Positions 1 through 39,763 of a DNA stretch of 39,763 nucleotides are shown here, one piece after another (the stretch's first letter is position 1; every line of letters starts with the position of its first letter). The notes under the pieces were generated by a model, which worked only from the letters and a program-made list of their open reading frames with translations, searched no databases and was not told where the DNA came from. The position numbers were made by a program, and so were the translations under genes. The stretch is from Candidatus Saccharimonadota bacterium. GTDB taxonomy: Bacteria > Patescibacteriota > Saccharimonadia > Saccharimonadales > UBA4665. Where the stretch lies: positions 1 to 39,763 of the forward strand of contig JACMNI010000049.1 in NCBI GenBank assembly GCA_014378615.1, in the 5' to 3' direction.

Positions 1-519
1 ACCTTGTCTGAGGCGCAAATGTTTATAGATGACACCCCAGGTATCACCATTAGTGACTTACGCACCAAAGCCCGGCGCGAAGCCCACCAACGGCCACTTG
101 GCTTGATTATCGTCGACTACTTGCAGCTAATGAGCGGTGGTAGCCGATTTGGCGGCGACGGCAACCGTGTACAGGAGATTTCTGAGATATCTCGTGGGCT
201 CAAGGGCGTCGCCCGTGAAATGAACGTGCCCCTAATAGCGCTTAGTCAGCTCAGCCGTTCGGTGGAGAGCCGCACACCACAGATCCCCCAATTATCTGAC
301 CTTCGCGAATCCGGATCAATCGAGCAGGATGCCGATGTCGTGGCGTTTTTATATCGAGAAGATTATTACAATCCGGAAAGTGACCGCAAAAACATTATGG
401 ATATCTTAATTAAGAAGCACCGTAACGGCCCAACTGGTGGGGTAGAACTATACTTCGACCGCGACAAACAGCGTATTTCATCGCTCGATGTCAAGCATTC
501 CGATCCGTTTAACGACTAA
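1..519 (+). CDS. dnaB: replicative DNA helicase DnaB, C-terminal part (5' truncated by window)
   Basis: This is the C-terminal RecA-like ATPase portion of the hexameric replicative helicase that unwinds DNA ahead of the replisome. The reading frame is open from base 1, so the TTG at position 4 is an artefact of the window edge and the gene starts upstream. Visible family motifs in order are the Walker B strand [12 protein letters not shown], the segment [12 protein letters not shown], the sensor-like [15 protein letters not shown], and the arginine-finger region [10 protein letters not shown]. The Walker A part lies outside the window. The remaining C-terminus is short and of normal length for DnaB. 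No intein is visible in the part seen. A -10 hexamer for the next gene begins 12 bp after the stop codon. Confidence 0.96.
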
Positions 520-531
520 GCATTAGTAGCG

Positions 532-537
532 TATAAT
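532..537 (+). promoter_or_regulatory. -10 hexamer of the 548 gene, near-leaderless
   Basis: A perfect TATAAT lies 10 nt before the ATG at 548, in the 28-bp gap after dnaB. A start site 6-7 nt downstream would leave a leader of only 3-4 nt. There is no Shine-Dalgarno sequence. Confidence 0.6.
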
Positions 538-547
538 TTTCAACAAT

Positions 548-1780
548 ATGACTAAAACCGCTTTCAATGCAAAAATTAAAAAAGGCTTGCGACACACTAA
601 TAACTGGGCAGCGGCACGACGCAATAATATTGCACTCACAATTCTGCTGGTGGGCCTGGTTGGCAGCTTATTGCTGCGGCAATTGGCGTATCTACCTAAT
701 GGCGCTTTGAGTAACGTTGAACACCTAATCGCTCTAGCACCAGTTGGCTTCCATGGCATTCTCTCTGATCCCTTTTATTTAATCCCTAAAGTGTTGCATT
801 CATTAGGCTTCTACTTCTTTGGACAAGGCGGGGCCCTCGTCACCCGACTGCCAAGTGTGATACTTGGCGCAATCGCAATCGGGTCGTTCATGTTTATTCT
901 ACGTGCCTGGCACGGTACTAAGGTTGCACTACTTGGCACCGTACTGTTTGCAACCAGCGCTTGGACGCTCCATATAAGTCGCTATGGCAGCTACGATAGC
1001 AGCTACCTCGTCGCTTTGCCCTTACTCTGGGCATCGCAAATCGCATTACGGCGATGGCGCCAGATTGGTATTACTTACGTCGTTATATTTATCTGGGGAA
1101 GTCTACTGTATATTCCGGGTATGGCGTGGTTCATAGCACTTTCCATATGGTCTCTGCGTGATGAACTGTCATCTGCTTGGCGCCTGTCGGCAACTTGGTG
1201 GAAAAAAATCCTGCTTGGCCTAACAAGCTTACTCTGGCTACCACTACTGCTGTACCATTTTCTTGATAGCCCTAAAACTGTATTGACTTGGCTAGGCTTG
1301 CCGCAGCAGTTCGATACGCTAAGCCAAATGGCGCGTCGCTTGTCAGAGGTGCCGCTTAATCTTTTTCTGTATGGCCCGAATGCACCCGCTTCATGGTTGG
1401 CCCGACTCCCGATATTAGACATCTTTAGCGCTGTTATGGTCATCCTGGGAATAGTATTTTATATTAAGCACTGGCGAAGTAGTCGGGCTCGACAATTACT
1501 ACTTTACGCCGTTCTTGCCAGCCTCCTCATAAGTGTAAACAGCCGTGTAAGTCTCAGCTTACTGATACCCCTGGTGTATATAGTCGCTGCATCGGGTATT
1601 GCCAGAATCTTACGAGACTGGCTCCAACACTTTCCCAATAACCCTATCGTACGAACGGTGGGCATAACCGTCATTACGATAGCCGTAGCCGTAAGCTGCG
1701 TGTACAATGTTCGTCATTATTTCGTGGCCTGGCCTCACAATGCAGCCACTAATAGTGCCTTTACCCATCACCCCTATTAG
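548..1780 (+). CDS. polytopic GT-C-like membrane glycosyltransferase (ArnT/PMT-like)
   Basis: This 410-aa protein has many hydrophobic segments, roughly ten, starting near residue 28. It resembles integral-membrane GT-C glycosyltransferases that move a sugar from a polyprenyl-phosphate donor onto an envelope acceptor. The N-terminal half shows the usual order for this fold: a first TM segment, an external loop with an acidic residue (SNVEHL, in the place where the family has its acidic catalytic motif), a G...DPFYLIPK stretch, then LVTRLPSVILG before the next TM. The acidic motif is only one Glu here, so activity cannot be assumed. It stands alone between dnaB and ybaB with its own -10 box. 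The donor and acceptor cannot be told from sequence. Confidence 0.65.
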   Translation: MTKTAFNAKIKKGLRHTNNWAAARRNNIALTILLVGLVGSLLLRQLAYLPNGALSNVEHLIALAPVGFHGILSDPFYLIPKVLHSLGFYFFGQGGALVTRLPSVILGAIAIGSFMFILRAWHGTKVALLGTVLFATSAWTLHISRYGSYDSSYLVALPLLWASQIALRRWRQIGITYVVIFIWGSLLYIPGMAWFIALSIWSLRDELSSAWRLSATWWKKILLGLTSLLWLPLLLYHFLDSPKTVLTWLGLPQQFDTLSQMARRLSEVPLNLFLYGPNAPASWLARLPILDIFSAVMVILGIVFYIKHWRSSRARQLLLYAVLASLLISVNSRVSLSLLIPLVYIVAASGIARILRDWLQHFPNNPIVRTVGITVITIAVAVSCVYNVRHYFVAWPHNAATNSAFTHHPY

Positions 1781-1806
1781 TGAGGCGTGTAACAGCGTAA
1801 AAAACT

Positions 1807-1843
1807 TGGTACAATAGATATAAGACCATTAATTTCTGAGGAG
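1807..1843 (+). promoter_or_regulatory. extended -10 promoter and Shine-Dalgarno of ybaB
   Basis: An extended -10 box TGG-TACAAT (1807-1815) is followed by a roughly 28-nt leader carrying GAGGAG (1838-1843), 6 nt before the ATG at 1850. This unit starter uses a real Shine-Dalgarno, unlike most others in the window. Confidence 0.6.
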
Positions 1844-1849
1844 ACTGCT

Positions 1850-2143
1850 ATGAGCCGATTTGACCAAGCTAAAATGTTAATGAAAGTTAAAAAGATTCAA
1901 AAAGAACTACAAAAACAGATTATCACCGTCGAAAAAGGCGATGGTGCCGTGAGCGTTGAAATAACTGGCGAACAAAAATTGAAAAAGATTCACCTCAATC
2001 CTGAAATGATCGACCTCGATGACATCGGTATGACCGAGCGTTTACTTGAAGATGCTGTTAAAGAAGCCATTGCCGAAAGTCAGCGCATAGCTGCTGAAAA
2101 AATGCAGCCAATGATGGGCGCCCTCAGCGGCCTCGGCATGTAG
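1850..2143 (+). CDS. ybaB: YbaB/EbfC family nucleoid-associated protein
   Basis: This 97-aa protein is normal in length for the YbaB/EbfC DNA-binding dimer, which coats the nucleoid and is encoded next to recR in many bacteria. Seen here are an N-terminal helix rich in Lys and Gln (MLMKVKKIQKELQKQ), the central beta segment (VSVEITGEQKLKKIHLNPEM) and a C-terminal helix (LLEDAVKEAIAESQRIAAEKM) ending in a Met/Gly-rich tail. GAGGAG 6 nt upstream supports the ATG at 1850. The recR start follows 4 nt after the stop, the classical ybaB-recR pairing, so the two are surely co-transcribed. Confidence 0.93.
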   Translation: MSRFDQAKMLMKVKKIQKELQKQIITVEKGDGAVSVEITGEQKLKKIHLNPEMIDLDDIGMTERLLEDAVKEAIAESQRIAAEKMQPMMGALSGLGM

Positions 2144-2147
2144 TTTC

Positions 2148-2753
2148 ATGCAAATACTTCCGCCAGCTCTAACTGATCTGATTGACGCCTTTGGGCTATT
2201 GCCTGGCGTCGGACCGCGTACTGCCGAACGCTACGCCTATTATCTAGTGCGCCACGCCAGCGATGCTCCCGAAAAGTTATCGAGCTCGCTATTAAATCTT
2301 CGGGCCGGTATTGGGTACTGCCGTAAAACGTTTGCACTTATACCAGCCGGCCAAGCTTTGTCAGATTTATACACCGATCCTCGTCGTGACAAAACGGTAG
2401 TGGCCGTCGTGGCTGAACCGTTCGATCTAGTAGCTTTGGAGAAGACCAACCAGTTTAGCGGCACCTATCATGTGCTCGGCGGGTTAGTTTCACCCATAGA
2501 TGGGGTAGGGCCCGAACAGCTTCATATTGATGAACTTATTCGGCGGATAGACGAAGATAAAGTAGAAGAAATTATACTAGCGACCAATGCTAGCGTAGAG
2601 GGCGAATCGACTGCCTTGTATATTCAGCAGCAGATTGGCGACCGCAAGCTAACTATCAGTCGCTTAGCGCGTGGCCTGTCAGTCGGGGTCGACCTTGAGT
2701 ATGCTGATCAGATAAGCCTCGGCCGTGCCCTAGAAGGCCGTCAGACGCTGTAG
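2148..2753 (+). CDS. recR: recombination mediator RecR with degenerate zinc finger
   Basis: This 201-aa protein has the full RecR length. RecR works with RecO/RecF to load RecA on gapped DNA. The N-terminal HhH region (LPGVGPRTAERYAYYL) and the Toprim domain (VVAVVAEPFDLVALE, YHVLGGLVSPIDGVGP, EGESTALYI) are well preserved, as is the C-terminal LEYADQISLGRALEGR. What is odd is the zinc-finger segment between them. The family normally has four cysteines (CxxC...CxxC), but this protein has a single Cys at residue 58 (GYCRKTF), and the positions before YTDPRRDK carry no cysteine. The gene lies 4 nt downstream of ybaB and probably shares its transcript. Confidence 0.93.
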   Translation: MQILPPALTDLIDAFGLLPGVGPRTAERYAYYLVRHASDAPEKLSSSLLNLRAGIGYCRKTFALIPAGQALSDLYTDPRRDKTVVAVVAEPFDLVALEKTNQFSGTYHVLGGLVSPIDGVGPEQLHIDELIRRIDEDKVEEIILATNASVEGESTALYIQQQIGDRKLTISRLARGLSVGVDLEYADQISLGRALEGRQTL

Positions 2754-2759
2754 GGGGCG

Positions 2760-2768
2760 TGGTATTAT
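2760..2768 (+). promoter_or_regulatory. extended -10 of the DHH phosphoesterase gene, leaderless
   Basis: TGG-TATTAT ends 8 nt before the ATG at 2777. Transcription would begin at or next to the start codon, and no Shine-Dalgarno is present. Confidence 0.6.
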
Positions 2769-2776
2769 AAACACAT

Positions 2777-3787
2777 ATGAATGATAAAACTAACATCTTA
2801 AAAGCTATTGTAGACGCCGCCGAGCACATCGTCGTAGTGCAGGCCGACAATCCCGACGGCGACAGTCTTGGCAGCGCCCTGGCACTCGAGCACATACTTA
2901 GTGACATTGGTAAGCAAGTGACACTCTACTGTGGTGTCGATATGCCCGGGTACCTGCAATACCTGCATGGTTGGGATCGCGTCCAGAATCAATTGCCCCG
3001 TAAGTTTGATGCCTCCATTATTGTCGATGCCAGCACGCTTAGCCTACTCGAAAAATTGCAGGCTTCGGGTGAACTTGGCTGGTTATCTACCAAGCCGTGC
3101 GCTGTTCTTGACCACCACGAAAAAGTGGAAAAGATTGTGCCATTCGCCAAAGTTATTATTAATGAATATACTCGCTCCTCGACCGGCGAATTAATTTACA
3201 CTCTGGCTGAGGAAATTAGGTGGCCGGTAAGTGCGCAAGCTGGCGAGGGACTGATGACTGCCATCTTAGGCGATACCCAAGGACTTAGCAACCAGCTGGC
3301 TAGTGCCGATACCTATCGCATAATGGGCGAACTGGTGGCGCTTGGTGTCGACCGACCGGCGCTTGAAGAACGTCGCCGTGAATTATCTAAAATGCCAGCG
3401 ACCATTTATAACTATAAGGGTACGTTACTACAGCGAACTGCGTTCGTCGATGACGGACGTATTGCCGTCATTACTATTCCACAGTCCGAAATTAACACTT
3501 TTAGCCCGCTGTATAATCCCGCGCCGTTAGTGCAAGGCGATATGCTGCAAACTATCGGCGTCCAAGTCGCCATCGTGCTTAAACACTACGCCGACGGAAA
3601 AGTTACCGGTGCCATCCGTTGCAACCCCGGCTTTGGCGTTGGCGCCGAATTAGCCGAACACTTAGGCGGGGGTGGCCACGCCTACGCCAGCGGCTTCAAG
3701 GTTACCGGTAAGGCCTATGCCGATGTGCGAGCCGACTGTCTGAGTTACTGTCAGGAACTTCTACATACCCTTACTGACCCTAAATAA
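2777..3787 (+). CDS. DHH/DHHA1 family phosphoesterase (NrnA-like)
   Basis: This 336-aa protein has the two-domain DHH-DHHA1 architecture of NrnA-type nanoRNases, pAp phosphatases and cyclic dinucleotide phosphodiesterases, which use two metal ions to hydrolyse short RNAs or dinucleotides. Motif I is NPDGDSLGSALALEH (residues 25-39), motif III is the signature DHHEK near residue 111, and the C-terminal DHHA1 domain carries GGGGHAYASGF. The His that normally begins motif I (HxxPDxD) appears to be Ala23. The rest of the metal site is present. The substrate cannot be chosen between oligoribonucleotides, pAp and c-di-AMP. cysS follows 8 bp downstream and is likely co-transcribed. Confidence 0.85.
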   Translation: MNDKTNILKAIVDAAEHIVVVQADNPDGDSLGSALALEHILSDIGKQVTLYCGVDMPGYLQYLHGWDRVQNQLPRKFDASIIVDASTLSLLEKLQASGELGWLSTKPCAVLDHHEKVEKIVPFAKVIINEYTRSSTGELIYTLAEEIRWPVSAQAGEGLMTAILGDTQGLSNQLASADTYRIMGELVALGVDRPALEERRRELSKMPATIYNYKGTLLQRTAFVDDGRIAVITIPQSEINTFSPLYNPAPLVQGDMLQTIGVQVAIVLKHYADGKVTGAIRCNPGFGVGAELAEHLGGGGHAYASGFKVTGKAYADVRADCLSYCQELLHTLTDPK

Positions 3788-3795
3788 GACTACAC

Positions 3796-5226
3796 ATGAA
3801 ACTTTATAACACGCTCACAAGACAACAAGATGAAGTAAAACCACTTTTACCTCCGGCTATCAGTATCTATACTTGTGGTCCAACAGTCTATGACTACCTC
3901 CACATAGGCAACTGGTTTAATTATGTTCGTATGGATACGTTAATACGGGCACTCCAAGCCAACGGCTTCACGACCAATTGGGTAATGAACATTACAGATG
4001 TCGGTCATCTCGTTAGCGACGCCGATGATGGCGAAGACAAACTGGAAAAGGGTGCCCGCCGAGAAGGTAAAACCGCCTGGGAAGTCGCCGAATATTACAC
4101 TGCCGATTTTCTGGAAGCTATGCAGTTACTGTCTATTCAGACGCCAGATCATATCGTAAAAGCCACCGACCATATTGCCGAGCAGATAACACTTATTCAG
4201 CGGCTAGAGGCTAATGGATATACGTATGTAATTGATGACGGGGTGTATTTTGATACCAGTAAATTCGAAGGCTACGCCGCTTTTGCCCGTCTTGATCTAG
4301 AAGAACAACAAGCTGGCGCCCGCATCAGCGTCAACGACCAGAAGCGAAACCAATCAGATTTTGCGCTCTGGAAATTTTCTCCAGTAGATTCAAAGCGTGA
4401 CATGGAGTGGGACAGCCCATTCGGCGGCGACCGTAAAGGTTTTCCCGGCTGGCATATTGAATGTTCGGCTATGAGCATGAAATACCTCGGCGAATCATTC
4501 GATATACACACCGGGGGAATTGATCACATTCCGGTACACCACACCAATGAAATTGCTCAGTCGGAGGCCGCTACCGGCCAGCGCTTTGCCAATTACTGGA
4601 TGCACAGCAATCATGTCATGGTTAATGGCGAGAAGATAAGCAAGAGTCTGGGCAACGGTATACGATTGCAAGAGATCATAGCCCAAGGCATTTCAGCCCA
4701 GGCTACGCGGTTGAATATTTTAGAATCTCACTATCGCAGCCAGTCAAAATTTAGCTGGGATGGTCTAGAAGCCGCTAACAATCGATTGAAACATTGGCAG
4801 CAGGTAGCTTGCCTTGCACTGCAACCCCAGTCCAACATACCTGCATCTGAAGAACAGCTGATTACAGCCGAGATCGCTGCCGCTACTACCGATATTACAG
4901 CGGCACTATTTGATGATTTGAATACGCCCTTAATGCTTAGCCGCCTCGATGAAGCTTTTTCGATAATAGAGAAACAGTTGCTAAGTCCACCCACGGCGCA
5001 ACAATTTGCCACCTTACTCACCTATATACATACCGTTCTAGGTATTGATCTGCTAGTGGACATTGTTGCACCAAACGCAGACGACATGAAGCTAATGGAT
5101 CGGCGCCGAGCGGCTCGACAAGCTAAAGAGTGGGATATATCTGACAAGCTTCGATATGAACTCGCCAATGCCGGTTTTGGTATAAGAGATTTGCCTTCAG
5201 GCGCCACGCTTTGGTTTAAGCTTTAG
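3796..5226 (+). CDS. cysS: cysteinyl-tRNA synthetase
   Basis: This 476-aa class I aminoacyl-tRNA synthetase attaches cysteine to tRNA-Cys in the cytoplasm. The HIGH motif appears as YLHIGNW and the KMSKS motif as EKISKSLGN. The zinc site that discriminates cysteine is intact: Cys in YTCGPTVYD, Cys in HIECSAMSM, and His/Glu in the segment IPVHHTNEIAQSE. The DALR-like helical domain and a short C-terminal tail (RRAARQAKEWDISDKLRYEL) follow. Length is normal. The ATG lies 8 bp after the preceding stop with no clear Shine-Dalgarno, suggesting coupling to the DHH gene. The last 11 bp overlap the end of the convergent AI-2E transporter gene. Confidence 0.97.
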   Translation: MKLYNTLTRQQDEVKPLLPPAISIYTCGPTVYDYLHIGNWFNYVRMDTLIRALQANGFTTNWVMNITDVGHLVSDADDGEDKLEKGARREGKTAWEVAEYYTADFLEAMQLLSIQTPDHIVKATDHIAEQITLIQRLEANGYTYVIDDGVYFDTSKFEGYAAFARLDLEEQQAGARISVNDQKRNQSDFALWKFSPVDSKRDMEWDSPFGGDRKGFPGWHIECSAMSMKYLGESFDIHTGGIDHIPVHHTNEIAQSEAATGQRFANYWMHSNHVMVNGEKISKSLGNGIRLQEIIAQGISAQATRLNILESHYRSQSKFSWDGLEAANNRLKHWQQVACLALQPQSNIPASEEQLITAEIAAATTDITAALFDDLNTPLMLSRLDEAFSIIEKQLLSPPTAQQFATLLTYIHTVLGIDLLVDIVAPNADDMKLMDRRRAARQAKEWDISDKLRYELANAGFGIRDLPSGATLWFKL

Positions 5227-6337
5227 CTTCGTCGATTGTCTTTTCGACTACCGGAGCATCGATAATATTTTGACTACGCAGATATTCTAGTATAGCAATT
5301 CTGATGCAGCCGGTTACCGGTATGGCGACTAGACCACCAAATAAGCCACCAAAGCTCACACCAACAACTACCGAAATAAACACTAACAGCGGCGACATAT
5401 TGGTCGAGTTTGCTTGTATGCGTGGTTGCACTAGATAATTCTCCAATTGTTGGTAGAGAATGTAGTACGCCAATATAATCACGGCTGCGCTTAACGATTG
5501 CGACAACGCAACTAAGGTTACTATGACGGCTCCAATGGTGTGACCAACCATAGGTATGAGGCCACAAACAAAGATTACTACCAGCAACGCCACAGGATAG
5601 CTAATATGCAGTATGAGTAGTGCAGGGAAGATTAATACGGCCGCAACAGCTGCTAGGGTTACCTGACCGTTCACGTAGCCCTTTACAACACGGTACATGT
5701 CAAAGCTAAGTCTGTCTGCTAAATAGCGTCGCTTTTTTGGAATGAGTTCGCGACCAAAGGCGATAATTTGAGGGCCTTCTACTAGCATCATAAAGGTCAG
5801 TACGAGGATGGTTAACAGGGCAAATACACTAGTGCCAAATTTTTGAAAGGTTGCGAATGCACTGCCGCCGATATGCTTAAAGCGGTCAGATAACTGCTTA
5901 GATACAGCGTTTACCTGTCCTTCTAAATGATAGTGTCGTACCAGCTTACCAACACCGCTATCTTCATTTTTCACGTCCCGGACCAGTTGCGGGGCCGCAG
6001 TAACGAAGTTAGAGGTTTGTCGAACTAACGGGGGTACAATACTCGCTAAAAAGCCCCCAAGCAACAATACAACTATCAGAAAAGACAGGCTTGTCGCTAA
6101 AGAACGACTGCCACGTCGTTTACCTGGCAGATGCAGGCTAACCCAGTTGACGGGCGCGTTGAGCGCTAAAGCTAGAAAGAGGGCAGCGAATACTAATACT
6201 AAAGCGTGACTAGCTCGGCGGATTGCCACTAGCAGCACTATAGTAGCCACCACCATAACTATTAATTTAAAGAAAGTCTGGACAGATACAGTTACACTAA
6301 CTTCATGTGGTTCTTTGTTGTTATTTTTAAAAAGCAT
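5216..6337 (-). CDS. AI-2E family transporter (PerM/UPF0118-like permease)
   Basis: This 373-aa membrane protein has about eight TM segments in the arrangement of the AI-2E exporter / PerM family, whose members include AI-2 exporters and Na+(Li+)/H+ antiporters. The N-terminal pair of TMs (from about residue 25) precedes a long extracytoplasmic loop (about 110-165). The conserved middle region includes GLIPMVGHTIGAVIVTLVAL, and the family C-terminal motif appears as YQQLENYLVQPRIQANSTNMSP. The substrate is unknown. A promoter (TTGCGA, 17 bp, GATAAT) ends 6 nt before the ATG. The 3' end overlaps cysS tail-to-tail by 11 bp, so the two convergent mRNAs share sequence. Confidence 0.88.
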   Translation of the reverse strand: MLFKNNNKEPHEVSVTVSVQTFFKLIVMVVATIVLLVAIRRASHALVLVFAALFLALALNAPVNWVSLHLPGKRRGSRSLATSLSFLIVVLLLGGFLASIVPPLVRQTSNFVTAAPQLVRDVKNEDSGVGKLVRHYHLEGQVNAVSKQLSDRFKHIGGSAFATFQKFGTSVFALLTILVLTFMMLVEGPQIIAFGRELIPKKRRYLADRLSFDMYRVVKGYVNGQVTLAAVAAVLIFPALLILHISYPVALLVVIFVCGLIPMVGHTIGAVIVTLVALSQSLSAAVIILAYYILYQQLENYLVQPRIQANSTNMSPLLVFISVVVGVSFGGLFGGLVAIPVTGCIRIAILEYLRSQNIIDAPVVEKTIDEAKA

Positions 6338-6343
6338 ACAGTT

Positions 6344-6372
6344 ATTATCTCCCGCGGCCTAGAATTTCGCAA
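6344..6372 (-). promoter_or_regulatory. promoter of the AI-2E transporter gene, leaderless
   Basis: On the minus strand, TTGCGA and GATAAT are separated by exactly 17 bp, and the -10 ends 6 nt before the ATG at 6337. A GGGAG just upstream overlaps the -10 and is too far away (11 nt) to serve as a normal Shine-Dalgarno. Confidence 0.6.
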
Positions 6373-6374
6373 TA

Positions 6375-7517
6375 CTAACTAGAAGCTGGCGGTAATTCAT
6401 AATATTTTAGTAGTTTGACACCGACCGCAGGAACATCAAATTCGCGACTATAAGTGGCACCCCAGGCAGCGGCATGTTTGCGATCGCTATCGTTTTTTAT
6501 CAGATTCTCTAAACGAGCCGCTAAGCTAGTAACGTCTTTGGGCGGGAATAAAAGGTCAGATCTAGGTTCCATGACACTGGCATAGCCACTATTGCTGGCT
6601 GCAAGCACTGCCGTTCGACCCGACGCCATGGCTTCCAACAGAACAATACCGAAGCTTTCGCCACCGGTGCTTGGAAACACGGCTATGTCGGCGCTCGCGT
6701 AGTAGCCAGGCTTGTCAGCTTCACTTACAAAGCCCGCGAATGTCACTGGCAAATTATTCACCTTGACGTAATCCCGGAGTTTCGTTGCCAGCGGTCCCTT
6801 GCCACATATAACGACCTCGACGTTATGTATGCCTTTGGCTTTTAGCATGCCAACAGCTTCCAATAGGTATTGGCAGCCTTTGCGTTCGACTAAACGGCCC
6901 AAGAACATTATTCTTATTTTACCTGGCGCGACCGGCAATAATGGCTGTGCACTGTGGAACCGTGAATAATCAAATACGTTCGGCAATACGTCAGTTGAAA
7001 CTTTATAAGTAGCCCTAGCGTAAGCTTTAGCAGCTGTAGAAACGCTGACGATGGCTGCAAAACGCTGCGTTGACCTTTTAGTCCATATTGCCAGGCAGCG
7101 GGTAGCCAGTTGCACAAATTTTGAAAAGGCCACGATGTGAAAGGTTCCAACAATTGTCGTGCCTTGCGGTGCAGCCAGTATGACTTTGTGTGCCAACCAG
7201 GGGCTGTATGGCACCTGCACGTGTAATACATCAAACTTCTGCGCCATTAAAAACTGCTTCGTTTTTTTGGTCGATATCGGCAAGGGGATCGAGAGTTGGT
7301 TACCATTGAATGTCACGTTAACATTTCGACTTAAAGCATGTACATTGTCGATATCGGTGCGTGATGTTTGCCCCACAAGATAGTGAACTTCGTGACCCTC
7401 GCGTACCAACCAGCCACCTAGACTGAGAATATATTGCTGGACTCCGTCCGGCTTATCGAGCGAATCATCAAAAACTATGCCAATTTTCTGAGGAGTTTTA
7501 CTGACCGTATTACCCAT
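6375..7517 (-). CDS. GT4 family glycosyltransferase, second of a tandem pair
   Basis: This cytoplasmic GT-B fold glycosyltransferase is 380 aa from the chosen start. It shows the N-terminal Rossmann start KIGIVFDDSLDKPDGVQQY, the linker FLGRLVERKGCQYLLEAV, and the GT4 donor-binding EX7E motif in GESFGIVLLEAMASG. The ORF track begins at 7634, deep inside the upstream gene. I place the start at the ATG at 7517 (MGNTVSKTP), which overlaps the end of the preceding gene by 8 bp (ATGGGTAA) and sits just before the conserved domain. It is similar to its upstream neighbour and probably arose by duplication. It likely helps build an envelope glycolipid or polysaccharide, but the sugar and acceptor are unknown. 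Confidence 0.88.
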   Translation of the reverse strand: MGNTVSKTPQKIGIVFDDSLDKPDGVQQYILSLGGWLVREGHEVHYLVGQTSRTDIDNVHALSRNVNVTFNGNQLSIPLPISTKKTKQFLMAQKFDVLHVQVPYSPWLAHKVILAAPQGTTIVGTFHIVAFSKFVQLATRCLAIWTKRSTQRFAAIVSVSTAAKAYARATYKVSTDVLPNVFDYSRFHSAQPLLPVAPGKIRIMFLGRLVERKGCQYLLEAVGMLKAKGIHNVEVVICGKGPLATKLRDYVKVNNLPVTFAGFVSEADKPGYYASADIAVFPSTGGESFGIVLLEAMASGRTAVLAASNSGYASVMEPRSDLLFPPKDVTSLAARLENLIKNDSDRKHAAAWGATYSREFDVPAVGVKLLKYYELPPASS

Positions 7518-8634
7518 GTCGTCGCATGATTTGACCATATAATTTTTCGTACTCATCGACAATGTTTTTGTAGCTGAATTGCTGTACATAATCTGTGGCC
7601 CAGGATTGCCAGAGCTTACGCAGTGCCGGTTCACTTAGCAGCAGCTGCAAGCGGCGTGCAAATTCTTCGGGATCACGCGGGTTAACAATTGATAAGGCGC
7701 CAATACCAGCCATGAGGTCACGATAGCCAGAATTATTACCGGCCACGGTTACTAGTCCGGTGGCCATTGATTCTAATAAAACTATGCCAAAACTTTCGCC
7801 AAATACCGCTGGTGAACAAAATAAGTCTGAAGTGGCCAGTAATTCGTGTTTTTGGGCTTCGCTAATATAACCCAAAAACTCCACATTGGGAAGCTGTAAA
7901 TCTTCTGCCAATAATTCCAATTTTTCACGATCAGGGCCGTCACCGGCAATGATTAAACGTACGTTCGGGTCCGCTGTTGACAACAATTTATAGGCTTGCA
8001 GGAGGTATTTTAGACCCTTACGGCGCTCTAGCCGACCAATGTATAAAATACTTTTTAGGCCTGATGGGTTAGGGCGCTTAGCTGGCTGTTTGTACGCCGA
8101 CAGGTCTATGCCGTTGGGTACAATCGCTATTGGGTCATCGGTTAAGCTGCGGGCATATTCAGTCGCCGAGGCTGACACAGCTGTATATAGGTGGAAGTAT
8201 TTCAGTACCGATTTCATGTAGGGTGTAACCACTTTAACGATGCTCCGGCTCATGAGTGTTTCAGGTATCTTGGCATGGAAGGTAGCAATGTTGATGGCGT
8301 TCGAGCGGGTGAGGATTTGACGGCTCAAATCGGGAATCCATGGCTCGTGAAAGTGCAATATGTCAAACTGCTCGCGTTCTAGCATTTGAGCAATCTTCTC
8401 GCCATTTACAGACGTCGCTATTTGAATACTGGTGTGGGTAGGCGAGCGCAGGTCGGTTGAAGTGCCCACAAATATCACATTGGGCATTTCGAGGGTTTCG
8501 CTGTCGCGCGGCTGAGGAGTGATTATTTTGGCATCGTAGCCGCGAAATAATAGTTCAGCGTGCATGGCGCGTACATGCTCCTGAACGCCACCGCCCTTTA
8601 GAATGTTATAGGGGCAGACAATACCAATTTTCAT
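7510..8634 (-). CDS. GT4 family glycosyltransferase, PimA-like, first of a tandem pair
   Basis: This GT-B fold glycosyltransferase is 374 aa from the ATG at 8634. The ORF track start at 8700 is rejected because MKIGIVCPYNILKGGGVQEHV is the normal start of PimA-like GT4 enzymes, and an extended -10 box ends 7 nt before this ATG. Conserved parts are the glycine-rich N-terminal loop (KGGGVQEH), ILYIGRLERRKGLKYLLQAY, LIIAGDGPDREKL and the EX7E motif in GESFGIVLLESMATG. The family moves nucleotide-sugar-derived residues onto lipid or glycan acceptors at the inner membrane face. The next GT4 gene overlaps its end by 8 bp. The alpha/beta hydrolase gene ends 16 bp upstream, so read-through may add to its own promoter. 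Confidence 0.9.
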   Translation of the reverse strand: MKIGIVCPYNILKGGGVQEHVRAMHAELLFRGYDAKIITPQPRDSETLEMPNVIFVGTSTDLRSPTHTSIQIATSVNGEKIAQMLEREQFDILHFHEPWIPDLSRQILTRSNAINIATFHAKIPETLMSRSIVKVVTPYMKSVLKYFHLYTAVSASATEYARSLTDDPIAIVPNGIDLSAYKQPAKRPNPSGLKSILYIGRLERRKGLKYLLQAYKLLSTADPNVRLIIAGDGPDREKLELLAEDLQLPNVEFLGYISEAQKHELLATSDLFCSPAVFGESFGIVLLESMATGLVTVAGNNSGYRDLMAGIGALSIVNPRDPEEFARRLQLLLSEPALRKLWQSWATDYVQQFSYKNIVDEYEKLYGQIMRRHG

Positions 8635-8641
8635 AGGCTTA

Positions 8642-8650
8642 AGTATACCA
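8642..8650 (-). promoter_or_regulatory. extended -10 of the first GT4 gene, leaderless
   Basis: TGG-TATACT on the minus strand ends 7 nt before the ATG at 8634. It overlaps the last codons of the alpha/beta hydrolase gene, giving the glycosyltransferase pair an internal promoter. Confidence 0.6.
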
Positions 8651-9580
8651 TTACGCTGCCGCCAGGATTCGCCGCAGTTTATTTGGTATAAATGGTGCAA
8701 CTTCTTTTGGCGTTGCTACAATTGTGGGCATATGTGCGTCCAACCTGATATCAATCACCGCAACACTACCATATATAACGGCTAGGTGCTGCTCAACGAG
8801 TTTATTGTCAAAGTACTGATCATTTTGGACGGCCACATGGTAGACAGTTAACGGCGTCTGTTTATCGCATAGGTCCATCGTAAACATACTATGCATGGTG
8901 TAAAAGTAGGTTCTAAGGTCGTTAATGCGCCATAGAATCTTCTCGAATTCTATGCGACGCTGTCGCTCTGCTGTATCGGCGTCTTTCATCTTGACATGTT
9001 TCTTGGCTAATACGTTATAAGTAGCGCTTATGGTTGGCCCTTTTACGAGTGCTGAAACGAATAACACCGGAAGCCGCTGGCGTAAAACATTACTGCCTAA
9101 GCGCAAGAAGAATAAATTACGCCGCTTGATTTTAAAGTCATCATGGCGAGCAAATCCGACAATACTGACTACAAAATCTACCTTATCGGCCAAATCGGGG
9201 TAGCGTTGTACCATTCTAGTCGCAACCGTGAAGCCGTATGACATACCGACAATAGTTAGCCGGCGGCGGCGGTATCGCAGCTTTATAAAAGCCGCTAAAT
9301 AGTCTGCCATAGTGTCGATATCGGGCTTTTTGCCAATCTTGAACAGGCTATCCATACCCCCGAAGCCCGGCCAGTCGGGGAGGGTAACGGGGCCGTAACG
9401 ATTCAGTTCGGCAGCCAGCGAAAACATGCGTTCTAAACTGGAGTGGCTCCCGTACAGTAGCAATATTTCGCGGTTGCGACGCGCACTCGGAGCGGGCAGG
9501 CGTAATACTCGGCCTTCGAGCCGATTAATATTGAGCGGCTCGATGTAATCAGCCGGATTATTACTTATTTTATATGCCAT
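8651..9580 (-). CDS. alpha/beta-hydrolase fold protein
   Basis: This 309-aa protein has the layout of an alpha/beta hydrolase. A strand plus oxyanion-loop region (ILLLYGSHSSLERM, about 39-52) is followed by LPDWPGFGGMD (67-77) and the nucleophile elbow GMSYG (112-116, Ser114). Late acidic and His candidates for the triad are DQYFDNK and LDAHMPT near the C-terminus. The region from about 145 to 230 is a basic cap-like insertion. No signal peptide is seen, so it is probably cytoplasmic. It heads the minus-strand group with two GT4 enzymes and may act on a lipid or glycolipid intermediate, but the substrate is unknown. The start is fixed by a near-consensus promoter 5 nt upstream. Confidence 0.8.
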   Translation of the reverse strand: MAYKISNNPADYIEPLNINRLEGRVLRLPAPSARRNREILLLYGSHSSLERMFSLAAELNRYGPVTLPDWPGFGGMDSLFKIGKKPDIDTMADYLAAFIKLRYRRRRLTIVGMSYGFTVATRMVQRYPDLADKVDFVVSIVGFARHDDFKIKRRNLFFLRLGSNVLRQRLPVLFVSALVKGPTISATYNVLAKKHVKMKDADTAERQRRIEFEKILWRINDLRTYFYTMHSMFTMDLCDKQTPLTVYHVAVQNDQYFDNKLVEQHLAVIYGSVAVIDIRLDAHMPTIVATPKEVAPFIPNKLRRILAAA

Positions 9581-9585
9581 ATAAT

Positions 9586-9614
9586 TTTATAAGATCTTTG
9601 AAATACTTTATCAA
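9586..9614 (-). promoter_or_regulatory. sigma70-like promoter of the alpha/beta hydrolase gene, leaderless
   Basis: TTGATA, a 17-bp spacer, then TATAAA lie on the minus strand, with the -10 ending 5 nt before the ATG at 9580. This is the best two-box promoter in the window, and the expected transcription start falls on or next to the A of the ATG. Confidence 0.72.
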
Positions 9615-9650
9615 ATCTGAACACCTTTAGCCATCTTTTAACATTCCAGT

Positions 9651-9656
9651 TATACT
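9651..9656 (+). promoter_or_regulatory. -10 hexamer of the VanY-type gene, leaderless
   Basis: TATACT ends 7 nt before the ATG at 9664. No clear -35 and no Shine-Dalgarno are seen. Confidence 0.55.
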
Positions 9657-9663
9657 TATCATT

Positions 9664-10416
9664 ATGAAAAAGATATTATTTTCGCTAGGTTTTTTGGGCG
9701 TAACATTTATTGCGATTATCCTGTTTCTTAGCTTACACTTAGCGCCGGTGGCAGCTCCAAAGATTTCCGGCTCACAAGCCAAATCAGACAATCCGGCCGT
9801 CAAAGTGTTCAACAAGTCGGAGCTATCTAATACGGATCCCGCCAGCATCTGGGTGGTAGTTAATAAGAAGCACCCGCTAAGCCCGAAAGACTACGTACCA
9901 GCGGACTTAGTATTTCCAAACATACCACTGCGTGTGCCGGGAAACGAAAGCATGCAAGTACGTCGTGAAACAGCGTCGGCGTTAGAAGCCATGTTCGCGG
10001 CTGCCAAGGAGGAAGATCTATCTTTAATGTTATCCAGCGGTTATAGATCGTACAAATATCAGGTCAATCTGTATAACGGTTATGTACAATCTCAAGGCCA
10101 AGCTGTAGCCGACACGCAAAGCGCTAGGCCTGGCTTCAGCGAACACCAAACTGGTTTGGCGGCTGACATTGAGCCCGCCAGTCGTAAATGCGAAGTCGAA
10201 GATTGTTTTGCCGAGACGCCTGAAGGGCAGTGGCTCAAAACCAATGCTTACAAATACGGTTTTATACTTCGCTATCAGAATGATGATCAATCTGTCACCG
10301 GTTATAAAGGCGAGTCCTGGCATTACCGGTATGTTGGTTTAAAACTATCTAATGAGCTGATGCGCGCCAGCGTCACTACCTTAGAAGCTTTCTTTGGCGT
10401 CCCAGGCGGGGACTAA
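9664..10416 (+). CDS. D-alanyl-D-alanine carboxypeptidase, VanY/M15B type
   Basis: This 250-aa membrane-anchored M15 zinc peptidase is expected to trim D-Ala from peptidoglycan stem peptides outside the cell. An N-terminal signal anchor (about residues 5-27, ILFSLGFLGVTFIAIILFL) is followed by a linker and the catalytic domain. The metal motif SxHxxGxAxD is intact as SEHQTGLAADI, and the second motif is ESWHYRYVG, with the general-base Glu and the third zinc-ligand His. The substrate-binding stretch SSGYRSYKYQVNLY is also typical. Two cysteines (CEVEDC) lie between the motifs, as in many secreted VanY proteins, and could form a disulfide. It is divergent from the hydrolase gene, with 83 bp between the start codons. 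Confidence 0.92.
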   Translation: MKKILFSLGFLGVTFIAIILFLSLHLAPVAAPKISGSQAKSDNPAVKVFNKSELSNTDPASIWVVVNKKHPLSPKDYVPADLVFPNIPLRVPGNESMQVRRETASALEAMFAAAKEEDLSLMLSSGYRSYKYQVNLYNGYVQSQGQAVADTQSARPGFSEHQTGLAADIEPASRKCEVEDCFAETPEGQWLKTNAYKYGFILRYQNDDQSVTGYKGESWHYRYVGLKLSNELMRASVTTLEAFFGVPGGD

Positions 10417-10425
10417 TAACTATCC

Positions 10426-11667
10426 CTATAGTCCGGCCTGCTCAGAGCTAAGAAGTGGGATCTGCTGGCCACGCTCGTTCAGTGTCTTTACTAAGCGCGC
10501 CGCTTGATCTTTGGCTGTTGTATTAATCTGCTGCGCATCAATTGCGGCTTGTGTGGTCTTTTCTAGTAGCTCTAACTTTACTTTGGTACGCGCATTAGTA
10601 TTCTCAGCTTTCGCTTGTGCTGCTGTCCATTCATATTGCATGTGGAAGGGCAGATAGCCAGTAATAGAGATTGCCCGTGTGGCTGGGTTAATTTTTAGTA
10701 ACGCCACGCCGTTAAAGAGCGTCTCTGGTGGTATCTGGGTATTAAGATAGTTACCCAAGCTATACCAAACCAAGGTCTTATTGCTGGCAGCACCCGTTAG
10801 GTCCTGGACGGGCTGGAGCACATGCGGTCCGTGACCAAGAACCAGATTGACACCTTGATCACTCAGATACTGAGCGGCCTTTTCCTGAGCCGCAGTAACT
10901 TGAGACGAGTATTCTACCCCCCAGCGCATGCTCACAATTATTATTTGAGCTCCTTGGGCTTTGGCCGCCTGGATTTGCTGCGCCGCGAGCGCTGGACTAT
11001 ATACCGAGACTCCGTAGCTATTCTGCGGTGCCGCATTCGAATACGTGGTGTAGGCCAAAAAGGCAAATTTTAGGCCCTTAGTAGTAAACATATGCACGGC
11101 ATCATGCTCGGCTTGATTGCGGTTTTGACCGGCTACAGCTAACGTGGTTGGCACTGCAGCCCAGGCGGCAACCGAGGTATCGATATTTGCCTGCGTAAAG
11201 TCGAAGCTATGATTAGACGCCGTGTTTACCAAGTTACAGCCGTACTTGCCCATATCGGTTACAAATTCGGTGGGCGAGTTAAACTTCGGATAGCCCGAAA
11301 TGCCAAGTGCTTTACCGCCGTTAAGTATCGGGTCATTACAAAAACGTATGTCAGTTTTCTTAAATAAAGGCGCCAATGGTTCAACCAGCGGTAAATAATT
11401 ATACGTGCCATCCGAATTTTGAGCAGCCGCATTTACTGAATCGTGCGCGATCCAGTCACCAGTCAAGACCATACTAATGGCATCATCTCTTTTAGTAATT
11501 TGATGCGGCTTCGGTTTGGCGACATTACTAGAAACAGCTGGTTTGATAGCTTGATCGCGGCTCAAGTAGGTGCCCGCGCCAGCGGCAAAGATTAAAGCAA
11601 TTCCCGCTATTAGAACCTGGTTGCGGCGACGTTGCCAAAACCCGGGCTGTTTTTGTATGGTATACAC
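10426..11667 (-). CDS. CapA/PgsA-like metallophosphatase-fold envelope protein
   Basis: This 413-aa protein of the CapA (poly-gamma-glutamate capsule) family has a calcineurin-like phosphoesterase fold and is probably anchored outside the membrane by one N-terminal TM (about residues 17-34, VLIAGIALIFAAGAGTYL). Family landmarks in order are VLTGDWIAHD (usual GDxM region), NTASNHSFD (usual NNHxxD), SMRWGVEYS (usual HWGxEY, with Arg in the usual His position) and GHGPHVLQP (usual GHHPH). The NLE-type motif is altered to RFCNDP. The metal site therefore differs at several places, and enzymatic activity is uncertain. The GTG start at 11667 is chosen because an extended -10 ends 6 nt upstream. Confidence 0.85.
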   Translation of the reverse strand: MYTIQKQPGFWQRRRNQVLIAGIALIFAAGAGTYLSRDQAIKPAVSSNVAKPKPHQITKRDDAISMVLTGDWIAHDSVNAAAQNSDGTYNYLPLVEPLAPLFKKTDIRFCNDPILNGGKALGISGYPKFNSPTEFVTDMGKYGCNLVNTASNHSFDFTQANIDTSVAAWAAVPTTLAVAGQNRNQAEHDAVHMFTTKGLKFAFLAYTTYSNAAPQNSYGVSVYSPALAAQQIQAAKAQGAQIIIVSMRWGVEYSSQVTAAQEKAAQYLSDQGVNLVLGHGPHVLQPVQDLTGAASNKTLVWYSLGNYLNTQIPPETLFNGVALLKINPATRAISITGYLPFHMQYEWTAAQAKAENTNARTKVKLELLEKTTQAAIDAQQINTTAKDQAARLVKTLNERGQQIPLLSSEQAGL

Positions 11668-11673
11668 GCCATA

Positions 11674-11682
11674 ATTATAGCA
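11674..11682 (-). promoter_or_regulatory. extended -10 of the CapA-like gene, leaderless GTG start
   Basis: TGC-TATAAT on the minus strand ends 6 nt before the GTG at 11667. It is a perfect -10 hexamer with the TG extension and has no Shine-Dalgarno downstream. Confidence 0.65.
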
Positions 11683-11701
11683 ACATTTAAGCGCTGCGCA
11701 G

Positions 11702-11730
11702 TTGTCTAGATGTAAATTCTAGTATAAAAT
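11702..11730 (+). promoter_or_regulatory. promoter of the tRNA-Gln gene
   Basis: TTGTCT and TAAAAT are separated by 17 bp, and the -10 ends 13 nt before the mature tRNA 5' end. This suggests a short 5' leader to be removed by RNase P. Confidence 0.5.
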
Positions 11731-11743
11731 CAACGGGCGTCAT

Positions 11744-11818
11744 TGGGGCGTGGCCAAGTGGTAAGGCACCAGTTTTTGGTACTGGCATTCAGGGGTTCGA
11801 ATCCCTTCGCCCCAGCCA
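11744..11818 (+). tRNA. tRNA-Gln (anticodon TTG), CCA encoded
   Basis: A complete 75-nt cloverleaf can be folded. The acceptor stem is TGGGGCG/CGCCCCA, the D arm runs from GCCAAGTGGTAAGGC, the anticodon stem is CCAGT/ACTGG with loop TTTTGGT (anticodon TTG), and the T arm is AGGGG-TTCGAAT-CCCTT. The discriminator base is G and the CCA end is genomically encoded. An intrinsic terminator follows directly. The last 18 nt are repeated 132 bp downstream. Confidence 0.96.
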
Positions 11819-11950
11819 AATAAAAAGCCCGGTTTATCCGGGCTTTTTATTTGGCTTGGACTAGGATTAACAGAACGGTTCGGTCGTGAGTCACAGCCCC
11901 CAGCGCAGCGGGCGGCTGGATTCACGTGCGCTATCCCTTCGCCCCAGCCA
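11801..11950 (+). repeat. 18-bp direct repeat of the tRNA-Gln 3' end (att-like)
   Basis: ATCCCTTCGCCCCAGCCA occurs at 11801-11818, inside the tRNA T-arm/acceptor end, and again at 11933-11950. A second copy of a tRNA 3' end is the usual footprint of site-specific integration at a tRNA gene. Only the terminator and an imperfect hairpin (arms at about 11886-11900 and 11910-11925) lie between the copies, and no integrase gene is visible, so any element is gone or reduced to a remnant. Confidence 0.6.
11818..11852 (+). terminator. intrinsic terminator after tRNA-Gln
   Basis: A perfect 15-bp inverted repeat (AAATAAAAAGCCCGG / CCGGGCTTTTTATTT) has a 5-nt loop, TTTAT. The GC-rich core followed by T5 makes a strong rho-independent terminator that is symmetrical and could act in both directions. 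Confidence 0.9.
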
Positions 11951-12067
11951 GCTGGAAATTCCGTTGCGAAAGTTCATCATTTCAAATGGTTCTTTCAATT
12001 TAAGCCGTGGTTCTTTGCCGGTACGCCTCGAGAGCACTTCTGTTATTGATCAGATTCTTTAGATTAA
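11853..12067. other. gene-poor strip with imperfect hairpin
   Basis: No supportable gene is present. The strip holds an imperfect inverted repeat (GTGAGTCACAGCC... / ...GGCTGGATTCAC, about 11886-11925), the second copy of the tRNA 3' end (11933-11950), and then unstructured AT-richer sequence up to the end of the small minus-strand ORF. Confidence 0.5.
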
Positions 12068-12379
12068 CTATCTTTTTGAAATATTACTATTTTCGAAGAA
12101 GGACTTGCTTGTTTCAATTTGTCCAGCGCGTTTAGACGCAGTGCTCGCTACCCTAGGATCTAATGACGTATTTGCTAAAGTGACGAGGGACAATCTACTC
12201 TCTTCAGCACAAAAACTGCTACCGGCTTCAACCACCGCAGATGGCATAGCTAGATTAATCTGGCCCAGTGTACTCTCGAGATTTGGCTCGTCTTTACCTA
12301 TCATGGATTTTTGCATAGCGCAGTAGCCTATATATCTACATTCTTGACCTGAAGCAGGGCATATTAATTTCTCAGTCAT
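12068..12379 (-). CDS. hypothetical small protein with Cys-containing N-terminus
   Basis: This is a possible 103-aa protein of no family I recognise. The N-terminus has three closely spaced cysteines (ICPASGQECRYIGYCAMQ; residues 7, 14, 20), which could bind metal, and a fourth lies in SFCAEES. The rest is Ser/Thr/Ala-rich and polar with no TM segment. It is the only long ORF in the tRNA-adjacent strip and its composition is less GC-rich than its neighbours. A TATAAT directly abuts the ATG at 12379, which is too close for the usual leaderless spacing seen here. There is no Shine-Dalgarno. It could be a remnant of an integrated element or a chance ORF. Confidence 0.4.
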   Translation of the reverse strand: MTEKLICPASGQECRYIGYCAMQKSMIGKDEPNLESTLGQINLAMPSAVVEAGSSFCAEESRLSLVTLANTSLDPRVASTASKRAGQIETSKSFFENSNISKR

Positions 12380-12632
12380 ATTATATCCACAATGAAGGCA
12401 CAGTGTATGTTAAATTGATAAGAATTCATATAGGTAATTACACAAACCTATATATCTTACGCAAAATTCACGTCTTCGGATTATCAGATACTGATTACTA
12501 AATATTCAATGCTCGTCCACTAGCCCCAACCAAGCATTAGCACAATATAACGCTCCTTTAGTGGGCTCCATTGTACATACTGGTTGCACATGAGTGGTTC
12601 TTAATCTTCAATTAAGGTATTGTGATCAATAT
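12380..12632. other. intergenic region with small inverted repeat
   Basis: No gene is supported in these 253 bp. An 8-bp inverted repeat, ATATAGGT / ACCTATAT (12428-12435 and 12446-12453, 10-bp spacer), could be an operator or a weak hairpin. A poor -10-like TATTGT lies 9 nt before the ATG at 12633. Confidence 0.3.
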
Positions 12633-13148
12633 ATGAAGAAACTTTTTAAGATTATAGCGATTTTAGTGGCCACTCTGGTATTGCTCGTGATTGTAGGATT
12701 GATCCGCCTCAATTCAGATGCTCAGCACGTCATAATAGACGGTCCGGCAATGGAGCCAACTATACACAGTAACCAGCGTCTAACTCCCACACAGTATAAA
12801 GTTGGCGAATTACCAAAGCGGGGCGATATTGTAGAATACACTAGTTCAAATATGCTCGTTAGAAAATACTCCAAGTCAGGAAAGTTACTTCATAGAATCA
12901 TTGCACTGCCTGGAGAGAGAGTAACTATCGACAATAACAAGGTTCTTGTCTACAACACTCAGAACCCAGATGGATTCAATCCCGATGCCGCGTATCTTTC
13001 AGGCGACGTTGTCACAGCAGGTGCTATCGACTTAAAGCTGGGCCAAAACAGGTACTTCGTAATGGGAGATAACAGGCCCAATGCTTTAGACTCTAGAGCC
13101 TTTGGACCAATAGCAGCTGACGATATCATTGGCAAAATTAGCTTTTAG
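12633..13148 (+). CDS. signal peptidase I-like protein lacking the catalytic Ser and Lys (pseudoenzyme)
   Basis: This 171-aa protein (from the ATG at 12633; the track start at 12594 adds 13 unlikely residues) has the type I signal peptidase layout. An N-terminal TM anchor (about residues 4-25) precedes box B, box C/D and box E (VMGDNRPNALDSRAFGPI). The catalytic box B is DGPAMEPTI instead of GxSMxPT, so the nucleophile Ser is Ala39 (codon GCA). The box D general base Lys is also changed: LLHRIIALPGE, with His87 (CAT) in place of Lys before Arg. Both members of the Ser-Lys dyad are therefore absent while the surrounding fold motifs are kept. It is expected not to cleave signal peptides and may be a binding, regulatory or decaying paralogue. 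Confidence 0.82.
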   Translation: MKKLFKIIAILVATLVLLVIVGLIRLNSDAQHVIIDGPAMEPTIHSNQRLTPTQYKVGELPKRGDIVEYTSSNMLVRKYSKSGKLLHRIIALPGERVTIDNNKVLVYNTQNPDGFNPDAAYLSGDVVTAGAIDLKLGQNRYFVMGDNRPNALDSRAFGPIAADDIIGKISF

Positions 13149-13210
13149 GACACGGTGACACCGTATCCGCTATAACTGGCCGCAAGCAGCCACAGGGTTG
13201 CGGCCAGTTA
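13148..13210 (+). other. two consecutive hairpins between the SPase-like gene and receiver gene
   Basis: A first hairpin overlaps the stop codon (GGACACGGT-GAC-ACCGTATCC, 13148-13168, one mismatch). A second, perfect 13-bp inverted repeat TAACTGGCCGCAA / TTGCGGCCAGTTA follows (13173-13185 and 13198-13210, 12-nt loop). Neither is followed by a T tract, so a simple intrinsic terminator is doubtful. A role in mRNA 3'-end stability or as a protein site is possible. Confidence 0.6.
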
Positions 13211-13278
13211 ATCAACATGCGCCATCTGCGGGTCACTTCATTATTTCAAGGATAGTGGCATATACAGGGTATTGGGTG

Positions 13279-13284
13279 TACACT
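13279..13284 (+). promoter_or_regulatory. -10 hexamer of the 13292 receiver gene, leaderless
   Basis: TACACT ends 7 nt before the ATG at 13292. It is embedded in the palindrome GTGTACAC (13276-13283), which also occurs at the -10 of the Crp-family gene. Confidence 0.55.
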
Positions 13285-13291
13285 CCATTTT

Positions 13292-13723
13292 ATGGATGAA
13301 TTTAGCTCCTGGGCCAAAATTGTTATTGTAGAAGATAACACCGCGCTGGCTGATATTTATAAGACACGGCTCGAACTATTGGGCTACATATGTTTCGTAG
13401 CCTACGACGGCATAGAAGGACTACGCCTGATAGAGAAAGAGCGGCCCGGATTAGTCATGCTCGACATTATGATCCCTAAGATATCCGGAGACCAACTACT
13501 CACTATATTAAGGCAAACTGAATGGGGAAAAACCGTAAAAGTGTTAGTTATATCCAACCTAAGTGAGACCGATGCCCCGGCCGGTATTAGAGCTAACGGT
13601 ATCGAAGGGTATGCGGTTAAGGCTAATTTGACTGATGACCAGATAGATCAGCTAGTGTCAGCTATTATTGCGTCGCCCAATCAAGCCGCGGGCACCGTAG
13701 CCGAGAATTCTGCTATAGTTTAA
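13292..13723 (+). CDS. single-domain response regulator (receiver protein)
   Basis: This 143-aa CheY-like receiver has no output domain. Acidic pocket residues lie in IVEDN (residues 13-15), the phospho-acceptor is Asp58 in VMLDIMIP, the switch Ser/Thr position is Ser88 in VISN, and the conserved Lys is Lys110 in YAVKAN, so the phosphorylation site is complete. A short Ala-rich C-terminal tail follows. No kinase gene is adjacent, and the PAS kinase at 17614 is the nearest candidate partner. Its gene is leaderless by the -10 position and is followed by pgi after 19 bp. The target of signalling is unknown and is probably protein-protein interaction. Confidence 0.9.
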
Positions 13724-13738
13724 GTATCAATTAGGAGG
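13711..13738 (+). promoter_or_regulatory. extended -10 and Shine-Dalgarno of pgi
   Basis: TGC-TATAGT (13711-13719) overlaps the end of the receiver gene, and AGGAGG (13733-13738) lies 4 nt before the pgi ATG. pgi may therefore be transcribed both from here and by read-through. Confidence 0.5.
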
Positions 13739-13742
13739 CTTC

Positions 13743-15347
13743 ATGACACTGACCGATTTACCTGAATGGCATGATTTAGAGAACCATTTTACTACGGTTC
13801 AAAATTTGCAACTCCGCGACCTCTTCGCAAATGATCCTGATCGTGGCAGCCGACTTAGCTTGCAAGCTGGTGACTTATATTTAGACTTTTCTAAAAATCG
13901 CGTAACAGATGAAACACTCGCGAAATTGATAGCGCTAGCCAAAGCCTGTGGTATAGAATCGACGCGTGACGCCATGTTTGCGGGAGTCAAAATAAATACC
14001 ACCGAACAACGGGCAGTTCTACATACAGCACTTCGCAATACATCGGACCAACCGGTGTATACCGATGGCATAGACGTTATGTCAGAAATTCACACTGAGC
14101 TCAAGAAAATGTCAGAGTTTTCTGACAATATTCGTGATAAAAAACTATTAGGATTTGATGGCCGACCAATCAAAAACGTCGTCAATATAGGCATTGGCGG
14201 GTCCGACCTCGGGCCCGTGATGGTCACCGAGGCTTTAAAATATTACAGCGACCGCTCCCTACAAATCCGGTTTATATCTAACATTGATGCTAATAACTTC
14301 GCAGAAGTTACCCGCGATCTAGATCCAGCCGAATCGCTGTTCATTATTGCTAGCAAGACGTTTACCACCGATGAGACCATGACTAACGCCTTAACGGCCC
14401 GAGAATGGTTATTGGCCTCTGGGGCAGTGGATACTGACATTGCTAAACATTTTGTCGCACTATCTACTAACACCGAAAAGGTAACTGAGTTTGGTATAGA
14501 TTCGGCCAATATGTTTGTATTTTGGCATTGGGTGGGCGGACGCTACTCACTAACCAGCGCGATTGGATTATCGATCATGATCGCTATCGGGCCAGAGCAT
14601 TTCAAGGAGTTACTAGAAGGTTTCTACGACATGGATCAGCATTTCAAAACCGCGCCACTGGAAAATAATATGCCGGTTATCCTGGCAATGCTAGGTGTAT
14701 GGTACGGCAATTTCTTTGGTGCTGAAACCGAAGCCATTTTGCCATACGACCAGTATCTACACCGATTCCCGGCCTATTTCCAGCAAGGTAATATGGAAAG
14801 TAATGGTAAATCGGTTACCAAATCCGGAGAACCCGTACGCTACAAGACTGGGCCAGTAGTCTGGGGTGAACCGGGTACCAACGGTCAACACGCCTTTTAT
14901 CAGCTACTACACCAAGGTACTCACCTTATACCAGCCGATTTTATAGGTACTATAGAGCCATTAAACAACATCGGCGAGCATCACCAGAAACTCACGGCTA
15001 ACCTATTGGCCCAAACCAAAGCGCTGGCTTTTGGCAAAACTGCCCTAGAGCTGGAAGCGGAAGGGGTGTCTTCGGAACTAATTGCTCATAAAACGTTCAC
15101 CGGTAACAGGCCGACCAATACTATTCTAATGACGAAATTAACGCCCCACAGCTTAGGCCAACTGATAGCTCTTTACGAGCACAAAATTTTCGTTCAAGGC
15201 GTTATTTGGGATATCAATTCTTTCGACCAATGGGGAGTGGAACTCGGTAAGGTATTAGCGACAGATATCTATCAGAAGCTAAAAGAACGAGGCAGCGACG
15301 CCGACGATAGCTCAACGGCTAATCTATTAAAGAGATTTTCTAGCTAG
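13743..15347 (+). CDS. pgi: glucose-6-phosphate isomerase
   Basis: This 534-aa enzyme interconverts glucose-6-phosphate and fructose-6-phosphate in the cytoplasm. SIS-fold phosphate-binding segments are clear: [14 protein letters not shown] near residue 143 and [14 protein letters not shown] near 205. The family region [15 protein letters not shown] (near 265) and the active-site segments [29 protein letters not shown] and the C-terminal [10 protein letters not shown] are all present. Length fits the long bacterial/eukaryotic Pgi type. A strong AGGAGG supports the ATG at 13743. The 3' end is convergent with the flippase-like gene, with 12 bp between stops. Confidence 0.97.
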
Positions 15348-15359
15348 CTGCAAATAAAG

Positions 15360-16418
15360 TTAGCGTGTGAATGCCCGTAAGTATCCGCGATGATCAATAT
15401 ACAGGTATGCAATTATACCCATGGCTAACGTTAGCCAGTAACTTATAAGCCGGTAGAGTATAACAGCCGCCAATGCCTGGGGACCGGCAATTGAAAATCC
15501 AATCAGGCCCGCTAATAAACCGGCTTCGGTTCCGCCAAGGCCACCCGGAGTTGGTGTTGCCGTACCCACGACTATTCCGATAGTAAATACCGCTAAGGCA
15601 GCGACTGGACTGATAGTAACGTGAACCGCTAAGACGCAGAGCCAAAGGGCAGCGGCGTTGGCGAGCGTTAAGAGTAAAGACGTCGTAAACGCAGCGCCAA
15701 GCCGAATTGGGTAGCGAGCATAAAATCCCAGGTCGCGCACTATTGATCGTGCAAACAAATTAATGATTTTGTGCATTGATTTTTTGAGGATTAAAAATAC
15801 ACCCAATATTACCGCAAACATAATAATTGCTACAACTAACAGGGGATCTATTCGGGGCAAGGTGAACCCGTCGAAACTAGCTGGAGACAGTAGTAGCAGC
15901 CCTAACAGCAAACAGATATGACTGAAAAATCCTAAGAAATTATTTACGGCCACTACGCTACCGGCTTGGCTAACCGTGTGTCGCCGCTGCCGCAGGTAAA
16001 TGAAAAACGTAGCAATACTGCCCGCGCCTGCCGGTAAGAGGCGGTTTGTGAACATATTCGCTAAAGCGACTAAAACGGTGCGCCTATATACCAGGGGGTG
16101 GCGAGCCAAGCAATGATAGGTAGCAGCAGCTAATAGAAAAGTAAACGCAATAAAGACTATTGCTAGTAATAGAGGCACTACGGAAATGTGCCTTATAAGA
16201 CTAAGGCTCGTTTTAAAGCCGGCTATTTGTGGCAGTATTATGTATAACCCTAATGCTAAAACAATGAGTGTTATTAACCGTTTACGATTATGGTGCGGAA
16301 GTTTGTGGCCGGCGCGCATGAGCTTATTATCAATAAATACGCGTATTAGCACAAGCACTATATAAAGATGCCAGCTGCCGACGTAATGCAAGCGGATTTT
16401 TAGTTTTATGCGGACCAC
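15360..16418 (-). CDS. flippase-like membrane protein (UPF0104 / LPG synthase TM domain family)
   Basis: This protein of up to 352 aa has about eight TM segments and belongs to the family of lysylphosphatidylglycerol synthase TM domains and YbhN-like glycolipid flippases. Typical segments are the conserved ANMFTNRLLPAGAGSIATFFIYLRQRR (residues about 119-145) and the motif PTPGGLGGTEAGLLAGL near residue 300. It lacks the soluble aminoacyl-transferase domain. The start is uncertain. The GTG at 16418 has a -10-like TATACA 6 nt upstream, and the ATG at 16319 has a GATAAT 6 nt upstream and begins closer to the conserved domain. It likely moves or handles a lipid-linked envelope precursor. A second family member is at 24059. 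Confidence 0.82.
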   Translation of the reverse strand: MVRIKLKIRLHYVGSWHLYIVLVLIRVFIDNKLMRAGHKLPHHNRKRLITLIVLALGLYIILPQIAGFKTSLSLIRHISVVPLLLAIVFIAFTFLLAAATYHCLARHPLVYRRTVLVALANMFTNRLLPAGAGSIATFFIYLRQRRHTVSQAGSVVAVNNFLGFFSHICLLLGLLLLSPASFDGFTLPRIDPLLVVAIIMFAVILGVFLILKKSMHKIINLFARSIVRDLGFYARYPIRLGAAFTTSLLLTLANAAALWLCVLAVHVTISPVAALAVFTIGIVVGTATPTPGGLGGTEAGLLAGLIGFSIAGPQALAAVILYRLISYWLTLAMGIIAYLYIDHRGYLRAFTR

Positions 16419-16424
16419 TATAAA

Positions 16425-16432
16425 TGTATACT
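16425..16432. promoter_or_regulatory. overlapping divergent -10 boxes sharing the palindrome GTATAC
   Basis: On the plus strand, TATACT (16427-16432) ends 6 nt before the ATG at 16439. On the minus strand, TATACA (16430-16425) ends 6 nt before the GTG at 16418. Both hexamers use the same GTATAC palindrome, so polymerase could serve only one gene at a time. Confidence 0.5.
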
Positions 16433-16438
16433 GACAAC

Positions 16439-17356
16439 ATGCATTTACGGCGCAGACCTATGTCGCACTATTTCCTATTAACTAGTACTTATATATTGTT
16501 GGCTATGGTGTTACCAGCCAACAAAGTTGCTCAATCTGCCTACCACCTGAGCTCTTTGCAATATCACATCTTATTATTACTGGTAATTCTTCCAGTCGTA
16601 GGTATTTGGTACGCAGCTTTTTATGGCTTTACCAAATTGCACGATTATGCTCAGGCTATACAAAGCTCTAAAGAAGGTGAGCATTTCAAAGATTTGGCGC
16701 GAGGCTGCGGCTGGTTGGCTTACGGGTTACCGGCAACCGCCATTACATCTATACTTGTGAATAGTGTAGCTAATAGCTATCCGCGCTATCACTCTACAGC
16801 AGTAATAATAAATAACTATTTACACCTAATTTTGCCCTTAATCGCATTCACGATACTTAGTAAATGCGCTCGCAACTTAACGGATCAAGCTAATTTACGC
16901 CTGAGCTTAGGTCGGGCGCGCAGTATTATAATATTGTTTGCATCTTTAGGAGTGATCTATTGTTATCTTATCTTTGAAAATATTGATCTAATCTCGCTAG
17001 CATCATCGAACAATGCCTATTTCTTACCAGTTTGGTTAGTGGTACTCTCGTTGGTAATTCCGTTCTTATATTCATGGTTTGTGGGCTTGCTGGCAGCCTA
17101 CGAGATGGTATTGTTTTCCCAAAAATCTAAAGGCCTCTTATACCGTCGTTCACTGCGTGGCTTGGGATATGGCATTGCCGCAGTAATCGTAAGCTCTTGT
17201 GCGCTGCAGTATGTCACCTCAATAGTACCGCGGACGGGTTTGTTGTCGCTCAGTTCTGTACTAGTTGCCATTTATGCAATCCAGATCATTGCTGCTATTG
17301 GTTATACGCTCATAGCTATCAGTGCGGTGCGACTTAAACGAATAGAGGAGGTGTAG
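16439..17356 (+). CDS. unknown polytopic membrane protein heading a signalling operon
   Basis: This 305-aa protein from the ATG at 16439 belongs to no family I recognise. I prefer this start over 16424 because the -10 TATACT overlaps the first five track codons. It has about eight hydrophobic segments, for example MSHYFLLTSTYILLAMVLP, HILLLLVILPVVGIWYAAF and VWLVVLSLVIPFLYSWFVGL. A soluble-looking stretch (HDYAQAIQSSKEGEHFKDLARG, about 70-90) and a YRRSLRGLGYG segment sit between TMs. Its stop is 1 bp from the next start, so it is in tight operon with an 88-aa protein, a soluble PAS histidine kinase and a receiver. The inference is that it is a membrane sensing or effector partner of that kinase. 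Confidence 0.75.
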   Translation: MHLRRRPMSHYFLLTSTYILLAMVLPANKVAQSAYHLSSLQYHILLLLVILPVVGIWYAAFYGFTKLHDYAQAIQSSKEGEHFKDLARGCGWLAYGLPATAITSILVNSVANSYPRYHSTAVIINNYLHLILPLIAFTILSKCARNLTDQANLRLSLGRARSIIILFASLGVIYCYLIFENIDLISLASSNNAYFLPVWLVVLSLVIPFLYSWFVGLLAAYEMVLFSQKSKGLLYRRSLRGLGYGIAAVIVSSCALQYVTSIVPRTGLLSLSSVLVAIYAIQIIAAIGYTLIAISAVRLKRIEEV

Positions 17357-17357
17357 C

Positions 17358-17624
17358 ATGACTGAGCTCAGCCTTTACGACCGCGTCGTCAGAATTACGC
17401 ACGTTTATCTCGGTCCGGCAGCCGATCGTTTTATTGCTCGCCAGGTGCAGAATCATTTACATAAGGAGCCGCAAGATCTCTCTAAAGACGACCTGAAATC
17501 ATTAATTGACTGGATACGCGTTGCCGTGTCGTTATTAACAGAGGACAGCGATATAATTGAAGAGTATACGGCCCAACTTGAACAATTAGTAGTTCCGGCT
17601 AAAAAGGAGGCACATGGCAATTAA
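17358..17624 (+). CDS. hypothetical 88-aa protein in the histidine kinase operon
   Basis: This is a small helical, acidic-to-neutral protein of no family I recognise. Residues 8-45 (DRVVRITHVYLGPAADRF... HLHKEPQDLSKDD) and 45-80 (LKSLIDWIRVAVSLLTEDS, EEYTAQLEQL) look like several amphipathic helices with no TM segment and no cysteine. GAGGAGG just upstream supports the ATG at 17358. Its last 11 bp overlap the histidine kinase start, a sign of translational coupling and roughly equal production. It may be an adaptor between the membrane protein and the soluble kinase; this is inference from gene order only. Confidence 0.75.
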   Translation: MTELSLYDRVVRITHVYLGPAADRFIARQVQNHLHKEPQDLSKDDLKSLIDWIRVAVSLLTEDSDIIEEYTAQLEQLVVPAKKEAHGN

Positions 17625-18735
17625 TAAAGACACCGCTATCGTTCAGGCCGAAGAGCAGCGGGCTCAGGCCGAAGCCCTTTTTAATAGCATAGGTGAGGGC
17701 GCAATTGCTACCGATGAGTTTGGTCGTATCACCCGCATTAACCCGATAGCCCTTAGTATCCTCGGCTACAAAGAGTCAGAATTGTTAGGTGAGTGGTTTC
17801 CCAAAAAGATTGTTGCCCTAAACGAGCAAGACGTCGCTATAAATTTGATCGATCGTCCAATTACAAAAGCATTTTTATCTGGTCGCTCAGTAACCGAAAA
17901 GGTATTCTATAGAAAGCGCGACGGTCAAAAATTACCCGTCATGTTAACAGTCTCACCTATACTGCTAGCCGATCGTCCTATCGGTGCCATAGAAGTATTC
18001 CGCGATATTACACTAGAAGAAGAGATAGACCGCATGAAAAGCGAATTTATATCTTTAGCCTCACACCAACTCCGGACACCCCTGTCAGCCATTAAAACCT
18101 ACTCTCATATGTTAGTAGACGGCTATATGGGCGACGTAACCACTGCCCAAAAAAAGTCGCTCCGTACCATAATCGGGGCTACTAATCGTATGAATGAATT
18201 GATCAGCACCTTACTAAACATTACTCGCATAGAAAGCGGCACGATCGTAATTAATGCTCGGATGCTACGCATTGATAGGGCCGCCGAAGAAGTGATTAAA
18301 GAGCTAAACTTAGCAGCATCAGAAAAAAATATCACTTTGTCGCTCACCCAGAGCGGGAAATTAGCCACCAGTGTAAAAACAGATAATTTGATCCTAAAAG
18401 AGATTATTTCTAACCTAATCTCAAATGCCATAAAATACACTACAGAGGGTGGTGCCGTCGATGTCATAGTGCGAGGACGGAATAAGGACGTTCTAGTAAC
18501 GGTAGCCGATAACGGTTGGGGTATACCGAAAGACGCGCACGACCAAGTGTTTAGCAAATTCTTCCGTGCCCAGAACACGGTAAAACGGGAAACCACGGGG
18601 ACAGGACTTGGTTTATATCTGGTAAAAGGCCTGCTTGAACGATTAAATGGCAATATATGGTTTGAGAGCGAGGAGGGTAAGGGCACGACGTTTTTCTTCA
18701 CCTTGCCCAAAGAGCAACGCCTTCGTAACAATTAA
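17614..18735 (+). CDS. soluble PAS-domain sensor histidine kinase
   Basis: This 373-aa cytoplasmic kinase has no TM segment. A PAS domain (about residues 18-132; FNSIGEGAIATDEFGRITRIN ... FRDITLEEE) leads into the dimerisation/phospho-acceptor domain with H-box LASHQLRTPLSAIK (His151). The HATPase domain carries the N-box NLISNAIKYT, the G1 box DNGWGIP, the F-box FSKFFRA and the G2 box GTGLGLYLVK, so it should be fully active. AAGGAGG 5 nt before the ATG supports the start, and it overlaps the preceding 88-aa gene by 11 bp. A receiver gene follows after 68 bp. The PAS ligand is unknown, and the operon context suggests input through the membrane protein. Confidence 0.93.
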   Translation: MAINKDTAIVQAEEQRAQAEALFNSIGEGAIATDEFGRITRINPIALSILGYKESELLGEWFPKKIVALNEQDVAINLIDRPITKAFLSGRSVTEKVFYRKRDGQKLPVMLTVSPILLADRPIGAIEVFRDITLEEEIDRMKSEFISLASHQLRTPLSAIKTYSHMLVDGYMGDVTTAQKKSLRTIIGATNRMNELISTLLNITRIESGTIVINARMLRIDRAAEEVIKELNLAASEKNITLSLTQSGKLATSVKTDNLILKEIISNLISNAIKYTTEGGAVDVIVRGRNKDVLVTVADNGWGIPKDAHDQVFSKFFRAQNTVKRETTGTGLGLYLVKGLLERLNGNIWFESEEGKGTTFFFTLPKEQRLRNN

Positions 18736-18768
18736 GTGAGATTTCTTATACGGTAAGCGCCTAGCCCG

Positions 18769-18797
18769 TGGTAAACTCTTATTATAACTTTAAGGAG
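18769..18797 (+). promoter_or_regulatory. extended -10 and Shine-Dalgarno of the second receiver gene
   Basis: TGG-TAAACT (18769-18777) is followed by AAGGAG (18792-18797), 6 nt before a GTG start at 18804. The receiver can thus be made independently of the kinase operon. Confidence 0.55.
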
Positions 18798-18803
18798 CAC
18801 TTT

Positions 18804-19190
18804 GTGGCCAACATCCTCATTGTCGAAGATGATAAAGATTTAAACAATGCATACTCAATAATTCTGTCCAGCCAGGATCACACAGTCGAGTCCGCTTTTG
18901 ACGGACAAGAAGCATTAGATAAATTAAAGACATTCAAACCAGATTTGATTCTGCTTGATCTATTAATGCCTATTATGGGTGGTCTAGAGTTTTTACAGCA
19001 CTTTGACTTAAAAACCCATCCAGCTGTAAAAGTTCTGATTTTCACCAACATGGAAAATTCTCCCGAAGTAGCTGAATCGTATAAACTTGGTGCTCACCGC
19101 TGTATTATTAAGTCTTGGACAGCGCCCCACAACCTGGCTCGCGTCATTAACGAAGCGCTAGAGAGTAACTCCGTACAAGCGGCAGTTTAG
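18804..19190 (+). CDS. single-domain response regulator (receiver protein)
   Basis: This is a 128-aa CheY-like receiver. I place the start at GTG 18804 (VANILIVEDD), because AAGGAG is properly spaced and the protein then begins directly with the first beta strand; the track start at 18768 adds 12 unrelated residues that overlap the promoter. Acidic residues lie in VEDD, the phospho-acceptor is Asp52 in LLDLLMP, the switch residue is Thr81 in IFTN and the Lys is Lys103 in IIKSW. No DNA-binding domain is present. It is the obvious partner of the PAS kinase encoded 68 bp upstream. It ends 15 bp from the convergent Crp-family gene. Confidence 0.92.
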   Translation: MANILIVEDDKDLNNAYSIILSSQDHTVESAFDGQEALDKLKTFKPDLILLDLLMPIMGGLEFLQHFDLKTHPAVKVLIFTNMENSPEVAESYKLGAHRCIIKSWTAPHNLARVINEALESNSVQAAV

Positions 19191-19205
19191 TTACTAGAGT
19201 GGCAA

Positions 19206-19892
19206 TTACAATTTAACTTGAACGTCAGCAATATACTGGTCGTTCAATAGATTCATAAGCTTATTCAAATCTAATCGGTAGGGTATGTTTTTACTGTAGC
19301 TTATAACACCTTGGTGTTTCAGCTTATTCAGCTCGGTGGCGGCGGTTTCTCGCGTTAAGCCAGTTAAATTAGCAAAGTCTTGATGGGTTAAATCGAGGGT
19401 AATTTCGACTACCTGAGGACTAATGGTCCGGCCGTGACTAAGAGCTAAGTAGTGAAGGGTGTACACCAGTTTATCGCTAGCACGTGAGTGCTGTAGGGCA
19501 TTAAGCCGCATAGATTTGCCAAGCTGGCCCGTTACATACGTCTGTAGCTCGTTATAAAGCAGTTCCGCATCGGAACGAATGAAGTTAACATAGGCTTCAC
19601 GGTCGACTAGGTACAACGTTACTTCAGGAGTAAACGCTTCATAGTAATAGATAGCACTGGGCACTTTGCCGTAAATCCAACTACCGGGAAATGATGAATA
19701 AGTCGAATAAAAGGCAACTGGTTTTTCATCGCCATTAACACTAAGGTTATAGGCTTTTACGGTGCCACTTTTAACAACAAAGGCACTGCGCGGGGCTTCG
19801 CCTTGGAAAATGATTATCTCGCCTTTTTTAAATGACCGGGTAGGGTGGCCGGCGACAAAGGTGTCAAGTTTTCTCACAGCTGCATCAGACAT
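19206..19892 (-). CDS. Crp/Fnr family transcriptional regulator
   Basis: This 228-aa regulator has an N-terminal cyclic-nucleotide-binding-like beta barrel (SFKKGEIIIFQGEAPRSAFVVKSGTVKAY), a long dimerisation helix (near 115-150) and a C-terminal winged helix (LTHQDFANLTGLTRETAATELNKLKHQGVI). The phosphate-binding cassette of true cAMP receptors (GE-A... R-A) is not evident, and the protein has no cysteines, so neither cAMP nor an FNR-type Fe-S cluster is a likely ligand. Its promoter -10 lies 7 nt before the ATG inside a GTGTACAC palindrome. The effector and regulon are unknown; the respiratory genes of this window are possible targets, but no matching operator was found. Confidence 0.9.
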   Translation of the reverse strand: MSDAAVRKLDTFVAGHPTRSFKKGEIIIFQGEAPRSAFVVKSGTVKAYNLSVNGDEKPVAFYSTYSSFPGSWIYGKVPSAIYYYEAFTPEVTLYLVDREAYVNFIRSDAELLYNELQTYVTGQLGKSMRLNALQHSRASDKLVYTLHYLALSHGRTISPQVVEITLDLTHQDFANLTGLTRETAATELNKLKHQGVISYSKNIPYRLDLNKLMNLLNDQYIADVQVKL

Positions 19893-19899
19893 ACTGATT

Positions 19900-19905
19900 A
19901 GTGTA
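19900..19905 (-). promoter_or_regulatory. -10 hexamer of the Crp-family gene, leaderless
   Basis: TACACT on the minus strand ends 7 nt before the ATG at 19892 and lies within the perfect palindrome GTGTACAC (19901-19908). Confidence 0.55.
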
Positions 19906-19937
19906 CACTGTCCACTTAAATCGGAATAGTACCTGTT

Positions 19938-21491
19938 TTAATTTTCGCGTTGCTTGGCAATTTGGTCAGCCCCGACGACAACTATAAAGTCGGCGTCGTA
20001 TAGTTTACCGTATGGATTTGTCGTGGTGACGGAATTTCCGAAATTCTTGGTTAGAAGTGTTTTAGTGCCGGGTTTGGCTGTCGCCGTAGTCGTTAAATCA
20101 ATAATACTACTAACGGCTTGGTTTGCACGGGCGTCGCCAACCTCCGTCACATTGATGTTTTTAGCGAGCAAGTTTGTTTTGACCGATCCGGCGAGGCCAC
20201 TGGTATCGGTGGCATTAAGTACCACCACTTTCGCCGCTTCTTGAACGACTGGGTTATTTGAACTTAGTCGCTTAAGGAAGGCTTGAATATCGCTAAAATC
20301 GTCTAGACCAGCGGCCGGAATAAGGGCCGATGCTCCGTTAGGCGATTGATAGTTTGCCAGCAGGTTTACACCGTCGGCGCTATTTAGGCTGACCGATTTA
20401 GTGGCGTTACTGCCAATCTCTTTGGTTATGTCATAAAAACGTCGCACTTCGCCCAGCGACAGATCGGTTTTGACATTGCTGCCAATGGCATCAAATAAAC
20501 TGCTGAGTTTTGCCGGATTGGATAATACTCCGGCACTGGCAGCTTTAGATTTGAGTGAAAACAGTATTTCTCGTTGGTGTTTAGTCCGGTCAAAATCTGA
20601 CTCGGCAAAGCCATAGGCTCGGCTAGAATCACCTCTGGCACGAGCCAAATTGAGCGCTTGCTGGCCGTTTAAATGATGAACGCCGTTAGTCAATTTAACG
20701 AGTGGCTTATTATTGGTGTAGTCGATGTTTGGGTCATATAAGCCGCGAGGGTCGCTGCTCTTAACGGTGTAGTCGATACCGCCAACAGCGTCGACAGCCT
20801 GCTTGAGCGCGCTGTAATTAACGAGTGCGTAATAATCTATTTCCACACCTAGATTATCCTCAACAACTTGCTCAAGTTGGCCCATGCCGCCCGCCGGGAA
20901 GCCATTTTCATGAAAATCATTGGCTTTACCGACTACGTAGGCACCGTTAATTTTTTGATGTCCGCTATCGGGCACATTAACCCATAGATCACGGGGAATA
21001 CTAAGCATATAGGCCTTATGTTGCCGGGTATCGACGCTCATTACCATAATCGAATCGGTCAGATCACCGCCATTATGGCCGGCGTCATCGGCGGAGTTGC
21101 CGGCTAGCAAAATCGTTACTCGGCCCTTGTCCTCGCCTTTGAGCTTGGTAGTCTGCAATACACTCAGCAAACCACCGCCAAACAATTTATGTGCATTGTA
21201 TAAAACCTTGCCACCCAACCAAGCCCCGGCAATGGCTGCAATAATAAGGAGCACAATAATGCTGCGCTTGACGATGCCTTTTTTATTGCGCGGTGTCTTT
21301 TTTACTTTGGCTTTACTGGCAGCGGCCGACGGGGCATAAGCCGGGATATCTTTACCCATACTCGGTTTGTAACTAGGCAAGGTCACGCCTACGCTAGGGA
21401 ACTGCTGGGCGCCTTTTACTCGCAGTACGTCTTGACCAGGGCGGATGCCTGTTAATTTCTCGCCCTTTTTGTATGAATGTTTATCTGTCAT
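19938..21491 (-). CDS. LytR-CpsA-Psr (LCP) family protein with LytR_C domain
   Basis: This 517-aa single-pass membrane protein has a cytoplasmic N-terminal part (about 75 residues), one TM (VKRSIIVLLIIAAIAGAWLG), then an extracellular LCP domain and a C-terminal LytR_C domain (AAKVVVLNATDTSGLAGSV). LCP enzymes attach polyprenyl-pyrophosphate-linked glycans to peptidoglycan. Key LCP features are visible: GRVTILLAGNSADD, DSIMVMSVDTRQHKAYMLSIPRDLWV with the catalytic-site Arg, and the segment LARARGDSSRAYGFAESDFDRTKHQREIL with the conserved Arg and Asp residues. It is divergent from the GT2 gene, with 64 bp between starts. The cluster likely builds and attaches a wall glycan. Confidence 0.93.
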   Translation of the reverse strand: MTDKHSYKKGEKLTGIRPGQDVLRVKGAQQFPSVGVTLPSYKPSMGKDIPAYAPSAAASKAKVKKTPRNKKGIVKRSIIVLLIIAAIAGAWLGGKVLYNAHKLFGGGLLSVLQTTKLKGEDKGRVTILLAGNSADDAGHNGGDLTDSIMVMSVDTRQHKAYMLSIPRDLWVNVPDSGHQKINGAYVVGKANDFHENGFPAGGMGQLEQVVEDNLGVEIDYYALVNYSALKQAVDAVGGIDYTVKSSDPRGLYDPNIDYTNNKPLVKLTNGVHHLNGQQALNLARARGDSSRAYGFAESDFDRTKHQREILFSLKSKAASAGVLSNPAKLSSLFDAIGSNVKTDLSLGEVRRFYDITKEIGSNATKSVSLNSADGVNLLANYQSPNGASALIPAAGLDDFSDIQAFLKRLSSNNPVVQEAAKVVVLNATDTSGLAGSVKTNLLAKNINVTEVGDARANQAVSSIIDLTTTATAKPGTKTLLTKNFGNSVTTTNPYGKLYDADFIVVVGADQIAKQREN

Positions 21492-21503
21492 TTACTGCCC
21501 ATA

Positions 21504-21512
21504 ATTATACCA
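21504..21512 (-). promoter_or_regulatory. extended -10 of the LCP gene, short leader
   Basis: TGG-TATAAT, a perfect hexamer on the minus strand, ends 12 nt before the ATG at 21491, leaving a leader of about 5 nt. Confidence 0.6.
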
Positions 21513-21535
21513 CGGCCTCCCTCACTGATCCGGTT

Positions 21536-21544
21536 TGCTATACT
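21536..21544 (+). promoter_or_regulatory. extended -10 of the GT2 gene, short leader
   Basis: TGC-TATACT ends 11 nt before the ATG at 21556. It overlaps the first codons of the longer track ORF, which supports the downstream start. Confidence 0.6.
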
Positions 21545-21555
21545 GTTACCATTAT

Positions 21556-22497
21556 ATGAAGTTAGTTGTACAAATACCCTGCAAAAACGAAGCTGAAACT
21601 TTACCGCTCGTATTAGCCACAATTCCCAAAAAAATAGCGGGAATTGATGAAATTATTGTACTTATTATCGACGATGGATCGACCGATAACACGGTTAGTG
21701 TAGCCAGAGCCCACGGTGTTACGCATTTCTATCATCACGCCCAAACCCAGGGACTAGGCCGATCGTTTCACGATGGTGTCCATTACGCCCTCAGTATCGG
21801 CGCCGATATCGTTGTTAACACTGATGGCGATAATCAGTATCCGCAAGAGAAAATTGGCGATTTGGTGCGCCCGATACTAAATAATAAGGCCGATATCGTC
21901 GTAGCCGACCGTCAGACTAAAACCATCGAGCATTTCTCTGCTTTCAAAAAGATACTGCAACGAGTCGGCAGCCGCGTCGTAAACATTGCAGCTGGCACCA
22001 ACATACCGGACGCGCCAAGCGGTTTTAGAGCTTATTCCAAAGAATCGTTACTACGACTCAATACGACAACCCGTTTTAGCTACACCATGGAAACTATCAT
22101 TCAAGCCGGCAACAAAGGGTTAAGTATAGTTAGTGTCCCAGTGGTAACAAATCCAAAATTACGCGAGTCAAGACTTTTCAAATCTACTTGGGAACACGTG
22201 AGAAAGTCAGCTATAACCATAATACGAGCCTACATAATGTATAAACCATATATGGTGTTCGGCACTTTAGCGGCCATTTTATTCCTGCTGGCGCTCATAC
22301 CATTCGGCCGGTTTATTATTCTAGGGTTAGAAGACCGATCTACGGCTGGGCATGTGCAATCACTTATAGCTGGCTCGATGCTAATGATAGGCTCGTTCTT
22401 ATGTATGGTCCTCAATATCATTGCCGACTTAATTCGCATCAATCGTGTACTTATAGAGAATAATTTAGAGCAAACAAAGCGAATACGGTTTAACTAA
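21556..22497 (+). CDS. GT2 family glycosyltransferase with C-terminal TM helices (polyprenyl-phosphate type)
   Basis: This 313-aa DPM1/GtrB-like enzyme probably moves a sugar from a nucleotide donor to a polyprenyl phosphate at the inner membrane face. The N-terminal GT-A domain has VVQIPCKNEAETL, LIIDDGSTDNT and the metal-binding DxD region VNTDGDNQYP, then DAPSGFRAYS. Two TM segments near the C-terminus (about 230-255 and 270-300) anchor it. I use the ATG at 21556 (MKLVVQIPC) because the track start at 21535 lies within the promoter. Such enzymes make lipid-linked sugars for GT-C transferases like the one encoded convergently, 2 bp downstream. Confidence 0.9.
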   Translation: MKLVVQIPCKNEAETLPLVLATIPKKIAGIDEIIVLIIDDGSTDNTVSVARAHGVTHFYHHAQTQGLGRSFHDGVHYALSIGADIVVNTDGDNQYPQEKIGDLVRPILNNKADIVVADRQTKTIEHFSAFKKILQRVGSRVVNIAAGTNIPDAPSGFRAYSKESLLRLNTTTRFSYTMETIIQAGNKGLSIVSVPVVTNPKLRESRLFKSTWEHVRKSAITIIRAYIMYKPYMVFGTLAAILFLLALIPFGRFIILGLEDRSTAGHVQSLIAGSMLMIGSFLCMVLNIIADLIRINRVLIENNLEQTKRIRFN

Positions 22498-22499
22498 AA

Positions 22500-23990
22500 T
22501 TAGCGCAAAAAGGCATTCGGTCGATAATAGCCCGGCGTCACTGGCCCGATTGTATGCTGTACGCCATGATTAGCCGCTTTTATAACACCACCGTTCCAAT
22601 ACCAGGCATCGCTACTTCGCAGTATATATGTCAGTGCACCACCACCCCACAACATGGCAATGATGCTCAGCGTCGCCAAGCCGGTCTTGAGATATGTCAG
22701 TCGTCCAAGACCGAGGCTTAAAGCTTGGCCAAAAACGAACATTGCCAACAATATTATCAACAATAAGTAGCGACCGTTTATGGCCACTGGCAATCCCGTG
22801 TGCTTGAAAAGTTTATACTCCTGCAGCCATAGAGCGCCAACATAGATAGTTGAAACGGCAATAAATAAACTGCTGCTTGCTCTATTAGACCGCAGTAACT
22901 GGCGGCCCCGCCACAGAAACGCTCCCACACCAAGTAAAGGCAGAATGATGGCGGTAATTGCTGGGATAAACAGCGGTCCGCGGGTCTGGAATTGCGTAGC
23001 TGGACCGTCAACCGCAAACGTACTACGGAGCCACATGCCATACAACCATTCTTTGGAAAATTCATAGAGAGAGGTATTGTAATTGGTTTTGTTCAGACTG
23101 AAATTATAATCTCGTATGTAGGGCCCGTAGTATTTACAGTGGTCAAGACTCAATACTTTACCGCAGTCTGGGATAGGGTCATGATATCGTATTACATTTA
23201 CGCCGTACCGGTTAAGCCCAAAAAGACTTAGCACAATAATAAGACCCAATAATACGCCACCGGTTCTTGTTCTAAATGTATCTAATAACTCCTTAACTGC
23301 CGGCTTAGAACGCATCCGCCACGGTTTGAGCTGGAAAAACAACCAGGCGACTACGGCCAAGAATATTGGTAGGAAAGCAAACTTGATAAGACTGCCGGTT
23401 AAACCTATTACCATTATTTTCATTAATATCAGAATTTTTTCGCGTCCCAACGTGGCTCTCGTTTCTAGTGCAAGTAGCAGTAGCCAGGCTGTAAGCGGCA
23501 AAACGGCATTATCATAATTTATTTGAGCTGCCATCAGCGGGGTAATCGGAATAAGCACAAACAATGCCAAGCAGGTGTGAGCCAAAGCCGCACTAGCGCC
23601 CGCCCGGCGCAATAATTGCCGAAACAACGGTAAACAGCTTGTAAATAGCGCAATATTTAAGGCGCGAAGTATTAAGACTTGGAGGTGCTCGTTCTGGGTA
23701 AATAAACAGATGAGTCGGTAAGGGAAGCTCATTATATAGTGATAAAGAAACGACGGATCGCGGGCAACAGCACCGTATGCATCGGCGTTAGCTGGCTGAT
23801 TTGAAAAAAAGGGTAGACTATGGCTGGCATAGACACGGATAAGACCGAGATGAAAATCTTCGTCAAATGCCATTGGATAGTGACCAGTCAGCGCTATCCA
23901 AGTAGCTGATACCACGCTCACCACGATAATACTTTGGAAAAACCGCTGTGAGGCTATTATGGTGCGTGTTCGATATAACAAATCTTGCAT
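22500..23990 (-). CDS. polytopic GT-C-like membrane glycosyltransferase
   Basis: This 496-aa integral membrane protein has about 10-12 TM segments. Just after the first TM, an external loop has FDEDFHLGLIR, the acidic motif expected of GT-C transferases that use polyprenyl-phosphate sugars. A second polar loop (residues about 245-310, with three cysteines including IPDCGKVLSLDHC) lies between TM groups and could contain a disulfide. It is encoded tail-to-tail with the GT2 enzyme, with only 2 bp between the stops. The acceptor may be a protein or a wall glycan. The start ATG at 23990 has a perfect TATAAT 11 nt upstream. Confidence 0.75.
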   Translation of the reverse strand: MQDLLYRTRTIIASQRFFQSIIVVSVVSATWIALTGHYPMAFDEDFHLGLIRVYASHSLPFFSNQPANADAYGAVARDPSFLYHYIMSFPYRLICLFTQNEHLQVLILRALNIALFTSCLPLFRQLLRRAGASAALAHTCLALFVLIPITPLMAAQINYDNAVLPLTAWLLLLALETRATLGREKILILMKIMVIGLTGSLIKFAFLPIFLAVVAWLFFQLKPWRMRSKPAVKELLDTFRTRTGGVLLGLIIVLSLFGLNRYGVNVIRYHDPIPDCGKVLSLDHCKYYGPYIRDYNFSLNKTNYNTSLYEFSKEWLYGMWLRSTFAVDGPATQFQTRGPLFIPAITAIILPLLGVGAFLWRGRQLLRSNRASSSLFIAVSTIYVGALWLQEYKLFKHTGLPVAINGRYLLLIILLAMFVFGQALSLGLGRLTYLKTGLATLSIIAMLWGGGALTYILRSSDAWYWNGGVIKAANHGVQHTIGPVTPGYYRPNAFLR

Positions 23991-24001
23991 TACTTGTGCT
24001 C

Positions 24002-24007
24002 ATTATA
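24002..24007 (-). promoter_or_regulatory. -10 hexamer of the GT-C gene, short leader
   Basis: TATAAT on the minus strand ends 11 nt before the ATG at 23990. No Shine-Dalgarno is present. Confidence 0.55.
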
Positions 24008-24046
24008 CGGCATACATAAGATACTGTTACTCGCAATAAGCTGGTG

Positions 24047-24052
24047 TACAAT
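24047..24052 (+). promoter_or_regulatory. -10 hexamer of the second flippase-like gene, leaderless
   Basis: TACAAT, within GGTGTACAAT, ends 6 nt before the ATG at 24059. It overlaps the first codons of the longer track ORF. Confidence 0.55.
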
Positions 24053-24058
24053 ACGGTT

Positions 24059-24925
24059 ATGAATCGACGCTTGCTGCGTACACTTATTGCCTTTAGTGTC
24101 CTTCTTATAACTATTGGGGCGAGTATCTATTTTTTGGCTAGCCACCCAGCCGTTGGCAGGCAAATACTTACTACTCCGCCACCTACATTGCTGACCCTTT
24201 TATTCTTATATTTACTGTTTATGGTGAGCCTCTGGCTAATTTTTAGGTCGAGCCTCGTTATTTGTCGAGCCAAACTACCCATCGGCGAAACAATATTAGT
24301 TACCGCCTATTCATCGATAATAAACTTTTTTGGACCACTCCAGAGCGGACCCGCTTTTAGGGCACTCTACTTAAAAAAGCGGCATAAGGTGGACCTCAAA
24401 CATTATGCAGCCGCAAGTCTGGTCTACTACTTTTTCTATGCCTATTTCAGTGGGCTATGTCTATTATTAGGATTTGGCTGGCAGTGGGTCGCCCTCGGCG
24501 CCGCAGCCGGGCTACTATCTGTTGCCGGTGTCCTTCGGTTACCAATTACCCGGCTACAAAAACTGCGTGGTACAAGCCGGCGAGGCATAGCCTATACCGC
24601 CGGCGCTACATTGTTGCAAGTTTCTATATTAGCGATAATCTTTTACATCGAACTACACTCTATTAATCACGCCGTAGGCTTTGGGCAGGCGATTGTCTAT
24701 TCGGGAGCTGCCAATTTTGCTCTATTTGTCTCATTAACGCCGGGTGCTATCGGCTTCCGTGAATCTTTTGTCTTATTAGCTCATAAGCTTCACGAAATCC
24801 CCAATGCTACAGTTGTCGCCGCTAGCCTCTTGGACAGAGGTGTGTATATAGCTATGCTATTACTACTTTGTGTATTTATTTTTGGTAGTCACGCACGACG
24901 CAGCCTCAAACGATTGTCTACATAA
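24059..24925 (+). CDS. flippase-like membrane protein (UPF0104 / LPG synthase TM domain family)
   Basis: This 288-aa protein has about seven or eight TM segments. The start at 24059 is chosen over 24044 from the -10 position. Family features are SSIINFFGPLQSGPAFRALYLKKRHK (about 80-106) and VSLTPGAIGFRESFVLLAH (about 227-246), the counterpart of the PTPGGLGGTE segment of the paralogue at 15360. It is shorter than that paralogue and lacks any soluble domain. A role in flipping or handling lipid-linked sugars fits the neighbouring LCP, GT2 and GT-C genes, but it is not shown by sequence alone. Confidence 0.8.
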   Translation: MNRRLLRTLIAFSVLLITIGASIYFLASHPAVGRQILTTPPPTLLTLLFLYLLFMVSLWLIFRSSLVICRAKLPIGETILVTAYSSIINFFGPLQSGPAFRALYLKKRHKVDLKHYAAASLVYYFFYAYFSGLCLLLGFGWQWVALGAAAGLLSVAGVLRLPITRLQKLRGTSRRGIAYTAGATLLQVSILAIIFYIELHSINHAVGFGQAIVYSGAANFALFVSLTPGAIGFRESFVLLAHKLHEIPNATVVAASLLDRGVYIAMLLLLCVFIFGSHARRSLKRLST

Positions 24926-24951
24926 AACACTTCTATCGTCACAAGCATAAG

Positions 24952-24960
24952 TGCTATACT
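24952..24960 (+). promoter_or_regulatory. extended -10 promoter of the cyo operon
   Basis: TGC-TATACT ends 12 nt before the ATG of a 37-codon ORF (24973) and about 97 nt before the cyoA start. It is the only good promoter-like sequence between the flippase gene and cyoA. Confidence 0.6.
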
Positions 24961-24972
24961 ACGTAAGAAGCG

Positions 24973-25086
24973 ATGGCAAACTTGGATAAAATACTAACCA
25001 GATTTACCGATTCACGTTACGCAGACAGTATTGTAATACTACTTTCAGGAGTTGAGTTTGACCGCAAAACACAAAATAAGCCCTAG
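24973..25086 (+). CDS. possible 37-aa leader ORF overlapping the cyoA start
   Basis: This short ORF (MANLDKILTRF... to a TAG at 25084) starts about 5 nt after the predicted transcription start of the cyo operon, the same near-leaderless spacing used by other genes here. It runs across the cyoA Shine-Dalgarno (25047-25051) and TTG start (25058), ending 27 nt inside cyoA in another frame. Ribosomes on it would occupy or unfold the cyoA start region, so it could couple or limit CyoA production. It matches no family I know, and it could be a chance ORF. Confidence 0.4.
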   Translation: MANLDKILTRFTDSRYADSIVILLSGVEFDRKTQNKP

Positions 25087-25987
25087 TTTAGCTAAACTAT
25101 TGGTTCGTATGTTTGCTGGGCTTGGTGCCTTTAGCTTTCTGCTCTGGTTGCTACTACGAGGCCAAAATATTGCCATACTCCACTCTAAAGGCCCGATTGC
25201 TAGCCAGCAACGCGACCTAATAATCTGGTCTCTGATTGTAATTCTAGCCATTGCAGTGCCTACGGTACTGCTGTTGTATTTTACGGCTTGGCGCTACCGC
25301 GAATCGCATAGCTCATCGACGTATCACCCAGAAGCCAAAACTGGCAAAATATTTAATATTATTATCTGGGCGCTGCCGAGTTTAATGATGCTAGTGCTCG
25401 CTTTTACTTTAGTTCCATCAACGCATAAGCTACAGCCCAATAAAGCCTTGGCTGCACAAAAACCGTCAATAAACATCCAAGTCGTAGCAATGCGCTGGAA
25501 GTGGCTGTTTATATACCCTGAGCAGGGTATAGCCACTGTTAATTACGTGCAACTACCAAAGGACACTCCCGTGGCGTTCGACTTGACGGCTGACGATGCA
25601 CCAATGAGTTCATTTTGGGTTCCTAACCTATCGGGCCAACTTTATGCAATGACGGGACACATCAATCGACTAAATCTTATTGCCAATGTCAACGGTGACT
25701 ACCCGGGTCGCAGCGCTGAAATAAACGGTGCAGGCTTCGCTGGCATGCAATTTACGGCCCGCGTCAGCAGTACCGATGATTTTGAATCGTGGGTAGAAAC
25801 GACTAAGCAATCGTCGGCCTCACTTGACAAGACCGCTTACCAAACCCTAATAAAGCCCAGTGAGAATAATGAAGTGGAAACGTATTACCCAGTCGATGGT
25901 ACTCTGTACGCCGACGCTGTTATGAAATATATTGGCTCACATGGAAATAAGGCTGCGCACACAATGCACGACGAGGGAATGAACTAA
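25058..25987 (+). CDS. cyoA: cytochrome bo quinol oxidase subunit II
   Basis: This subunit of about 309 aa belongs to the heme-copper quinol oxidase. Two N-terminal TM segments (about 10-32 and 48-75) precede an outward-facing cupredoxin domain. FWVPNLSGQLYAMTGHINRLNLIA and the segment GAGFAGMQFTARVSSTDDFESWV match CyoA closely. The CuA Cys/His ligands are absent, as expected for a quinol rather than cytochrome c oxidase. There is no lipobox Cys, unlike E. coli CyoA. I choose TTG 25058, which lies 6 nt after AGGAG, over TTG 25052, which touches the AGGAG. The stop overlaps the cyoB ATG by one base (TAATG). Confidence 0.95.
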   Translation: MTAKHKISPSLAKLLVRMFAGLGAFSFLLWLLLRGQNIAILHSKGPIASQQRDLIIWSLIVILAIAVPTVLLLYFTAWRYRESHSSSTYHPEAKTGKIFNIIIWALPSLMMLVLAFTLVPSTHKLQPNKALAAQKPSINIQVVAMRWKWLFIYPEQGIATVNYVQLPKDTPVAFDLTADDAPMSSFWVPNLSGQLYAMTGHINRLNLIANVNGDYPGRSAEINGAGFAGMQFTARVSSTDDFESWVETTKQSSASLDKTAYQTLIKPSENNEVETYYPVDGTLYADAVMKYIGSHGNKAAHTMHDEGMN

Positions 25988-28080
25988 TGCGCGAATTTTG
26001 GCTTGGTCGCTTAACCAGCCACTCATTGCCCCACGACTGGGTAATGGTTGGTGGAACCGCCACGTTCATAGCCATGTTTTTGTTTGCAGCGGTAATTTTA
26101 ACGCGTACTAAGCGTTGGAAGTGGCTGTGGAATGATTGGCTTACTTCGGTTGATCCGAAAAAGATTGGTATCATGTACTTTTTGGTGGCTGGTTTTATGC
26201 TCATCCGCGGTGGCATCGATGTAATCTTAATGTGGCTCCAGCAAGTATTAGCAGTCGACGGCTCTCAAGGCATACTTTCGGCCGACCACTACCAGCAAAT
26301 ATTTACCGCGCACGGTAATATTATGGTGTTTTTTGTGGCTATGGGCTTTATCTTTGGACTAATAAACTATATCGTCCCGCTGCAAATAGGCGCCCGTGAC
26401 TTAGCGTCACCGCTCCTTAACACCCTTGGTTTCTGGCTCTATGTCGGCGGCGTAGTTATGATCAACATGTTCTTTGTGTTTGGCGGCGAGTACGCTGCTA
26501 CTGGATGGCTCGCTGTCGCCCCCCTATCTGGCATTGACTTCAGTCCTGGTGTGGGTGTTGATTATTGGATCTGGAGCCTGCAGATATCAGGTATTGGCAC
26601 AACTTTGGGCGCCATCAACTTTATTATGACAATTCTTAAGATGCGCGCTCCCGGTATGACGTTAGGGAAGATGCCGCTGTTTACTTGGGCCTCATTGTTT
26701 AGCATGTTAATGGCCGTAGCCGTGTTCCCGTTGTTAACGGCGACCCTCTTTTTACAATTTTTTGACCGCTACTTTGGGGCCCATTTCTTTACTGCTCTCG
26801 GCGGCGGCGACCCAATGATGTACACCAACTTAATTTGGATGTGGGGACACCCCGAAGTATACATTTTAATGCTGCCGGCTTTTGGAATATTTTCGGAGGT
26901 GGTTTCGACCTTTAGCCGTAAACCGATTGCCAGTTATACTGCCAACGTATTAGGTATGGCCGGCGTCTCTGTACTAGCTTTGTCGGTCTGGCTCCATCAC
27001 TTCTTTACGATGGGCGCTAGCTCCGACGTCAACGCCTTCTTTGGACTTGTAACACTAGTCATCTCCATCCCAACTGCCGTCCTGTTTTTCACTTGGATTG
27101 CCACCATGCACAAGGGTCTGATACGGTTCGATACGCCCATGCTCTGGTTCTTAGGATTCGTTACTATTTTTACTATTGGCGGCGTATCTGGACTGGTTCT
27201 TGCTTTTCCGCCTGCCGACTTTCAACTCCACAACAGCTTATTCTTAGTAGCCCATTTCCACTCCAATGTAATCGGCGGTGTATTATTTGGCATCTTCAGC
27301 GGCATTAGCTATTGGTTCCCCAAAATTGCTGGTTTCCGGCTCAACGAACGGATTGGACGTAACGCTTTCTGGTGCTGGATTATCGGTTTCTGCATGTCAT
27401 TTATTCCTATGTATATCCTTGGCATTATGGGAGCTACACGACGGCTTGATCACTATGAGAGTTCGACCGGCTACCAACCATTCTTCATTATTATGTTACT
27501 CGGTGGTATCGTTATAGCCGTTGGCTTGACGCTACAAATTGTACAGATTCTAGCTAGCATTATTCAGCGAGGGCATCTTCGCGACAACACCGGTGACCCG
27601 TGGAATGGCCGTACACTTGAGTGGGCGACAGCGTCACCGCCACCATTCTACAACTTTACAGTCATTCCGCATGTCATGACCCGAGACGCTTTCTTAGACA
27701 TGAAACGCCTGGGCCAGTTCGACCAGCAATATGAAGATATACTTATTCCCAAGAATACAGCCGTAGGTATTTATATCGCTATTTTAGCGTTCCTGGTAGG
27801 CTTCGGTTTTGTCTGGCACATCAATTCCTTGGTTGTGATCTCACTCATCGGTATCATCATCATTTTTGCTAAACGCGCCTTTAGCGAAGATTCGGAGTAT
27901 ACACTGAGGGCCGAAGAAGTTGAAAAACTAGAAGCGAAACGAATTGCTAAGGTACCGGCGCACGAAAAAGAAGTCAAGAGTTTGGCCGATGAAGAAGATA
28001 TGAGCGTTTGGGATTTTGTTCGTTATGTCATCACGTTTGCGATGGATATAATTCGTAACAAGAAGTGGAAAACATGGTAA
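25987..28080 (+). CDS. cyoB: cytochrome bo quinol oxidase subunit I
   Basis: This 697-aa subunit is the catalytic core that reduces O2 to water and pumps protons. The CuB and active-site motifs are intact: MWGHPEVYILMLP (His ligand, proton-path Glu, cross-linked Tyr), WLHHFFTMG (two CuB His), and VAHFHSNVIGG (heme ligands). The D-channel entrance appears in PLQIGARDLASPLLN, so it looks like a proton-pumping A-type oxidase. An extra N-terminal TM and a long C-terminal tail are typical of CyoB. It is in tight operon order cyoABCDE, and the next gene overlaps its stop. Confidence 0.98.
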   Translation: MREFWLGRLTSHSLPHDWVMVGGTATFIAMFLFAAVILTRTKRWKWLWNDWLTSVDPKKIGIMYFLVAGFMLIRGGIDVILMWLQQVLAVDGSQGILSADHYQQIFTAHGNIMVFFVAMGFIFGLINYIVPLQIGARDLASPLLNTLGFWLYVGGVVMINMFFVFGGEYAATGWLAVAPLSGIDFSPGVGVDYWIWSLQISGIGTTLGAINFIMTILKMRAPGMTLGKMPLFTWASLFSMLMAVAVFPLLTATLFLQFFDRYFGAHFFTALGGGDPMMYTNLIWMWGHPEVYILMLPAFGIFSEVVSTFSRKPIASYTANVLGMAGVSVLALSVWLHHFFTMGASSDVNAFFGLVTLVISIPTAVLFFTWIATMHKGLIRFDTPMLWFLGFVTIFTIGGVSGLVLAFPPADFQLHNSLFLVAHFHSNVIGGVLFGIFSGISYWFPKIAGFRLNERIGRNAFWCWIIGFCMSFIPMYILGIMGATRRLDHYESSTGYQPFFIIMLLGGIVIAVGLTLQIVQILASIIQRGHLRDNTGDPWNGRTLEWATASPPPFYNFTVIPHVMTRDAFLDMKRLGQFDQQYEDILIPKNTAVGIYIAILAFLVGFGFVWHINSLVVISLIGIIIIFAKRAFSEDSEYTLRAEEVEKLEAKRIAKVPAHEKEVKSLADEEDMSVWDFVRYVITFAMDIIRNKKWKTW

Positions 28081-28658
28081 ATCACAAAGCCCACCAGGCT
28101 GCCGCCGACGACCGGGTAATGTTTGGGTTCTGGGTCTACCTTATGACCGATTTACTAGTGTTCTCGGTGTTATTCGCCGTCTATGCTGTACTACACGGGA
28201 ATACCGTCGGCGGAGACGCCGGGCGTGACTTGTTTTCACTCCCATTAGCACTACAAGAGACAATTCTCCTCTTAACTAGTAGCTTTACCTGTGGTCTCGG
28301 TTTGTTGGCGGCACGTAGCTACAAGAAGTGGCAGACACTAATATGTTTTGGTATCACTTTCCTCTTGGGAGCACTCTTTTTGAGCTTAGAGATGAAAGAG
28401 TTTACTGAATTCATACGCGAGGGCCAGACGCTGCAGCTGAACGCCTTCCTATCCTCCTTCTTTGTTCTAGTGGGGACCCACGGACTACATATTACGTCAG
28501 GGCTACTGTGGATGGCGATTACCATGGCCTATATACTCAAGCGCGGACTTAATGCTCCACTCGTTCGCAAGCTGGCTCTGCTAAGTCTATTCTGGCACTT
28601 CCTAGATATTGTCTGGATTTTTATATTTACCATTGTTTATCTCGGAGCTTACTCATGA
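28074..28658 (+). CDS. cyoC: cytochrome bo quinol oxidase subunit III
   Basis: This subunit of about 194 aa has five TM segments. VMFGFWVYLMTDLLVFSVLF at the N-terminus and VGTHGLHITSGLLWMAITM plus the terminal WHFLDIVWIFIFTIVYL are signatures of heme-copper oxidase subunit III. I place the start at ATG 28074, whose first bases overlap the cyoB stop (ATGGTAA). A GTG at 28065 would add three residues. The stop overlaps the cyoD start (ATGA). The subunit stabilises subunit I and its proton uptake path. Confidence 0.96.
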   Translation: MVNHKAHQAAADDRVMFGFWVYLMTDLLVFSVLFAVYAVLHGNTVGGDAGRDLFSLPLALQETILLLTSSFTCGLGLLAARSYKKWQTLICFGITFLLGALFLSLEMKEFTEFIREGQTLQLNAFLSSFFVLVGTHGLHITSGLLWMAITMAYILKRGLNAPLVRKLALLSLFWHFLDIVWIFIFTIVYLGAYS

Positions 28659-29341
28659 GCACTATTGCGCCCCACGACGAGAACGAGCAGAAGACTGTGT
28701 CGTCGTATGTCGTTGGTTTTATACTGTCACTTATTTTTACCTTTACACCGTACTTATTAGTAGTAAACCACTATATAAGTGGCCGTGCATTACTAATCAC
28801 AATTCTTACATTCGCAATGGCTCAATTATTAGTCCAGGTAATCTTCTTCCTGCACCTAGGGCGCGGAGCTAACGCCAGATGGAATGTCTACTTTTTCGTC
28901 GGTACTTTTATAGCTATGCTGATCGTGGTCGTAGGATCGGTTGTTATTATAAGCAATTTACACAACAACGCGACCACACTAGATCAGACTAGGAAGATTA
29001 TTGATAGCGAGGGTATATATCAGGTCAGCGGCGAACTAACCGGTGCCTGCCAGGGGCGTCATACCAACCATCAAATTGTTATCAAGGCCGGCAAATCAAG
29101 TCCAATCCTAACTATCGCCGCCAAGTGCGATACACTAACCTTTGTTAATAAAGATGCGGTTGATGGCCAGATAATGTTTGGTACCCGCACTAAACAGACA
29201 ACATATGCTGGCTTAGATAAATTAGCCGTGCGCAAAGATCACACTAAAACCATCAGCCTATCAGAGACTGGAACATTCAAATTCTACGATTCGCTTAGGC
29301 CTGTGGTATCCGGGAGCTTTGCAGTCGTCGACGATAAATAG
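28655..29341 (+). CDS. cyoD: cytochrome bo quinol oxidase subunit IV fused to a cupredoxin-like domain
   Basis: The first about 105 residues are a normal CyoD: three TM segments (about 18-38, 45-66, 79-101) with VQVIFFLHLGRGANARWN between the second and third. CyoD proteins are usually about 110 aa, but this one continues to 228 aa. The extension (about 108-228) is hydrophilic, begins SEGIYQVSGELTGAC and ends with TGTFKFYDSLRPVVSGSFAVV, the strand pattern of a cupredoxin-like beta sandwich. The usual copper ligands (Cys-x-His and Met at the C-terminal loop) are missing; only Cys132 and Cys158 are present. The domain should face outward after TM3. GGAG upstream and the ATGA overlap with cyoC support the start. 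Confidence 0.88.
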   Translation: MSTIAPHDENEQKTVSSYVVGFILSLIFTFTPYLLVVNHYISGRALLITILTFAMAQLLVQVIFFLHLGRGANARWNVYFFVGTFIAMLIVVVGSVVIISNLHNNATTLDQTRKIIDSEGIYQVSGELTGACQGRHTNHQIVIKAGKSSPILTIAAKCDTLTFVNKDAVDGQIMFGTRTKQTTYAGLDKLAVRKDHTKTISLSETGTFKFYDSLRPVVSGSFAVVDDK

Positions 29342-29359
29342 AGACTATTGAGCTTACTA

Positions 29360-30232
29360 ATGATGACGTTCAAAGAAAAATGCAACGCGTATTACCGATT
29401 AACTAAGCCGGGGATTATTCGCGGCAACCTTATCACCGCCGCCGCTGGTTTTTTGTTAGCCGCCAAGCAAGATGTACCTTTCGAGCGGGGAATTCTTATG
29501 TTGTTGGGGCTCGGCTTCATTATTGCGTCAGCCTGTGTCAGCAATAATATCCTGGACCGCAAACTCGATAAAAAAATGACCCGTACCGTCAAGCGAGCCT
29601 TAGTTAGCGGCAGTATTTCGGTCCGGGGAGCCGCTATATTTGCAGCCGGCTTACTCCTGCTAGGCAGCCTTTTGCTTGGTATTGGGACAAACGTCTTAGC
29701 GCTTGTGACAGGGCTCATCGGTTATGTTGCCTATGTTGCCGTCTACGGCTATTACAAGCGTCGTTCTACCCTCGGCACGGCCGTTGGCAGTATTTCCGGG
29801 GCAATACCCCCAGTTGTTGGTTACGTGGCCGTAAGCGGCCGTATTGATACGGCCGCCATTATTCTGTTTGCCATTCTAGTCTGCTGGCAAATGCCTCATT
29901 TTTTCGCGATTGCTGTGTACCGGCTAAAGGATTATACCGCCGCCGAGTTACCGGTGTTGCCGGTCAAAAAAGGTCTTACTGCCACAAAGATTCAATCACT
30001 CGTCTATATAGTAGGGTACGGTCTAAGTAGCCTTGCCTTAAGTGCCTATGACTACACGGGTATAATTTATGCTGTGGTCATGACGGTAATATCTTTGGTC
30101 TGGTTAGGTTTAGCTACTAAGGGATTCTATGTTAAGGATAATGAAGCTTGGGCACGCAAGCTATTCTTTTTTTCACTAATAGCAATAACGGTGCAATCGG
30201 CGCTCATTGGCGCTAATGCCTTGCTGCCATAA
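29360..30232 (+). CDS. cyoE: protoheme IX farnesyltransferase (heme O synthase)
   Basis: This protein of about 290 aa is a UbiA-family membrane prenyltransferase that adds a farnesyl group to heme B to make the heme O used by CyoB. The first Asp-rich motif is NNILDRKLDKKMTRTVKRAL, with the characteristic DxxMxRT. The conserved YKRRSTLGTAVGSISGAIPP and CWQMPHFFAIAVYRLKDY segments follow, and about eight to nine TM segments are present. I prefer ATG 29360 over the TTG at 29348 because the latter adds only four residues and lacks a Shine-Dalgarno; ATG 29363 is also possible. It is the last gene of the cyo operon, convergent with the FAD dehydrogenase with 11 bp between stops. Confidence 0.95.
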   Translation: MMTFKEKCNAYYRLTKPGIIRGNLITAAAGFLLAAKQDVPFERGILMLLGLGFIIASACVSNNILDRKLDKKMTRTVKRALVSGSISVRGAAIFAAGLLLLGSLLLGIGTNVLALVTGLIGYVAYVAVYGYYKRRSTLGTAVGSISGAIPPVVGYVAVSGRIDTAAIILFAILVCWQMPHFFAIAVYRLKDYTAAELPVLPVKKGLTATKIQSLVYIVGYGLSSLALSAYDYTGIIYAVVMTVISLVWLGLATKGFYVKDNEAWARKLFFFSLIAITVQSALIGANALLP

Positions 30233-30243
30233 CTATTAAATTA

Positions 30244-31908
30244 TTAGAAGTGCTCGCGAATGTGGCTGAAGCTGTAATCCCAGTCGGCATCTGACTTTTT
30301 ATGTGGGTTGAAAATATTTGCGGGGTCGAAAATAGCTTTAACTTCTTTGAAGATATTGAGCACTTCGGTTCCAAATTGTTCCTCGAGCCACGGGCCACGA
30401 ACGAGGCCGTCATTGTGCTCGCCAGCCAAAGATCCACCATATTTCAAGACAAGCTTATCAACTTCTTTCATGCAGGGGAGCAGCTTGGCGCGCTCTTTTG
30501 GATCCTCGAGTTTCATCAATGGGATAATGTGGAAGTTACCGTCACCCATGTGACCGGCAATAGTAGCAAATAATTTGTATTTTTTTATAATGGCACGAAG
30601 TTCAGGCAAGAACTGCGGCATATGCTCGGGGTTTACGATCAAATCATCAATGAACGGAGCCGTGTGCTTATCTTTAACTTTGCTTCGTAGTAGCTGGAAA
30701 CTGCGACGGCGCATGATCCAGAACTTCTCGCTTTTAGCTTCAGTTGGATCTTCTTCAAAACCATTTATTTCGTAGCGAGCGCGGTGTTTTCCCAATTTCT
30801 TATGTAAGGCGTGCACCTTGTCGCGGACTTCTTGTTCGGTGTCACCGTCAAACTCCACCATAAGTATGAGTTTTGGAATGCCGCGCAGCAGTTGCAGACC
30901 GTCGGGAATTAAGGTCAGTAACAAGTGAATAAATTTAGCTGGCCCTAGCAGTTTCAAAAAGCTGGGCATAAAACGGATCGATAGGAAGAGTGTTTGGTCA
31001 TCGAATGATTCAAAAGTTGCTGGCTTGCTTTCAAGCACTTTCGGTATAAGCTCGCCCAGTTTATCGATGTCTTTTAAGAACAATACTAGTAGGCCATTGT
31101 GCTTGCGGTGTGGCACTAAGCGAAACGTGATGTCAGTTGTCATGCCTAGGGTTCCTTGTGAACCAACAATAAGTTTTTGCATATCAAATATACCGGTTCC
31201 ACGGTCCCAGACGCTCCATATGTTATAGCCCATAGAGTTCTTTGACACGCGAGGTTCGGCGGCTTTGATAACGTCGTATTTGGCCTCACACAGATCGTAT
31301 ATCCGCTTATACAGATTACCCTCAAAGTCACCTTGAGCCATCTTAATATCGAGTTCTTTTTTGTTGAGCGGTTTTACCGTATATTCATTGCCGTCGGCAA
31401 AAACAACTTGTAATGAGTTTACGAAATCACGAGTTTTACCAAATTCTAGCGACTTCTCGCCGCCAGCGTTATTGTTAACCATACCGCCAAGCGCGGCTAG
31501 GTCTCGAGAAGCTGGGTAGGATGGCATAATAGACCCTTGCTTCAATGTTTCCGGCTCGAAGTCGCGGTAGTAAACACCGGGTTGCGCGCTAGCTTCTATT
31601 GGACTGACTTTGCCAACTTTATTTAGGTGTTTCATAAAATCTATAATAATAGAGTCGTTGACGGCTCCCCCGGACATGCAAGTGCCAGCGCTGCGGCCCG
31701 TAATTGATAAATCTGGAATTGTTGGCTTTGAAGCGGCCACAGATTTGATTAGTAACTGCACATCGGCAGAGTCTTTTGGAAACATGACAACTTGCGGTTT
31801 GATTTCGAAGAGGGAGGCATCGTGGCTGTAAAAGTCGCGGGTAACGGGAGTATCGTCCATTTCACCTTTGAAGCCTGCTTCTATAAGTTTTTGTTTAAAA
31901 TCATCCAT
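30244..31908 (-). CDS. FAD-linked oxidase (GlcD/D-lactate dehydrogenase type)
   Basis: This 554-aa flavoprotein has an FAD_binding_4 domain followed by an FAD-oxidase C domain, as in glycolate oxidase GlcD and D-lactate dehydrogenases. The FAD pyrophosphate loop appears in ITGRSAGTCMSGGAVNDS, and LAALGGMVNNNAGGEKSLEFG follows. The C-terminal metal/substrate His motif is AGHMGDGNFHIIP, and the late motif AGEHNDGLVRGPWL matches the SGEHG region. No Fe-S cluster domain is attached. It probably oxidises a 2-hydroxy acid (perhaps D-lactate) and reduces quinone or another carrier; the substrate is inferred from family only. The ATG at 31908 is used since a -10 TAAACT ends 6 nt upstream, and TTG 31911 is dismissed. 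Confidence 0.9.
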   Translation of the reverse strand: MDDFKQKLIEAGFKGEMDDTPVTRDFYSHDASLFEIKPQVVMFPKDSADVQLLIKSVAASKPTIPDLSITGRSAGTCMSGGAVNDSIIIDFMKHLNKVGKVSPIEASAQPGVYYRDFEPETLKQGSIMPSYPASRDLAALGGMVNNNAGGEKSLEFGKTRDFVNSLQVVFADGNEYTVKPLNKKELDIKMAQGDFEGNLYKRIYDLCEAKYDVIKAAEPRVSKNSMGYNIWSVWDRGTGIFDMQKLIVGSQGTLGMTTDITFRLVPHRKHNGLLVLFLKDIDKLGELIPKVLESKPATFESFDDQTLFLSIRFMPSFLKLLGPAKFIHLLLTLIPDGLQLLRGIPKLILMVEFDGDTEQEVRDKVHALHKKLGKHRARYEINGFEEDPTEAKSEKFWIMRRRSFQLLRSKVKDKHTAPFIDDLIVNPEHMPQFLPELRAIIKKYKLFATIAGHMGDGNFHIIPLMKLEDPKERAKLLPCMKEVDKLVLKYGGSLAGEHNDGLVRGPWLEEQFGTEVLNIFKEVKAIFDPANIFNPHKKSDADWDYSFSHIREHF

Positions 31909-31914
31909 CAACTT

Positions 31915-31966
31915 AGTTTACCTGCTTAGGCTTACTGTTGCAAGATTCTAATGCTTTGTCTACAAT
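31915..31966. promoter_or_regulatory. symmetrical divergent promoter with one shared -35 (TTGCAA)
   Basis: The palindrome TTGCAA (31938-31943) reads the same on both strands. Exactly 17 bp away on the plus strand is TACAAT (31961-31966), which ends 10 nt before the NDH-2 ATG. Exactly 17 bp away on the minus strand is TAAACT (31920-31915), which ends 6 nt before the dehydrogenase ATG. The two respiratory genes therefore appear to share one -35 element. Confidence 0.6.
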
Positions 31967-31976
31967 GGTGTTTAAG

Positions 31977-33179
31977 ATGAAAAAAGAAAAAGTGCTGGTG
32001 CTGGGTGGTGGCTTTGGTGGAGTTAAAGCGGCCTTAGAATTAGCCAAAGACTCGCACTTTGCCGTTACTTTACTAAGCGACCAAACCGAGTTTCGTTACT
32101 ATCCGACGCTGTATCACACTGCGACTGGAGGCTCGCGAGCTAATTCTAGCCTAAGCCTTGCCGAACTTTTTTCAGATAAGCCGGTAAAACTGCAGCTAGG
32201 CGTAGCCGAGACTATTGATCGCAAAGCTAAAACTATCATTACAGCCGACGGCAGTACCCATGAATACGACACGCTTATCATTGCTTTGGGAGTCGTCACT
32301 AATTATTTTGGTATCCCGGGCTTACCAGAGTATTCATATACCATTAAATCTCAATCGGAAGTGGAACGCTTTAAAGCGCATCTGCATAAACAACTCATAG
32401 ACGATAATAAGCCTGACTTAAATTATGTTGTTATTGGCGCTGGACCAACCGGCATAGAGCTGTCGGGAGCTCTGCCTGCTTATTTAAAACAAATCATGAA
32501 AAACCACGGTCTGCGCCAACGAAAAGTGCACGTCGATTTAATCGAAGCCGCCCCCCGCTTACTACCGCGCTTACCGCTCGATGCCGCTCGAGCCGTCCAA
32601 AAACGCCTCAAAAAAATTGGCGTCAAACTATACGTGAATAGCATTGTTCAGGGCTTAACGCCAGATGAGTTAACGGTCAGTGGCAAACCGATTCGTTCAC
32701 ACACGGTGGTGTGGACTGCCGGCGTTACCAATCATCCATTTTTTGCGGCCAATCATTTCGTTATGATGGGTCGCGGTAAAGTCGCCGTAGATGCCTACTT
32801 ACAGACCGAAGAGAATATCTATATTCTTGGTGACAACGCCAATACTCCGTATAGCGGCTTAGCGCAAACCGCTCTCGCCGATGGCTCGTTTGTTGCTGAA
32901 AACTTGAAGCGTCGGGCTGACGGCAAAGACATGAAAAGTTATAAAGTGAAAAAATTCGTAACGGTAATACCGGCTGGCGATAAATGGGCCGCTGTAATCT
33001 ACGGCAATTTCCGACTTTATGGTTGGATTGGTTACGCATTACGTTCGGCTGCTGACTTTATAGGTTTCCGGGATCTGGAACCGTGGCGCCAGGCAACCAA
33101 GCAGTGGTTTACCGAATTTGGCCACCAAGAAGCCTGCGAAGTCTGTACTATAGCCGCCACCGCTGACCAAGCTCGTTAG
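31977..33179 (+). CDS. ndh: type II NADH:quinone oxidoreductase (NDH-2)
   Basis: This flavoprotein of about 400 aa oxidises NADH and reduces quinone without pumping protons. The N-terminal FAD-binding loop is VLVLGGGFGGVKAALEL, the second Rossmann (NADH) loop is YVVIGAGPTGIELSGAL, and YILGDNANTPYSGLAQTALADG is the conserved FAD-contact segment. The C-terminal part (IGYALRSAADFIGFRDLEPWRQATK) looks amphipathic, as in membrane-bound NDH-2 proteins, and ends in a short tail with ACEVC. I choose ATG 31977, directly before the first strand; the track start at 31938 lies in the promoter. It provides electrons for the cyo oxidase encoded nearby. Confidence 0.92.
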   Translation: MKKEKVLVLGGGFGGVKAALELAKDSHFAVTLLSDQTEFRYYPTLYHTATGGSRANSSLSLAELFSDKPVKLQLGVAETIDRKAKTIITADGSTHEYDTLIIALGVVTNYFGIPGLPEYSYTIKSQSEVERFKAHLHKQLIDDNKPDLNYVVIGAGPTGIELSGALPAYLKQIMKNHGLRQRKVHVDLIEAAPRLLPRLPLDAARAVQKRLKKIGVKLYVNSIVQGLTPDELTVSGKPIRSHTVVWTAGVTNHPFFAANHFVMMGRGKVAVDAYLQTEENIYILGDNANTPYSGLAQTALADGSFVAENLKRRADGKDMKSYKVKKFVTVIPAGDKWAAVIYGNFRLYGWIGYALRSAADFIGFRDLEPWRQATKQWFTEFGHQEACEVCTIAATADQAR

Positions 33180-33210
33180 TATGTTAGTGGTACTGATTAC
33201 CGCTTCCTAG

Positions 33211-33216
33211 TACAAT
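33211..33216 (+). promoter_or_regulatory. -10 hexamer of the helicase-nuclease gene, leaderless
   Basis: TACAAT ends 8 nt before the ATG at 33225. No Shine-Dalgarno is present. Confidence 0.55.
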
Positions 33217-33224
33217 AGCGATAG

Positions 33225-36200
33225 ATGGCATCTAATTTTGATATAGAGTATAAACGGTTAAATTCGGCTCAAAAACAGGCCGTCGATGCAGTGGAAGGGC
33301 CCGTTTTGGTCGTGGCCGGTCCGGGTACTGGTAAAACTCAATTGCTAAGCTTGCGGGTAGCCAATATCTTAAAGCAAACCGACGTTAGTGCCAGCAGCAT
33401 TCTGTGTCTTACATTCACAAATTTCGCGGCTGCGAACATGCGCTCCCGCTTAAATGCGCTCATAGGCCCCAGCGCACACCGGGTAGTAGTTCGTACATTC
33501 CACAGCTTTGCGGCTGAGATTATGAATCAGTATCCTGACTATTTCTGGAATGGAGCCCGGCTGAGCATTGCGCCGGACGCAACGCAAATAGAAATCATCC
33601 AAGACATTCTAGGATCGTTACCGTTGGACAATCCATTGGCCAGCCGCTTTGCCGGCTCACTGACAGCTATAAAAGATGTTCAAGAGGCCCTTAAGCTCAC
33701 GAAAGAAGCCGGCTTAACGCCGGGAAAATTAGCCGCCATGATCAATTACAACACGGCGCTTATAAATCAAATAGAACCCCAGCTCATCGAACTGCTAAGC
33801 CCTACACTTAGTGCTAAGCGCTTACCCGAATTAGAGGCGGCGGTACTAGGTATGGCCGATAATGATATCGCCGATATCGTGAAGCCGCTGAAATCGTTAA
33901 CCGATGTTCTCAAATCTAGTATTGTGGCCGCCGTAGCGGCCGACGCCGGTACTAAAAAAACGACTAATACTGGTGCCTGGAAGCGACGTTGGCTCCAAAC
34001 GGTCAACGGCCAGAAGGGCATGTACGACGAGCGTCGACGCAACGCCTGGTGGTTGGCAGTAGCTAACGTCTACGCCGACTACCGTGACGCCCTACATCTG
34101 CGCGGTTACTACGATTACGCCGATATGGTTGTAGAGGTAATTAGTCAATTACAGCAGGAACCCGAGCTACTTAGTAGCGTGCAAGAGCGATTTTTATACG
34201 TATTGATTGATGAGTTTCAGGATACGAACGCGGCGCAACTGCAGCTGGCCCACTTAGTCGCTACTCACTACAGTAATGCCGACCAGCCCAATTTAATGGC
34301 TGTCGGTGATGACGACCAGTCCATTTACGCGTTCAACGGGGCCGAGTTAAATAATATGCTTAATTTTAAGGAGACGTATCCCGCAACCAAAACCATAGTC
34401 CTGACCGAAAACTACCGCTCGGCGCAAGCTATATTAGACACCGCACAGGCCATAATAGAACAGGCCGACGATCGCTTAGTAAACCGTCAGCCGGAACTGG
34501 TAAAGCACTTAACAGCTGCATCAGATGCGCCGGCAGGAACTATCGAACATCGTCACTACCCAACCCGCGACCATGAATTGTTGGCTGTAGCCGACGCCAT
34601 AACCAAAGCCTGGCCGCTGCCCGGCGAACAAACGTTGGCGGTGCTGGCCCGCAGTCATGATAGTTTGCGCCGCTTGAGCGTACTCTTGAATGACCGACAG
34701 GTAGCAATTAATTACGAACAGCAAAATAATATTTTAGAGTCCGAAGTCGTTCAACTGGTATTTTTGCTAGCGCAAACTGTACAGGCCATCGCTGAAGGCG
34801 ACGAACGACAGGTCAACGTCTTGCTCGCCAGTTTGGTTCGTTATCCGGTCTGGGGTATTTCACCGACAGCTCTATGGCAGCTCGCCACGGCCAATTACGC
34901 CGCCCCCCATTGGCTAGATAGCCTGTTGCAGCATGATGATGAGGCTCTGGTAGCACTCGCCAACTGGTTACTTTGGTTATCGCAATCTAATGCGCCTTTG
35001 CCGCTACTAATCGAATACCTACTGGGCCTACGAACCGGTGAGCACTTAACAAGTCCTATTAGGGCGCACTATTTAGCGCTGCCGATTACTACTACCTATA
35101 TGGAAGCCTTGTCAGCCATACAATTATTAGTTACGCTGAGCCACGAATTTTCTGAAGGGGAAGCCGGCAAATTACATGACTTTACAAGGTTTGTAGATTT
35201 GAATAGTGGCCTCCAGCGCACCGTGACCGACCAGTCATGGTTTACCAGCGGACAGAACGCGGTCCAGCTTATGACCGTTCACAAATCGAAGGGTTTAGAG
35301 TTTGACACTGTCTATTTATTAGACGCCGTAGAAGATACCTGGCAGCCCCACAGCGTTAGCCGTAAACCGCCCGCAAATTTGCCGCTGCAGCCCTACGGAG
35401 AGCTCTACGACGATTATGTACGATTATTGTACGTTGCCGCCACCCGCGCTAAAAGTTCTCTAATCGTTGCTAGTTTTGGCGCCAACGAGCAAGGCAAAGT
35501 TGTCCTGCCGACGCCGCTCGTCACTAATGCCCTAGAAACTGTTACGGTTCCCGGTAATGACGTAGCCTCAGCTACAGTCGTACTGGAATCAGCACTGCGA
35601 TGGCCACGACTAGAAACAAGCGATGAAAAAATATTGCTCGCGAGCCGCTTAGATGACTTCTACCTGAGTGCCACGGGCATGCTGCAATTCTTGAACATTG
35701 CTGGCGCCGGGCCGCAAAACTTTTTGGAGAACCAGCTATTACGCTTGCCTGGGCCAACTTCAGCTGTAATGAGCTACGGTACGGCTGTTCATGCCGGGTT
35801 GCAGGCGGGGCAATTACTTGTCAATGACGATATGCCTCCATTACCAGGCGTCCTCGAGCGGTTTGCAACGGTACTTCGGGGCCAGCACTTGGCGGAAGAC
35901 GAACTGGAACGTTATCTACCGTTTGGCGAAGCCATGTTAACCGATTTATTCACCACTAAATGTTTCGCTCTGCCCAAGGGCGGCCTGGCGGAAGTGACAT
36001 TGAATGATATTTATATTGGCGAGGCCCGCCTCGGTGGTAAACTCGACCACATACTAACGCGCGACAACCTGGTCACTATATCCGACTATAAGACCGGCAA
36101 GCCGTTAAACAGTTTCGCCACTCGTGACCAAACAAAAGTAGTCAAAGCCTGGCAACACCGAACGCAGCTATTGTTCTACGCCTTACTTGTCAGCGGCGCG

Positions 36201-36440
36201 AGCCGATTTGCCGGTGCTACAGCTTTAGAAACCCAGATGCTATACGTAGAGGCCGAAACAGATCGTGAATTGGCATTACAGTTAATACCGTCACAGGCGG
36301 AAATGGAACGGATAGAAGGCCTGGCCGTAGCCGTCTGGCAACACGTGACTGATCTAAATTTCCCCGATACAAGCAAGTATACGACCGATATTACTGGCAT
36401 TATGGCCTTTGAAGACGATTTACTCTCAGGCGTAATCTAA
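33225..36440 (+). CDS. UvrD-like superfamily 1 helicase fused to a RecB-type nuclease domain
   Basis: This 1071-aa protein has an SF1A helicase core and a C-terminal PD-(D/E)XK nuclease. Helicase motifs in order are the Q-motif LNSAQKQAV, Walker A VAGPGTGKTQ (31-40), motif Ia CLTFTNFAAANMRSR, motif II LIDEFQDTN (about 330), motif III VGDDDQSIYAFNGA, motif IV LTENYRSAQAI, motif V MTVHKSKGLEFDTVYL and motif VI LYVAATRAKSSL. The nuclease has GGKLDHILTR followed by ISDYKTGKP (about 935-960), the catalytic D...D-x-K pattern. No Fe-S cysteines typical of AddB are visible. It probably processes DNA double-strand ends like an AddAB/RecB-type enzyme, perhaps as the main end-resection enzyme of this reduced genome. 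Confidence 0.93.
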   Translation: MASNFDIEYKRLNSAQKQAVDAVEGPVLVVAGPGTGKTQLLSLRVANILKQTDVSASSILCLTFTNFAAANMRSRLNALIGPSAHRVVVRTFHSFAAEIMNQYPDYFWNGARLSIAPDATQIEIIQDILGSLPLDNPLASRFAGSLTAIKDVQEALKLTKEAGLTPGKLAAMINYNTALINQIEPQLIELLSPTLSAKRLPELEAAVLGMADNDIADIVKPLKSLTDVLKSSIVAAVAADAGTKKTTNTGAWKRRWLQTVNGQKGMYDERRRNAWWLAVANVYADYRDALHLRGYYDYADMVVEVISQLQQEPELLSSVQERFLYVLIDEFQDTNAAQLQLAHLVATHYSNADQPNLMAVGDDDQSIYAFNGAELNNMLNFKETYPATKTIVLTENYRSAQAILDTAQAIIEQADDRLVNRQPELVKHLTAASDAPAGTIEHRHYPTRDHELLAVADAITKAWPLPGEQTLAVLARSHDSLRRLSVLLNDRQVAINYEQQNNILESEVVQLVFLLAQTVQAIAEGDERQVNVLLASLVRYPVWGISPTALWQLATANYAAPHWLDSLLQHDDEALVALANWLLWLSQSNAPLPLLIEYLLGLRTGEHLTSPIRAHYLALPITTTYMEALSAIQLLVTLSHEFSEGEAGKLHDFTRFVDLNSGLQRTVTDQSWFTSGQNAVQLMTVHKSKGLEFDTVYLLDAVEDTWQPHSVSRKPPANLPLQPYGELYDDYVRLLYVAATRAKSSLIVASFGANEQGKVVLPTPLVTNALETVTVPGNDVASATVVLESALRWPRLETSDEKILLASRLDDFYLSATGMLQFLNIAGAGPQNFLENQLLRLPGPTSAVMSYGTAVHAGLQAGQLLVNDDMPPLPGVLERFATVLRGQHLAEDELERYLPFGEAMLTDLFTTKCFALPKGGLAEVTLNDIYIGEARLGGKLDHILTRDNLVTISDYKTGKPLNSFATRDQTKVVKAWQHRTQLLFYALLVSGASRFAGATALETQMLYVEAETDRELALQLIPSQAEMERIEGLAVAVWQHVTDLNFPDTSKYTTDITGIMAFEDDLLSGVI

Positions 36441-36457
36441 CAACTACTGCGCGCGCA

Positions 36458-36491
36458 AATAAAAAACCGGGGCGAACCCCGGTTTTTTATT
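36458..36491. terminator. bidirectional intrinsic terminator between helicase-nuclease and aquaporin genes
   Basis: A perfect 15-bp inverted repeat (AATAAAAAACCGGGG / CCCCGGTTTTTTATT) has a CGAA loop. T6 on either strand follows the CCGGGG core, so it can stop both convergent transcripts. Confidence 0.93.
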
Positions 36492-36507
36492 ACTGACGTT
36501 TAGTAAT

Positions 36508-37311
36508 CTAACGCTTGTTAGAAGTTTTCTTAGCACTAGTACGAGACTTAACTGCACCGGCTTTAGCGGTCACAGCCTTTGGCTTACGAATTGGCTTAAC
36601 GGTGGTAACGGTAGTTTGAGTTACTTCTGCATCTTTACCAACTTTGCGTTGTAAAACATCTGGGTCGGAAGCACTTGAACCCGTAACGTCTCCATTGCGT
36701 GGTGCAAACAAGAGACCGTATAAGTTAGCGCCAACTAGGGCACCGACGACTGGTCCGAGTAAGTAAGCTAGGGTAGACGCTTTAACACCAAAAGCTACGG
36801 CTGGGTTAATAAGTCCAACCGATGCTGATGAAGCAGCAATACTACCAAGCATGTAGGCAATTCCGGCAGCGGCAGCCGCAAGTCCAACGGTAAAGCGCTG
36901 GAAAAGGGCAGCTGAATAACCGAAGGCTAACAGTCCGGCACCAACGGCCTCGGCGGTGAACACACGCCAGCCAAATTTGCCACCGATGTCTTGCAGCTTA
37001 TTCTTAACGAAATAGCTGTAGAGCAAGTACGCGGCGTAGGCACCGGCAATTTGCACGACTACATATAGTAACGTACGAATGAGGGTTACTCGGCGAGCCG
37101 TAAAAAGGGCTAGGGTTAGGGCAGGATTAAAGTGCGCACCTGACACTCGGTAAAAGGCTAATACCATTGCAGCTATGGTTAAGCCGGCAGCGGCAGCCAC
37201 AAAGAATGGCACACCAATTGTAGAGCGTTGTACGCTCAATATTAAAAGGGTCAAAAACCCGGTACCAAGAAACTCAGCCACTAATGCAGCTATCTTGCGT
37301 CGTTCAAACAT
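36508..37311 (-). CDS. aquaporin (MIP family) with atypical second NPA motif
   Basis: This 267-aa MIP channel has six TM segments and both half-helix motifs: SGAHFNPALTLALF (NPA at 62-64) and VGLINPAVAFGV (NPA at 169-171). Nearly all water and glycerol channels have Arg right after the second NPA, where it forms the selectivity filter; here it is Val172. The C-terminus is a long Lys/Arg-rich tail (about 220-267; KPIRKPKAVTAKAG, KSRTSAKKTSNKR), unusual for bacterial aquaporins. The ATG at 37311 is chosen because GGAGG lies 5 nt upstream; the GTG at 37323 is dismissed. Transported solute is uncertain. A bidirectional terminator follows. Confidence 0.9.
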   Translation of the reverse strand: MFERRKIAALVAEFLGTGFLTLLILSVQRSTIGVPFFVAAAAGLTIAAMVLAFYRVSGAHFNPALTLALFTARRVTLIRTLLYVVVQIAGAYAAYLLYSYFVKNKLQDIGGKFGWRVFTAEAVGAGLLAFGYSAALFQRFTVGLAAAAAGIAYMLGSIAASSASVGLINPAVAFGVKASTLAYLLGPVVGALVGANLYGLLFAPRNGDVTGSSASDPDVLQRKVGKDAEVTQTTVTTVKPIRKPKAVTAKAGAVKSRTSAKKTSNKR

Positions 37312-37340
37312 TTGAACCTCCACTTAGTTAATACCACAAG

Positions 37341-37346
37341 AGTATA
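37341..37346 (-). promoter_or_regulatory. -10 hexamer of the aquaporin gene
   Basis: TATACT on the minus strand would give a leader of about 23 nt carrying GGAGG. A TTTACA lies 15 bp upstream, which is short for a -35 spacing. Confidence 0.4.
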
Positions 37347-37394
37347 CGCAGTTTGCAGCTTTGTAAAGTGTTAGAGCTTTTAGAAGGCAAAAAC

Positions 37395-38516
37395 TTAAGC
37401 AGCTAGCCTATCCGTGGCTCCGTTCGGACGACGAATTCCGACTTCGTGTGAACCGTCTTTACTGATACACAGAAAGATAGCGACAGCCATCCCGAAGCGG
37501 GCGTGGACATAGCGAGATTGCGCCTCCTTAGAGTAAGGGAAGAGTTTGGTAGCTACCTCTCGGCTATACCACAAATCGTAATTGAACATCTGTAATCGAC
37601 CCTCTGACCGCGCACTAACGTGGTCTTTGTTTAGCGTCGTGTAAGGTACTTCATTAATCATTAATCCCACGCCATTGTGAGGCCCCGTCAGTATCGGAAG
37701 TCCTTGTGGATTTTGCCGCTTCATGACTTCTTTTTGCTTATCTATACTCAAAAAGTAATCTGGCACTGCCAACAGATAGGTATTATTTCCGACAAAACTT
37801 ATAAAATGGTCTGGTCTAAAAGAGTTACCTAAAACAGCCCGGGATATGTCGTCTAAAGTTACAATATTATTTGGATTAACTTTACGGTGTGCATCTTCCG
37901 CCTTTAACACAGCAGCGCAACCAATACTGTTTGGATCAGTATGATTGTTGTCGTCATCGTGGTAGGCGGCTTTGAACCCGGTGTCTACGTTTCTGCTGGC
38001 ATAAGCTTTAATGTCAGCCTCCATTGAAGCTTCGGTGTAATCCTGTAAACTTTCACCTGTACATAGTCGCAGGGCGAGAGCGCCGCCTAATGTGCCGCCC
38101 GGTATTTGCGGGCCAAGGCTCGACCGATAGACTTCGAACATACTATCTTCGTAGCCGACATCTGGACGTTCATCAATACAGCGAATTATCGCACCTGGCG
38201 TGGTGCGATAATAATCATGTGTAATATTCTCAAATAAAGTATTGATCTCTTGTTGCGTAATCTCTCCACTAGCGAGACGCTCTTTAACCGACCAACCTCC
38301 CGACCACTCGGCGCGCTGGTTAGGTATTAAATTACCAATTTCTCCAACAACTGTAACAATTCCTTGCTCGCCTGACATGCGTTCTAGCTCTTCCATATTT
38401 GCTCTTACAAGCGCGCTTTTACCAATATTTTCTCCCAAGTATCGGGGCACGTGAAGGCCCGACCCAGTCATTTCATATAATTTTGACACATGTACCTTTA
38501 CTATTAAATCTCGCAA
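37395..38516 (-). CDS. putative beta-carbonic-anhydrase-like metalloprotein (unrecognised family)
   Basis: This protein of up to 373 aa matches no family I can name securely. IIRCIDERPDVG (Cys113-x-Asp115-x-Arg117) has the CxDxR form of the zinc-binding and catalytic-dyad motif of beta-carbonic anhydrases. About 75-85 residues later, AAYHDDDNNHTDPNSIGCAA offers His186/His192 and Cys200 as the remaining ligands, wider apart than the classical HxxC and more like the carboxysomal CsoSCA arrangement. Between them is a Gly-rich QIPGGTLGGALALRL. No signal peptide or TM is seen. The start is uncertain: TTG 38516 (extended -10 TGCTATAAA, 11 nt away), GTG 38489 after AAGG, or ATG 38471. A CO2-hydrating activity is an inference. 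Confidence 0.6.
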   Translation of the reverse strand: MRDLIVKVHVSKLYEMTGSGLHVPRYLGENIGKSALVRANMEELERMSGEQGIVTVVGEIGNLIPNQRAEWSGGWSVKERLASGEITQQEINTLFENITHDYYRTTPGAIIRCIDERPDVGYEDSMFEVYRSSLGPQIPGGTLGGALALRLCTGESLQDYTEASMEADIKAYASRNVDTGFKAAYHDDDNNHTDPNSIGCAAVLKAEDAHRKVNPNNIVTLDDISRAVLGNSFRPDHFISFVGNNTYLLAVPDYFLSIDKQKEVMKRQNPQGLPILTGPHNGVGLMINEVPYTTLNKDHVSARSEGRLQMFNYDLWYSREVATKLFPYSKEAQSRYVHARFGMAVAIFLCISKDGSHEVGIRRPNGATDRLAA

Positions 38517-38527
38517 AACAAATGATT

Positions 38528-38536
38528 TTTATAGCA
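38528..38536 (-). promoter_or_regulatory. extended -10 of the carbonic-anhydrase-like gene, short leader
   Basis: TGC-TATAAA on the minus strand ends 11 nt before a TTG at 38516, which suggests that the TTG may really be used as a near-leaderless start. Confidence 0.5.
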
Positions 38537-38617
38537 CTCCTCGCTCTTGGGTGAAAATGTGATTATATACCATGATCACATAGGAATCAGGTGTCGAATC
38601 CAGCATAAACCTGATAC

Positions 38618-38637
38618 TATAATTGCAAATTAAGGAG
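38618..38637 (+). promoter_or_regulatory. -10 hexamer and Shine-Dalgarno of mscL
   Basis: TATAAT (38618-38623) and AAGGAG (38632-38637) lie upstream of the ATG at 38644, with 6 nt between the Shine-Dalgarno and the start. Confidence 0.6.
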
Positions 38638-38643
38638 CCACAT

Positions 38644-39057
38644 ATGTTCAAAGAATTTAAGAAATTTATATTACGAGGAAATGTGGTCGACCTAGCGGTG
38701 GCCGTTGTTGTTGGTGCGGCTTTCAACTCTGTTGTGCAGTCGTTTGTTAAAGATATGATCACACCGCTAGTGTCAGCTGTGTATCAGCAGCAAAAATTTT
38801 CAGAGGCCTACTTTAGTTTTCGCGGTAGTCACTTTTTGTATGGCGATTTCATTAATAATTTAATTTCGTTCTTCATTATTGCCGCCGTCGTCTTTTTCTT
38901 CGTAGTCCAGCCCATAAACAAAGTAGTTACCATTGCGAACCGCAAAGAAACTACAGCTGAACCTTCTACCAAAAAATGTCCCGAGTGCTTGAGCGTTGTT
39001 CCAAAAGCGGCGACCCGTTGCGCCTTTTGTACCAGCAAGCTAGTAGTGACTAAATAG
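38644..39057 (+). CDS. mscL: large-conductance mechanosensitive channel with C-terminal zinc ribbon
   Basis: This 137-aa pentameric tension-gated channel releases solutes under osmotic downshock. The N-terminal amphipathic helix and pore helix (FILRGNVVDLAVAVVVGAAF...) and the periplasmic loop are typical, and TM2 is near residues 72-92. The C-terminus, in E. coli a helical bundle, is instead a likely zinc ribbon: CPECLSVVPKAATRCAFC (Cys112, 115, 126, 129). The ATG at 38644 is preferred over 38623 because AAGGAG lies 6 nt upstream. The 3' end overlaps the small convergent gene at 39050 by 8 bp. Confidence 0.95.
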   Translation: MFKEFKKFILRGNVVDLAVAVVVGAAFNSVVQSFVKDMITPLVSAVYQQQKFSEAYFSFRGSHFLYGDFINNLISFFIIAAVVFFFVVQPINKVVTIANRKETTAEPSTKKCPECLSVVPKAATRCAFCTSKLVVTK

Positions 39058-39337
39058 TTAGACCAAAGCGGTTCATCAGCCCTCTGCGCGCTGGCTGGCT
39101 TATTCGTGGCGTATCAGGCATTGATTCGCTATTGTATTGGGAATAACCATATTCTGATTTATTAGGACTAACAGGTAAAGCATCTAAGCGCTTATAGGTC
39201 AGTGAGACGTGCCGCCCATCAACATCCATCAATTCAGGGACAATAATATCTGTAATCAGCTGCCAATGGGGTATTCCCAGTAAGCCTTCTTCGCAACTTG
39301 GTATTGGCAAAACATGAGTTTTTAAAACTTCAGTCAT
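39050..39337 (-). CDS. hypothetical 95-aa protein downstream of atpC
   Basis: This is a small soluble protein of no family I recognise. Its first half (LPIPSCEEGLLGIPHWQLITDIIVPEL, DVDGRHVSLTYKRL) looks foldable, and the second half is polar and Ser/Pro/Tyr-rich with a basic end (ARRGLMNRFG). The ATG lies 9 bp after the atpC stop with no Shine-Dalgarno, so it would be the last cistron of the ATP synthase operon. It overlaps the mscL 3' end by 8 bp. It may be real, but support is limited to position and open frame. Confidence 0.5.
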   Translation of the reverse strand: MTEVLKTHVLPIPSCEEGLLGIPHWQLITDIIVPELMDVDGRHVSLTYKRLDALPVSPNKSEYGYSQYNSESMPDTPRISQPARRGLMNRFGLTI

Positions 39338-39346
39338 TGATAAGAC

Positions 39347-39763
39347 TTATTGCTTATTGCGGCGGCGCTTAAGATTAGCTACTTGTATACGGACGGCGTG
39401 TCGGTCTACTAGGGCCTGAGCGTGCTCTAAGCTGACCTGGTCGGTGGCCTCAGCCTTCATCTTTTTAGCGCGCTCCATAGCAGCTGCAGCTTCAGATTCG
39501 TTAATTTCGTCGGCATGGTCCGCTTCGTCTACAAGAATACGTAGTTTGTTATTTTCAACTTCAATGGCGCCACCATTTATGGCAAAAAACTCTCGCTGGG
39601 CATCGGTATCACGTGCTTGGCGTCGCACAGCCACCACACCCGTTTTAGCAACCGCTATTAGCGGCATGTGGTGGTCGAGTATACCAATCTCACCGTCGAG
39701 GGTCGGAACAGTCACTTCATAGACGTCATCGTCAAATTTAGAGCCGCTAAGCGATACTAATTG
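39347..39763 (-). CDS. atpC: F-type ATP synthase epsilon subunit (5' truncated by window end)
   Basis: This is the epsilon subunit of the F1 central stalk, which couples and regulates ATP synthesis. The track begins at an internal GTG (39715), but the same frame stays open to the window edge and encodes a proper epsilon N-terminus (QLVSLSGSKFDDDVYEVTVPT), so the gene starts beyond 39763. The beta-sandwich domain contains PTLDGEIGILDHHMPLI, the hallmark segment of the family. The C-terminal helical hairpin (SEAAAAMERAKKMKAEA ... ALVDRHAVRIQVANLKRRR) is complete. As usual, atpC should be near the end of the atp operon, followed here by a small unknown gene. Confidence 0.95.
   Translation of the reverse strand, partial: QLVSLSGSKFDDDVYEVTVPTLDGEIGILDHHMPLIAVAKTGVVAVRRQARDTDAQREFFAINGGAIEVENNKLRILVDEADHADEINESEAAAAMERAKKMKAEATDQVSLEHAQALVDRHAVRIQVANLKRRRNKQ

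Follow-up and report, generated by a model that had tools for sequence, protein, structure and literature searches.

A putative bacterial branch of the zeta-class (cadmium) carbonic anhydrases in an exchangeable gene slot of Saccharimonadia

The cadmium (zeta-class) carbonic anhydrase CDCA1 of the diatom Thalassiosira weissflogii (PF18484; PDB 3boh, 3bob, 3uk8, and 7bez) has a fold that was described as new among carbonic anhydrases (CAs) in a 2015 review, according to which its homologues had been identified only in diatoms (PMC4413181), and a review from 2022 placed the zeta-CAs only in diatoms and coccoliths (PMC9570166). In the literature that we searched, which was a limited set, PF18484 appeared in one paper, on diatoms, and database annotations of bacterial CDCA proteins may exist. 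The metal site of CDCA1 is built of a C-x-D-x-R motif followed by a His and then by a Cys ligand, and the same residues, in the same order, occur in the protein described here, which will be referred to as the window protein. Its Cys2His metal site and Asp-Arg dyad are also shared with the beta-CAs (PF00484) and CsoSCA; in the classical beta-CAs, however, the His and Cys ligands are spaced as HxxC, unlike in the window protein.

The window, i.e., the whole stretch of DNA analyzed (39,763 nucleotides), originates from a Candidatus Saccharimonadota genome of 787 kb, assembled in 52 contigs. The open reading frame (ORF) of the window protein comprises 373 codons with zero internal stops and opens with TTG. 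This start is uncertain (translation could also begin with the GTG of codon 10 or the ATG of codon 16), and residues 1–28 are disordered in the AlphaFold model. The location of the gene, its motif residues, and its neighbors is given in Table 1.

Table 1. Features of the carbonic anhydrase-like (CA-like) gene and its surroundings in window coordinates.
Feature	Position	Strand	Basis
UvrD-type helicase/nuclease, far end of the conserved slot	33225..36440	+	PF00580, PF12705
MIP-family (aquaporin-like) channel, downstream, 71 bp from the CA-like gene	36508..37323	-	PF00230, E 9e-22
Replaced cassette (DNA similarity to same-genus genome G005 lost)	37380..38642	.	Both flanks align at 72–74%
CDCA-like (zeta-class carbonic-anhydrase-like) protein, 373 aa	37395..38516	-	ORF list, homologues, predicted fold
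C200, putative third metal ligand	37917..37919	-	Invariant in 48; aligned to CDCA1 Cys
H192, non-conserved, not the ligand	37941..37943	-	Alignment of homologues
H186, putative second metal ligand	37959..37961	-	Invariant in 48; aligned to CDCA1 His
CIDER motif, residues 113–117: putative metal ligand C113 and D115-R117 dyad	38166..38180	-	Conservation; CDCA1 alignment
MscL mechanosensitive channel, transcribed divergently from the CA-like gene	38623..39057	+	PF01741, E 6.4e-35
Epsilon subunit of the F1Fo ATP synthase (atpC), truncated by the end of the window	39347..39763	-	PF02823, E 3.4e-19

With the window protein as the sole query, homologues were detected in 25 of 99 relatives, and the number rose to 47 of the 99 with a profile of 48 sequences; their identities to the window protein are 16–31%. 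The alignment of these 48 sequences shows D115 and R117 in 46 of them and no variation at C113, H186, C200, or T294, so that the motif is not due to chance. The first-pass annotation had recognized CIDER as a C-x-D-x-R signature accompanied by a downstream His/Cys pair, and the alignment bears it out. It had left the choice of the His ligand between His186 and His192; the alignment settles it for the former, which is invariant in the 48 homologues, and the latter drops out, as it is not conserved. The window protein also deviates at several near-invariant positions (E116 for Gly, A184 for Gly, L204 for Asp, and G282 for Glu) and, because of these departures and its failure to match PF18484, could be weakened or altered. 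In the slot proteins of two other genomes (L010 of G051 and L011 of G028), Cys/His/Cys is kept and CIHAG replaces CxDGR, with the loss of the Asp-Arg dyad.

No significant match of the window protein alone was obtained in Pfam, NCBIfam, or PDB, and PF18484, the Pfam CDCA model, gave no hit to it. The CDCA family was reached through sisters from the same slot that pass PF18484, not through the window copy: 22 of 25 family members matched this model at a loose limit, and one of the slot proteins (L027) reached 110 bits, the cut-off being 29.2. Searched against the PDB, profile A3 retrieved CDCA1 chains at E-values of 2.6e-10, 1.6e-9, and 3.3e-9, and nothing else below 0.7. In this alignment, KCVDGR of CDCA1 corresponds to CIDER, the His of HGDHSSDMLGCG to H186, and the Cys of GCG to C200; the layout counted there for CDCA1 is Cys, 52 residues to His, and 10 to Cys, the last spacing being 14 in the window protein. 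A downstream GxHxE...N region is also common to CDCA1 and the slot family. When the window protein was modeled with AlphaFold (pLDDT 83.3, pTM 0.85) and the model compared with the PDB by Foldseek, five matches with E < 0.001 were obtained, all of them to CDCA1, with moderate TM-scores of 0.53–0.60 by target length, and CDCA1 was the only significant fold match. On this predicted model the window protein has the CDCA fold, and it carries the Cys-His-Cys residues in CDCA order along with the C-x-D-x-R dyad (D115 and R117). Judged by sequence and modeled structure, it is a member of the zeta-class (cadmium) carbonic anhydrase family and not of the beta class or CsoSCA. The two proteins nevertheless differ, as the window protein is bacterial and single-domain, whereas the solved structures of CDCA1 represent three separate repeats; it is also longer (about 330 ordered residues versus about 210 in the CDCA1 domain, with extra helices after C200) and has Glu where CDCA1 has Gly in CxDGR.

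The idea of a divergent carbonic anhydrase-like family, put forward in the first-pass annotation, thus finds support in residue conservation as well as in the profile and fold searches. The profile and structure comparisons that it called for returned a CA-type fold, although of another class than the beta-CA or CsoSCA expected there, and the wide His-Cys gap, which it had taken as a CsoSCA-like trait, is a part of the layout of CDCA1.

The His-Cys spacing is not uniform among the slot relatives, for both HxxC forms (L160, L174, L177, L148, and L165) and wide ones, up to >20 residues (L153), were found. Alignments of the HxxC forms could be matched to the main family along the greater part of their length (E-values of 8.9e-18 and 8.4e-14), which suggests that the His-Cys loop easily changes its length. 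A second slot family (cl11), with CxDPR or CxEPR and mostly HxxC, was also distinguished (L072, 6157–7065; L074, 4415–5272; L077, 6678–7718; L165; and L178); it is a distant homologue of the CA-like family according to hhalign (E 8.4e-14), and three genomes carry the two genes in tandem. Neither beta-CA nor CDCA structures were retrieved from the PDB with profiles A6 and A7, and modeling of the HxxC relative A6 from the slot gave a pLDDT of 37, too low for use. A link between the beta and zeta classes by way of these slot variants is only suggested; such natural loop variants would be useful for relating the beta- and zeta-type metal sites.

The gene order atpC – [CA-like] – MIP channel – UvrD is conserved across Saccharimonadia and recurs in named records. 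Among the 21 loci compared (window included), the atpC cluster is present in 20 and the MIP protein cluster in 16, and in the loci listed the CA-like and MIP genes lie on the same strand, 17–137 bp apart. Another 37 slots were inspected, about half of which hold a CA-like gene, and in many of the others atpC runs directly into the MIP gene. As it is absent in about half of the relatives, the CA-like gene is not indispensable. Farther from the slot, the window encodes COX1-4-type quinol oxidase components (COX2, COX1, COX3, and COX4) with a UbiA-family gene (25052–30232), an FAD-linked oxidase (30244–31911), and an NDH-2-like pyridine-nucleotide oxidoreductase (31938–33179). The genes of the region 25052–33179 encode a short chain for aerobic respiration, and the genome is a reduced one. 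The bacterium, a member of Saccharibacteria, is small and probably host-dependent.

Comparison with the same-genus genome G005 revealed that the proteins flanking the slot are 82–93% identical to those of the window and the slot protein is 25% identical, and that DNA similarity ends at position 37379 and resumes at 38643. The slot proteins of both genomes were placed in different clades, and the AU test rejected joining them (p 0.0001). Because the clades are split by this test and the DNA similarity stops near the gene edges, in-place replacement is favored, and ordinary fast drift of one ortholog was rejected. The slot gene is thus shown to be an exchangeable cassette between atpC and the MIP gene, with the caution that in the tree of homologues the window protein sits on a long branch. 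Small ORFs (about 100–190 aa), usually transcribed divergently beside the gene, co-vary with the subtype of the slot protein (grouping as L080, L150, and L153; L154, L159, and L169; and L160 and L174), as if they were exchanged together with the CA-like gene. In genome G001 (L150), the small ORF is retained and the CA-like gene is absent. In the slot gene of another same-genus genome (L167 of G003), an in-frame stop separates two ORFs, which reflects either a broken gene or a sequence error. Mobile carriage of the gene was also considered and rejected, as neither IMG/VR (screened with the A5 patterns) nor plasmids (tblastn with L007) contained a homologue.

Taken together, we consider the window protein to be a bacterial, single-domain representative of the cdCA (zeta carbonic anhydrase) fold family with a Cys-His-Cys site, which would hydrate CO2, and we estimate the probability of this reading at about 0.62, since sequence, profile, fold, the sisters passing PF18484, gene order, the neighboring respiratory genes, and the absence of alpha- and beta-CAs agree. 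As to this last point, the search covered the alpha and beta classes: no alpha-CA was matched in the 99 relatives and no beta-CA above the cut-off. The only beta-CA-like signal in these relatives was a weak Pro_CA match below the cut-off, with an internal stop (L138, G080:C31:91217-91636). In the proposed mechanism, C113, H186, and C200 would hold a divalent metal (here more likely Zn than Cd), the D115-R117 dyad would orient the metal-bound water and help to deprotonate it, and the resulting hydroxide would attack CO2, giving bicarbonate and a proton. The enzyme would presumably act in the cytosol, balancing CO2/bicarbonate and pH beside the ATP synthase and the short respiratory chain, and the adjacent MIP channel might pass water or CO2. 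If so, bacteria devoid of the usual alpha and beta enzymes may possess a carbonic anhydrase after all, and the gene order would link this candidate with ATP synthase and with a channel for water or gas.

In-place swapping, on the other hand, is odd for a housekeeping enzyme. The replacement by members of distant clades, the co-variation of the small divergent ORFs with the slot subtype, and the loss of the Asp-Arg dyad in L010 and L011 would all suit a slot protein whose main role has ceased to be enzymatic and which has become a diversifying protein with a metal site (a sensor, a regulator, or a part of a conflict system), exchanged as a unit with a small cognate partner. This is unlikely, as nearly every copy retains the residues of catalytic type in spite of a low identity to the window protein, the searches for defence and phage families gave stray weak matches only, none of which fits, and no small partner ORF lies between the window copy and MscL. 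Slightly less likely again is a metalloenzyme of the CDCA fold that would act on a different small molecule, such as CS2 or COS, a kind of substrate also used by related CAs, with the hydration of CO2 as a minor activity. The title of one paper ascribes CS2 hydrolase activity to zeta-CAs, and with fold and site being identical, the substrates are inseparable by sequence; genes for sulfur compounds were, however, not noticed near the gene, whose neighbors are those of the ATP synthase, MIP, and MscL. The class named by the first-pass annotation, a classical beta-CA or CsoSCA, would account for C-x-D-x-R with His and Cys and for the HxxC spacing of some slot relatives, but it is very improbable, given that neither PF00484 (Pro_CA) or beta-CA structures nor CsoSCA were matched in any of the searches (Pfam, sequences of the PDB, profiles, and folds) and that no recognized carboxysome gene was seen among the neighbors. 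DabA (PF10070), a subunit for inorganic carbon uptake, resembles the window protein in joining C-x-D-x-R with a wide His-Cys gap (Cys351, Asp353-Arg355, His524, and Cys539 in DabA2; PMC13144422). Yet DabA2 exceeds 800 residues, has an added helical domain, and pairs with the membrane partner DabB (PMC13144422), whereas the much smaller window protein matched neither PF10070 nor, among significant fold matches, any DabA, and no DabB-type gene was found beside it or among the scanned neighbors, so that a DabA-like role is hardly conceivable.

Concerning the distribution of the family, a PF18484 match (E 1e-3) was present in 40 of the 295 genomes screened from the class Saccharimonadia, and in 29 of these it exceeded the cut-off. 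In a phylum-wide draw it was matched in 12 of 380 genomes, nine of which are the genome of the window or members of its order, the three outside being weak. Such a diverse and large bacterial branch in the candidate phyla radiation would widen the known range of the zeta class and bears on the origin of the diatom gene. The scan of named genomes yielded 21 loci, mostly from Saccharibacteria, together with several high-GC contigs labeled Actinobacteria, which lack the atp flanks and whose copies nest within the saccharibacterial clade. Mis-binned saccharibacterial contigs are an unlikely source of the latter (GC of 0.55–0.73, atp flanks absent), although most are MAGs. The actinobacterial copies are rare, as a draw of 395 genomes of this class gave no match besides the centre genome itself. 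Since actinobacteria are hosts of cultivated Saccharibacteria (PMC10633639), transfer from saccharibacteria to actinobacteria is a reasonable reading. A more far-reaching and rather doubtful proposal is that the CDCA-like metalloenzymes of the atpC–MIP slot in Saccharibacteria form a family exchanged at a high rate, in which every member is paired with a small partner of its own and the ligand spacing ranges from beta-like (HxxC) to zeta-like (wide). The exchange would reflect an unknown role in conflict or host adaptation, and this bacterial reservoir would then be the source of the diatom cadmium enzyme and of the rare copies in actinobacterial hosts. The sole copy from an isolate, that of Propioniciclava sinopodophylli KCTC 33808 (L137), is partial and devoid of the CxDxR part, and it is possibly a decaying transferred copy.
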